A stretch of DNA of 41,309 bases, from assembly GCA_021825445.1 (NCBI GenBank), contig JAKAHA010000009.1, positions 1 to 41,309 on the forward strand. The letters run 5' to 3'. The DNA is from a bacterium. GTDB lineage: Bacteria > Patescibacteriota > Microgenomatia > UBA1406 > GWC2-37-13. Every line of letters starts with the position of its first letter. Within the stretch, counting starts at the first letter, position 1. The notes under the pieces are model-generated. The model made no database searches. It was not told the DNA's origin and was given only the letters and a program-made list of their open reading frames with translations. Of this stretch, positions 1-41,309 are shown one piece after another. The translations under genes were made by a program, and so were the position numbers.

Positions 1-175
1 AATCAACACGACCTTTTCTATCCAAGAATTTGTGTTCACCGGTATAAAAAGGATGACATTTGTAGCAGGCTTCGACAGTAACCGTCTGTTTGGTTGAGCC
101 AGATGTAAAAGTATTACCACAGGCGCATACTATTTGAGCATCGTCGTAATATGTAGGATGAATTTTTGCTTTCAT
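1..175 (-). CDS. rpmE: Ribosomal protein bL31 (partial, 3' end outside window)
   Basis: Structural protein of the large ribosomal subunit. The N-terminal ~58 residues read on the minus strand, starting MKAKIHPTYYDDAQIVCACG, and include the bL31 zinc-binding pattern: CAC, a gap of about 18 residues, then CYKCHPFYTGEH. The four cysteines are present, so this is the zinc-containing (C+) form. The frame is open to the window edge. The start ATG lies only 9 nt after a TATAAT box with an upstream TG (185-193), so translation is probably leaderless. It lies downstream of the metallopeptidase-like gene and RF1; in many bacteria rpmE is next to prfA. Confidence 0.93.
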   Translation of the reverse strand, partial: MKAKIHPTYYDDAQIVCACGNTFTSGSTKQTVTVEACYKCHPFYTGEHKFLDRKGRVD

Positions 176-184
176 AAGATAATT

Positions 185-193
185 ATTATAACA
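185..193 (-). promoter_or_regulatory. Extended -10 promoter of rpmE
   Basis: TGTTATAAT on the minus strand, a perfect extended -10. Only 9 nt separate it from the rpmE ATG, so the transcript would start at or within about 3 nt of the start codon. The same nonamer stands before the Cys leader peptide at 13202-13210. Confidence 0.6.
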
Positions 194-231
194 CAAAAGT
201 TCAAGGTGCAAAGATCAAATATTAAAAGCAA

Positions 232-285
232 GTTAAAATATTAGATTTTTAACCTTAAACCTGACTTTAATCTTTGATTTTTTGT
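232..285. repeat. Direct repeat copy A flanking the metallopeptidase-like gene
   Basis: About 54 nt beginning aagttaaaatattag and containing cctgactttaatctttg. It matches 1656-1709 in the same orientation with about 3 mismatches. The two copies bracket the gene at 293-1582. Confidence 0.8.
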
Positions 286-292
286 ATTTATT

Positions 293-1582
293 TCATTGAA
301 CGGGCTCCATCAAAACAGTCGTCGAATATCTATCTTGGTTTTTCAGTAATTTTTCAATTTCAAGGTCAAAAACGGAAATATAAAATGCTAACGGTTTATA
401 ACCTTTTTTATAAACCTTTACCAACCTCAGAAAGTCGTAGTTATTATGAGGGTCTCCCGGCGTTCCCCACATAAATGAGAAACCACCTTTATCATTTGAA
501 AAACCGTCATTTATTAATTTAATTGGATTGTCAGAAATACCGCGGACAAGCCAGATTTTTACATTTGTATCTGAAATTGGTAAATTTGTGCTCTTATCGA
601 ACAGTTGAATATTTAAATTTGAAAGATCAACAATTGGTGGTACCATAGGATAATTTACATTAATAATTTGTGCAGTTAGATTGCTAAATTTTGTCTTTGC
701 TAATAAGTCATTCCTACTAGTTGGATTTCCAATAAGAGCGTTATTATACGAGTTGATAAGCAAAGGATCGGCGTAAAAATCTTTTTTATTACTCCAAAAA
801 AAATCGTTTGGATCGTAAAGATTTATATCAGCTTTTGGTTCGATCCCGGTATTATCTTTTACCATTACAAGATTATTATATTCACCAATCCCTGCACCAT
901 GGACATGAGCAAATTCATGAAGCATATGGTCAATCTGAATCCAATAATCGCTAGTTTCGTCCGAGTTAGGAATAAGCGTTTCAGGGTTATAAATTTTAGT
1001 CCAATGTAATCCATCTAAAACACCAGCACCACTATCATCAAAACTTGCTTGTCCACCATATGAATAAGGGTAATTTATGTCTTCTCGAGGCGTTATGTAA
1101 GACCAAATCTCATACACATCATTAGGACAATTTGAACAAGAATCAGACTGAGGTTTTTCACTAGCTAGAATAATATCTGTTTCTGGATTAAATCTTAAAC
1201 GTCTATTAGTATTTTTTGCGAGAATAAAATTCATGTCGTAAACATATTTAGGTAGATTTTCTTTTGCAAATTCTAGATCAGGCACTAATAAAGGGTCAAT
1301 ATATATTTTAAATTCTTGAATTTTTAAACCATTTTCTGTTTCCGACCCAAAAAAATTATTCTCTCTACCAGATAGTGGGGTTGGATTATAAAAAGCAGCT
1401 AATTTGGGTGTTGGGGTTAAATTTACTAATGGAAATTTAGTAATATTGTTATCCGTAACAATAGGTGTAAGAGACGAGTTTTGGAGTGTCTGAGGATTAG
1501 GTTGCATACCAAGACAAGCTTGTGTTAACAAACTCAGACCAATAAGACTGGTAAGAACCCTTAATTCGAGCTTATTAAACAT
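293..1582 (-). CDS. Secreted zinc-metallopeptidase-like (lipo)protein with C-terminal Ig/CarboxypepD-like domain
   Basis: 429 residues. The N terminus is an export signal (hydrophobic residues 9-22) followed by Cys23 in a loose lipobox (LTQAC), so it is probably a lipoprotein or secreted. Residues 222-226 are HEFAH, a textbook HExxH zinc motif, followed by H228 and E234 (HVHGAGIGE), which could give the third ligand. Residues from about 315 to the end look like a beta-rich regulatory domain (NIQLFDKSTNLPISDTNVKI, later a GTPGDPHNNYD loop), as in carboxypeptidase-regulatory or transthyretin-like folds. I know no close named family, so the peptidase activity is inferred from the motif only. The gene is bracketed by 54-nt direct repeats, which suggests it is cargo. 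The ATG is preceded by a palindromic promoter (1588-1615). Confidence 0.75.
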   Translation of the reverse strand: MFNKLELRVLTSLIGLSLLTQACLGMQPNPQTLQNSSLTPIVTDNNITKFPLVNLTPTPKLAAFYNPTPLSGRENNFFGSETENGLKIQEFKIYIDPLLVPDLEFAKENLPKYVYDMNFILAKNTNRRLRFNPETDIILASEKPQSDSCSNCPNDVYEIWSYITPREDINYPYSYGGQASFDDSGAGVLDGLHWTKIYNPETLIPNSDETSDYWIQIDHMLHEFAHVHGAGIGEYNNLVMVKDNTGIEPKADINLYDPNDFFWSNKKDFYADPLLINSYNNALIGNPTSRNDLLAKTKFSNLTAQIINVNYPMVPPIVDLSNLNIQLFDKSTNLPISDTNVKIWLVRGISDNPIKLINDGFSNDKGGFSFMWGTPGDPHNNYDFLRLVKVYKKGYKPLAFYISVFDLEIEKLLKNQDRYSTTVLMEPVQ

Positions 1583-1587
1583 CCGTC

Positions 1588-1615
1588 GATTATACTATGA
1601 TCCTATAGTATAATC
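1588..1615 (-). promoter_or_regulatory. Palindromic promoter/operator of the metallopeptidase-like gene
   Basis: Two perfect 11-nt arms (gattatactat and its complement) separated by six bases. The arm next to the gene contains the -10 box TATAAT (minus strand, 1589-1594), 6 nt from the ATG. The symmetric arm has a second TATAAT on the other strand. It could be a repressor site covering the core promoter, or a back-to-back promoter. Confidence 0.5.
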
Positions 1616-1655
1616 AATACCGAAAAAATCTTGTTTTGATTCTATTTCATAAAAG

Positions 1656-1709
1656 TTAAAGTATTAGATTTTTAATTTTAAACCTGACTTTAATCTTTGA
1701 TTTTTTTGG
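1656..1709. repeat. Direct repeat copy B flanking the metallopeptidase-like gene
   Basis: Partner of the copy at 232-285, same orientation. It differs at one A/G position and two C/T positions. It lies between the MFS gene stop (1718) and the promoter of the metallopeptidase-like gene. Confidence 0.8.
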
Positions 1710-1717
1710 ATTTCAAA

Positions 1718-2938
1718 TTAACTCCTATCCTCATAATTCAACAACTCAGGTCTTTTAATGGCTATATAAATTGTAGCTATGATCGTTGCGATTCCTCCAA
1801 AAGCGACCGACAGTGGTGTTCCCATCAAATGAGCAGCTATCCCCGCCTCAGTCTCCCCTAGTTGTGGTCCACCGGTGTAAAATACCATATTAACAGCGGT
1901 CATTCTTCCTCTTAAGCTATCTGTCGTATTAACCTGGCGAATGACATTACGGATGACCGCCGAAATCATATCTCCAGCTCCAGATAGACCGATAAACAAT
2001 AAAGAAAGATAGAAATTTCTTGAAAAAGCAAAAAGGACGATACTAAAACCATAAAAACAAACACTAAAAATAAGCATTTTCCCTTTATTTTTTACTCTGT
2101 TCATAAAAGGAAAAATTATCCCCGCAATGATTGCTCCAATTGAGGGGGCAGCATAAAGAAAACCTAATTCCTTTGGACCTACTTTTAAAATATCTACGGC
2201 AAAAATAGGCATCAAGGTTGTGGCTGAGGCAAAAAAAGTAGCCACAAAATCAATAAACATGGATCCGTAAATAATTGGTGTTTTAAAAACAAAATCAATA
2301 CCTTCCTTAATTCCTTTAAGATTAAAATTAGGTCGTTTCTCAAAACTTTTTATTATTGGTTTCATAAATATTAAAGCGATCAGAACTCCAAGAAAACTAA
2401 AAGCATTGATAAGATATACCGATTGGACTCCATAATAGGCAATCACAAACCCTGCGATTGCAGGACCTAAAAAATTAGTAGAATTAAAAAGAATGTTATT
2501 AATATTGACTGCCAATGGAAAATCTTCTTTTTTTACCAAATTGGGAAGCATAGCTTGACGGGAAGGAGTTTCAAAAGAATAAAACCCGGCTTCAAGTCCA
2601 ACTATAATGTAGATTAATAGAGGAGTAATTTTTCCTGAAATTGTTAAAAAAGCTAAAATCAAAGTATTGACGATAGAAAAAATTTGGACAAGAAAAATAA
2701 TTTTTTTTCGATTAAAAACATCAGCTGCCATCCCAGATATCATTGAAAAAATTAAAACTGGAATAAATTTTGCCAAACCCAAAATACCTAAAGAAAGAGG
2801 TGATTTAGTTAACTCGTAAAGTTGCCAGTTGACTGCAACATCTTGCATAAAAGTGCCTGTTCGAGAAATAAAAATTCCTATTTGAAGTAGTATATAATCG
2901 CGATTATTCAATAAAGAAATTAAAGATTTTTTGTTCAT
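1718..2938 (-). CDS. MFS transporter, EntS/MFS_3-like exporter
   Basis: 406 residues with about 12 hydrophobic segments. The N terminus (LLQIGIFISRTGTFMQDVAV) and the loop GMAADVFNRKK after TM2 match the major facilitator A-motif as seen in enterobactin-exporter-like (MFS_3) proteins. It probably pumps a small molecule out across the membrane; the substrate cannot be told. The start codon overlaps the stop of the release factor gene (ATGA, 2935-2938), so the two are translationally coupled. A second MFS protein at 24619-25797 belongs to a different subgroup. Confidence 0.85.
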   Translation of the reverse strand: MNKKSLISLLNNRDYILLQIGIFISRTGTFMQDVAVNWQLYELTKSPLSLGILGLAKFIPVLIFSMISGMAADVFNRKKIIFLVQIFSIVNTLILAFLTISGKITPLLIYIIVGLEAGFYSFETPSRQAMLPNLVKKEDFPLAVNINNILFNSTNFLGPAIAGFVIAYYGVQSVYLINAFSFLGVLIALIFMKPIIKSFEKRPNFNLKGIKEGIDFVFKTPIIYGSMFIDFVATFFASATTLMPIFAVDILKVGPKELGFLYAAPSIGAIIAGIIFPFMNRVKNKGKMLIFSVCFYGFSIVLFAFSRNFYLSLLFIGLSGAGDMISAVIRNVIRQVNTTDSLRGRMTAVNMVFYTGGPQLGETEAGIAAHLMGTPLSVAFGGIATIIATIYIAIKRPELLNYEDRS

Positions 2939-3627
2939 TGTATAGCAAAGACCTTATCCCATTTACCTTCAGAAATAATATCTTCCAGATTGTGAAAGCT
3001 TTTTCCAATTCTATGATCGGTAAGCCGGTTTTGGGGAAAGTTATAGGTTCTAATTTTTTCGGCTCGATCTCCTATCCCAACATTTGTGACATAAGAATTT
3101 CTCATTCCCTTTTTCTTTTCTTCCTCAAGCTGATAAAGTTTAGCGTTTAATAAGTCCATCGCGATCTTTCTATTTGCCCCTTGATCTCTTTCCCGACTGG
3201 CGGTGACAACAATCCCGGTAGGTCGATGCATCAATCTGACAGCGGTTGAAACTTTATTGACGTTTTGCCCTCCGTGTCCACCCGACCTGTAAAATTGCCA
3301 GTCGATCTCATTGGGATTGACGCGAACATCAGATTGAATAATTTGTGGTAAAACTACGATTATGCAAGTTGAGGTATGAATTCTTCCTTTTCGCTCCGTA
3401 TCAGGGATTCTTTGGACTCTATGGACACCGGTTTCATTTTTAAACAAATTAAAAGCATCGGGACCATTAATTTTAATCGTCTTTTCATCAAGATTTGAAA
3501 ATTTGAATCCTTTTTTTTGGGCGAATAATAAGTATGATTCAAGCAGTTCCTCCATCCAAAGTTTGGATTCATCGCCTCCGACTCCCGGCAGGGCTTCGAT
3601 TATCGCGACGTTAGGATTAATAAGCAT
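2935..3627 (-). CDS. prfA: Peptide chain release factor 1, lacking domain 1
   Basis: Terminates translation at UAA/UAG by hydrolysing peptidyl-tRNA. The peptidyl-hydrolase motif is RSGGHGGQNVNK and the codon-reading tripeptide position reads PDT (VQRIPDTERKGRIHTS), fitting the RF1 PxT pattern rather than the SPF of RF2. The protein is only 230 residues against about 355 in usual RF1. It starts near the alignment point AIIEALPGVGGDES, so the N-terminal helical domain 1 is absent. No extra coding sequence for it exists in the 78 nt before the start, which hold a hairpin. Since TGA also serves as a stop here, an RF2 should exist elsewhere. Confidence 0.88.
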   Translation of the reverse strand: MLINPNVAIIEALPGVGGDESKLWMEELLESYLLFAQKKGFKFSNLDEKTIKINGPDAFNLFKNETGVHRVQRIPDTERKGRIHTSTCIIVVLPQIIQSDVRVNPNEIDWQFYRSGGHGGQNVNKVSTAVRLMHRPTGIVVTASRERDQGANRKIAMDLLNAKLYQLEEEKKKGMRNSYVTNVGIGDRAEKIRTYNFPQNRLTDHRIGKSFHNLEDIISEGKWDKVFAIQ

Positions 3628-3705
3628 AGTCAGTTAAATCGGTTTAATCAGTTAAATCGGTTTAATCAGTTGCTGATTCAACTGACTTGACCGACTTTGA
3701 CTGAT
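3628..3705 (-). repeat. Word-repeat hairpin between hisS and prfA
   Basis: Built from repeats of cagttaaatcggtttaat and variants. A perfect inner hairpin (tcagttg, loop ctgatt, caactga) lies within longer imperfect arms. It fills the whole gap, ending 3 nt before the prfA ATG on the minus strand. It has the same architecture as the AATTAG hairpins elsewhere but is made of different words. Confidence 0.7.
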
Positions 3706-4929
3706 TTAACTTTTTCCAGATAAAAATCTTATAACTTCTTTAATTACAAATTCTTGTTGTGTTCCTGTTTTCATGTCTTTTATCTTAACAACCTTCTTTT
3801 CAACCTCTTCCGGTCCGATGATCGCGACGTACGGAATTCCTTTTTTATTGGCATATTTTAATTGTTTGTCTAATCTGATGTTGGGATCGGAATAGAGGTC
3901 GGTATTGATTTTATTTTTTCGCAAGTATTGAGTAATTTTTTGAGATTCTTTAAGTAAAGATTTTTCAAAAATTGTTACTAAAACTTTTGAAGTAGATTTT
4001 GCGTCAGGAAATAATCCCAATTCGTCCATCGCCAAAACTGTCCTATCAAATCCAATAGCAAAGCCAACGGCTGGTACATTTTGATTACTAAATCTGGAAA
4101 CCAAACTATCAAACCTTTCACATCCTGCTAGAGATCCGGTAGGAAATTCTTCAACGACGATTTCCCAAATAGTTCCAGTAGAATATGAAAAAGAACGTGC
4201 GAGCGTCGGTTTAAATTTATAATTTTCTTTCATTCCGTAGTCGTCTAAAAACTTAAAAATTGTTTTTAGATCTTCATTTGCTTCGGAAGATTTTACTTGA
4301 TCTAATAATTTTTTTGCGTCCGTTTCTGAATAACCTTTTCTAATTAATTCTGCAATTACACCCTCTTCTCCAATTTTTTCCAATTTATCAATAGCAACAA
4401 TTGCCTTATAAGGAATATCTTTATAAATTGCTCTATCGTTGATGATTGCAATTGGTTTTTTAAATCCTAAATTTTTAAAAATATCAATTGTTAAGGCAAT
4501 TAATTCAGCGTCCGATGCTCGATCGTTTACTCCAAAGATATCAGCATCACATTGTAGAAACTCTCGATATCGACCTTTTTGAGGTTTTTCGGCTCGCCAA
4601 ACAGTCTGAATCTGATACCGTTTAAAAGGTATGGTTATTTTGTCTGGATATTGGGCAATTAGTCTGCAGGTTGGCACAGTTTGATCATAACGGAGAGCAA
4701 CTTTTCGTCCACCGGTATCCTCAAATTTATAAAAAAGCTTTTCATCTTCTCCGATATTTCCAGTAAAAACCTCGAGATATTCAATTGCGGGTGTTTCAAG
4801 TGGTTCAAATCCATAAAGTTCAAAAGTTTCTCTAATAATATTTATAGCATACTGACGCTTCATTGCCTCTGCTGGCAGAAAATCTCTAAATCCTTTCAGC
4901 GTCTGTGGTGTAATTTTTTTGTTATCCAT
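3706..4929 (-). CDS. hisS: Histidyl-tRNA synthetase
   Basis: Class II synthetase charging tRNA-His. The N terminus TPQTLKGFRDFLP, the motif-2 region (RYDQTVPTCRLIAQYP ... FKRYQIQTVWRAEKPQKGRY, then EFLQCDADIFG) and motif 3 (AVGFAIGFDRTVLAMDELG) are clear, with a C-terminal anticodon-binding domain of about 90 residues. I chose the ATG at 4929 (MDNKK) over the in-frame one at 4947, because a TATAAT box at 4939-4944 would place the transcript start downstream of the longer start. Two histidine-binding motifs deviate from the usual form: LARSFSYSTGTIWE where RGLDYYTGT-like is common, and LAGCERFDSL where GGGRYD is usual. The TrpR-like operator at 4981-5009 lies just upstream. Confidence 0.92.
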   Translation of the reverse strand: MDNKKITPQTLKGFRDFLPAEAMKRQYAINIIRETFELYGFEPLETPAIEYLEVFTGNIGEDEKLFYKFEDTGGRKVALRYDQTVPTCRLIAQYPDKITIPFKRYQIQTVWRAEKPQKGRYREFLQCDADIFGVNDRASDAELIALTIDIFKNLGFKKPIAIINDRAIYKDIPYKAIVAIDKLEKIGEEGVIAELIRKGYSETDAKKLLDQVKSSEANEDLKTIFKFLDDYGMKENYKFKPTLARSFSYSTGTIWEIVVEEFPTGSLAGCERFDSLVSRFSNQNVPAVGFAIGFDRTVLAMDELGLFPDAKSTSKVLVTIFEKSLLKESQKITQYLRKNKINTDLYSDPNIRLDKQLKYANKKGIPYVAIIGPEEVEKKVVKIKDMKTGTQQEFVIKEVIRFLSGKS

Positions 4930-4938
4930 ATAAACATT

Positions 4939-4944
4939 ATTATA
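4939..4944 (-). promoter_or_regulatory. -10 box of hisS
   Basis: TATAAT on the minus strand, 9 nt before the ATG at 4929. No good -35 is visible. This position decides the start choice and suggests a leaderless or nearly leaderless mRNA. Confidence 0.5.
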
Positions 4945-4980
4945 CAAAATTTTAATTAATATATTTTAGCTTCGAATTTT

Positions 4981-5009
4981 ATGTTACACCCTAATGTTAC
5001 GGTGTAACA
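4981..5009. promoter_or_regulatory. Distal operator copy for the TrpR-like regulator, upstream of hisS
   Basis: 29 nt with half-sites TGTTACA, TGTTAC and GTAACA. It is 25/29 identical, in the same orientation, to 5461-5489 at the other end of the regulator gene. It stands about 37 nt upstream of the hisS -10 box, so it could also control hisS. Confidence 0.65.
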
Positions 5010-5022
5010 TAAAAAAATAAAG

Positions 5023-5460
5023 CTATAATCCCTTTTCTTTCTTACGTTCTAAAGCTAATTTCATTTCCCAAGCTGCGGTCCAATTGATTCCAGGACGACC
5101 TGGATAAAAAATATGCGTAAATATTTCTTCAAAAAATAACCAAATCTTTTCTTGTCTAACCATATTTTTAAGAACTGGAACAATACCTTCACTTCTTTCC
5201 ATCATTAATTTGTATTTATTCACGGTTGTGTTAGATACTTTTAATGCCTTACAAATCATTCTGTAATCAATTTCCTTTAATAAGAGATAAATAATAGCAA
5301 TTCTTTTTATAATCATTATTCTTTCTGCAGGTGTTAAAAGATCGAAAAGTATTCTGTTAAACTCATCTTTATTATCTGTTTCACCCAGAACCTTATAAAA
5401 AATAGAAAATATTTTTTCGTAATCTTCTTCTTTTAATTGTAGATATGAAATTCTTACCAT
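5023..5460 (-). CDS. TrpR-like (YerC/YecD type) DNA-binding regulator, copy 1
   Basis: 145 residues. The pattern LLTPAER (41-47) followed by helix-turn-helix residues 64-83 (IDYRMICKALKVSNTTVNKY) matches the Trp-repressor fold as in YerC/YecD proteins. It is longer than usual TrpR because of a C-terminal extension ending in a basic stretch (ALERKKEKGL). It resembles the protein at 17369-17812 along its whole length, including the IKRIAIIYLL helix. The promoter has -35 CTGACA (5497-5502), 17-nt spacing and -10 TAACAT (5474-5479). The 29-nt operator covers the -10 and runs up to the ATG, so it is almost surely autoregulated. A second copy of the operator lies past the stop codon. The ligand is unknown. 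Confidence 0.8.
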   Translation of the reverse strand: MVRISYLQLKEEDYEKIFSIFYKVLGETDNKDEFNRILFDLLTPAERIMIIKRIAIIYLLLKEIDYRMICKALKVSNTTVNKYKLMMERSEGIVPVLKNMVRQEKIWLFFEEIFTHIFYPGRPGINWTAAWEMKLALERKKEKGL

Positions 5461-5489
5461 ATGTTACATCGTAATGTTACATTGTAACA
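5461..5489. promoter_or_regulatory. Proximal operator of TrpR-like copy 1
   Basis: 29 nt holding two TGTTACA half-sites and the inverted TGTAACA. TGTTACAtTGTAACA is a perfect 15-nt palindrome. It abuts the start codon and covers the -10 box, so a bound repressor would block its own transcription. Confidence 0.7.
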
Positions 5490-5570
5490 ATCTACTTGTC
5501 AGTCGTTTATAACCTACAAATATATATAATCGGATCGTCAGAACAATAATAAATTGACGATATATAACTT
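5474..5570 (-). promoter_or_regulatory. Shared regulator promoter module, copy 1
   Basis: Reading the minus strand: AAGTTATATATCG (5570-5558), then TTTGTAGGTTATAAAC (5520-5505), then -35 CTGACA (5502-5497), 17 nt, -10 TAACAT (5479-5474). The same three blocks at nearly the same spacings precede the regulators at 17369 and 24045. Confidence 0.75.
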
Positions 5571-5583
5571 TCTATAAATGAAT

Positions 5584-6003
5584 TTAATCGAGGGTGATGA
5601 GGATGTTTTTTATCTCTTTATTTCTCCATATTTCTATATCTATTTGATCTCCTAATTTTTTCTTAGAAATTAATTGACTTAAAAATTCTTTGTCACCACT
5701 GTTAATTTTAATATTGTCAACTTTGGTAATAATATCTTCTTCTTGAAGGTTATTTTTTTCGGCAGGAGTATCTTTGACTATTTGGGTGATATAGGCACCT
5801 TCAATTAATGAGTTCTGATCGGCGGTTTTCTTATCTATCATTCGATAATGGATACCAAGAATTGGTTTTTTATTTTGTTGAGAATTTTCTTTGTTAGTAA
5901 TATCTACAGAAGGTTTTTTAGATGTTGTTTTAGAACCAAATTGCCGTGCTACTACAAAAACAACAATGCCGATTATTAAAACAACAAAAATTTTTTTTAA
6001 CAT
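5584..6003 (-). CDS. Membrane-anchored PDZ-domain protein
   Basis: 139 residues. Residues 5-22 form one N-terminal membrane segment, followed by a Ser/Lys/Asn-rich linker. A PDZ-like domain runs from about 48 to the end, with the carboxylate-loop region LIEGAYITQIVKDTPAEKNN and LQEEDIITKVDNIKI as in HtrA-type PDZ domains. There is no protease domain. The gene begins 1 nt after the ctpA stop codon, so it probably acts with that protease outside the membrane, for example as a substrate adaptor (inference). Confidence 0.72.
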   Translation of the reverse strand: MLKKIFVVLIIGIVVFVVARQFGSKTTSKKPSVDITNKENSQQNKKPILGIHYRMIDKKTADQNSLIEGAYITQIVKDTPAEKNNLQEEDIITKVDNIKINSGDKEFLSQLISKKKLGDQIDIEIWRNKEIKNILITLD

Positions 6004-6004
6004 A

Positions 6005-7195
6005 TTATTTTGTTAAAAGTTCGATTGCTTTTCCAAGCTGTTTGTCAATTTCTTTTCCATCTTTTACTTCATTTGTCACTTTTACTTTTGGTTCAATGCC
6101 TTTTCCATGTATCCAGTCTCCATTTGGCAAGACCCATTTGGCAACAGTTACATGAAGACCTGCACCTTGCGAAAGATCAAGTGCCTCTTGAACTGATCCT
6201 TTTCCAAAACTTTTTTCTCCAACAAGTTGTGCGCGATCATGGTCTCGAAGTGCACCTGCCATTATTTCAGACGCTGAAGCAGAGCCTCTATTAATTAATA
6301 TTACCAACGGAATTTCCTGCAATAGACCTACTCTTATGACGCGATATTCTTTGTCTCCATATAAAGTTGCCTCTTGCTTGACCACTAATTTTCCAAGAGG
6401 TAAAAATTCTGAAGCAAGGTAAACAGAGCTTTCCAAATACCCACCCGGATTACCTCTTAAATCCAGAATCATTCCTTTAATTTGCTTACTAGACCATTTA
6501 GCATTTATTTCTTTAACAGATTTATTCCACTCATCATTTGTATTATCGCCAAATTGGTTTACCTTAAGGACGGCAAGATTTTTTCGGTAACTAAGTTCAA
6601 CTGATGAAATGATGATTTGTTGTCTTACTATTGTTACTTCAAATTCTTTACCATTTCTTTCAAGAGTTAATTTTACTTTAGAATTCTTTGGTCCTCGGAT
6701 TTTTGAAACCGCCTGTGCCAGGGTCCATTTGTGTGTGGAAATATTATCGACTTTATTTATATAGTCTCCAGATTTTATTCCAGCCGCCTCAGCTGGAGAT
6801 TTTTTTAAAGGTGACACTATTATGATTCTTCCCTCTTTTATATCAAGTTGAGCTCCAATTCCTTCAAATTTTCCGCCTAAATCATCTTTGGTTTGTTTAT
6901 TTTCATCAGGTGTTAAAAAAAAAGTATATGGATCTTCAACAGATGCGACCATTCCCTTAATAGCTCCTAGATACATTTTTTTTGGATCAATTTTTTTTTG
7001 ATCAACATACCTTTCACTTAGTTTATCCCAAGTTTCCCAAAAAAGATTGAAGTTTGTATTGGCCCGTAGTTCGTAGTTGGTAGTTGATGGTGAAAGAAAG
7101 CGACTTTTTTGTTCTCCGATCTTATATCCACTACCGAAAATTAAAACGATAAAGGATAAAGTAAGTAAAAAATTTGTTAATTTGTTATTTTTCAT
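6005..7195 (-). CDS. ctpA: C-terminal processing peptidase (S41 family, CtpA-like)
   Basis: 396 residues. An N-terminal membrane anchor (8-24) is followed by a cap/helical part, a PDZ domain at about 105-190 (SPAEAAGIKSGDYINKVD) and the S41 core. The core has DLRGNPGGYL (246-254), the nucleophile region NRGSASASEI with Ser309 as likely nucleophile, and the Lys general base in GEKSFGKGSVQ. The family cleaves C-terminal tails of extracytoplasmic proteins. Its start overlaps the stop of the preceding gene (7192-7195), and a PDZ-only protein follows 1 nt after its stop, forming a tight set. Confidence 0.93.
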   Translation of the reverse strand: MKNNKLTNFLLTLSFIVLIFGSGYKIGEQKSRFLSPSTTNYELRANTNFNLFWETWDKLSERYVDQKKIDPKKMYLGAIKGMVASVEDPYTFFLTPDENKQTKDDLGGKFEGIGAQLDIKEGRIIIVSPLKKSPAEAAGIKSGDYINKVDNISTHKWTLAQAVSKIRGPKNSKVKLTLERNGKEFEVTIVRQQIIISSVELSYRKNLAVLKVNQFGDNTNDEWNKSVKEINAKWSSKQIKGMILDLRGNPGGYLESSVYLASEFLPLGKLVVKQEATLYGDKEYRVIRVGLLQEIPLVILINRGSASASEIMAGALRDHDRAQLVGEKSFGKGSVQEALDLSQGAGLHVTVAKWVLPNGDWIHGKGIEPKVKVTNEVKDGKEIDKQLGKAIELLTK

Positions 7196-7905
7196 TGGTA
7201 AAAGTAAATACTACTTGAATTACTAAGAATAGTGCAATAGGTAAATTTTGCTTTAATAATTTTTTTATAATCATTAAAGTTTTTTAATTGTCCAGATGGA
7301 AATTCAAGATCCTCCGCTAATTTTGATAGACTTAAAAAACCGCTAGTTCCCAGAGCTTCCGCTTTTGCTTTGTAATAAGAAGTTATGTCTTCACAAACTA
7401 CAATGCTATTATAAAGATTTTCTAAAATAAAATCTGGATTTTCATCTAAATAAAATGTCTTTCCACCAAAATTACGAGAGATGTTCTTTCCCGGAAATTC
7501 TTCACCGCGACCAACATCAATTATCAATTCATTTTTTTTAATTTTAGTTACTTTACCTTTAAAATATGAATTGACGGTATTTTCTGTTTCAGTTTTACTC
7601 AAAATTGTAATAGATCCATCGGAATGGTTAATCTCTTTAATCAAACCCGAATATTTAGAAATAATTTTCTTAGTTGAGAATATTCCTTTATTAAATGCGA
7701 TAGTTTCCCCTTTTTCGATAGATTCTCCAACGAATTTTTTTAAGTAATTAAAAATTTTTTGAGGATCAATATTTAAATTTTTAGCTATAGATATATTTAT
7801 TTCTTCCTCAACTTTTTTTTGTATAAAAGGAGTTTCAAAGCCAACCACTTGATCTTCTTTTAATAAGCATTTATCAGATTCAAATAAAGGGATAGTTATA
7901 TGCAT
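7192..7905 (-). CDS. Unknown protein with barrel-sandwich (biotinyl/lipoyl-like) core
   Basis: 237 residues, function not recognised. Residues around 65-105 (GESIEKGETIAFNKG, then STKKIISKYSGLIKEINHSDG) resemble a barrel-sandwich hybrid fold as in biotinyl/lipoyl-like domains, but there is no MKM- or DKA-type lysine to be modified. A second beta-rich stretch follows (YFKGKVTKIKKNELIIDVGR), and the tail ends SSSIYFYQ. It lies between rpsR and ctpA and overlaps ctpA by 4 nt, so it is co-translated with the protease. There is no signal peptide. Confidence 0.6.
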   Translation of the reverse strand: MHITIPLFESDKCLLKEDQVVGFETPFIQKKVEEEINISIAKNLNIDPQKIFNYLKKFVGESIEKGETIAFNKGIFSTKKIISKYSGLIKEINHSDGSITILSKTETENTVNSYFKGKVTKIKKNELIIDVGRGEEFPGKNISRNFGGKTFYLDENPDFILENLYNSIVVCEDITSYYKAKAEALGTSGFLSLSKLAEDLEFPSGQLKNFNDYKKIIKAKFTYCTILSNSSSIYFYQ

Positions 7906-7933
7906 AATATTCCATTATATGAAGAAAAACCTA

Positions 7934-8143
7934 TCAACGCAAACCCTGATAAGATACGTATGGAATTAGAGCTAAGTAACGTGCATACTTAAGTTCTTTC
8001 GTCAAAATTCTTTGGTGTTTGGCACAGACATTGGTTTTTTCACGATTCAAGATTTTTTTTCTTTGAGTGACAAATTTTTGCAAATTATCAACTTCTTTAA
8101 AACTCGGATTTGTCTTAAATTGACAAAAAAAACATTTATTCAT
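7934..8143 (-). CDS. rpsR: Ribosomal protein bS18
   Basis: 69 residues, small-subunit protein. It has the zinc-type N terminus MNKCFFCQFKTNPSFKEVDN and a later CAKHQR giving a CxxC ... CxxH set, then the core LTKELKYARYLALIPYVSY typical of S18. It sits third in the order rpsF-ssb-rpsR, as in most bacteria. Confidence 0.95.
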   Translation of the reverse strand: MNKCFFCQFKTNPSFKEVDNLQKFVTQRKKILNREKTNVCAKHQRILTKELKYARYLALIPYVSYQGLR

Positions 8144-8160
8144 ATTATTTAAATTAATTT

Positions 8161-8637
8161 TTAAAACGGTATATCATCAGGGTTCACCGTTTCGTCTTTT
8201 GACGGTTCTGTTTTGACTTCTTCTGTTTTAATTGCTGCTTCTTCACTTTCAGATATTGTTTCAACTTTTTTATCTACTACAGTTGTACCTGATGCATTTT
8301 TTCCTTCACCGAAAACTATAAAATCATCCAGGACTATTTCGGCAATTGTTCTTTGAATTCCATCTTTTCCGGTATATGTTCTATACGTCATTCTGCCTTC
8401 TGCAAAAACTTTTCTACCTTTATTTAATAGTTTTCCGCAAAGCTCAGCTAATTTTTGCCAAGCAACTACTCGATGGTATTGTACTTCTTCCTTTGCCTGA
8501 CCGTCGCTTGATGTCCAACTTCGGTTGGTGGCAATACTAAAAGTACAAACTGCCGTTCCTGCTGGTGTATACTTCAACTCTGGATCTCTTGTTAAATTTC
8601 CGATTAAAACGATTCGATTCAGCGAACGGCTTGCCAT
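8161..8637 (-). CDS. ssb: Single-stranded DNA-binding protein
   Basis: 158 residues. The OB fold covers about residues 1-110 (RSLNRIVLIGNLTRDPELKY, QYHRVVAWQKLAELC, LNKGRKVFAEGRMTYR), then an acidic Glu/Lys-rich linker and the C-terminal tip DDIPF that recruits replication and repair partners. It lies 6 nt from rpsF and 17 nt from rpsR. No Shine-Dalgarno sequence is seen. Confidence 0.96.
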   Translation of the reverse strand: MASRSLNRIVLIGNLTRDPELKYTPAGTAVCTFSIATNRSWTSSDGQAKEEVQYHRVVAWQKLAELCGKLLNKGRKVFAEGRMTYRTYTGKDGIQRTIAEIVLDDFIVFGEGKNASGTTVVDKKVETISESEEAAIKTEEVKTEPSKDETVNPDDIPF

Positions 8638-8643
8638 ATATAA

Positions 8644-8904
8644 TTACTCTCTGACTAATAATAAATATCTCAAAATTTTTTCGTTTAAATTAAGCTTGTT
8701 TTTAAATCCCAAAACACTTTTCTTATCAATTTCAAGCTGAATAATATAATAAAGTGCCGTATGGTTTTTTTTAATAGCATACGCCAAAGTTCTTTCACCC
8801 AATTTTTCTTCCTTGGTGACTTTTCCCTTGTAGGATTCTATTAAGTCTTTAATATTTTTTAGCTCTGCTTCTTCCTTGCACAGGAAAGTTAATTCATATT
8901 TCAT
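8644..8904 (-). CDS. rpsF: Ribosomal protein bS6
   Basis: 86 residues, starting MKYELTFLCKEEAELKN, with the KVTKEEKLGERTLAYAIKKN core and the LNLNEKILRYLLLV end of S6, which pairs with S18 in the 30S subunit. It is the first gene of rpsF-ssb-rpsR and the downstream protease genes. Its ATG is the last three bases of the hairpin element 8902-8950, which also stands before the gene at 34621. Confidence 0.95.
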   Translation of the reverse strand: MKYELTFLCKEEAELKNIKDLIESYKGKVTKEEKLGERTLAYAIKKNHTALYYIIQLEIDKKSVLGFKNKLNLNEKILRYLLLVRE

Positions 8905-8950
8905 AGTTCGGCTTTGCTCACTATGATCCTGAATATAATTGAAGGATCAT
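8902..8950 (-). repeat. Start-codon hairpin element, copy 1 (rpsF)
   Basis: On the minus strand: ATGATCCT-loop-AGGATCAT hairpin, then CATAG TGAGCAAAGCCGAA CTATG hairpin whose last ATG is the rpsF start. The same two-hairpin order precedes the gene at 34621, with G/C swapped to C/G in the stem of the second hairpin. A TATAAT on the plus strand (8934-8939) lies in the first loop. Confidence 0.8.
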
Positions 8951-8980
8951 ATGTTTGTCTGTACAATAATACTAATTAAT

Positions 8981-10687
8981 ATGGGAAAAATCAACGGTAA
9001 ACTAAATCTATTGTTTTATTGTTTAATTGTTTTATTGTTTGTTTTGTTGGTTTATAGTCGTTTTATTGGTTTAGGTTGGGGTTTACCATATCCCATGCAC
9101 CCAGATGAGAGAAATATGGCTAACGCAGTGCAACAATTGCAGTGCGATCCTTCGACTTCGCTCAGGACAAGTTTTCAAAATTGTTTTAATCCACATTTTT
9201 TTGCGTACGGGCAAGTTCCGCTTTATCTAGGTTACATAATTGTATATATCTTAAAGTTTTTTGATGGAGATCTTAAATTTCCAATAGGCTATGAAGAAGC
9301 AGCCATAAGCTTGAGGATAATATCCGCAGTAGCTTCAATTATAAATTTTATAATTATTATAAAGATTATAAAATTTATAACGAAAAAAGAATCGTTTTTC
9401 CTGACCCTTATTTCAGGTCTTATAATTATTTTTTCTCCCTACGCGATTCAATTTGCTCATTTTGGTACGACGGAATCACTTCTGATGTTATTTTACAGTT
9501 TAATTATTTATTTATCGTTACAGATATTAGAACGTCGTACAACTGAGTCAGTTGTATGGTTAAGTTTAGTTTCAGGGTTGGCAGTAGCTACAAAAATATC
9601 TGCGACTATTTTTTTAATAATTCCTGCAATTGTATTAATGTCAAATGTCAAAGACCAAAGAATAAACTTTATTTCAAAATTAAAAACTTTATTTTTTATA
9701 ATTGTTTTTCTTCTTTGTACTTTGATTTTTGCAATAGTTTTTTCTCCTCATAATTTAATAAATTTTCAAGATTTTTCAAGCTCAATAAATTATGAATCAG
9801 AGGTTGCTCTTGGAAAGTCATTGGTTTTCTACACAAGACAATTTTTTAATACTCAACCTTTTATTTTTCAATTTCAAAAAATATTTCCTTATGCTCTTGG
9901 TTTTCCGGCATTTTTAATGGGGCTTATCGGTCTAATTGGAGCTAATTGGAAGGATAAGAAAATAAATTTACTGCGTTTTGCTTTTCTAGTCTATTTTATT
10001 CCCAGCGCGACAATTTTTGCAAAGTGGAGTAGGTTTATGGCACCAATATTTCCGATAATCACGGTATTTGCGATTCTTTTAATATCAAAAATCAAAGATC
10101 AAATATCAAAAATAAGTGAAAAGTTAAAAGTTTTGCGCTTTGGGCTTGGTTTTGCGCTTTGCGCTTTAATCTTTACGATGACTATTCCCGGTATTGCCTA
10201 TCTTTCTGTTTATCAAAATCCTGATGTCCATTTCCAGGCTTCAGATTGGATCTATAAAAATATTCCAAATGACAGTAATATATTGTTTGAAACAGCAAAT
10301 GTTGTTGATATACCAATAACAGATCAAAGATCAAAAATCAAAGATCAAAAATCAATTGAAAAATTTTATCAAACCGTATCATTTAATTTTTATGACCTGG
10401 ATATCAGTCCAGAATTGCAATTAGATTTAAAAAATGAAATTGAGAAGGCTGATTACATTTTTATTCCCTCGAGAAGAATTTTTGCAAATCATCCAAAACA
10501 AACTTATCCGGTTTTAAATAAATATTATGAGGATTTGTTTTCTGGAAAATTAGGGTTTGAAAAGGTGGCAGAGTTTGAGTCTTTCCCAAAAATTTTTCAA
10601 TGGAAATTTCCTGATGAAGGAGCCGAGGAAACGTGGACTGTATTTGATCACCCGGTCATCAGGATTTATAAAAAGGTTAAATCTTAA
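8981..10687 (+). CDS. Integral membrane glycosyltransferase (GT39/PMT-like, ArnT-like)
   Basis: About 568 residues with ten or more membrane helices. The first large loop carries YPMHPDERN, with the acidic residue after TM1 typical of GT-C dolichyl/polyprenyl-phosphate-sugar transferases, and the C-terminal part is soluble. It probably moves a lipid-linked sugar onto a protein or cell-surface glycan. I chose the ATG at 8981 (MGKINGK then TM1); ATG 8951 is a possible alternative. Several repeat-derived inserts are in frame: PSTSLRT (hairpin 9148-9167), VKDQR (about 9648), KIKDQISKISEK followed by a Phe/Ala-rich stretch (about 10090-10160), and SKIKDQKS (about 10330). It diverges from rpsF. Confidence 0.82.
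   Translation: MGKINGKLNLLFYCLIVLLFVLLVYSRFIGLGWGLPYPMHPDERNMANAVQQLQCDPSTSLRTSFQNCFNPHFFAYGQVPLYLGYIIVYILKFFDGDLKFPIGYEEAAISLRIISAVASIINFIIIIKIIKFITKKESFFLTLISGLIIIFSPYAIQFAHFGTTESLLMLFYSLIIYLSLQILERRTTESVVWLSLVSGLAVATKISATIFLIIPAIVLMSNVKDQRINFISKLKTLFFIIVFLLCTLIFAIVFSPHNLINFQDFSSSINYESEVALGKSLVFYTRQFFNTQPFIFQFQKIFPYALGFPAFLMGLIGLIGANWKDKKINLLRFAFLVYFIPSATIFAKWSRFMAPIFPIITVFAILLISKIKDQISKISEKLKVLRFGLGFALCALIFTMTIPGIAYLSVYQNPDVHFQASDWIYKNIPNDSNILFETANVVDIPITDQRSKIKDQKSIEKFYQTVSFNFYDLDISPELQLDLKNEIEKADYIFIPSRRIFANHPKQTYPVLNKYYEDLFSGKLGFEKVAEFESFPKIFQWKFPDEGAEETWTVFDHPVIRIYKKVKS
9148..9167. repeat. Hairpin repeat inside the glycosyltransferase gene
   Basis: tccttcgacttcgctcagga: stem TCC/GGA around the core shared with the start-codon hairpins (TGAGCGAAGTCGAA on the other strand). 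It is in frame and encodes PSTSLRT in the first extracytoplasmic loop. Confidence 0.75.
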
Positions 10688-10693
10688 CTGAAT

Positions 10694-10753
10694 TGTCATC
10701 CCCGTGAAAACGGGGATCCATGTTCCTGGATTCCCGCCTACGCGGGAATGACA
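10694..10753. repeat. Composite GTCAT...ATGAC inverted repeat between convergent genes
   Basis: 60 nt. The outer arms are tgtcat/atgaca and the inner hairpins are ccccgtgaaaacgggg and tcccgcctacgcggga. It is much more GC-rich than its surroundings. This type of element is widespread in bacterial intergenic DNA. Placed between the stops of the glycosyltransferase and cysS, it may serve as a two-way terminator. Confidence 0.8.
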
Positions 10754-10760
10754 CTACTGA

Positions 10761-12155
10761 TTAAATTTTTTTGATTTTGTAAGCATCCCCTACGTCCTCA
10801 ATCTTAAATCCTGCTTTTTCGATTTTGATTCGTAGTCGATCGGACATATCAAAGTTTCTCTGTCTTCTTGCTTCAAGTCTCCTTTCAGCAAGTGTAATAA
10901 TATTGGCATCAATTTTTTCTTCTACGATACTTCCTAAATTTAATCCAAAAACTTTATCAAAATCAGTGAGTAAAAAATATTTTTCTTCATTTGTGATATC
11001 TGATTTGATCATATCCCACATGACGGCTACGGCTTGGGGAGTTTGGAGATCATTTTCTATAGCAGATTTAAACTGCTGCTGAAAGGCGATTGCCTTGGTG
11101 GATTTGAGGGGTGTGGGGGCGTTGTGGGGTTTTATATTGGTGGCGATTTCTTTTAATCGATTAAAAGCTTCAAGACTTGCTCGGGCAGATTGCCAGGTGA
11201 AATTAAGAGGTTGACGGTAATGTGATTGTAAAAACAAAAGTCGAAGTGATAGCGGGTCAATTTTATTTTTTTCAATATCTTCAAGTGTATAAAAATTACC
11301 CAAAGATTTACTCATTTTTTGTCCATCAACAGTCAAAAAATTATTATGAAACCAATATTTTACAAACTGTTTACCAGTTGCTCCTTCCGACTGGGCAATT
11401 TCATTTTCATGATGAACTGGGACATGATCAATTCCCCCACTGTGGATATCAATTGTTTCACCCAAATATTTCATGCTCATAGCAGAACATTCGATATGCC
11501 AGCCTGGGAATCCCTCACCCCAAGGCGACGACCAATGCATAGTATGGTCGGCAAAACGCCCAACTCTTTTAAACCATAAGGCAAAATCAGCAGGATGTTT
11601 TTTATCGTTATCAACGACCACCTCTTCCCTACTTGCTTGAATTTTTTCCTCTAATTTTTGCCCAGATAATTTTCCGTAACTATTAAATTTCATGACGTCA
11701 AAATAAATTGCCTCCGGTGTTTCGTAGACGAATCCATTTTGTTTCAATCTATTGATCAGCTGAATCATCTCTTGGACATGCTCAGTAGCTTTGCAAGTAA
11801 CGCTAGGTCGTAAAATATTTAAGGCATCGGTAGTTTTGAAGAAAAAATCAGTATAAAATTTGGCTACATCCCAGACAGTCTTTCCGTATTTTTTTGCTCC
11901 TTTTTCCATCTTGTCAACTCCCGAATCGTCATCGCCTGATAGATGACCGACGTCGGTTATATTCATCACTTCATTAACTTTAAACCCTAGGTATGTTAGT
12001 GTCCTTCTTAAAACATCATTGTTGGTGTATGTCCTCATGTGACCAATATGAGTAAAGTCATAGACTGTTGGTCCACAGGCATAAAAAGAAACATTTGGAG
12101 GACTTGATGGAATAAATTCTTCAATTTTTCGAGTTAAGGTATTGTAGAGTTTCAT
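10761..12155 (-). CDS. cysS: Cysteinyl-tRNA synthetase
   Basis: 464 residues, class I synthetase charging tRNA-Cys. It has zinc ligand Cys27 in FYACGPTVYDF, signature HIGH (36-39), the zinc-site regions GWHIECSAMS and HHENEIAQSEGATG, and KMSKSLGN. The C-terminal helical and anticodon-binding part ends with the CPR-typical EARRQRNFDMSDRLR. It lies 19 nt after the cysK stop with no promoter seen between, so both genes should be under the Cys leader-peptide attenuator at 13082-13210. That joins cysteine supply and cysteine charging in one operon. Confidence 0.97.
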   Translation of the reverse strand: MKLYNTLTRKIEEFIPSSPPNVSFYACGPTVYDFTHIGHMRTYTNNDVLRRTLTYLGFKVNEVMNITDVGHLSGDDDSGVDKMEKGAKKYGKTVWDVAKFYTDFFFKTTDALNILRPSVTCKATEHVQEMIQLINRLKQNGFVYETPEAIYFDVMKFNSYGKLSGQKLEEKIQASREEVVVDNDKKHPADFALWFKRVGRFADHTMHWSSPWGEGFPGWHIECSAMSMKYLGETIDIHSGGIDHVPVHHENEIAQSEGATGKQFVKYWFHNNFLTVDGQKMSKSLGNFYTLEDIEKNKIDPLSLRLLFLQSHYRQPLNFTWQSARASLEAFNRLKEIATNIKPHNAPTPLKSTKAIAFQQQFKSAIENDLQTPQAVAVMWDMIKSDITNEEKYFLLTDFDKVFGLNLGSIVEEKIDANIITLAERRLEARRQRNFDMSDRLRIKIEKAGFKIEDVGDAYKIKKI

Positions 12156-12174
12156 AGTGACTAGTATAACAAAA

Positions 12175-13050
12175 TTATAATAAACTTAGATATCTGTCAC
12201 CTCGGTCTGGAAAAATGGTAACAATAGTTCCTGATTTAATTTTTTTAGCTACCTCAATTGCTCCCCAAAGAGCGGCTCCAGATGATATTCCAACCGATAA
12301 CCCTTCTTTTTTAAATAGATCATTCATTAGTTCAAAAGCAATCTCATCTTTTATGTCCAATTTACTATCCAATTTTGTTTCTTCATAGATAGACGGTACG
12401 TATTCCTTCATATTTCTTAATCCTTGAATTTTTGAGCCTTGCATCGGTTCAACACCAATGATTTTAATATTTTTATTAAATTCTTTTAGTCTTTTCCCGA
12501 CACCCATTAAAGTTCCACCCGTTCCCATTCCGGCAACTAAGTGAGTAATATTTGGAACTTGATTTATAATCTCTACTCCTGTTGTTTGGTAGTGTGCCAG
12601 AACATTGGCGGGGTTATTGAATTGATCGATCATAAGATATTTTTTTTCATTTTTTATCAATTGATGAGCAAATTCGATAGCATAATTGGTTCCTTTTGAA
12701 CCATCGGTCAAAATAATTTCCGCTCCATATTTTTTGAGAATTTTTTGTCGTTCAACACTAACACTTTCTGGCATTACTGCAGTAAATTTATATTTTTTTA
12801 TTGCAGAAATCATTGCCAATCCAATTCCAGTATTTCCACTAGTTGGCTCAATAATAACTGTATCTGATTTTATTAAGCCCTTGTTCTCTGCGTCTTTAAT
12901 CATATAAAAAGCAATACGATCTTTGATTGACCCGCCAGGATTACTACCTTCAAGTTTGGCTAAAATTTTAATTTTTAGACTTGGCGAATAACGACTAAGC
13001 TCAATTATTGGTGTATTTCCGATTGTTTGTAATAAATTTTTATATTTCAT
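12175..13050 (-). CDS. cysK: Cysteine synthase (O-acetylserine sulfhydrylase family)
   Basis: 291 residues. PLP enzyme making cysteine from an activated serine and sulfide. It has PLP lysine K43 in NPGGSIKDRIAFYM, the substrate loop EPTSGNTGIGLA, the phosphate-binding GMGTGGTLMGVGKRL, and the C-terminal SSGAALW. It is slightly shorter than E. coli CysK (about 320). No serine acetyltransferase is in the window. The ATG follows an A/T-rich leader without Shine-Dalgarno. The gene lies 32 nt past a strong terminator that follows a 22-residue Cys-rich ORF, so expression probably depends on antitermination. Confidence 0.94.
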   Translation of the reverse strand: MKYKNLLQTIGNTPIIELSRYSPSLKIKILAKLEGSNPGGSIKDRIAFYMIKDAENKGLIKSDTVIIEPTSGNTGIGLAMISAIKKYKFTAVMPESVSVERQKILKKYGAEIILTDGSKGTNYAIEFAHQLIKNEKKYLMIDQFNNPANVLAHYQTTGVEIINQVPNITHLVAGMGTGGTLMGVGKRLKEFNKNIKIIGVEPMQGSKIQGLRNMKEYVPSIYEETKLDSKLDIKDEIAFELMNDLFKKEGLSVGISSGAALWGAIEVAKKIKSGTIVTIFPDRGDRYLSLL

Positions 13051-13081
13051 ATTTAATTTGTAAATTTGTAATAATAAAAAG

Positions 13082-13103
13082 AAAAACCCCGCCTTTCGCG
13101 GGG
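13082..13103 (-). terminator. Attenuator terminator before cysK
   Basis: Minus strand: CCCCGC GAAAG GCGGGG followed by TTTTTCTTTTT, a textbook intrinsic terminator (arms 13103-13098 and 13092-13087). It lies between the Cys leader ORF and the cysK start, in the direction of the operon. Confidence 0.85.
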
Positions 13104-13159
13104 GTCTGTAAAAAAAATTTTGAGTTTTAACAGATAAACCTCCCGCAGACGTAGGAGGT
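13098..13159 (-). promoter_or_regulatory. Alternative RNA pairings of a cysteine attenuator
   Basis: Region 1 ACCTCC (13159-13154) can pair with region 2 GGGAGGT (13144-13138). Region 2, as GCGGGAGGT (13146-13138), can instead pair with region 3 ACCCCCGC (13105-13098): 8 pairs with one bulged A. Region 3 also contains the 5' arm of the terminator. A ribosome stalled at Cys codons 11-12 would cover region 1 and free region 2 to pair with region 3, preventing termination. A ribosome reaching the stop would cover region 2 and let the terminator form. Confidence 0.7.
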
Positions 13160-13195
13160 ACAACAAGAAGAATTTTTTACAAAATATTTTTTCAT
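13127..13195 (-). CDS. Cysteine-rich leader peptide (22 residues) of cysK-cysS
   Basis: A 22-codon ORF, MKKYFVKNSSCC... with Cys at positions 11, 12, 17 and 22 (18% Cys) and stop TAA. Its ATG is 6 nt downstream of a perfect extended -10 box, so it would be translated from a leaderless transcript. It is followed by the terminator at 13082-13103 and then by the cysteine synthase and Cys-tRNA synthetase genes. Codons 11-12 (TGT TGT) stand directly before the first arm of the leader hairpin, the position expected for a ribosome-stalling sensor of charged tRNA-Cys. The role is inferred from layout by analogy with trp and his leader peptides. Confidence 0.75.
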   Translation of the reverse strand: MKKYFVKNSSCCTSYVCGRFIC

Positions 13196-13201
13196 AGTAT
13201 G

Positions 13202-13210
13202 ATTATAACA
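13202..13210 (-). promoter_or_regulatory. Extended -10 promoter of the Cys leader operon
   Basis: TGTTATAAT on the minus strand. The predicted transcript start falls on or next to the A of the leader ATG (13195). No good -35 is visible, as expected for an extended -10 promoter. Confidence 0.65.
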
Positions 13211-13306
13211 TGGTCTATTCTTAATATATCCACTACAATTTACCACTCGCCTTTTCAGTACTATTCGTACACGACTCGTGGATGGTGTGCTTAAGAGTTT
13301 CTAAAG

Positions 13307-13380
13307 TCGGAGTAGGCAGACTTGAACTGCCGACCTCAGCGTCCCGAACGCTGCGCTCTAGCCATCTGAGCTATACTCCG
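13307..13380 (-). tRNA. tRNA-Pro (anticodon CGG)
   Basis: The acceptor stem CGGAGTA/TACTCCG is perfect, with discriminator A. D arm GCTCAGATGGCTAGAGC; anticodon stem CAGCG/CGCTG around loop TTCGGGA (anticodon CGG); T arm GGCAG TTCAAGT CTGCC. CCA is not encoded. It begins immediately downstream of the stop codon at 13381, and the Cys leader promoter follows about 100 nt later. Confidence 0.97.
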
Positions 13381-13878
13381 TTATTGCTTTCCTGAGGCAG
13401 GTTTGTTTTCTACGTGTTGCTGTTCGGAAACTTTTTTACGAGACATAGTTCCCCTCTTGGCTTTCCCAGTTGGCATGCCATCCTGCATTTGAGATTGCTT
13501 TTGCTGTTGTTCTCTTCTCTTTTTTTCTTGGAGAGCATATTCTTCATTTCTAATCTTTTCCTGCTTTTCCATTTTTTCACGGTCTAGTGATTTTTCGTCT
13601 TCTCGTTTTACGAGTTGAAACAGTCTGTTTTTTAAAGCTTCTGCTTGAAGTTTATCTTTATTTTCAAATTTCTTTTGAAGATTTTTGAAATCAACAGGAG
13701 TGTGATTTTTGTTTTTATTAACCTCTGCGGTTTTCCCGCTTCGCTCCTCAACCGCGGAAGTTTTGGAATCGAATGGATTTACAATTCCAGTTATTGAATC
13801 AACTGTTTTTTTAGCGGTTGATTGACCCAGCTCTGTCAATTCTTCGAATGTGTCGTGTAAAATATTTCCTTTAGTCAT
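13381..13878 (-). CDS. Charged, Gln/Lys-rich coiled-coil protein, unknown
   Basis: 165 residues, not assigned to a known function. The N terminus (DTFEELTELGQSTAKKTVD) may be amphipathic. Residues about 75-135 are an almost continuous charged helix rich in Glu, Lys, Gln and Arg. The tail is basic and Gly/Ser/Gln-rich. There is no signal peptide or membrane segment. A stretch encoding AVEERSGKTA (about 13735-13765) comes from a GC-rich inverted repeat (GCGGTT/AACCGC arms) and looks like a repeat insert. The gene lies 2 nt after the MIP18-like gene and directly before tRNA-Pro. Confidence 0.6.
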   Translation of the reverse strand: MTKGNILHDTFEELTELGQSTAKKTVDSITGIVNPFDSKTSAVEERSGKTAEVNKNKNHTPVDFKNLQKKFENKDKLQAEALKNRLFQLVKREDEKSLDREKMEKQEKIRNEEYALQEKKRREQQQKQSQMQDGMPTGKAKRGTMSRKKVSEQQHVENKPASGKQ

Positions 13879-13880
13879 AT

Positions 13881-14186
13881 TTATATTCCCAACATCGCTC
13901 TCCCCTTTTTAGTCATTTTTTCCATTGACCAGGGTGGATCAAAGGTTAATTCAAGAGAAATGTCTTTTTCTTTAACTCCCAGTTCTTTTATTTTATCTTT
14001 TATATCATTTTCGATCAAAGAAAATAGAGGGCAACCGATAGTGGTCAGTGTCATAATTATTTTAACTTTATTTTTCATTAATTTAATCTCATAAATCAAA
14101 CCTAAATCAACGATTGAGATATTGAGTTCAGGATCCATGACCTCAGTGAGTTTACTTAAAATTGATTTTTTAGTAATTTTAATCAT
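13881..14186 (-). CDS. MIP18/SufT-like (DUF59) metal-sulfur cluster assembly factor
   Basis: 101 residues from the ATG at 14186 (MIKITKKSILSKL). It has the family core EVMDPELNISIVDLGLIYEI and the conserved cysteine in TLTTIGCPLFSLIENDI, then LTFDPPWSMEKM near the end. Relatives help load Fe-S clusters or act in related assembly (SufT, PaaD, MIP18). I did not use the longer upstream frame, because its N terminus would run back into the promoter region of RNase J. It is divergent from rnj. Confidence 0.88.
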   Translation of the reverse strand: MIKITKKSILSKLTEVMDPELNISIVDLGLIYEIKLMKNKVKIIMTLTTIGCPLFSLIENDIKDKIKELGVKEKDISLELTFDPPWSMEKMTKKGRAMLGI

Positions 14187-14204
14187 ACTATTAATTTTAA
14201 CAGA

Positions 14205-14213
14205 TGGTATAAT
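14205..14213 (+). promoter_or_regulatory. Extended -10 promoter of RNase J
   Basis: TGGTATAAT on the plus strand fits TGnTATAAT. It would give a transcript start near 14220 and a leader of about 60 nt. The leader holds an imperfect hairpin (attgtttcattg ... caatgaagcaat) that ends a few nt before the ATG. Confidence 0.5.
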
Positions 14214-14281
14214 CAGAATTGTTACATGGTTATATTGTTTCATTGGCTTTTTTAACAATTTAACAATGAAGCAATCAAACA

Positions 14282-15952
14282 ATGACTACACATAAACTTC
14301 ACTTCGTCCCGCTTGGCGGGATCGTTGGCGTTACAAAAAACATGTATGTTTATGAGTCATACAATGATGATAAATTAAAAGATATCGTCATAGTCGACTG
14401 TGGAATTGGTTTTCCAAAAGAAAAAGAACTGGGGGTAGATTTTGTCATTCCTGACATTGCTTATTTAAGAGACAAAAAGCAATATATTCGAGCAATTTTG
14501 ATTACTCATGGTCATGAGGATCATACATCCGCTCTCCCTTTGCTTTATGATGATTTAGGCAGACCACCGGTCTATGCAAGTCTACTTACTTCAATGTTTA
14601 TCGAAAATAAATTTAAAGATAAACACAAAAAAATTACCGTTAACAGGGTTGACTTTAATAAAGAATATATTTTTGGAGATTTTCGCATTTCATATGTCAA
14701 AATGACTCACTCAATTCCTGACACAACCCATATAATTATAAAAAGTCCTGTTGGAGTTATTTATCATGGAAGCGATTTTAAACTTGATCTTACTCCTCCT
14801 TACGGACCATCACCTGATTTTTACAAAATTACTAAAGCCGGGCATGATGGGATTTTGTGTTTGTTATCCGATTGTCTTGGAAGCGAACGAGAAGGTCTGA
14901 CGCTTTCTGAAAATATAGTGGGACAAACTTTTGAAGACGAAATGAGAAAAACCAAAGGTAAATTTATCATGACGACTTTTTCTTCAAACATTTCTCGAAT
15001 TCGTCAATGTGTCGATGCGGCTATCAAATTTAATCGAAAAATATGTTTCCTAGGACGATCGATGAGGGAAAATACTAAGATTGCATCCGCCATAGGCTAT
15101 TTACCAATTCCGCAAAGTTTATTTATTAAAGAAGAGGAAGTTGGCAGGTTTCCTGCAGCTAAAATTTGTCTGATCGTTGCCGGAAGCCAGGGTCAATATG
15201 GATCAGCTCTTTCAAAGCTTGCCGATCGACAGAATAAAAATATCGCCGTCAAACCTGGTGATAAAATTATTTTTTCGTCAGATCCAATTCCTGGAAATGA
15301 AAATGGAGTTTATGAAACTATAGAACAATTATCTGAAGAGGGAGCAGATGTTGTCTATTCTGATATTGCCGACCAACTTCATTCATCTGGACACGGCAAT
15401 CAAGAAGATCTTAAATTTTTAGTTAGATTTACCAATCCTCGTTATTTTATTCCAATTGGTGGTACATTGCGACATCAAAAGCAATATGAAAATTTGGTTG
15501 AGCAACTAGGCTATAAAAAAAATGATGTTTTTTCACTTGATGAAGGAGAGACAATTTGGTTTGTAAAAAATAGAGCATATAAAGGTGATAAAGTTGAAAC
15601 CAAAAATATTTATGTTGATGCTTATGGAATTGGTGATGTTGGAAGCGTCATACTTCGGGATAGAAAAACACTGGCTACCGATGGAATCGTTTTTGCAATT
15701 ACCACAGTCGATAATAAAGGAGTTTTAATTGGTCGCCCTAAAATATTTTCTCGCGGTTTTATTTTTGAAAAAGAGGAAGGTCGACTTTATAAGCAAGCAG
15801 AAGAAATGATTGAGGAGGCTTTCCATACGACAATTGACAAAGTATTTGATGCAAACAAGATGCAATATAACGTTATAAAAAATCTTGAGGAATTTTTTAG
15901 AAAAGCAACCGGTAGAAAACCGTTGGTTGTGGTGGAGGTTATACAGCTATAA
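14282..15952 (+). CDS. rnj: Ribonuclease J
   Basis: 556 residues, metallo-beta-lactamase/beta-CASP RNase for mRNA decay and rRNA maturation. The zinc motif HGHEDH is at 76-81, further ligands are in MTHSIPDTTHIII and YHGSDFKLD, the beta-CASP part is FSSNISRIRQ ... GRSMRENTKIA, and the late motif is LHSSGHGNQEDLK. The C-terminal domain (about 450-556) is present, so this is the full-length form. The stop codon TAA is also the first base triplet of the AATTAG hairpin that fills the gap to recR. Confidence 0.96.
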   Translation: MTTHKLHFVPLGGIVGVTKNMYVYESYNDDKLKDIVIVDCGIGFPKEKELGVDFVIPDIAYLRDKKQYIRAILITHGHEDHTSALPLLYDDLGRPPVYASLLTSMFIENKFKDKHKKITVNRVDFNKEYIFGDFRISYVKMTHSIPDTTHIIIKSPVGVIYHGSDFKLDLTPPYGPSPDFYKITKAGHDGILCLLSDCLGSEREGLTLSENIVGQTFEDEMRKTKGKFIMTTFSSNISRIRQCVDAAIKFNRKICFLGRSMRENTKIASAIGYLPIPQSLFIKEEEVGRFPAAKICLIVAGSQGQYGSALSKLADRQNKNIAVKPGDKIIFSSDPIPGNENGVYETIEQLSEEGADVVYSDIADQLHSSGHGNQEDLKFLVRFTNPRYFIPIGGTLRHQKQYENLVEQLGYKKNDVFSLDEGETIWFVKNRAYKGDKVETKNIYVDAYGIGDVGSVILRDRKTLATDGIVFAITTVDNKGVLIGRPKIFSRGFIFEKEEGRLYKQAEEMIEEAFHTTIDKVFDANKMQYNVIKNLEEFFRKATGRKPLVVVEVIQL

Positions 15953-16095
15953 ATTTCTAATTTCTAATTGACCTAATTTCTAATAAATTGCCAATAACCA
16001 ATTACCAATAATTTAAATATTACATTTTTTGTTATTTGGTGATTGGTTATTTTTTAGATCAATTAGAGTAATTAGATCAATTAGGTTAATTATTT
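15953..16095 (+). repeat. AATTAG-word hairpin, copy 1 (rnj to recR)
   Basis: The left arm is made of tttctaattgacctaattt-type words, a middle region has ccaataaccaattaccaa opposed by ggtgattggttattt, and the right arm is gatcaattagagtaattag then gatcaattaggttaatt. It fills the whole gap and ends 4 nt before the recR ATG. Confidence 0.8.
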
Positions 16096-16734
16096 ATGTC
16101 ATCACTTCCAAACAGTCTTAAAAATATTTCTTTGTTTTTAGAGCGTCTTCCTGGTATTGGTGAAAAAACCGCCAATAGACTAACCTTTTTTTTGCTTAAT
16201 TTGCCTGAAGAAGACTTGAAAGAATTTGCAAGTAACGTCTCCGATCTAAAATCAAAGACAAAGCTTTGTAAAAATTGTTTTAATTTTACGGAAAAAGAAA
16301 TTTGTGAAATCTGTGAAAATGGTGAACGAGATCATTCAGTTGTCTGTGTCGTTGAAACCGTTCTCGACTTACTTTCTTTTGAACAAGGACGGATTTACAA
16401 CGGCGTCTATCATGTCCTTCATGGAAAAATTGATCCTTTAAATAGAGTTGGACCGGATGATTTGAAAATTAATGAGTTGATTAATTGTATCGTAGGGAAC
16501 GGTTTGAAACCATTCCGTACTGAAATTAAGGAGATTATCTTGGCAACTAATCCGGATATGGAAGGAGAGGCGACGGCGGTATATATTAAGAATAAACTTT
16601 TAGAAATTAAGAAATTAGGAAATTCAGAGATTAGGATTTCCCGTCTTGCGTACGGTTTGCCGATGGGAGCAAATCTCGAATACGCCGACTACATGACCTT
16701 GAAAAAAGCGATTGAGGGGAGAAATAAATTCTAG
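16096..16734 (+). CDS. recR: Recombination protein RecR
   Basis: 212 residues, partner of RecO/RecF in recombinational repair. It has an N-terminal helix-hairpin-helix (LERLPGIGEKTANRLTFFLL), a four-Cys zinc finger (C58 K N C F ... C ICEIC region), and a Toprim core (VVCVVETVLDLLSFE ... IILATNPDMEGEATAVYI) with the Walker-B-like C-terminal RISRLAYGLPMGANLEYAD. Residues 133-142 (VGNGLKPFRT) come from an in-frame palindromic element, 16492-16520, between the Toprim helices. Its last nine codons recur at 17890-17918 with only synonymous changes. Confidence 0.95.
   Translation: MSSLPNSLKNISLFLERLPGIGEKTANRLTFFLLNLPEEDLKEFASNVSDLKSKTKLCKNCFNFTEKEICEICENGERDHSVVCVVETVLDLLSFEQGRIYNGVYHVLHGKIDPLNRVGPDDLKINELINCIVGNGLKPFRTEIKEIILATNPDMEGEATAVYIKNKLLEIKKLGNSEIRISRLAYGLPMGANLEYADYMTLKKAIEGRNKF
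16492..16520. repeat. GTA...TAC palindrome inserted in recR
   Basis: 29 nt, arms gtagggaacggttt and aaaccattccgtac with 12 of 14 pairs. It is in frame, coding VGNGLKPFRT. It belongs by shape to the GTAG...CTAC palindromes seen between genes at 17033, 23785, 34039 and 34468 and inside rseP. Confidence 0.7.
16702..16734 (+). repeat. recR tail, left copy of the duplicated junction
   Basis: The last codons of recR (AIEGRNKF stop) match 17886-17918. Over the nine shared codons there are six differences, all in third codon positions. It marks the left edge of the segment that separates recR from prs. Confidence 0.75.
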
Positions 16735-16961
16735 GCTAATCTAAGAGATAATTTTGGGATTAATACTCTGTGATCTTTTCTAAATAATACTTGAGCTAAT
16801 AATATATTTTCTTCATTTTTTTTCAGTTCTTCGACTGTACCTTTTCGACCAATATGTAAACCTAAGCTTTTATATATTCTTGAATAACCATCGGGAATTC
16901 TCGCAATTTTTACTTTACTTCCGACCATTATTATTTCCCGCCCTTTTTGTTCTGCTACCAT
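16731..16961 (-). CDS. Small unknown protein, SH3/KOW-like beta-barrel
   Basis: 76 residues, or 64 if the ATG at 16925 (MVGSKVKIARIP) is the start. The sequence VGSKVKIARIPDGYSRIYKS ... HIGRKGTVEEL looks like a small beta-barrel of the SH3/KOW type, with conserved-looking glycines. Function unknown. It overlaps the recR stop by 4 nt tail-to-tail and lies in the segment that seems inserted between recR and prs. Upstream are TTGACA (16994-16999), AGT triplet repeats and TAGAAT (16980-16985), only 8 nt apart, so the promoter is not convincing as it stands. Confidence 0.5.
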   Translation of the reverse strand: MVAEQKGREIIMVGSKVKIARIPDGYSRIYKSLGLHIGRKGTVEELKKNEENILLAQVLFRKDHRVLIPKLSLRLA

Positions 16962-17196
16962 AAGCCATGGTTCTACTAGATTCTACTACTACTTGTCAAG
17001 AGGTCGTCAAGAGGCGCTGAAAAGATTATTTTTAGTGCAATAAATTGCACCACTACTGTAGTGGAATGATTTATCATTCCAAAATAATTCCATATTTTAT
17101 TATCTTATTAACGATCGGTTCATAAGATAAAATGTTTTTATAGGTTCGTGGTTCAACTTCGTTCACCACTTACTCAAAATGAGGTTAATAACTTTA
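16962..17196. other. Gene-free stretch upstream of TrpR-like copy 2
   Basis: No ORF is supported here. It holds two GTAG...CTAC-type palindromes (17033-17081) and a further inverted repeat at about 17094-17135 (ttttattatcttat ... ataagataaaa). A small hairpin (gtggttcaacttcgttcaccac) lies near 17149-17170. The promoter module of the next gene begins at 17197. Confidence 0.6.
17033..17081. repeat. Pair of GTAG...CTAC palindromes
   Basis: First: gtgcaat aa attgcac followed by cactac (17035-17056). Second: gtag then tggaatgat/atcattcca (17058-17081). Each has a near-perfect stem with a different arm sequence, joined by cactac-t-gtag. Confidence 0.75.
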
Positions 17197-17292
17197 AAGT
17201 GTATATCGATCTAATAATAGCTTTACAACAGTCTAATTATATGTTTTTGTAGGTTATAAGCTGTTGACAAAAATTCTATCCATTAATAAAGT
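17197..17292 (+). promoter_or_regulatory. Shared regulator promoter module, copy 2
   Basis: AAGTGTATATCGAT (17197-17210), TTTGTAGGTTATAAGC (17246-17261), -35 TTGACA (17264-17269), 17 nt, -10 TAAAGT (17287-17292). The distance between the first two blocks is 49 nt, the same as in copy 3 before the gene at 24045. Confidence 0.78.
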
Positions 17293-17298
17293 GTATTT

Positions 17299-17362
17299 AC
17301 GATTAATCAATATGCACAATCGATTAAACGATATTACAAATTGCATAATTGATTAATCGATT
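17299..17362. promoter_or_regulatory. Proximal operator cluster of TrpR-like copy 2
   Basis: Repeated half-sites GATTAATC/AATCGATT between the -10 box and the ATG. The 25-nt block at 17308-17332 (CAATATGCACAATCGATTAA...) recurs at 17838-17862 beyond the stop with 22 of 25 identical. Its sequence is unrelated to the operators of the other two regulators. Confidence 0.65.
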
Positions 17363-17368
17363 AGACAT

Positions 17369-17812
17369 ATGGTTAATTTAACAAAGAAATATGTTGATGA
17401 GAAGAAATTAGTCAAAATAAACCAGTTAATGTTTGAGATATTAAATAAATCTGATGATAAAGATGATTTTCTTGGAATAATAAAAGACATTCTTTCACCT
17501 CCAGAGCAATTAATGATCGCCAAAAGAATTGCAATTATTTATCTTCTTATTAAAGGAGTTGATAATACAACAATTGCAAAATATTTAAAAAGTTCAAGAG
17601 CCACAGTTGCTAAGTTTTCATTATTATTTTATGAAAAGGAATCAAAATTAATAGGAATAATTGGAGAGCTATTAAATAAAGAATCAATTAATCACTTTTT
17701 TGAAGATCTATTTGCTGATATATTTATTCAACCGGGACTTAAAATTGGTCACTGGCAAATGGAGTGGGATCATAAACGAAGGCAATCGGAAAGAAAGATG
17801 ATTGACGCCTAA
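17369..17812 (+). CDS. TrpR-like (YerC/YecD type) DNA-binding regulator, copy 2
   Basis: 147 residues, homologous to the protein at 5023-5460: ILSPPEQ (41-47), AKRIAIIYLLIKG, and helix-turn-helix 64-83 (VDNTTIAKYLKSSRATVAKF). The C terminus is basic (WDHKRRQSERKMIDA). DNA for that tail is 40/41 identical at 34125-34165, where the rest of the gene is missing. The promoter module is of the shared type, with AT-rich GATTAATC operators on both sides, so it probably represses itself. It sits in the segment inserted between recR and prs. Ligand and other targets are unknown. Confidence 0.8.
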   Translation: MVNLTKKYVDEKKLVKINQLMFEILNKSDDKDDFLGIIKDILSPPEQLMIAKRIAIIYLLIKGVDNTTIAKYLKSSRATVAKFSLLFYEKESKLIGIIGELLNKESINHFFEDLFADIFIQPGLKIGHWQMEWDHKRRQSERKMIDA

Positions 17813-17819
17813 CTGTATT

Positions 17820-17866
17820 ATCGATTAATCGGTAATACAATATGTACAATTGATTAATCGATTGTG
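17820..17866. promoter_or_regulatory. Distal operator copy of TrpR-like copy 2
   Basis: Contains tcgattaatcgg and, at 17838-17862, the near copy of the proximal operator (CAATATGTACAATTGATTAA...). It begins 8 nt after the stop codon. Confidence 0.65.
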
Positions 17867-17885
17867 TATGTTTATTAAAATGAGT

Positions 17886-17918
17886 AGAAAAAGCAATTGA
17901 GGGAAGGAATAAGTTTTA
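17886..17918 (+). repeat. Duplicated recR tail, right copy
   Basis: Reads in frame K A I E G R N K F stop, identical in protein to the end of recR (16702-16734). Every base difference is synonymous. It overlaps the prs stop codon, suggesting that recR and prs were once directly convergent here. Confidence 0.75.
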
Positions 17919-18848
17919 AAGCAATTTTTTGAGTTCTTTTTCAATTAGTGGGGCGATGGAGATTTCTTCGAGTTTAGAAAATTTCTGCTCCGATTTTAGG
18001 GCAATCGTATTACTCATAAATATTTTTTCAATCGGTCCGACAGAGAGAATTTTTTCCGCATTTGGTGAAAAATCATGGTGGACGACGCAAGCAAGCACAC
18101 GTTTTGCACCTCGCTTTAAACAAAATTCGGCAGCGTGAACTAAAGTTCCACCCGATGTGATGATATCGTCAACGATGATGCAAGTTTTATTCTTAACTTC
18201 CCCATATAAATTTAAAGCTTTTGAAACATGAATTTTATCCAAATTGCGTCGTTTTTCAATAACGGCAATATCGACATTATTTGTATGGAAAAAATTTTCC
18301 GCAAAAGTCTGAGCTCTTTCAACTCCTCCTTGATCAGGTGAAACGATCGCCACTTCTTCAGTATTTTTATTATTTTTTAAATAATGAGCAACTTCGCGTC
18401 CAAGGATCGAAAAAGTAGAAATATTTTTGAATGGAATTGAAAAGATACCTTCGGTGCCTTCATCGTGAAGGTCAAAAGTATAGACTTGATTAAAACCTAT
18501 CGTTTCAAAAAATCGAACAACAACATTGACGGAGACTGACTCCCCAGTTCTGTGACCTCGATTCTGCCGGGCATAGCCAAAATACGGAATAAAAGCAATA
18601 ATTTTTTTTGCCTGCATTCTTTTTAATGCATCAGCAAAGAAAAATAATTCCATCAAATGAGTATCGGTTGGATTGGCGGTTGGTTGAATAATTACGCAAA
18701 CATCGTCCTTTACTTTTTCTTGGATTGTGACTCTAATTTCAGAATTATCAAATCTAGTTACCTCTGATTTTGCAATCGGAACGTTGAGAAGCTTAGAAAC
18801 CTCATCGGATAATTTAGGATTAGAGGATCCAGAAAATAATTTAAACAT
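17916..18848 (-). CDS. prs: Ribose-phosphate pyrophosphokinase
   Basis: 310 residues. Makes PRPP from ribose-5-phosphate and ATP for nucleotide synthesis. It has FSGSSNPKLSDEVSKLL at the start, FIPYFGYARQNR (the flexible ATP-binding loop), the metal and ribose-phosphate parts DLHDEGTEGIF and SPDQGGVERAQTFA, and the PRPP loop CIIVDDIITSGGTL. Normal length. It lies 6 nt from ybaB on the same strand. Confidence 0.95.
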   Translation of the reverse strand: MFKLFSGSSNPKLSDEVSKLLNVPIAKSEVTRFDNSEIRVTIQEKVKDDVCVIIQPTANPTDTHLMELFFFADALKRMQAKKIIAFIPYFGYARQNRGHRTGESVSVNVVVRFFETIGFNQVYTFDLHDEGTEGIFSIPFKNISTFSILGREVAHYLKNNKNTEEVAIVSPDQGGVERAQTFAENFFHTNNVDIAVIEKRRNLDKIHVSKALNLYGEVKNKTCIIVDDIITSGGTLVHAAEFCLKRGAKRVLACVVHHDFSPNAEKILSVGPIEKIFMSNTIALKSEQKFSKLEEISIAPLIEKELKKLL

Positions 18849-18854
18849 ATAATT

Positions 18855-19127
18855 TTAACCTTGTTGTTGCTGCTGGCTTGAAATTTCGATTAATTTTCTT
18901 GCCGCTAATTCTTGAGTTTTTTTAACAGCCTCATTGACTGCCTCAGCGATTCGATTTTCAACTATCCCATCAACCTCAATTGACTCAATTATTTGATCAC
19001 CACGAATGATGACTTTTACACCATTTTTCTCAACAACCACCTGCTCAAGTTGTAAAGCTGCCTGCATCTTTTGCGCTTGCTGTTGTAATTTCTGAAGATC
19101 ACCTAACGCACCAAATGGATTTAACAT
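18855..19127 (-). CDS. ybaB: YbaB/EbfC nucleoid-associated protein
   Basis: 90 residues. It has an N-terminal coiled helix (LGDLQKLQQQAQKMQAALQ), a beta core with VEKNGVKVIIRGDQIIESIEV, a helix and a Gln-rich tail. The family forms DNA-binding dimers and is usually encoded between dnaX and recR. Here dnaX is upstream as usual, but prs follows and recR lies beyond it on the other strand. An AATTAG hairpin stands between dnaX and this gene. Confidence 0.93.
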   Translation of the reverse strand: MLNPFGALGDLQKLQQQAQKMQAALQLEQVVVEKNGVKVIIRGDQIIESIEVDGIVENRIAEAVNEAVKKTQELAARKLIEISSQQQQQG

Positions 19128-19239
19128 ATTTTGAATTAAAAAATTTCTAATTACTAATTTCTAATTAACCTAATTAATAACTAAATGCAAAAACCCAGTT
19201 GTTAATTGGATTTATTTAGAAATTAGAATAATTAGGTAA
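19128..19239 (-). repeat. AATTAG-word hairpin, copy 2 (dnaX to ybaB)
   Basis: Arms tttctaattactaatttct and aattagaataattaggtaa with intervening words. It fills the gap, and the dnaX stop (ATC TAA) is formed inside its edge. The core near the ybaB start reads TTAGGTTAATTAGAAATTAG on the minus strand. Confidence 0.78.
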
Positions 19240-20295
19240 TTAGATTAATTTTTTTCCTTCTACCTTATTGTAGAACTCGGTAAGGGCAATTTCAACAGGT
19301 ATTGAATCAATAGGTGTATTTTTAAGATTTTGATAGGCTTCTATCAGCAATTTCATCAGCAAAGAAATTTCATTTAAAGTTAAAGTTGTTTTTTTTCCTT
19401 CAATATCGGAAATATTATTTTTAATAAGTATCTGACGATGCAATTGATTAAGCATATCTTCTATAAGATTTTTAAAATCTCCACCGTTTTCAGAAAAATT
19501 ATTTATCCAAGCAAGTGCTGTCTTTACGTCTTTTTTTTCAATGATTTCAATTAAGTCCCCTCTTCCTCTAATTCCTAAAAATTTTTCTAGCTCATCGACA
19601 GATTTAATCTTTTGAAAAGTAACTTCCTCCAGAATTTTTGCTGCATCTCGAAATGAATTTTCACTATGACCTGCGATTAGTTTTAGTAAATTATCGTGCA
19701 AATCAATGTTTTCATTTTTTGTAATTCTTTTTAACATTGAAAACATATCAGTTGCATTTGCTCTCCCAAAATTTATTTTTAGACAACGGGAAACGATTGT
19801 TTTTGGCACCTTTTCTAAATTAGTTGTAGCCAGAATAAATATTGCTGAATTTGGTGGCTCTTCAAGTGTTTTTAAAAGTGCATTAAATCCTTCATTGGTT
19901 ATCATGTGTGCTTCGTCGATTATAAAAACCCGGTATCCTCCAGACATTGGAAGGAATGAAGTTTCGCGAATCAAATTTTTTATCTCCTCAATTCCACGAT
20001 TGGACGCAGCGTCCATTTCGACGACATCGGTAAATGACGAAAGTCCAATACTCTTACAATTAGCACATTTATTACATGGTTCGTAAGAAGATGTTTTATG
20101 AGAAAACTTATTGTTTAAACAGTTGACGGCTTTTGCAAGAATTCTGGCAGTTGATGTTTTTCCAGTCCCTTTAGATCCAACAAAAAGAAATGCGTGAGGT
20201 AAAGTTTTAGACTCTAATATTTTACTAATTGTTTCTTTAGCCTGAAGATTATCAATTTCAAAAATGGTTTGAGGGCGATACTTTAGGTAAAACAT
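19240..20295 (-). CDS. dnaX: DNA polymerase III gamma subunit (short DnaX)
   Basis: 351 residues, clamp-loader ATPase. It has MFYLKYRPQTIFEI, Walker A GSKGTGKTSTAR, a zinc module with CNKCANC, MDAASNRGIEEIKNL, Walker B IIDEAHM, and the sensor/arginine-finger region IVSRCLKINF. Domain III continues to the end. There is no tau-type C-terminal extension, so it corresponds to the gamma form. No slippery frameshift site was apparent. It is preceded by an AATTAG hairpin with the ATG 3 nt away. Confidence 0.94.
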   Translation of the reverse strand: MFYLKYRPQTIFEIDNLQAKETISKILESKTLPHAFLFVGSKGTGKTSTARILAKAVNCLNNKFSHKTSSYEPCNKCANCKSIGLSSFTDVVEMDAASNRGIEEIKNLIRETSFLPMSGGYRVFIIDEAHMITNEGFNALLKTLEEPPNSAIFILATTNLEKVPKTIVSRCLKINFGRANATDMFSMLKRITKNENIDLHDNLLKLIAGHSENSFRDAAKILEEVTFQKIKSVDELEKFLGIRGRGDLIEIIEKKDVKTALAWINNFSENGGDFKNLIEDMLNQLHRQILIKNNISDIEGKKTTLTLNEISLLMKLLIEAYQNLKNTPIDSIPVEIALTEFYNKVEGKKLI

Positions 20296-20406
20296 TATAA
20301 ATTTCTAATTTCTAATTGACCTAATTAACCTAAATAAGATCCAATTCTCAATTGGTTATTGGATATTTTTTAGATCAATTAGAATAATTAGATTAATTAG
20401 GTTAAT
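20296..20406 (-). repeat. AATTAG-word hairpin, copy 3 (ybeY to dnaX)
   Basis: Arms tttctaattgacctaatta and attagattaattaggttaa with a ccaattctcaattgg-type inner hairpin. It fills the gap between the ybeY stop and the dnaX start. The last codons of ybeY merge into its edge. Confidence 0.8.
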
Positions 20407-20757
20407 TTATTTTAATAAATTATCAATCCCATGCCCAACCAAATCATTTATCATCTCATCTACTCGTTTGTTACGTTCTGCTGCAAGCAGAATAACAAGA
20501 GGGTAGCAAATAATTATTTCACCCAATAGATGCTCTTTTTCTCCCACTTCTTCATCGTATTTAAAAGATAAAATTGGCAAAGTTTCTTTCTCGTTTTTGT
20601 ATTTTTCGGTAAAAAATTTCATTTTATTTTTACCCACAAAAACAACATTCAACGAATAATTTGAACTAATCTGTTCATTAATAAAAACATTTTCTACAAA
20701 CACTTTTATTTTTTTACGATTAATCCTATATCGAGATGAAGAAACGATATTGATCAT
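20407..20757 (-). CDS. ybeY: YbeY-like rRNA maturation factor, truncated, zinc site lost
   Basis: 116 residues. The body fits YbeY: SSRYRINRKKIKVFVENVF, NVVFVGKNKMKFFTEKYKNE, LPILSFKYDEE, LLGEIIICYP. The family's metal motif HGxLHLxGYDH should follow. Here the protein ends VGHGIDNLLK, so only the first His is kept, the second is replaced by Asn and the third is absent. The truncation coincides with the edge of the AATTAG hairpin. Either this is a decaying gene or a form without the zinc-dependent nuclease activity. It overlaps the rpsU stop (ATGA, 20754-20757). Confidence 0.8.
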   Translation of the reverse strand: MINIVSSSRYRINRKKIKVFVENVFINEQISSNYSLNVVFVGKNKMKFFTEKYKNEKETLPILSFKYDEEVGEKEHLLGEIIICYPLVILLAAERNKRVDEMINDLVGHGIDNLLK

Positions 20758-20972
20758 ACTCTTTTAAATACTTTCTTAACAACGACCTTTCTACGTTTTA
20801 AAGATCTATTCTTCATTCTTTCTTTCTCTTCTTCTTTTCTTTTGAGAGAAGGTTTTTTATAAAACATTTTTTTTCTTAAAGTATCAACAATCTCTTCATC
20901 AATAAAAGAACGAGTAAATTTTCGAAACATGCTGTCTTTTGTCTCACCTTTTCTTTTTGTTACTAAAACCAT
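20754..20972 (-). CDS. rpsU: Ribosomal protein bS21
   Basis: 72 residues. The conserved core runs from ETKDSMFRKFTRSFIDEEIV through LRKKMFYKKPSLKRKEEEK, followed by a basic tail, all as in S21, which binds near the anti-Shine-Dalgarno end of 16S rRNA. It is the only gene in the window with a perfect Shine-Dalgarno sequence (GGGAGG, 6 nt before ATG). It is translationally coupled to ybeY by a 4-nt overlap. Confidence 0.92.
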   Translation of the reverse strand: MVLVTKRKGETKDSMFRKFTRSFIDEEIVDTLRKKMFYKKPSLKRKEEEKERMKNRSLKRRKVVVKKVFKRV

Positions 20973-20978
20973 AAATGA

Positions 20979-20984
20979 TCAACC
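20979..20984 (-). promoter_or_regulatory. Strong Shine-Dalgarno sequence of rpsU
   Basis: GGGAGG (flank AAGGGAGGTTGATC) on the minus strand with 6-nt spacing to the ATG. Other starts in the window have A/T-rich leaders without such a motif. Confidence 0.7.
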
Positions 20985-20997
20985 TCCCTTCAAATAC

Positions 20998-21118
20998 AAA
21001 ATGTCAAAGACAAATGTTAAATGATAAATCAATAACAAATATCAAACGTTTAAGAATTAAAAATTTAATATTTAAATTTGATTTGACATTTGAATTTTAT
21101 CATTTGTCATTACTCATT
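20998..21118 (-). repeat. TGTCAAA-word hairpin between DHH-like gene and rpsU
   Basis: Left part aatgtcaaagacaaatg/ttaaatgataaatc opposes the right part gatttgacatttgaa/ttttatcatttgtcatt; an AT-rich middle has a ttaaaaatttaatatttaaa inner stem. It fills the whole gap. Related words occur in frame in the glycosyltransferase gene. Confidence 0.7.
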
Positions 21119-21955
21119 CTATCTTATACTCTTCACTATTTCAATGATTTTATTTAACGATAGTGTGGTAGGAATTAGTTTTGGATTGCCCGATGATCCA
21201 TTAAGGAGCATGTGTTCTGAAATATGGAAAAACCAACTACCTTTTTTATCAAACTTTAATATTTTTTCATATATTGGTTTTAAGGTAAGATTTTTATCAG
21301 GTAAAGTTTTGATTCGTGTAAATCCAGCATCTGGATGGCGACGAATTACTAAAGTAAAACCCTTTTTTAAAGCTAATTTAACGGCTTCTTCGTTTTTACT
21401 CTCGATGGCAAGTGATCTACCTAAATAAGATTTAAAAACAAAACCATTATTAATTTCTTCCTCAGCATTGACTTTATTTTTAAATACTATTAAAGCTGCT
21501 TCAAGAAGTAAAAAAATAATTTCAATTAATTTATTTTCTTCACGACTCATTACCTTGAGTCCGTCGACCAGTTGGCGAATCATAAAATCATAGCGGTCAG
21601 CTGCCGGATCTGAATAAAAAACTTCGGCAAAATGATCTGTTGAGTTTACATATTCAATAATTTTTTCTAAGGCCTTGATTTCTTTTTCTTCAATAAAATC
21701 TCGACCAAAAAGATATTTATAAACGAGTTTTGTGGCAGAAGTGTAACTATTTGTTTGATGATGGTCAAATTTACCTAAGCCCGTATCGACGTGAATTACA
21801 TTTTTGTCGCTATCAACTATTTGATTTTCAAGAGTTGTACCAGATGGCACAAATTTTATCTGAGCATCATTCCAGTCTGGTAGATATTTTTTAATCAACC
21901 AACAAGCCGCGATTGCATCAAGATCTGGAGAAAGATGGGTGACTATAATCTTCAT
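21119..21955 (-). CDS. DHH-like phosphoesterase-family protein
   Basis: 278 residues. Metal motifs resembling DHH/MYG1-type phosphoesterases: HLSPDLDAIAACWL (residues 7-20) and VDTGLGKFDHHQT with DHH, then a long helical middle and a C-terminal domain with RSLAIESKNEEAVKLAL, RRHPDAGFTRIKTLP and HISEHMLLNGSSGNPK. Probably a metal-dependent phosphohydrolase; the substrate is unknown. It lies between proS and rpsU, with an AATTAG hairpin just before its ATG. Confidence 0.65.
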   Translation of the reverse strand: MKIIVTHLSPDLDAIAACWLIKKYLPDWNDAQIKFVPSGTTLENQIVDSDKNVIHVDTGLGKFDHHQTNSYTSATKLVYKYLFGRDFIEEKEIKALEKIIEYVNSTDHFAEVFYSDPAADRYDFMIRQLVDGLKVMSREENKLIEIIFLLLEAALIVFKNKVNAEEEINNGFVFKSYLGRSLAIESKNEEAVKLALKKGFTLVIRRHPDAGFTRIKTLPDKNLTLKPIYEKILKFDKKGSWFFHISEHMLLNGSSGNPKLIPTTLSLNKIIEIVKSIR

Positions 21956-22043
21956 AAATTAATCTAATTAACCTAATTGATCTAATTTCTAAAAAATAAC
22001 CAATAACCAATTTGGACATTGAGATTTGATTAGGTTAATTAGG
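21956..22043 (-). repeat. AATTAG-word hairpin, copy 4 (proS to DHH-like gene)
   Basis: Arms aattaatctaattaacctaa and gattaggttaattaggtcaa. The right arm continues into proS, whose last codons (KFLISN then TGA) are read from tttctaatttctaattga. It ends 0-1 nt before the ATG at 21955. Confidence 0.8.
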
Positions 22044-23759
22044 TCAATTAGAAATTAGAAATTTTAAAACCTCTTCAGCACTAAGTATTTTTACTTCTTC
22101 TTCGTCTCTTCTCTTATATTCTACCTTCTCCCCTGTTCTTTTTGATATTACTAACCTAATAGGAATTCCAATGAGGTCGGCGTCGGAAAATTTTTCTCCA
22201 GCATTAGTCCCTTCTCGATCATCAAAAAGCACCTCAATATTGTTTTCTTCAAGTACTTTATAGACTTTAAAGACTTTCGACCTTATAGATTCATCTCTTA
22301 GATCAAGACCTATTAAATGAACTTGAAAAGGAGCAACAGATTCAGGCCAGATTATTCCATACTTATCATTATATTTTTCAACAACCGTTGCCATGGTTCG
22401 ACCAATTCCAATTCCATAACAACCCATATAATAAGGTTTTGATTTTCCATCGCAATCTATAAAATTCGCGTTTTTCATTTTGGTGGTATAGTGAAGTCCA
22501 AGTTGAAAAATATTTCCAACTTCTATACCTTTTTTTTCAATTAATTTTTTACCATTCAAAGAAATATATCCATCCTTAGCCAATGCAATGTCCCCTTCAA
22601 TATCAGGTTTATAGTCACGATCAATATTTATATTGAGAAGATCCCTGTATTTTTTATTTGCTCCACCATAGGCATTTTTTATAGTTCGCAGTGAATCGTC
22701 AGCAACAACAATTAAGATATTTTTTTTATCAATAATCTCTCTAATTCCTACAGGCGAAATAAATCCCGGTTCCGAATGTAATATGTTTTTTATTTCTTCC
22801 TCAGTTGCATGGCGAAGCTCAATTGCACCGGATAAATGTTTTAATTTAATTTCGTTAACATCAAAGTCGCCTCTGATTATGGCAAGTATAAAACGATTAT
22901 TTTCATCAACAAATAAAACATCTTTAATTTGTTGCCACAAAGGTTTTTTATGAAGTTGTACTCCGTCTTCCATAGTCGTTCCTCTTTTAGCATCAATTTC
23001 TTTCATGGGTTGCAATGTTTCATTAAGATTTTTATTTTCTTTTTTGAATTTAGTTACTTCCTGATGAGCGGCGTAACTACCATCTTCTGTTGTAAGGTAA
23101 ATCGTTTCACCAATTCCGGACTCAACTACAAATTCATGACAGTATTCTCCACCGATGTAGCCATTATCTGATTCAACAATAACAGTTTTAAGACCAAGTC
23201 TTTCAAAAATTTTTGTATATGTTCGCTCCATTTTTTTATATTCTTTTTTAAATTCTTTTTCGTCGATATCAAATGAATAAGCGTCTTTCATAATAAACTC
23301 TCGGACACGAAGTAGTCCACCACGAGCACGTAATTCATCTCGAAATTTTGTAGAAAATTGATAAATATTGAAAGGCAGATCTTTATAGCTAATTTGAAAT
23401 TTTCGGACAACATCCACAAACATTTCCTCAGCTGTACCTCCAAGAGCAAAATCAGCACCCCTTCGATCTTTTATTGTCATAAGCTCAAATCCAGTTGTTT
23501 TTGTTCTGTTAGTTTCTTTCCATAATTCTAATGGGTGTAAAACTGGTGATACCATTTCTTGGGCTCCAGCCTTATCCATCTCTTCCTTAATAACCTTCAT
23601 AATTTTTTGTTGGACAATTTGACCAAGAGGTAAGAAAAAGTAACGACCAGCAGTTGATTCACGAATATAGCCTGCTTGATGAAGTAATTTATACGAAATC
23701 ATCTGGGCTTCTTTTGGAGGCACTCTGACTGTTTTTCCAAAAACTTTTGAATAAAGCAT
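22044..23759 (-). CDS. proS: Prolyl-tRNA synthetase
   Basis: 571 residues, class II, bacterial type with the insertion domain. Motif 1/2 regions: YIRESTAGRYFFLPLG, LELWKETNRTKTTGFELM, FRDELRARGGLLRVREFIMK. The YbaK-like editing insertion is at about 250-390, motif 3 is MGCYGIGIGRTMATVVE, and the anticodon-binding domain is at the C terminus. The C-terminal codons are formed by the AATTAG hairpin. A TATAAT box (23771-23776, minus strand) lies 11 nt before the ATG, so the leader would be very short. Confidence 0.96.
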   Translation of the reverse strand: MLYSKVFGKTVRVPPKEAQMISYKLLHQAGYIRESTAGRYFFLPLGQIVQQKIMKVIKEEMDKAGAQEMVSPVLHPLELWKETNRTKTTGFELMTIKDRRGADFALGGTAEEMFVDVVRKFQISYKDLPFNIYQFSTKFRDELRARGGLLRVREFIMKDAYSFDIDEKEFKKEYKKMERTYTKIFERLGLKTVIVESDNGYIGGEYCHEFVVESGIGETIYLTTEDGSYAAHQEVTKFKKENKNLNETLQPMKEIDAKRGTTMEDGVQLHKKPLWQQIKDVLFVDENNRFILAIIRGDFDVNEIKLKHLSGAIELRHATEEEIKNILHSEPGFISPVGIREIIDKKNILIVVADDSLRTIKNAYGGANKKYRDLLNINIDRDYKPDIEGDIALAKDGYISLNGKKLIEKKGIEVGNIFQLGLHYTTKMKNANFIDCDGKSKPYYMGCYGIGIGRTMATVVEKYNDKYGIIWPESVAPFQVHLIGLDLRDESIRSKVFKVYKVLEENNIEVLFDDREGTNAGEKFSDADLIGIPIRLVISKRTGEKVEYKRRDEEEVKILSAEEVLKFLISN

Positions 23760-23770
23760 ATTTATTTGTA

Positions 23771-23776
23771 ATTATA
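23771..23776 (-). promoter_or_regulatory. -10 box of proS
   Basis: TATAAT on the minus strand, 11 nt from the proS ATG. The GTAG...CTAC palindrome at 23785-23806 occupies the region just upstream of it. Confidence 0.5.
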
Positions 23777-23784
23777 ATATAAAA

Positions 23785-23806
23785 GTGTGATAAATCACAC
23801 CACTAC
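23785..23806. repeat. GTAG...CTAC-type palindrome
   Basis: gtgtgat aa atcacac followed by cactac, the same family as 17033-17081 and 34039-34112. It lies between the proS promoter and the promoter module of the PaaX-like gene. Confidence 0.75.
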
Positions 23807-23868
23807 GTTTGAAATTCGTATAAATCTATCAATAGATTGATACATTCATGAAATAAGCAAATTAATTG

Positions 23869-23964
23869 AAGTGTATATTGATTAAAAATTATTAATGTGA
23901 CAGTCCGTTTGAATAGTTTTGTAGGTTATAAGCGATTGACAAGAATTTTATTAAAAAATAAACT
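23869..23964 (+). promoter_or_regulatory. Shared regulator promoter module, copy 3
   Basis: AAGTGTATATTGAT (23869-23882), TTTGTAGGTTATAAGC (23918-23933), -35 TTGACA (23936-23941), 17 nt, -10 TAAACT (23959-23964). The blocks and spacings match copy 2 although the downstream protein is of another fold. Confidence 0.78.
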
Positions 23965-23987
23965 CTATTTGTACTTATTATATAAAT

Positions 23988-24017
23988 ACCTATTCGTGAC
24001 GGTCGTCACAGATAGGT
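23988..24017. promoter_or_regulatory. Proximal operator of the PaaX-like gene
   Basis: 30-nt palindrome: ACCTAT at one end, ATAGGT at the other, inner GTGAC ... GTCAC. It lies between the predicted transcript start and the ATG. A second copy with the same ends and the same length is at 24617-24646. Confidence 0.7.
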
Positions 24018-24044
24018 TAATGTATTTATTGATAAAAAAGAAAT

Positions 24045-24626
24045 ATGAATAAGAAATTTAAGAAAGGTGAAATCGCAAAAATAATTTTGGCAACACTTGG
24101 AATTGGAGCCCTTTTAGGTGGGACAATATTAGTTACTCCAAATTTTCCAATAATAATTGGTTCTTTTATTAAATTAATAGAAGAAATCAAAGGAATAAAG
24201 TTGCCGAAAAATAAAGTAAAAAGAACTTTGCAAAAATTAGAAAAAAGAAAAATCATAAATTTGGAAATAAAAGATGATGAAGTTTATGTTGAAATCGAAG
24301 ACATTTGGAATACGGAAATTGTGAAATACTCTATTCAAAGTTTGTTGGAACTAAAACAAAAAACAAAATGGTCGGGTAAATGGTTTTTAGTAATCTTTGA
24401 CGTTCCAGAAATAGAAAGAAATAAAAGATATTATTTAAGAAATTTTTTAAAGGTAGTTGGTTTTTATCAATATCAACAAAGCGTTTATGTATTTCCTTAT
24501 GAATGCGAAAAGGAAGTTGCCTTAATTAAGAGAATTATTGAAGGAGGTAAATATTTAAGCTATGTCATTGCGGATAAAATCGAATATGAAAACAAACTAA
24601 AAACCCACTTTCATTTACCTATTTAA
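24045..24626 (+). CDS. PaaX/Cas2-like regulator
   Basis: 193 residues. The N-terminal half is a probable winged helix (LPKNKVKRTLQKLEKRKII, then VYVEIEDIW). The C-terminal part (about 115-190: WSGKWFLVIFDVPEIERNKR, GFYQYQQSVYVFPYE) is the ferredoxin-like fold shared by PaaX repressors and Cas2. No CRISPR repeats or other cas genes are near, so a regulator is far likelier than Cas2. It is driven by the promoter module shared with the TrpR-like genes and lies between two copies of a 30-nt palindrome. Its last codons lie inside the second palindrome and overlap the end of the convergent MFS gene. Confidence 0.75.
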   Translation: MNKKFKKGEIAKIILATLGIGALLGGTILVTPNFPIIIGSFIKLIEEIKGIKLPKNKVKRTLQKLEKRKIINLEIKDDEVYVEIEDIWNTEIVKYSIQSLLELKQKTKWSGKWFLVIFDVPEIERNKRYYLRNFLKVVGFYQYQQSVYVFPYECEKEVALIKRIIEGGKYLSYVIADKIEYENKLKTHFHLPI

Positions 24627-24646
24627 AACGGCCGTTGGAGATAGGT
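24617..24646. promoter_or_regulatory. Distal operator copy of the PaaX-like gene
   Basis: 30 nt: ACCTATT, central ACGG-CGT, and AGATAGGT are shared with 23988-24017. It contains the stop codons of both convergent genes (24624-24626 plus, 24619-24621 minus). Confidence 0.65.
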
Positions 24647-25797
24647 AAGTTTTTGTAAATTTTCCAATAAAAGTATAGTGGGATGGCTAAAAATATTTGA
24701 GTAAGAAGTAGTGTTTTTGCAGGTCCGATTTTATCGGCAACAACACCCATTATGATCCCAGCAACAGCAAACATTATATTACCAATAAGTGAATTAAGCG
24801 AACTTAATGTAGCTCGTTCTTTATCAGTAAATTCTTTTTGAAAAAGCATATTTTCAGCAACAGAGCCAATGCCATAAGTAAAAGAGCTAGCTGAAAGAAT
24901 AAGTGGTGAGAATATGGTTGGATAAATATAGGCGATGATATTAATAATTCGATTTGAAATAGTTTGAAATTCCAGTGCCTTTAATGGCTTAACTTTATTT
25001 AACACTTTGCCACTAAAATAAAAACTCAACGCTCCTCCAATATTTGATAAAATATTTGGAATACCAATAGCCCATAATGGCCATAAACTATTAATAAATG
25101 TTGTTCTAAAATAATAAGAAGGTTCGCCTACTCCGTAACTAATCATTGACGCATATGTCATTAATCGTAAATTTTTATTTTTAATAAATTGTTTTAATGA
25201 CTCGATTAAAATTAAAAAAGGATTATTTTGATGTTCCGTAAGGTTTTTTGTTTCCTTCAAGCATAAGCTTAAAATAAGAGTGCCAAATTGCGGTATAATC
25301 GATACCCACATGACAACGGCAAAAGACCAACTGGCAAGCATACCGCCAAGAACCGCCGAGATAACTAGAGCAATTTGAAACATTGAGCTTGTCCTGCCAA
25401 GATGATGATGGTACTCATTATTATTTTGTGATTCAGCTAAAGTTTCGTAGAGCAATGCGTCGTTATTCCCGCTATAGAATGCCCGGGCTAGTCCAGCAAA
25501 AATTGATCCAATAACAAGTACAAAATGAGAATAACCAATCGCATAAAACAACGTTGAAAATATACCAGCTAATGCTCCAGCCATAACTGTTTTTTTCCGA
25601 CCAAATTTATCAGAAAAAAGACCAGTTGGAATTTGAAATATAGCTGCGGAAAGCATGGCTACAGAAAAAATACTCATTCCTAATGTAAATGAACCTGTCA
25701 CTTTTGTGAAATAAATAATCGCCACTACTTTGTATGGAACAAAATCTATAAAAAAATTAATCCAATACAATAATTTTACGTTTTTGTGAGAACCCAT
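24619..25797 (-). CDS. MFS transporter
   Basis: 392 residues with about 12 membrane segments. It has the A-motif GLFSDKFGRKKTVMAG between TM2 and TM3 and a second-half counterpart GVVADKIGPAKTLLL. Relatives include drug/sugar efflux carriers; the substrate cannot be read. It starts 1 nt after the kinase-like gene at 25799 and is the last gene of the long minus-strand run. Its C-terminal codons overlap the PaaX-like operator. Confidence 0.87.
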   Translation of the reverse strand: MGSHKNVKLLYWINFFIDFVPYKVVAIIYFTKVTGSFTLGMSIFSVAMLSAAIFQIPTGLFSDKFGRKKTVMAGALAGIFSTLFYAIGYSHFVLVIGSIFAGLARAFYSGNNDALLYETLAESQNNNEYHHHLGRTSSMFQIALVISAVLGGMLASWSFAVVMWVSIIPQFGTLILSLCLKETKNLTEHQNNPFLILIESLKQFIKNKNLRLMTYASMISYGVGEPSYYFRTTFINSLWPLWAIGIPNILSNIGGALSFYFSGKVLNKVKPLKALEFQTISNRIINIIAYIYPTIFSPLILSASSFTYGIGSVAENMLFQKEFTDKERATLSSLNSLIGNIMFAVAGIIMGVVADKIGPAKTLLLTQIFLAIPLYFYWKIYKNLPISNGRFK

Positions 25798-25798
25798 A

Positions 25799-26323
25799 TT
25801 ATTTTAATTTTTCAACAACTTTTTTTAAGACTTCGTCCGAAGAAATATTTGAAGTATCAATTATCAGGTCATAATTTTTAGGATCGAGAAAATCATTTCG
25901 ACCGTATATTTTTTCCAATTTTTTAAACCAATTTAATTGACGTTCTTCTACTCTTTTTTTTGCCTCTTCAATATTAATATTTTCTCGTTCTGCAAATCTT
26001 TGGTAGCGAATATTATCATCACATGTTAATAAAACTTTCAAAACGTCAGGTAAATTAGCAGACATTATCCCTGACATCCAACCATCTACAATTAAATTGC
26101 CTTTATCATGTAAAAGATCACGGACTTGGTAATCAATTTTTTTTGTCAGCATGTCATTCTGCTCCTCAACTTGTTCAAGATCCAATTTATTTTTTTCAAC
26201 ATATTCTCTAAATAATTTTCCCGTCATAAAAATTGGCCAGTTTAATTTTTTTTGTAGGTCTTTTAATAAAGTAGTTTTACCTGTGCAGATCTTACCCGAA
26301 ATTGTAATTTTGTTAAAAATCAT
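25799..26323 (-). CDS. P-loop NMP-kinase-like protein (cytidylate kinase 2-like), copy A
   Basis: 174 residues. P loop ISGKICTGKTTLLKDL, then a helix GKLFREYVEKNK, IVDGWMSGIM, LTCDDNIRYQRFAERENI and a late VIDTSNIS, as in the archaeal-type cytidylate kinase (AAA_33/cytidylate_kin2) group. The P-loop lysine is present. It probably phosphorylates a nucleoside monophosphate. A paralogue lies directly upstream (26333). No pyrH is found between tsf and frr, so one of the two may supply UMP/CMP kinase activity (inference). Confidence 0.75.
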   Translation of the reverse strand: MIFNKITISGKICTGKTTLLKDLQKKLNWPIFMTGKLFREYVEKNKLDLEQVEEQNDMLTKKIDYQVRDLLHDKGNLIVDGWMSGIMSANLPDVLKVLLTCDDNIRYQRFAERENINIEEAKKRVEERQLNWFKKLEKIYGRNDFLDPKNYDLIIDTSNISSDEVLKKVVEKLK

Positions 26324-26332
26324 AAGGAGTAA

Positions 26333-26887
26333 TTATGATGACAATATGTCAAGAACCTTGCCCAACGTTTCCATTGGTCCAGCTTTATAAGTATCTATCA
26401 CCAAATCAAAATATTCTGGATTCCAGAAATCGTAATCTCCGTATAATTTTTTCCATTTAGCAATATTTTCTTCCTCTCTTTGTTTAATCCAATTTTTTGC
26501 TTGATCGACTGTGACGTTATCTCGATTGGCGACGCGATCCACCCGAATATCATCGTGGGAACAAATCAACAAAACCTTCAATACATCTTTATAGTCACGA
26601 GCAAAAAAACCCGAAAGCCATGCTTCATAGATGATTTCTTTTTCTGTTTTTAGTAACTCTTTCGTCATTGTGTCAATCTTTTTTTCATGATCGTCTGTAC
26701 GTGATAACGCACCCATCTTATTTTCATGATTTTTATGTTTTCTATCGTATTCTCTCTGAACAGCACCAATATTAGTATGTTTCCAGCCTAAAGATTTAAC
26801 TAAATTTTTTGTAAGAGTTGAAGTTCCAACGGCGATTTTTCCTGAAACAGTTATTAAGCGATATTTGGGGTCAAATTTGTTTTGCAT
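26333..26887 (-). CDS. P-loop NMP-kinase-like protein, copy B (P-loop Lys replaced)
   Basis: 184 residues, paralogue of copy A. P loop VSGKIAVGTSTLTKNL, where the usual Lys before the Ser/Thr is Thr (GTS for GKT), a change also seen in some archaeal-type cytidylate kinases. Other shared blocks are YEAWLSGFF, LICSHDDIRVDRVANRDNV and LVIDTYKAGP. Either an active variant or a regulatory partner of copy A. The ATG follows a hairpin (26888-26960). Confidence 0.72.
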   Translation of the reverse strand: MQNKFDPKYRLITVSGKIAVGTSTLTKNLVKSLGWKHTNIGAVQREYDRKHKNHENKMGALSRTDDHEKKIDTMTKELLKTEKEIIYEAWLSGFFARDYKDVLKVLLICSHDDIRVDRVANRDNVTVDQAKNWIKQREEENIAKWKKLYGDYDFWNPEYFDLVIDTYKAGPMETLGKVLDILSS

Positions 26888-26960
26888 ATAAAAAACAATT
26901 GATAAATTGCTTCATCGTTTCATTGTTAAAAACTATCAAGCAATGGAACAATCGAACAAT
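26888..26960 (-). repeat. ATTGTTTCATTG-word hairpin between rseP and kinase-like gene
   Basis: Words attgataaattgcttcatcg and caatggaacaatcgaacaat are opposed around a ttgttaaaaactatcaa loop. It fills the gap. Related words precede RNase J (14230-14281) and lie in the first codons of the glycosyltransferase. Confidence 0.65.
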
Positions 26961-28019
26961 TTATTTCTTAAATAATTTTATAACATCATTAATTGTTATT
27001 AGTGCCGCAAGTGATAACAAGACTGTAAATCCAATCAAATTTGTATATTTTTCAAAATTTTTGTTTGGCTTCTTTTTAGTAATTCCTTCGTACAAAACAA
27101 ATATTAATCGTCCGCCATCGAGTGCTGGAAAGGGAAAAATATTCATGATTGCTAAATTTAAAGACAAAAGTGCCAAAAATTGAAGAAAGGCATTAAAACC
27201 AAAGCTTGCAGCTTGACCAGCTAAATTAGCAATCCCCACAGGTCCTGCAACATCAACACTTTGTTTTTTAAAGGAAACTAAATTAAAAAGCATTTTTCCA
27301 AGTTCTGAGGCAATTTTGTAGGTGATATTGAAAGCCTCGACCAGTCCATAATATGGAGCGGTATACCAAGGATATTTTTTCACTTCATAAGAGCTTATTG
27401 AAATGCCCAAAGGACCTTGACCTTTAGGTGGATTAATTCGAGGTATAAGATTAATAGATAATTTTTTTTGACCTCTCAAAATTTGCAATTTAATTTCTTT
27501 TCCGGCTAATTTTTTTGTTAAGGCTATCAGTTGTTCGGATGAAGTAAAATTAGTGATAATATCTTTTTCCTTAAGACCGGCAACAAAAGCCGGTGAATTT
27601 TTTGTCACCTTATCAACTGTAACCTTGTTAATGGGAACCTGAATTCCCTGTGTAACTAAAAATGAAAAGATAAACCAACCTAATAAAAAATTACCAATGA
27701 CTCCCCCAAGAATAATTAAAGTTTTTTGCCACGGTTTTTTATTGACGAACATTCGGTTTTTGTTTGTAGTGACAGGTCTAGACCTGTCACTACCTTCAAT
27801 TTCAACGTATTCCTCACCGAATAATTTTACAAAGCCACCGATTGGTAAAAGATTGATTGTGTATGTGGTTTCGCCTTTTTTTATTCCTAGTAATTTCGGA
27901 GGAAGTCCAAATCCAAATTCTTCAACTTTAACACCCATTTTTTTAGCCATTAAAAAATGACCTAGTTCATGGACTAGGACAAGGATAGACAAAGTTAAAA
28001 TAAATATAAGTATGGTCAT
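26961..28019 (-). CDS. rseP: Site-2 intramembrane protease RseP
   Basis: 352 residues. Zinc motif HELGH (17-21) in TM1, LPIGGFVKLFGEE, one PDZ domain (about 120-205, KNSPAFVAGLKEKDIITNF), and the LDGG motif in FPFPALDGGRLIF within the last membrane part. It cleaves membrane-bound substrates such as anti-sigma factors. Residues 76-85 (GSDRSRPVTT) are encoded by a perfect 28-nt palindrome (27766-27793), in frame in the loop between TM1 and TM2. The position after frr matches other bacteria. Confidence 0.95.
   Translation of the reverse strand: MTILIFILTLSILVLVHELGHFLMAKKMGVKVEEFGFGLPPKLLGIKKGETTYTINLLPIGGFVKLFGEEYVEIEGSDRSRPVTTNKNRMFVNKKPWQKTLIILGGVIGNFLLGWFIFSFLVTQGIQVPINKVTVDKVTKNSPAFVAGLKEKDIITNFTSSEQLIALTKKLAGKEIKLQILRGQKKLSINLIPRINPPKGQGPLGISISSYEVKKYPWYTAPYYGLVEAFNITYKIASELGKMLFNLVSFKKQSVDVAGPVGIANLAGQAASFGFNAFLQFLALLSLNLAIMNIFPFPALDGGRLIFVLYEGITKKKPNKNFEKYTNLIGFTVLLSLAALITINDVIKLFKK
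27766..27793. repeat. Perfect 28-nt palindrome inserted in rseP
   Basis: GTAGTGACAGGTCT followed by its exact reverse complement. It belongs to the GTAG...CTAC family. It adds 10 residues in frame without breaking the gene. Confidence 0.85.
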
Positions 28020-28021
28020 AT

Positions 28022-28588
28022 TTACACTTCCATTATTTCTTTTTCTTTACTTTCACGAATAGTGTTTATTTCCTCCATAAATTTTGTAGATTTCAAATCA
28101 ATTTCTTTTTCTAATCGATATTTTTCGTCTTCACTCAATTCTTTTTTTTCAAATGCATTTTTAATTGTTTTTCTTGCGTCATCTCGGTGATTTCTTACAG
28201 TTACTTTTTTTTCTTCAATTTTCTCTCCAACGACTTTAATATATTTTTCCCTTTGTTCGGTATTAAGAGATGGTATTTTAATGATAATTTTAGCTCCTTG
28301 GGCTGCTGGAGTTAGACCCAACGGTGATTTTAAAATTGCCTTTTCAATATCTTGAATAACTGATGGATCGTAGGGGCTGATCGAAATTGATGAGGCACCT
28401 TCAACCATTATTGTAGCCATTTCAAGTAGTCTCAATTTTGTTTGACCTCCATAAGTTTCAACAATAAGATTTTCAACAAGAGATGGGGATGCCCGTCCGG
28501 TTCGAATAGACTTTAGATCTTCTTTGAGTGACGTAATTGTTTTTGTAGCTTGTGATTCAAATGTAGAAACAATATCCATAAAGTTCAT
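28022..28588 (-). CDS. frr: Ribosome recycling factor
   Basis: 188 residues, splits post-termination ribosomes. It has the family core LKSIRTGRASPSLVENLIVE, ISISPYDPSVIQDIEKAIL, SPLGLTPAAQGAKIIIKIP and the C-terminal coiled helix with RLEKEIDLKSTKFMEEI. Normal length. It overlaps the tsf stop by 1 nt (TAATG), so tsf and frr are directly joined and pyrH, usually between them, is absent. Confidence 0.96.
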   Translation of the reverse strand: MNFMDIVSTFESQATKTITSLKEDLKSIRTGRASPSLVENLIVETYGGQTKLRLLEMATIMVEGASSISISPYDPSVIQDIEKAILKSPLGLTPAAQGAKIIIKIPSLNTEQREKYIKVVGEKIEEKKVTVRNHRDDARKTIKNAFEKKELSEDEKYRLEKEIDLKSTKFMEEINTIRESKEKEIMEV

Positions 28589-29037
28589 TATACAGACCAG
28601 CGGATGAATTTTACAACCTTAATATTTTCTCCAAATTTAAGTACTGCTTCCTTGATCAAATCGTCAATGGTCTTGGATGAATCGCGAATATATTCCTGTT
28701 TAAGAAATTCCTCATTTGTTTCGGCAGGAATTGAAGCTACTTGCATTGCCAGTTCTGATCCTAATGCCTGAAAATCTTTATTTCCTGAGACAAAATCTGT
28801 CTCACAAGCCAGTTGTATAAGAGACGCCACCTTTTTATTATGGTGAATATATGAAAAGATTATACCGGCTCCAGTGCTTCTTTCTGATTTATCCTGGGCT
28901 TTGGCAATTCCCCATTTGTTAAGCAATTTTTTTGCTGATTCAACATTATTTTTAGTTTCTTCAAGAGCTTTTTTACAAAGCGAGAATGAAATACCTGTTT
29001 CTTCACGAAGTTGTTTTAGTTTTTTAATGTCATACAT
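28588..29037 (-). CDS. tsf: Elongation factor Ts (short form)
   Basis: 149 residues, nucleotide exchange factor for EF-Tu. It has a UBA-like N terminus (IKKLKQLREETGISFSLCKK ... ALEETKNNVESAKKLLNKWG) and the core TDFV motif in LIQLACETDFVSGN. Only one core subdomain is present, against about 280 residues in E. coli, as in other minimal EF-Ts proteins. It lies between rpsB and frr. Confidence 0.94.
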   Translation of the reverse strand: MYDIKKLKQLREETGISFSLCKKALEETKNNVESAKKLLNKWGIAKAQDKSERSTGAGIIFSYIHHNKKVASLIQLACETDFVSGNKDFQALGSELAMQVASIPAETNEEFLKQEYIRDSSKTIDDLIKEAVLKFGENIKVVKFIRWSV

Positions 29038-29040
29038 AGG

Positions 29041-29115
29041 AAAACTTAGATACTAAATATCAAGTTCAAAATAAATTTAAAATTTTAAATTTTATTTGTG
29101 ATTGTAATTTATTAT
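29041..29115 (-). repeat. AT-rich hairpin between rpsB and tsf
   Basis: Arms caagttcaaaataaattta and its rough complement taaattttatttgtgattg. It fills most of the gap before the tsf start. No promoter is evident. Confidence 0.55.
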
Positions 29116-29847
29116 TTAAGATTTACTTTTAGCTGCTTTTTTAGCTTTTGTTTCTTGTGCCTTTGACTGACTGCTTGAATATGCTCCTATAATTTCATTC
29201 ATGAAATATTCAATAGAAGTTATCGAATCGTCATTTCCGGGAATAGGAAAATTTATCGGGTCGGGATTAGCATTGGTGTCTGCAACGGCGATCGTCTTTA
29301 TCTTCATTTCACCCGATTCTTTAACTGAATTTTTTTCTTTTTTAATATCTACTATAAACAATGCGTCTGGTAATTTTTTTAGATTAGAAATTCCACCATA
29401 AAATTTTTCCAACTTATTTAGATCTTTATCAAGTTTTACTTGTTCGTGTTTAACAAACTTGCTCCACTCGCCTTTTTCTTTAGCTTCCTTCATTGAATTA
29501 AGCTTTTTTACGTTTTTGATTATCATCTCAAAGTTAGTAAGTAGTCCAGCAGGCCATTTAGTATTTACAAAAGATATATTGTTTTTAGTGCACAGTTCTT
29601 TAGTGAGATTGGAGGCTATTTTTTTGGTACAGACAACAAGAAGAACTTTTTCATTTGATCCAAGCTCTGAAACAAATTTTTTAGCTTTTTCCAAATAATC
29701 GGCGGTCTTGGTCAAATCAATTATTGAAACTCCATTTTCAAACGTATAGATATATTTATTTGTCTTTGGGTGAACTCTATTGGCTTTATGACCAAGATGG
29801 GCACCGACCGCAAATAACTCTTCCACTTTTTTATCAATATTTGTCAT
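29116..29847 (-). CDS. rpsB: Ribosomal protein uS2
   Basis: 243 residues from the ATG at 29847 (MTNIDKKVEELFAVGAHLGH). It has the S2 landmarks GAHLGHKANRVHPKTNKYIY, FENGVSIIDLTKT, NTKWPAGLLTNF, GGISNLKKLPDALFIVDIKK and TNANPDPINFPIPGNDDS, and a Lys/Ala-rich tail. The upstream in-frame TTG is not used, because the promoter at 29856-29884 places the transcript start after it. It is followed by tsf and frr. Confidence 0.95.
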   Translation of the reverse strand: MTNIDKKVEELFAVGAHLGHKANRVHPKTNKYIYTFENGVSIIDLTKTADYLEKAKKFVSELGSNEKVLLVVCTKKIASNLTKELCTKNNISFVNTKWPAGLLTNFEMIIKNVKKLNSMKEAKEKGEWSKFVKHEQVKLDKDLNKLEKFYGGISNLKKLPDALFIVDIKKEKNSVKESGEMKIKTIAVADTNANPDPINFPIPGNDDSITSIEYFMNEIIGAYSSSQSKAQETKAKKAAKSKS

Positions 29848-29855
29848 AACTACAC

Positions 29856-29884
29856 ATTCTATCAATTTGCCAGAGGTTTTGCAA
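29856..29884 (-). promoter_or_regulatory. Promoter of rpsB-tsf-frr
   Basis: Minus strand: -35 TTGCAA (29884-29879), 17-nt spacer, -10 TAGAAT (29861-29856), ATG 9 nt further. It sits directly after the galU stop. Confidence 0.6.
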
Positions 29885-30763
29885 TTAGATTTTAAGTGAT
29901 TTTATGAAGTTTTTAAATTCTCCATTAATTTCCTCATGTTCAAGTGCAAATTCTATAACAGTTTTTAAATATTCAAATTTATCTCCTGTGTCATAATACT
30001 TTCCATTTTCAATAACAACTGTGTAAACAGGAATTCCTTCTTTTTTTAGTAGGTTTATAGCATCAACTAACCAAATCTCTCCACTCCGTCCAGGATTAAT
30101 TTTTTTTAATGCACCAAAAATCTCTGGCGGCAATATATATCCGCCATGAGTTGCTATGTTTGAAGGTGCTTGGTCAATCTCAGGTTTTTCGACTATTTTA
30201 TTAATCTTGTAAACATTATTTTCGACATGGGTCAAATCTGCAATCCCGTATCTTTTTAAATCTGCCTTATTTTCGATTTTAACTCCTGAAATCACAATAC
30301 CACCAAATTTTTCGTAAACTTTAATCATTTGGGCAAGTCTTGGAGGTTTAGAATAGATAAACTCGTCGCCCCAAAGAACCGCAAATGGTTCATCTTCAAT
30401 TGCAGGCTCTGCAGTCAAGACAGGAGTGCCATTGCCATACGGACCTTTTTGACGAATATAGATAAAATTAGCCATATTAGAGATCCTTTGAATCTCTTTA
30501 AGTAAGTGTTCTTTTTTCCCTTGTATTAAATTTTTAACCAGGTCCTCAGAGGGTACGTCAAAATGATCTTCAATCGCTCGTTTATTGGAACCGGTAACTA
30601 TAATAATATTTTCTACATTTGAGTCGATTGCTTCTTCAACTACATATTGGATGACAGGTTTATCGACGACTGGAAGCATTTCTTTAGGCATCGCTTTTGT
30701 TTGGGGTAGAAATCTCGTCCCAAAACCAGCAGCAGGAATTACGACTTTGGTAATTTTTTTCAT
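29885..30763 (-). CDS. galU: UTP-glucose-1-phosphate uridylyltransferase
   Basis: 292 residues. Makes UDP-glucose for surface glycans. N-terminal nucleotide motif VIPAAGFGTRFLPQTKAMPK, KEMLPVVDKPVIQYVVEEA, FIYIRQKGPYGNGTPVL, LWGDEFIY, IVEKPEIDQAPSNIATHGGY and KYYDTGDKFEYLKTV, all GalU landmarks, with normal length. Its start overlaps the stop of the Ig-like gene (ATGA, 30760-30763). Confidence 0.96.
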   Translation of the reverse strand: MKKITKVVIPAAGFGTRFLPQTKAMPKEMLPVVDKPVIQYVVEEAIDSNVENIIIVTGSNKRAIEDHFDVPSEDLVKNLIQGKKEHLLKEIQRISNMANFIYIRQKGPYGNGTPVLTAEPAIEDEPFAVLWGDEFIYSKPPRLAQMIKVYEKFGGIVISGVKIENKADLKRYGIADLTHVENNVYKINKIVEKPEIDQAPSNIATHGGYILPPEIFGALKKINPGRSGEIWLVDAINLLKKEGIPVYTVVIENGKYYDTGDKFEYLKTVIEFALEHEEINGEFKNFIKSLKI

Positions 30764-31176
30764 TCAAATTTTATTGAAACTTTTTGATCAATCTGAACAT
30801 TGTCCCCAACTATGGCAGTAAGTTCGGCAACTCCGGGACTATTTGAGATTAATGTAAAAGTAGCTTTTCCAGTCTTGTCAGATTCCAGAGTAGATTCTTG
30901 TCCACCATCAACCAAACCTAAACTTGTGACCAATTTAACTGTTTTTTTATCCAATGGTAAATTATTGGCATTTCTAATAAAAACATTTACGTTTACTTTA
31001 TTTCCTATCTTTGCAGTCAATGGCCAGGCAAAAATTAACGACGTTTTTGGTGAGGGAGTAGTTTCAGCTGATGCCCGGGCAAAATTACTAAACTGTTTAT
31101 TAAATATAGTATTTGTCATAAAAATCCCAAATACTATAAAAAACAACAACATCAAAGCGAGAAATTTTTTGTCCAT
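30760..31176 (-). CDS. Membrane-anchored protein with one Ig-like (Big_1/invasin-like) domain
   Basis: 138 residues from the ATG at 31176 (MDKKFLAL). One N-terminal membrane segment (about 5-22), a Ser/Ala/Thr linker, and then a single beta-sandwich domain with LPLDKKTVKLVTSLGLVDGG, STLESDKTGKATFTLISNSP and GVAELTAIV, the bacterial Ig-like group 1 (invasin-like) pattern. It is probably exposed outside the membrane. A TTGATA/TATCAA palindrome (31180-31194) lies directly before the ATG. It is coupled to galU by overlap. Confidence 0.75.
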   Translation of the reverse strand: MDKKFLALMLLFFIVFGIFMTNTIFNKQFSNFARASAETTPSPKTSLIFAWPLTAKIGNKVNVNVFIRNANNLPLDKKTVKLVTSLGLVDGGQESTLESDKTGKATFTLISNSPGVAELTAIVGDNVQIDQKVSIKFE

Positions 31177-31209
31177 ATATTGATAGCTTATCAACTAATG
31201 CCTTATTTG

Positions 31210-31860
31210 TCAAACTAGGGATTGGTTGATAATATCAACTATTTTGGTATGTATTCTTTCAGGAGAAAGAATTTTATTATTTTCTACACAATCAATTTTT
31301 ACCCAACTTTTATTTGTTTTTACAATTTCCAAATACATCGACTCAACCTTTTTAAGATATTTAATATCTTTTTCGTATTGATCTTTTATTTTTTTTGCAA
31401 TCAAAGTTTGTGTGAATTTTTGGGGAACGTAAAGAAATATGATTAATGAGGGTCTAGGAATATTAAAGACCTCATATTCAAGCGTCTCAACCCATTTTAA
31501 AAATTTTTCTCTCTCGGAGGGCTTGACTTTGACTGCTTGATAAATCGACGATGGAGTATATCTATTGCATATGACAAGCTTGCCATCTTTGATTGCCTGC
31601 CATATTTGATCTTTTACCTGCCAACGGTCGGCTGCATAAGGGAATGACGCAAGGTATGGATTGATTCGGCTAAAATGACCGAATTCACCGTTTAAGAAAC
31701 GACCGGCAAAATCGCCAAAGAATGTTTTTTTATATTGGGGAAAGTCAAAAGAAGCATATGGGATTTTCTGAGACTTTAAATATTCTACTAATAATTTTTG
31801 TTGCGTAGCCTTACCCGAACCGTCAATACCTTCAATAACGATGAGCTTATTATCTTTCAT
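31210..31860 (-). CDS. tmk: Thymidylate kinase-like NMP kinase
   Basis: 216 residues. P loop IVIEGIDGSGKATQQKLLVE, the PQYKKTFFGDFAGRFLNGEF region, DRWQVKDQIWQAI (DR motif equivalent) and ICNRYTPSSIYQAVKV (lid-side R-Y). dTMP kinase is the nearest family by motif. It is followed closely upstream by the ClpC-like gene (2 nt gap). Confidence 0.87.
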   Translation of the reverse strand: MKDNKLIVIEGIDGSGKATQQKLLVEYLKSQKIPYASFDFPQYKKTFFGDFAGRFLNGEFGHFSRINPYLASFPYAADRWQVKDQIWQAIKDGKLVICNRYTPSSIYQAVKVKPSEREKFLKWVETLEYEVFNIPRPSLIIFLYVPQKFTQTLIAKKIKDQYEKDIKYLKKVESMYLEIVKTNKSWVKIDCVENNKILSPERIHTKIVDIINQSLV

Positions 31861-31862
31861 TT

Positions 31863-33983
31863 TTATAAATTTATTGTTTCACCTGATTTAATTTTATTTT
31901 CCAAAATAAGTTTGGCAACCTTATCTTCGATTTCGTCCCTTATCGTCCTTTCAAGATTTCTAGCTCCATAATGAGGGTCAAATCCCTTTTTTGAAACCAA
32001 ATCGATTGTTTTTTCCGTGACAACGACTTTTACTTTGTATAATTTTAATACATCAATTGATATTCTTTCGATGATTTTTTTAGCTAAAATTTTAATTGAT
32101 TCTTGATTTAAGGACTCGAAAGAAATTACACCATCAAATCGATTAAGAAATTCGGGAGAAAAAACGTTCTCGTCCTTGGCGTTTGAGGTTGCTATAACAA
32201 CTAAGTTTTTACAATCGATCTTTTTTCCCGATCCGTCAATAAAATAACCTTCATCAATAATTGTCAAAAAAATGTTGGTCAAATCACGATCTGCTTTTTC
32301 AATTTCGTCCAATAACAAAACCCCATAACTTTGTTTTTTAATGGCACTAGTTAGAAATCCTGGGCCACTATTATCGCCGATTAATTTTGGAATATCGTAT
32401 TTTGATTGGAATTCAGACATATCGAAACGCAATAAAATATTATTAAAAAATGTATTAGACACTGCTTTGGCTGTCTCGGTCTTTCCAACACCAGTTGGAC
32501 CTAAAAATAAAAACGAAGCCAGAGGTTTTTTTCTTTTACCAATAAGCAAAAAAGAACGTCTCAGTGTCGAAGAAAGCTTATGTATCGCTTCGTTTTGTTG
32601 AATGATTTTTGAAAATAATAACGTTTCAAGGTTTAAAAGTTTTTCCTTCATTTGTTTGGTGATAGTCGTTGGAATATGGGTTTTTTCCGTAAGGACATTA
32701 TTGATAACCTCCGGCGTTACTATTTTTTGTTTTGTACTGGCACATGCTGAATCTAAAAGATCTACGGCTTTTTCAGGAAAAGGAATTGTGGTTAGGTAAT
32801 ATTCACTTTTTTCAATAACTTCTTTGATGGATTCGTAAGGAATTGTCAGTCTATAAATTGATTCAAAATCATAAACTGCTTCCAGTAAAATCATCTCAGC
32901 TTCTTTTTTGGAGATTTCATAAACATCCACTTTGCTAAAAATACGGTTTATTTTTTCATTTGAATATATAAGATTTTGAAAAGCAAAGGGAGTCGTTATT
33001 CCAATAACTTGAACTAAATTACTATTGGCAAATTTTTCGAAAGAAACAGTCAGATCTGTATATTTATCAATATTGTCAATAAAAAGAATAATATTTTTAG
33101 CAAGTTCGGCTTCTTTTAATAGATCTTCAAAGAAATTTTCTCTTTGTTTTTGGTCAACAAATTGACTGAGGATTTTTTCCATATTTAATTTCAAAATTCT
33201 TTTGTACATCAGATTAACATTGGTTTTTCCGAGATAGATTTTTTTTGCAAAAGCGTCAACGATAGTGTGCTTCCCTACTCCTTCCTCACCTACGATAATG
33301 ACATTATTTTCTACCGATTTAGTCAAAATTTGCTCGATTTCAGTAATTTCTTTTTTTCGATCAACGATATTTTTTATATGATGAAGATATGTGGGGGTAG
33401 CCAAGTCAGTTGCAAATTGATCCAATATTGGACTATACCCTACTGCCCAATCGCGAGCTAAAGGTGGATAGGAAAATAAATTTGACAATTTCCACCATTG
33501 AATTTTACTTACATGTTCTTTGTAATAATCTTCAAACCATTCTTCTACTTTAAGTAAATTTTCGTTATTTAGTAAATGAGTTTCGATAAAATTTTTCTTG
33601 AAAATTTCCTTTTCTTCTTGTTGAGTTTTTTGAGCTAAATAAATTAAGTAAAAAAAAGGAGTAAAAAGAAAAGAAGATAAGGCTATGAAAGGAAGTACGA
33701 TCATCAGAATTGTTTGAAATATAAAATAAAAAAAGATAATAGAGAGTCTCATTACAAAACCTATAGATCTGGATATTAAATTAAAAGCAAGCCTGTTAGC
33801 CCACTCGGATAGTGAAAACCCTACAAAAGTTTTTTTTACAATCAAATTTTTCCATGGATGAAATAAAGTTTTGAAAAGCGTGGAAATTGAAAAAAAATAT
33901 GGAAGAAAAATAAATATGTTAATAGTGGCTTCGCCAAAATCATGAAGACTATCCCGATAGTATTGCCAAAAGTTTTTCCTCAT
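31863..33983 (-). CDS. Membrane-anchored ClpC/ClpB-like double AAA+ ATPase
   Basis: 706 residues. The N-terminal ~130 residues hold two or three hydrophobic segments (about 20-40 and 75-118) in place of the usual Clp N domain. D1: Walker A GEEGVGKHT (232-240), Walker B FIDN (301-304), where the catalytic Glu is Asn. D2: Walker A GPTGVGKTET (495-504), Walker B LLLDEIEKAD, sensor IATSNAKDE, and the C-terminal FDPHYGARNLERTI of Clp proteins. This suggests an unfoldase fixed to the membrane, with D1 impaired in hydrolysis. No ClpP gene is in the window. It is first in a long minus-strand run. Confidence 0.87.
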   Translation of the reverse strand: MRKNFWQYYRDSLHDFGEATINIFIFLPYFFSISTLFKTLFHPWKNLIVKKTFVGFSLSEWANRLAFNLISRSIGFVMRLSIIFFYFIFQTILMIVLPFIALSSFLFTPFFYLIYLAQKTQQEEKEIFKKNFIETHLLNNENLLKVEEWFEDYYKEHVSKIQWWKLSNLFSYPPLARDWAVGYSPILDQFATDLATPTYLHHIKNIVDRKKEITEIEQILTKSVENNVIIVGEEGVGKHTIVDAFAKKIYLGKTNVNLMYKRILKLNMEKILSQFVDQKQRENFFEDLLKEAELAKNIILFIDNIDKYTDLTVSFEKFANSNLVQVIGITTPFAFQNLIYSNEKINRIFSKVDVYEISKKEAEMILLEAVYDFESIYRLTIPYESIKEVIEKSEYYLTTIPFPEKAVDLLDSACASTKQKIVTPEVINNVLTEKTHIPTTITKQMKEKLLNLETLLFSKIIQQNEAIHKLSSTLRRSFLLIGKRKKPLASFLFLGPTGVGKTETAKAVSNTFFNNILLRFDMSEFQSKYDIPKLIGDNSGPGFLTSAIKKQSYGVLLLDEIEKADRDLTNIFLTIIDEGYFIDGSGKKIDCKNLVVIATSNAKDENVFSPEFLNRFDGVISFESLNQESIKILAKKIIERISIDVLKLYKVKVVVTEKTIDLVSKKGFDPHYGARNLERTIRDEIEDKVAKLILENKIKSGETINL

Positions 33984-34038
33984 ATTTTGAGTATAGAGGA
34001 TTAATCGAGAATTGTTAAGAGTAAGTCAATCTTTTTAG

Positions 34039-34112
34039 GTAGTGGTGTGATTTATCACACCATGAATAATCAATTTAATGAATTATTATGGAACGATGAA
34101 TCGTTCCACTAC
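34039..34112. repeat. Composite of two GTAG...CTAC palindromes
   Basis: gtag tggtgtgat/atcacacca (34039-34062), 26 nt of spacer, tggaacgat/atcgttcca ctac (34089-34112). Only the outermost ends keep GTAG and CTAC. It directly precedes the TrpR relic. Confidence 0.75.
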
Positions 34113-34124
34113 AGGAAATGCAAC

Positions 34125-34165
34125 TGGGATCATAAACGAAGGCAATCGGAAAGAAAGTTGATTGA
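34125..34165 (+). pseudogene. Relic of a TrpR-like gene (C-terminal codons only)
   Basis: 41 nt, 40 identical to 17765-17805 of TrpR-like copy 2, coding W D H K R R Q S E R K x I D. The rest of the gene, its promoter module and operators are absent. It follows a pair of palindromes like those upstream of copy 2, as if the middle of a cassette had been deleted. Confidence 0.8.
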
Positions 34166-34170
34166 TTCTA

Positions 34171-34380
34171 TTAAGATAGCTTTAGCATTTTTGATAATCC
34201 GTCTACAATTCGTTTACCTAAATCTTTATTCATTAAACCATCGCTAACTAAATTTCTAACAGAAGTTATTGTCCTAATTAATGATATTGTGAAAAACATT
34301 TTTGGCATAAGGGAATCTTTTCTGACATCATTAAAAATTTCTCTCGCAGTTAATGCATTAAAGTATTTTTCATTTTTCAT
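34171..34380 (-). CDS. Small helical protein, unknown
   Basis: 69 residues from the ATG at 34380 (MKNEKYFNALTAREIFNDVR), mostly predicted helical, with a basic C terminus (LGKRIVDGLSKMLKLS). I do not recognise the family. The longer in-frame start (TTG at 34413) is the -35 box itself and is not used. The promoter has TTGACA and TAAAAT separated by AAG repeats; the ATG comes 7 nt after the -10, so the mRNA would be leaderless. It sits beside the TrpR relic. Confidence 0.5.
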   Translation of the reverse strand: MKNEKYFNALTAREIFNDVRKDSLMPKMFFTISLIRTITSVRNLVSDGLMNKDLGKRIVDGLSKMLKLS

Positions 34381-34387
34381 ATGAACG

Positions 34388-34413
34388 ATTTTACTTCTTC
34401 TTCTTCTTGTCAA
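34388..34413 (-). promoter_or_regulatory. Promoter with trinucleotide repeat in the spacer
   Basis: Minus strand: -35 TTGACA (34413-34408), spacer AGAAGAAGAAGAAG (14 nt), -10 TAAAAT (34393-34388). A gain of one triplet would give 17 nt, the optimal spacing. Confidence 0.5.
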
Positions 34414-34467
34414 GCGATTATGTTAGCACGACGGGCTAATCGACCAAATATATTTTTTGTTTTTAAT

Positions 34468-34496
34468 GTAGAGACAAGGCAATGCCTTGTCTCTAC
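34468..34496. repeat. GTAG...CTAC palindrome (29 nt)
   Basis: gtagagacaaggca, one central base, then tgccttgtctctac. The 14-nt arms are perfect complements. It lies in the gap between the small gene at 34380 and the ATP-grasp genes; nothing else is seen there except the start-codon hairpin. Confidence 0.85.
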
Positions 34497-34574
34497 AAAA
34501 TATTGACAGGTATTTTGCCATAATTGCCCTTGACATTTTGAAAAAATAATTGATAATTTTGATAATCACGAACC

Positions 34575-34623
34575 ATGATCCTTCAGTGATATTCAGGATC
34601 ATACTGAGCGAAGCCGAAGTATG
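34575..34623 (+). repeat. Start-codon hairpin element, copy 2 (ATP-grasp gene)
   Basis: ATGATCCT-loop-AGGATCAT hairpin, then CATAC TGAGCGAAGCCGAA GTATG, whose last ATG is the start of the gene at 34621. It has the same layout and orientation as at rpsF, with a compensatory C-G for G-C change in the stem. Confidence 0.8.
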
Positions 34624-36027
34624 AAAAAAATGAAAAAGAAGGCGAGTAAAAAACCTCCCTCTAAAAAAAAAGAATTAATTATTTACATCTACAATGTTGT
34701 TGAAGACGAATGGTCTTTCCTATCTTCAATTCAGCCAATTGAAAAACGATATTCGATGATCAATGATTGTAATATTTCATCAGAATGTTATCTTTTTTCT
34801 AATGCCTCAGAAAGTGAATTTATTTACATCTCTCCGGTTGAAATTTCAAATACATTTAAAAATTACTTTCAATCAATTACCAATAACAAAAAAGTCGATA
34901 TCTTTGTTCCCCAAATGAAGACGGCTTTAATCTGCAAAGACTTTTATACCGATAAGCAATTATTTGGAGAAATAATTGCCAAAGCAAAAAAATATCACAA
35001 AGTGACGTTGATTAGTTATGCGACTTCTCCGGAATTTTTGGAATTAAAAGAAAGAATGATACAGCTTGGGATAAACGTAGTGACTCCTGAGGCTCCTGAA
35101 CTTGAAAATGCTTGGACCGTCAATTTTTTTGGTAGTAAATCTGGGATTAGACAGTTAGCTCAACAAAGTCGAGCCGTAGAGCCAGATTTTATAATGCCCG
35201 ACGGCGTGATATGCGTGGGAAAATTGGATGCTGCCAAAATTGCTGCCAATCGTTATATAAAAGAAAAAGGAGTCGTCTTAAAAACCAATAAAGGGAGTGG
35301 CGGTCAGGGAGTTTTGATTTTCCGTGATGGAGAATTGCCACGTGATTATAAATCTTGTGAAAAAAGAATTTACGAATTATTAAGTGAAGATGGCTATTGG
35401 GAAAGGTTTCCGATAATTATTGAAGAATTAATCAATGTTAATTATTCGACTCCTGGAGCTTTTCCAAATATTGAGTTTAAGATCCATAAAAGCGGAAAGA
35501 TTGAAATGCTTTATTATTGTGTGATGATGGTCACCAAAGAAGGTAAATACTATGGACTGGATATTCATGAAGATGTAATCAACGAAAGGACAGCGGCAAG
35601 AATCATAGACACAGGTTATTACATTGCAGAAAAATATGCTGAGGCTGGATACCGCGGACATTTTGATATTGATATGATCGCTTCAAATAATAAACATATT
35701 TTTGTAGACGAATCAAACACAAGAAATACTGGTGGGACTGATATCTATAAATTAGTTCATGAATTATATGGAGAAGATTTTATGTCTGATGTTTACGTAT
35801 TAAATCGTAATAATTATAAATTTAACAATCAAGAACCAATCACCTTTAGAAAAGTAATAGACACAATTAAGCCACTACTTTATGATAAGAAAAAAAAGGA
35901 AGGAGTTATTTTGGCTTCTTCTACGCCTCTACAATATAATCAACTTTTGTACACTGTCTTAGGAAAAAATAAAAAAAGATCATATGAACTTCAAGATGAC
36001 TTGTTTGAGTTGTTAAACAAAATATGA
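34621..36027 (+). CDS. ATP-grasp peptide-ligase-like protein (PGM1-like)
   Basis: 468 residues. A Lys-rich N terminus is followed by a pre-ATP-grasp part (LISYATSPEFLELKERMIQL, VVTPEAPELENAWTVNFFGS), then an ATP-grasp fold: VVLKTNKGSGGQGVLIFRDG (nucleotide loop), IIIEELI, GHFDIDMIA and VDESNTRNTGGTDIYKLVHE (metal-binding end). The combination resembles the PGM1-type ligases that join amino acids or peptides. The substrate is unknown. The next gene, also ATP-grasp, overlaps it by 4 nt, so the two probably act in sequence. Confidence 0.78.
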   Translation: MKKMKKKASKKPPSKKKELIIYIYNVVEDEWSFLSSIQPIEKRYSMINDCNISSECYLFSNASESEFIYISPVEISNTFKNYFQSITNNKKVDIFVPQMKTALICKDFYTDKQLFGEIIAKAKKYHKVTLISYATSPEFLELKERMIQLGINVVTPEAPELENAWTVNFFGSKSGIRQLAQQSRAVEPDFIMPDGVICVGKLDAAKIAANRYIKEKGVVLKTNKGSGGQGVLIFRDGELPRDYKSCEKRIYELLSEDGYWERFPIIIEELINVNYSTPGAFPNIEFKIHKSGKIEMLYYCVMMVTKEGKYYGLDIHEDVINERTAARIIDTGYYIAEKYAEAGYRGHFDIDMIASNNKHIFVDESNTRNTGGTDIYKLVHELYGEDFMSDVYVLNRNNYKFNNQEPITFRKVIDTIKPLLYDKKKKEGVILASSTPLQYNQLLYTVLGKNKKRSYELQDDLFELLNKI

Positions 36028-37043
36028 ATATCGCATTCCTATATAACGTTCGTCACGTCTATCCTGATCCAAAAGACTATTTAAACCAGGTTGCCGAAGG
36101 TGATTTTGATGATCCAATAACTATAAAATGGCAGATAAAACATTTAAAAAAATTAGGTCATAAAATCATTCCAATTGAAGCCGACGAAAAAGCTTACTTA
36201 AAACTATATAAACTTAAAGATAAGATTGACCTGGTTTTCAATATCGCCGAAGGAAAAAATGGTCGAGATCGTGAGCTACAAATTCCTGCAATGCTTGAAA
36301 TGTTAAAGATTCCCTATACGGGATGTTCGCCTCTTACTCAAGGGATAATCCTCGACAAAGCAAGAGCTAAAGAAATATTTATTTTGAATAATATTCCAAC
36401 GCTCCCTTTTCAAGTTTTTCATTCGGAATACGACGAATTAAAAAAAGAATTAAAATTTCCATTATTTGTCAAACCAGTTTCGGAAGGTTCTTCAATGGGG
36501 ATTACAAATAATAGCGTTGTTAATAATCTAACTGAGCTGAAAAAACGAGTTAAAAAATTAATAAGTAATTTTAAAGAAGCGGTAATAGTTGAACCATTTC
36601 TAACTGGTCGAGAATTTTCAATTGCTCTAGTTGGTAATCCTCCCAAAATTTTACCTATAATCGAACCAAATCACAATTTATTGCCGAAAAAATATTTGCC
36701 CTTTGATTCACTTGAGGTTAAATGGATATTTGAAGAAGAAGGAGCGAACGCTGATTATTTAGTTTGTCCGGCAATTGTTGACAAAAAACTTAGAGACAAA
36801 CTTCACAAGATTTGCCTCGATGTTTGGGAAGCTCTAGAGATAGATGATTGGTGCAGAATTGATATTAGGTGTGATGAAAAAAATAACCCGTATGTTCTTG
36901 AAGTTAACTCACCTCCCGGGATGATTCCTCCAGAAGTATCGATGACTTCGTATTTTCCACTGGCAGCCCGAACCGCAGGAATTGATTATGAAGGTCTTCT
37001 TAAAAAAATTATTGAGTCTGCAGTGAAGAGGTATAAAAAATAG
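36024..37043 (+). CDS. D-Ala-D-Ala ligase-like ATP-grasp enzyme
   Basis: 339 residues. N-terminal FNIAEGKNGRDRELQIPAML and PYTGCSPLTQGIILDKA, ATP-grasp FPLFVKPVSEGSSMGITNNS, IVEPFLTGREFSIALVG, CRIDIRCDEKNNPYVLEVNS with the PPGM metal loop. This is the Ddl fold, but the ends differ from canonical Ddl (no clear HGxxGEDG motif; FNIAEGKNGRDRE stands in its place). It may ligate another dipeptide, perhaps with the product of the upstream ATP-grasp gene. No other cell-wall genes are near. Confidence 0.82.
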   Translation: MNIAFLYNVRHVYPDPKDYLNQVAEGDFDDPITIKWQIKHLKKLGHKIIPIEADEKAYLKLYKLKDKIDLVFNIAEGKNGRDRELQIPAMLEMLKIPYTGCSPLTQGIILDKARAKEIFILNNIPTLPFQVFHSEYDELKKELKFPLFVKPVSEGSSMGITNNSVVNNLTELKKRVKKLISNFKEAVIVEPFLTGREFSIALVGNPPKILPIIEPNHNLLPKKYLPFDSLEVKWIFEEEGANADYLVCPAIVDKKLRDKLHKICLDVWEALEIDDWCRIDIRCDEKNNPYVLEVNSPPGMIPPEVSMTSYFPLAARTAGIDYEGLLKKIIESAVKRYKK

Positions 37044-37075
37044 GGTGGAACGTAATAAATCTTCGATTTAAACGT
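37042..37075. repeat. 34-nt direct repeat left of tRNA-Val
   Basis: Starts agggtggaacgtaataaat and ends cgatttaaacgt. It is identical to 37159-37192, and the two copies bracket tRNA-Val. Each has an internal imperfect stem (aaatc ttc gattt). Confidence 0.85.
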
Positions 37076-37077
37076 GG

Positions 37078-37150
37078 TGGACGCTGAGGGGCTCGAACCC
37101 CCGACATTCGCGATGTAAACGCGACGCTCTACCAACTGAGCTAAGCGTCC
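37078..37150 (-). tRNA. tRNA-Val (anticodon TAC)
   Basis: Acceptor GGACGCT/AGCGTCC perfect, discriminator A. D arm GCTCAGTTGGTAGAGC, anticodon stem TCGCG/CGCGA with loop TTTACAT (anticodon TAC), T arm GGGGG TTCGAGC CCCTC with one mismatch-type pair. CCA is not encoded. It lies between two copies of a 34-nt repeat. Confidence 0.97.
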
Positions 37151-37158
37151 GAGACCCA

Positions 37159-37192
37159 AGGGTGGAACGTAATAAATCTTCGATTTAAACGT
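37159..37192. repeat. 34-nt direct repeat right of tRNA-Val
   Basis: Identical to 37042-37075. In this copy the sequence continues tcca, completing a palindrome (tggaacgt ... acgttcca) with the family ends seen at 34089-34112. Confidence 0.85.
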
Positions 37193-37198
37193 TCCAAC

Positions 37199-37236
37199 AA
37201 CGTTGAATCCCGATCGAATCGGGATTCTTACGTTGT
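37199..37236. repeat. Inverted repeat after tRNA-Ile
   Basis: gaatcccgat cga atcgggattc within outer caacgt/acgttg arms. It starts at the 3' end of tRNA-Ile on the minus strand and may act in 3' processing or as a transcription block between the two tRNAs. Confidence 0.7.
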
Positions 37237-37307
37237 GGGCGAGGATAGAATCGGACTATCGGTCTCATCTTTATCAGAGATGTGTTTTACCATTAAACTA
37301 CACGCCC
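37236..37307 (-). tRNA. tRNA-Ile (anticodon GAT)
   Basis: Acceptor GGGCGTG/CTCGCCC with one T-T mismatch, discriminator A. D arm TAGTTTAATGGTAAAAC, anticodon stem CATCT/AGATG with loop CTGATAA (anticodon GAT). T stem GATAG/CTATC with loop TCCGATT, so position 55 is C where T (pseudouridine) is almost universal. CCA is not encoded. Its 5' end overlaps a cccttcgacaagctcaggg hairpin. Confidence 0.93.
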
Positions 37308-37323
37308 TTCGACAAGCTCAGGG
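37305..37323. repeat. CCCTTCGACAAGCTCAGGG hairpin at the tRNA-Ile 5' end
   Basis: A 19-nt hairpin with ccct/aggg-type stem, related in its core (ttcga ... gctca) to the start-codon hairpins. The first three bases are shared with the tRNA acceptor stem. Confidence 0.75.
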
Positions 37324-37384
37324 TAAACCCTAAAACTTAAAAATTATAGCATATTGTATTATGATTTCATATATAATGAAATAT

Positions 37385-37601
37385 AATATAAATTGACCTA
37401 ATTAATCTAATTTCTAAAAAATAACCAATAACCAAATAACAAGAAACAAACAAATATCAACGTTCAATTACCAATTAATCCAAACATTGTTTTGAATATT
37501 GTTTATTGGTAATTGATTATTGTTTGGAATACTTGGAATTTGTATCTTGGTTATTATTTAGGTTAATTAGAAATTAGAAATTAGTAATTAGTAATTATTA
37601 A
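37385..37601 (+). repeat. AATTAG-word long hairpin, copy 5 (before atpC)
   Basis: About 215 nt. The left arm has gacctaattaatctaattt and ccaataaccaaataac-type words, the middle has an attaccaatt/ggtaattgattattg inner part, and the right arm holds ggtt/aattagaaattag repeats ending 2 nt before the atpC ATG. Bases 37502-37572 are exactly inverted at 41239-41309. Confidence 0.8.
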
Positions 37602-38021
37602 ATGAATACACTTCGGCTTAAGGTAATAACACCTCGCAAGATCGTCATAGATAAAGACGTCTCCTCCGTCACTATTCCAACTGCCGAAGGTGAAGTGACT
37701 ATCCTTCCCAACCACTCTCATTTATTTTCACTTCTTGTTGAGGGGATAATAAAAATAAAAGAAAGACCAAATGAGGAAGATTATCTGGCAATTGGCGGGG
37801 GATATTTGGAGACTGACGGAAAAGAGTTAAGTATCCTGGTTTCTCGAGCTTATGGTCAAGGTGAAATTGATGAAAAATTAATCGCCAAAGCAACCGAGGA
37901 CGCCAAAAAAATTCTTGCTTCTCCTGCAGGGGATAAAGAAAAAGCCGAAGCACTCTCAATGATGCGAAGAGCAACAATAGACACCAAACTTCTTAAAAAA
38001 AGAAAAACAAGAGTTGTTTAA
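37602..38021 (+). CDS. atpC: F1 ATP synthase epsilon subunit
   Basis: 139 residues. It has the beta-sandwich N-terminal part LRLKVITPRKIVIDKDVSSV, TIPTAEGEVTILPNHSHLFS and AIGGGYLETDGKELSILVSR, then a helical hairpin with KIDEKLIAKATED-like and AEALSMMRRATI stretches. It couples proton flow and inhibits the F1 motor. Normally it follows atpD; here its neighbours are tRNAs and unrelated genes, so it stands alone. Confidence 0.95.
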   Translation: MNTLRLKVITPRKIVIDKDVSSVTIPTAEGEVTILPNHSHLFSLLVEGIIKIKERPNEEDYLAIGGGYLETDGKELSILVSRAYGQGEIDEKLIAKATEDAKKILASPAGDKEKAEALSMMRRATIDTKLLKKRKTRVV

Positions 38022-38032
38022 AAAAATTATTA

Positions 38033-38377
38033 TTACTGTCCTTGACCGCCAGGTTTTAAAAATTCTTCTGCCCATCTGCCGCCATCTCCTCCTTCATTAA
38101 TTAAACTCTCTATTTTATCAACACCCAATCCTTGTGCTAAATCACTCGCCACTGCACCTTCGCTAGATAATTTTTTTACAGCAGAATTTGCTTTTTCTAT
38201 TTGTTCATCAGTTAAATCAGGCACCCAACCTGGACTACCAGGTTGAGGTAGTAGCATTCCTACTCCAAGTAGAGATATACTCATAAAAACGATCGTCTTG
38301 ATTGTATTTTTAAACCTTCGTAATAAATCAAGATGTCTTAGATGTGTTGATACTGAAGTTTTTATTACGTCACCCAT
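38033..38377 (-). CDS. Small membrane protein, unknown
   Basis: 114 residues. Residues 1-22 are basic/His-rich (SVSTHLRHLDLLRRFKN), about 25-45 form one membrane segment (TIKTIVFMSISLLGVGMLL), and the C-terminal part, starting PDLTDEQIEKANSAVKKL, is soluble, with Gly-rich ending. I do not recognise the family. A clear promoter (38413-38441) lies upstream. It converges on atpC, with 11 nt between the stops. Confidence 0.6.
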   Translation of the reverse strand: MGDVIKTSVSTHLRHLDLLRRFKNTIKTIVFMSISLLGVGMLLPQPGSPGWVPDLTDEQIEKANSAVKKLSSEGAVASDLAQGLGVDKIESLINEGGDGGRWAEEFLKPGGQGQ

Positions 38378-38412
38378 AACAAATATGGTAATAATTAACT
38401 ATTTAATTGACG

Positions 38413-38441
38413 ATAATATATAAGTAAAAAAAATTTGTCAA
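38413..38441 (-). promoter_or_regulatory. Sigma-70-type promoter of the small membrane protein
   Basis: Minus strand: -35 TTGACA (38441-38436), 17-nt spacer, -10 TATTAT (38418-38413). It gives a leader of about 30 nt. Flanking gtcaat/attgac and taataatt words form an imperfect inverted repeat around it. Confidence 0.7.
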
Positions 38442-38480
38442 TGTTTACTTTTTTGGTAATAGTTAGTGAAATTTAATATG

Positions 38481-39077
38481 TTATGGTAACGCATAAAATT
38501 CTTTAAGAAATATCGGCATCCATTCTTTTAGTAAGGCTTTACCAGTTGATGTTTCTATCATCTCTATTTCTGTTGCTAATGTATTTCCCACATAGGCAGC
38601 CGCCATTTTAAATTGACTAAATTTATCATAATCCGTTGCTATTCCTCCAATGACGTCTGACTCCATAAAAGCCCTACCAATTGCTCCAGTTATTAATCTA
38701 GGCTTATTATGATGCTCAATTGTAGTTAAAATGTCACGCGTTTGTTGAGTATTATAATATTTACCATGTTGTTCAAAAAAACCTTCTGCAATTTTACGGG
38801 AATGAAAACCATGATCGCTACGACTTATTGAATTACCAGTATCATGAAACCATGCACAAGTTCGAAGAGTTAACTCATCTAGCCCTTCACCTCGTGCAAT
38901 TATAGTTGCGAAATAATCTACATTAAAAGTATGCGGAAGATCATATTTTTCTCTTCCATTTTCTAGGTGAGGTATAGCAAACATTCTTGCACACAAAAGA
39001 GGTTCTCTAATAGATACTGAGAGATTTTTATCTAACGCAATTGTAGTTCTATGTATTTGTACAATTCTTTCAGTCAT
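38481..39077 (-). CDS. HD-domain phosphohydrolase-like protein
   Basis: 198 residues from the ATG at 39077 (MTERIVQIHRTTIALD); the longer frame starts at a TTG. HD-type metal residues: LPHTFNVDYFATIIAR (first His), AWFHDTG (HD pair), DHGFHSRKIAEGFFEQHG, TTIEHHNKPR, and a later ESDVIGGIATDYDKF. The family hydrolyses phosphate esters, often nucleotides. The substrate is unknown. Confidence 0.8.
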   Translation of the reverse strand: MTERIVQIHRTTIALDKNLSVSIREPLLCARMFAIPHLENGREKYDLPHTFNVDYFATIIARGEGLDELTLRTCAWFHDTGNSISRSDHGFHSRKIAEGFFEQHGKYYNTQQTRDILTTIEHHNKPRLITGAIGRAFMESDVIGGIATDYDKFSQFKMAAAYVGNTLATEIEMIETSTGKALLKEWMPIFLKEFYALP

Positions 39078-39144
39078 ATACCGCAAAATATTAGGCAATA
39101 TTTTACTATATTAAACAAAATATATGACGACGAAATTTTAAACC

Positions 39145-39975
39145 TCATCTGTTTTTTATCAACTCAATCTCACTTCCAATTTTAGGAAAATTAAATTCGT
39201 CAACACCTGTTGTTGGTTTGCCTTCGGTGAAATGTCTCCAAATGCTGATTTCCAAGAATCGATTATCTTTTTTTCCAGAAGATCCAGGGTAGACAACAAG
39301 TTCACCAGGAATTCCGCCAAATAAATTTGGGACATATTTTGCTTTTTTCACAATTTGATTAATTCTTAAATCGACAATGTCACCATATTCGTATTTGCCT
39401 TTAAAATCTTCTATTGTTATAGTCGTCTTAATATTTCCATAATTATCAATGTGACCAATATATTGACCTTTTAAGTCGGGGATATTATCCACCCCTATTT
39501 CCTCAAGCTCCAAATCGTCTTCAAGATAGTCCATTAAATATGCAGACAATTTTGAATACAGGTCTCTCGAGTGAAATTGTCCCTTTTCATTAACTCCAGT
39601 ATAAGTAAATAACTCGTCTATTCTGGATTTAATCATTGAAAAATCATAACCAGCATTTGGACCAAGAAGATGAACTCCTGATTTTAATTTCATAATCACG
39701 GGTGGAGCTCCCGCTGCCTTTTCGATACTTTGTTTTGAGTGTAGTCGGGGATCAGTATTTTGGAAAATTACTGTTTCCAATGGTTGCCCGTATCTTTCAA
39801 TATCTTCAACTATTTGGTTGATAAGAAAACTCGTATGAATTGTTGAAGGAGTTGATGAAACAAAACTAATATTTGAATATTTACTATCTTTTAAAAAACC
39901 TTCTACGCTAATTTTAATTTCTTGACAAGTCAGTGAGTCGGAAGCCCAATCAGCCAAAACTATTAACTTTTTCAT
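39145..39975 (-). CDS. SAM hydroxide adenosyltransferase-like (DUF62) protein
   Basis: 276 residues. N-terminal VLADWASDSLTCQEIKISVE, then NTDPRL, LLGPNAGYDFSMIKSR, FHSRDLYSKLSAYLMDY, and a beta-barrel C-terminal domain with GQYIGHIDNYGNIKTTIT and YPGSSGKKDNRFLEISIW. This order fits the SAM-dependent chlorinase/fluorinase/hydroxide adenosyltransferase fold, whose commonest members split SAM to adenosine and methionine. The catalytic residues were not all matched, so the reaction is tentative. Its ATG lies in a start-codon hairpin. Confidence 0.78.
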   Translation of the reverse strand: MKKLIVLADWASDSLTCQEIKISVEGFLKDSKYSNISFVSSTPSTIHTSFLINQIVEDIERYGQPLETVIFQNTDPRLHSKQSIEKAAGAPPVIMKLKSGVHLLGPNAGYDFSMIKSRIDELFTYTGVNEKGQFHSRDLYSKLSAYLMDYLEDDLELEEIGVDNIPDLKGQYIGHIDNYGNIKTTITIEDFKGKYEYGDIVDLRINQIVKKAKYVPNLFGGIPGELVVYPGSSGKKDNRFLEISIWRHFTEGKPTTGVDEFNFPKIGSEIELIKNR

Positions 39976-39996
39976 ATTTCGACTTCGCTCAATATG
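39973..39996 (-). repeat. Start-codon hairpin element, copy 3 (SAM-type gene)
   Basis: Minus strand: CATAT TGAGCGAAGTCGAA ATATG, the last ATG being the start of the gene at 39975. This copy lacks the upstream ATGATCCT hairpin. Confidence 0.8.
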
Positions 39997-39998
39997 AG

Positions 39999-41213
39999 CT
40001 ACTTTATCCTTTCAAGGATATAACTTGTAATCTCATCAAAATTTACAATGCCCTCTAGTCGTTTATCCTGATTGACAACCGGCAGAGAAGACAAATGATA
40101 CTTTAAAAACTTTTTCATTGCAATCTCAACTGGTGTTGTCAAATGAATGACAATCAAATTCTGAGTCATAAACTTGTACAGTGGCATATCGGAATCATGT
40201 TTCAAAATTTCCTGAAGACTTACAACTCCGGTTAATTGGCTTTCTTTATTGACTACATAAATATTGTATAAAGAAGAAAAATCCTTAGCTTCATCTTTTA
40301 TCTTATCTATTACTTGGTGTACCGTGTCTTCCGGACCAGCAGTCAAATATTCAGTAGTCAACAATCTACCTATTGGTTCTTTTGAAAACTTTAAAAGATA
40401 AACTATTTGAGATTTAATGTTCGGATTTAATTTTTCCAATACTTCCTCCATTTTCTTTTTTGACAAAGTTAAAAGTACATCGACCGCTTCATCTGGATCA
40501 AGGAAACTAATTAATTTTGCCGCTTTATCAATATGAAAATTCTTAAATAAGGCAGTTTGATAATTTATATTGAGATTGCCTATTACCTCTGCAGCCTTTT
40601 CGGTATCAAGAATCTTCAAGAATTTCCTGGCATTTATTACATTCGTTTTTTCCAAATAATCAGCTAAATCTTCTGGCCTAATCTTTTCTAATTTTTCTTC
40701 CTTTTTTTTGAGTTTTACATTACCTCTGATCAACTCCAGTGGTTGAATATCGGCCCAAGATAGAAATTGCGAAGCTAATTTTATATGAAATAAGGATGCT
40801 ATTTTATAAAGATTATTTGCTCCAATTCTAAGTCTTCTAAATACCCCAAGAATCCCAACATCAACTCCTGCTATCGACAGCTTCTCTTTATCTTGCAAGG
40901 CGACATCATTTACTCTAACAACTTTATTACCTTTCAAATCAATAATTTGTTTATCTAATAAATTTTTCACTAAATAAAGTTCGTTTTCTTCAAGGTAAGT
41001 GACAAGAAATTCCTTTTCGATTGTAAGATATTTATCGACTTTTTGAAGATAGTCAGTCGAGACTATCAATCTTTGACCTGATTTACTATTAATCACAATT
41101 TTTGTAACAATTGGATTTTCTGCAACTAAAAAAATCAAGTCATCCAAATACCCAATAACAATATTATCTTCGGTAATAACCTTTTTTTTAGCAATTTCAG
41201 AAAAATATAGCAT
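39999..41213 (-). CDS. PRC-barrel / MgtE-N / CBS protein without membrane domain
   Basis: 404 residues. N-terminal PRC-barrel-like repeats (about 1-85 and 87-160) are followed by an MgtE N-terminal superhelical region (about 190-280: RPEDLADYLEKTNVINARKF, LLTLSKKKMEEVLEKLNP) and then a pair of CBS domains (about 285-404: LTGVVSLQEILKHDSDMPLY, LEGIVNFDEIT). The five-helix channel part of MgtE is missing. It is probably a soluble sensor or partner of a metal transporter lying outside the window (inference). An AATTAG hairpin lies before its ATG. Confidence 0.8.
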   Translation of the reverse strand: MLYFSEIAKKKVITEDNIVIGYLDDLIFLVAENPIVTKIVINSKSGQRLIVSTDYLQKVDKYLTIEKEFLVTYLEENELYLVKNLLDKQIIDLKGNKVVRVNDVALQDKEKLSIAGVDVGILGVFRRLRIGANNLYKIASLFHIKLASQFLSWADIQPLELIRGNVKLKKKEEKLEKIRPEDLADYLEKTNVINARKFLKILDTEKAAEVIGNLNINYQTALFKNFHIDKAAKLISFLDPDEAVDVLLTLSKKKMEEVLEKLNPNIKSQIVYLLKFSKEPIGRLLTTEYLTAGPEDTVHQVIDKIKDEAKDFSSLYNIYVVNKESQLTGVVSLQEILKHDSDMPLYKFMTQNLIVIHLTTPVEIAMKKFLKYHLSSLPVVNQDKRLEGIVNFDEITSYILERIK

Positions 41214-41309
41214 TTTTTAAATTTCTAATTTCTAATTATTCTAATTAACCTAAATAATAACCAAGATACAAATTCCAAGTATTCCAAACAATAATCAATT
41301 ACCAATAAA
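41214..41309 (-). repeat. AATTAG-word hairpin, copy 6 (cut by window edge)
   Basis: Visible half of a hairpin whose edge lies 5 nt before the ATG at 41213. Bases 41239-41309 are the exact reverse complement of 37502-37572 (71 nt), and the match may run past the window. Confidence 0.8.

Follow-up and report, generated by a model that had tools for sequence, protein, structure and literature searches.

The region upstream of cysK in the 41,309-nucleotide stretch of DNA analysed here (the window) contains a putative transcription attenuator of the ribosome-mediated, trp/his type that is predicted to sense cysteinyl-tRNA, a reading held at a probability of roughly 0.88. The sequence and its comparison with relatives establish the leader open reading frame (ORF), the conserved position of its Cys codons, the mutually exclusive RNA strands, and a terminator associated with cysK, and from these we infer the transcription start, translation, ribosome stalling and cysteine response of the leader. 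The host genome is 1.02 Mb in size and 97.5% complete. No match to ribosomal protein uL30 (rpmD) was found in this genome, while 10/14 control genomes have a match. Lack of this protein is a known trait of CPR bacteria, and the host is probably a member of this group (Patescibacteria).

The element lies between a tRNA-Pro gene (13306-13380) and cysK, with all features of the window described here encoded on the reverse strand. A -10 promoter element, TATAAT (13202..13207; TGTTATAAT in its extended form), matches the consensus at 6/6 positions and is located 6 nt 5′ of the ATG of a 22-codon ORF, MKKYFVKNSSCCTSYVCGRFIC (13127..13195, ATG to TAA), that is predicted to be leaderless and has homologous Cys-rich leaders in relatives. 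Read from 13195 to 13127, this ORF carries Cys codons at positions 11, 12, 17 and 22, of which the tandem pair at 11-12 (TGT TGT, 13160..13165) is the putative regulatory pair and has counterparts in most leaders of relatives. Strand 1, ACCTCCT (ACCUCCU in RNA; 13153..13159), is the partner of strand 2 (13138..13146; GCGGGAGGT in DNA, GCGGGAGGU in RNA), which can pair instead with strand 3, ACCCCCGC (13098..13105). Strand 3 in turn pairs either with strand 2 to give the antiterminator or with strand 4, GCGGGG (13087..13092), the 3′ arm of a GC-rich intrinsic terminator identified by a terminator scan together with its U-tract of five T residues (13082..13086). The putative principal regulated gene, cysK (12175..13050), encodes a cysteine synthase of the cysK/cysM type (TIGR01136 cysKM, 360 bits against a cut-off of 344; PALP), and is followed by cysS (10761..12155), encoding a cysteinyl-tRNA synthetase (TIGR00435, 437 bits against a cut-off of 340). 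The short ORF with its four Cys codons, the terminator and the two genes had been listed in a preliminary description of this DNA, and all of them are present; its placing of the host among CPR bacteria also agrees with the size of the genome and its missing uL30. For cysE, the window's genome gave weak matches only, all below the cut-off.

Cysteine makes up 0.66% of the residues in ORFs of the window, and the probability of finding at least four Cys in 21 codons is approximately 1e-5. A scan of the window recovered an intrinsic terminator behind a short clustered-Cys ORF at this site only, and 0/100 dinucleotide shuffles of the window contained this combination; the folding of the leader is 3.2 s.d. 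below that of shuffled sequence. On the same strand, the end of the tRNA-Pro gene (13306) precedes the terminator by roughly 200 nt, and the terminator could in principle belong to that tRNA unit, with the short ORF arising by accident. The failure of shuffled sequence to reproduce the combination and its conservation before cysK in several families, for the most part with no tRNA upstream, leave such a coincidence hardly credible and strongly disfavoured.

Under the attenuator reading, transcription would start at the ATG or within a few bases of it, and the leader peptide would consequently be translated from a leaderless start during RNA synthesis. With Cys-tRNA plentiful, the ribosome would reach the stop codon and cover strand 2, allowing the 3:4 terminator to form and switching cysK off. 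With Cys-tRNA scarce, the ribosome would stall at codons 11-12 and, with Cys codon 12 in its A site, cover strand 1, so that strand 2 would capture strand 3 once it is made; no terminator would then form and the polymerase would read into cysK and partly into cysS. If the leader were not translated, the 1:2 and 3:4 helices would both form and transcription would stop.

The geometry of the leaders is consistent with this scheme. The preliminary description had placed the tandem Cys codons directly before strand 1 and the stop codon where a ribosome covers strand 2, an arrangement that holds in the 18 leaders measured. A stalled ribosome whose A site holds the last codon of the Cys cluster would cover strand 1 in 18/18 leaders, including all six core bases in 16/18, and no base of strand 2 in 18/18. 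When positioned at the stop codon, the ribosome covers strand 2 wholly or partly in 18/18 leaders, with 5-6 of the 6 core bases covered in 16/18. Before strand 4 has been synthesised, and with strand 1 masked, the computed probability of the 2:3 helix is at least 0.83 in 18/18 leaders, and with a ribosome at the stop codon the 3:4 terminator forms with a computed probability of 0.91 or more. At equilibrium, with strand 1 hidden and the terminator complete, the computed probabilities for the window copy are 0.05 for 2:3 and 0.94 for 3:4. The antiterminator proposed earlier exists as a pairing, but thermodynamics alone do not favour it in the window copy; the terminator being the more stable structure, antitermination there would have to rest on kinetics, with 2:3 forming first. 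Kinetic trapping of the antiterminator is the accepted explanation for trp.

The mutually exclusive 1:2, 2:3 and 3:4 pairings, proposed in the preliminary description as a trp-type set, are present in the window copy and recur in relatives with coordinated changes among the strands. In a structural alignment of 15 leaders with the strands placed by hand, 97.8% of the cells belonging to helices 1:2 and 3:4 form pairs, and five pairs have changed on both sides, exceeding 500/500 shuffles and all slid controls. All strands change in concert in genomes G209 (GCTCCC/GGGAGC, twice) and G095. Covariation in 2:3 alone is weak because the columns of this helix hardly vary. MAFFT alignments of whole leaders put the strands in the wrong places, and the seed of R1, a covariance model of the Cys leaders, was therefore assembled from segments whose loops and spacer had been brought to the same length by trimming or N-padding, which makes the R1 E-values rough.

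Within the class, cysK is rare, identified in 29/373 genomes by strict search. Two class-level draws provided 28 cysK orthologues after the exclusion of divergent PLP enzymes, fragments and a broken copy in G035, and a scan of genome contigs yielded distant cysK loci only. A complete Cys-codon leader with terminator is present at 19/28 orthologues, including that of the window, each made up of a short ORF that contains two to five Cys codons and, beyond it, an intrinsic terminator with U-tract, located immediately 5′ either of cysK or of an intervening small gene. Examples from relatives include MKNISYQNSCCCTSYLTGRFIC, MKIQNVLVCTCTTLL, MNISINRVVCCCTS and MIKIGQTINLNCCCSLICMGACLFG, and these leaders occur in families f1, f2, f16, f25, f30 and f44. 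One further leader (G064) is cut by the contig end but retains strands 3 and 4 together with the terminator. Relatives that keep cysK and lack the ORF or pairing had been named as the evidence that would count against the attenuator; they form the lesser part of the 28, with one locus carrying a T-box-like element and seven carrying neither. Six of these seven cysK genes lie close behind another gene on the same strand, and a scan of extended stretches upstream of these operons found no Cys leader; the seventh (G261) has a promoter-like sequence immediately 5′ of cysK. The T-box-like element (G210, L057 / L177) is located directly before cysK, where relatives carry the Cys leader, and matches RF00230 with an E-value of 1.5e-4 and 31 bits, short of the gathering score (93). 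This locus represents the exchange of one predicted sensing system for another, and exchange between T-box and leader peptide has precedent at other genes (PMC2965389).

A C-C or C-x-C motif occupies the tandem-Cys position in 17/19 leaders, one of which (G019) uses the synonymous TGC TGC; across the leaders, Cys is encoded by TGT 41 times and TGC 10 times. Most relatives have -10-like boxes 6-14 nt 5′ of the leader ATG, several of them poor matches to the consensus. As the first search was partly guided by Cys content, the loci were scanned again by geometry only. Candidates had to show an ATG preceded at 5-14 nt by a -10 box, an ORF 10-30 codons long and, 60-150 nt further on, a terminator. 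Exactly one candidate was recovered at 15/20 cysK loci, every one of them a Cys-rich ORF, one with an earlier in-frame ATG. Of the five loci missed, four carry no more than a weak -10 box and the fifth is the T-box locus.

With four Cys in 22 residues, the ORF might instead encode a functional Cys-rich micro-peptide, for example one binding metal or involved in redox chemistry, with the terminator merely separating it from cysK, and a GRFIC ending is indeed conserved in three genomes of one family. Leader length (13-25 residues) and the sequence outside the Cys pair nevertheless vary freely among families, while the Cys codons stay in register with strand 1 and codons for other amino acids occupy that same place before other biosynthetic genes, making a peptide function very unlikely.

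A second alternative, that the leader acts mainly on translation by hiding or freeing the ribosome binding site of cysK, draws on the presence of Shine-Dalgarno-like GGGAGG sequences in strands 2 and 4. In G104 and G014, strand 4 (GGGAGG/GGAGG) lies approximately 8-10 nt 5′ of the cysK ATG, and PMC13236596 and PMC9031893 report the leaderless polycysteine uORFs of mycobacteria as acting by translation attenuation. In the window, however, strand 4 is GCGGGG and is separated from the cysK ATG by approximately 36 nt that contain no Shine-Dalgarno-like sequence, and an intrinsic terminator with a U-tract is present in all complete leaders; a mainly translational mode of action is considered unlikely, and transcription attenuation is preferred. 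A second Cys-rich short ORF, MENMNNYLVNSQLCYFCCCRIFVHQYY, was observed in G005 (L004, approximately -510 to -420 relative to cysK), directly after the terminator of the attenuator and before a ParB-like gene and cysK, and is possibly a second, translational layer.

Control of the cysK-cysS pair, as first proposed, finds support at cysK, with a leader at 19/28 orthologues, but is too broad in taking in cysS. The sequence TATACT (12163..12168), 7 nt 5′ of the cysS ATG, is a probable separate leaderless promoter, and the same arrangement is found at cysS in relatives, where many copies have an ATG preceded at 6-9 nt by a -10-like box. Among 24 cysS loci without cysK upstream, the geometry-only scan returned one candidate (G088), also Cys-rich, and no Cys leader was found near cysS in the remaining 23 relatives. 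The probable separate promoter at cysS and the scarcity of cysS leaders in relatives argue that the attenuator belongs to cysK; cysS can benefit from read-through and probably has its own promoter, and attenuator control of cysS would be at most partial. In G088 (L152, 1035 onward, reverse strand), the Cys leader MVFTSFSCCAACNPFLGGRVVHVT and its terminator are followed by a small unknown gene and cysS. In G035 (L013/L139), cysK is broken by frame changes beside an intact cysS, and no Cys leader was found in the scanned region upstream of the broken gene.

A structured-RNA-like repeat was also observed between tRNA-Pro and the leader (13215-13292, reverse strand), with the core TACGAATAGTACTGAAAAGGC at 13249-13269. 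Four copies are present in the window's genome, against 0 for a backwards-pattern control, and further copies occur in G015, G244 and G227, located between the Cys attenuator and cysK in the latter two. The repeat forms nested stems with compensatory changes, the outer stems having decayed in the window copy, and matched no Rfam family.

Searches with R1 unexpectedly recovered leaders that share this layout but carry other codons, including four in the window's genome. These comprise a His leader (HH), MKQFNNITVCSVFHHTSPQAGSPFM (L130, contig C10), before hisG-hisD; an Ile/Val/Leu leader (IIVLI), MKNQMSIIVLITPLNCGVMK (L124, contig C29), before genes encoding an aminotransferase and acetolactate synthase (ilvB); a Thr leader (TTTT), MNLNINGTTTTLV (L131, contig C11), before epimerase-like and glycine C-acetyltransferase-like (kbl-like) genes; and a Phe/Tyr leader (FYFYF), MKNVAAQKFYFYFDPPCGGGCSC (L126, contig C27), before DAHP-synthase-like and aroB-like genes, both named from sequence with no curated model. 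The 1:2, 2:3 and 3:4 pairings are present in all four. The Thr leader stands, unexpectedly, on apparent threonine-degradation genes. Among relatives, leaders rich in Phe/Tyr stand before pheS, DAHP synthase and ADH synthase genes, an SSSS leader precedes a serA-type gene, and other leaders precede hisC and thrC. The correspondence between leader codons and downstream genes is a strong argument that codon content is sensed. The candidates of the window's genome appear to share one grammar, in which the regulatory codons are often followed by Thr-Ser/Pro codons that themselves form strand 1. Matches to R1 at 25-35 bits include ordinary terminators, and no total count of attenuators is therefore claimed.

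Leaders rich in Thr or Cys/Thr codons (e.g. MEKIILNNCCTTTTRLLWEDW) were additionally observed at L116, L104, L123 and L081 before genes with no Pfam or NCBIfam match, two such attenuators standing in tandem at L116; the leader codons may offer a clue to what these genes do. The candidates of the window's genome cover at least Cys, His, Ile/Val/Leu, Thr and Phe/Tyr, and leader-peptide attenuation with leaderless leader ORFs is likely to be a general regulatory system of the phylum.

The element resembles the proteobacterial trp, his, leu, thr, phe and ilv attenuators in its tandem sensed codons, its 1:2/2:3/3:4 strands, a stop codon over strand 2, and an intrinsic terminator followed by a biosynthetic gene. 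It differs from them in its predicted sensing of cysteine, its putatively leaderless ORF, its shorter strands of 6-9 bp and its probable CPR host. None of the Rfam leader families (Trp_leader, Phe_leader and others) matched at the curated cut-off, the best match being Phe_leader at 41 bits versus 55 (G062). The leaderless polycysteine uORFs of mycobacteria resemble the window leader, itself predicted to be leaderless, in being short ORFs with clustered Cys codons before a cysteine or sulfur gene; unlike these, the window leader has an intrinsic terminator and antiterminator. PMC9031893 and PMC13236596, citing Canestrari et al. 2020 (doi 10.1111/mmi.14498), report the mycobacterial uORFs to be cysteine-responsive through a translational mechanism, and Cys-rich leaders without a conserved terminator hairpin have been predicted in Actinobacteria (Seliverstov et al. 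2005, PMC1262725). T-box riboswitches (RF00230) sense uncharged tRNA and control amino acid genes by antitermination, but bind tRNA directly without translation; no T-box match was found in the window at the gathering score, and the window leader has no T-box features. Leader-peptide attenuation has been described for Proteobacteria, Actinobacteria and Firmicutes (PMC2965389), and in agreement with the preliminary description, which had regarded attenuation by ribosome stalling as apparently undescribed in CPR bacteria, no description from this group was found in the literature searched, which largely did not cover subscription journals. What appears to be new is a predicted variant of trp-type attenuation that is cysteine-specific, putatively leaderless, equipped with an intrinsic terminator and located in a probable CPR host.

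If this reading is true, a single 1-Mb genome would hold a cysteine attenuator with an intrinsic terminator and at least four other amino-acid attenuators, elements that are short enough to be tested with reporters in a laboratory strain. Codon clusters would then predict the amino acid connected with each controlled gene, genes of unknown function included. Reduced 1-Mb cells would couple transcription closely to translation, sensing charged tRNAs gene by gene, and some ultra-small bacteria would own a full amino-acid attenuation network.
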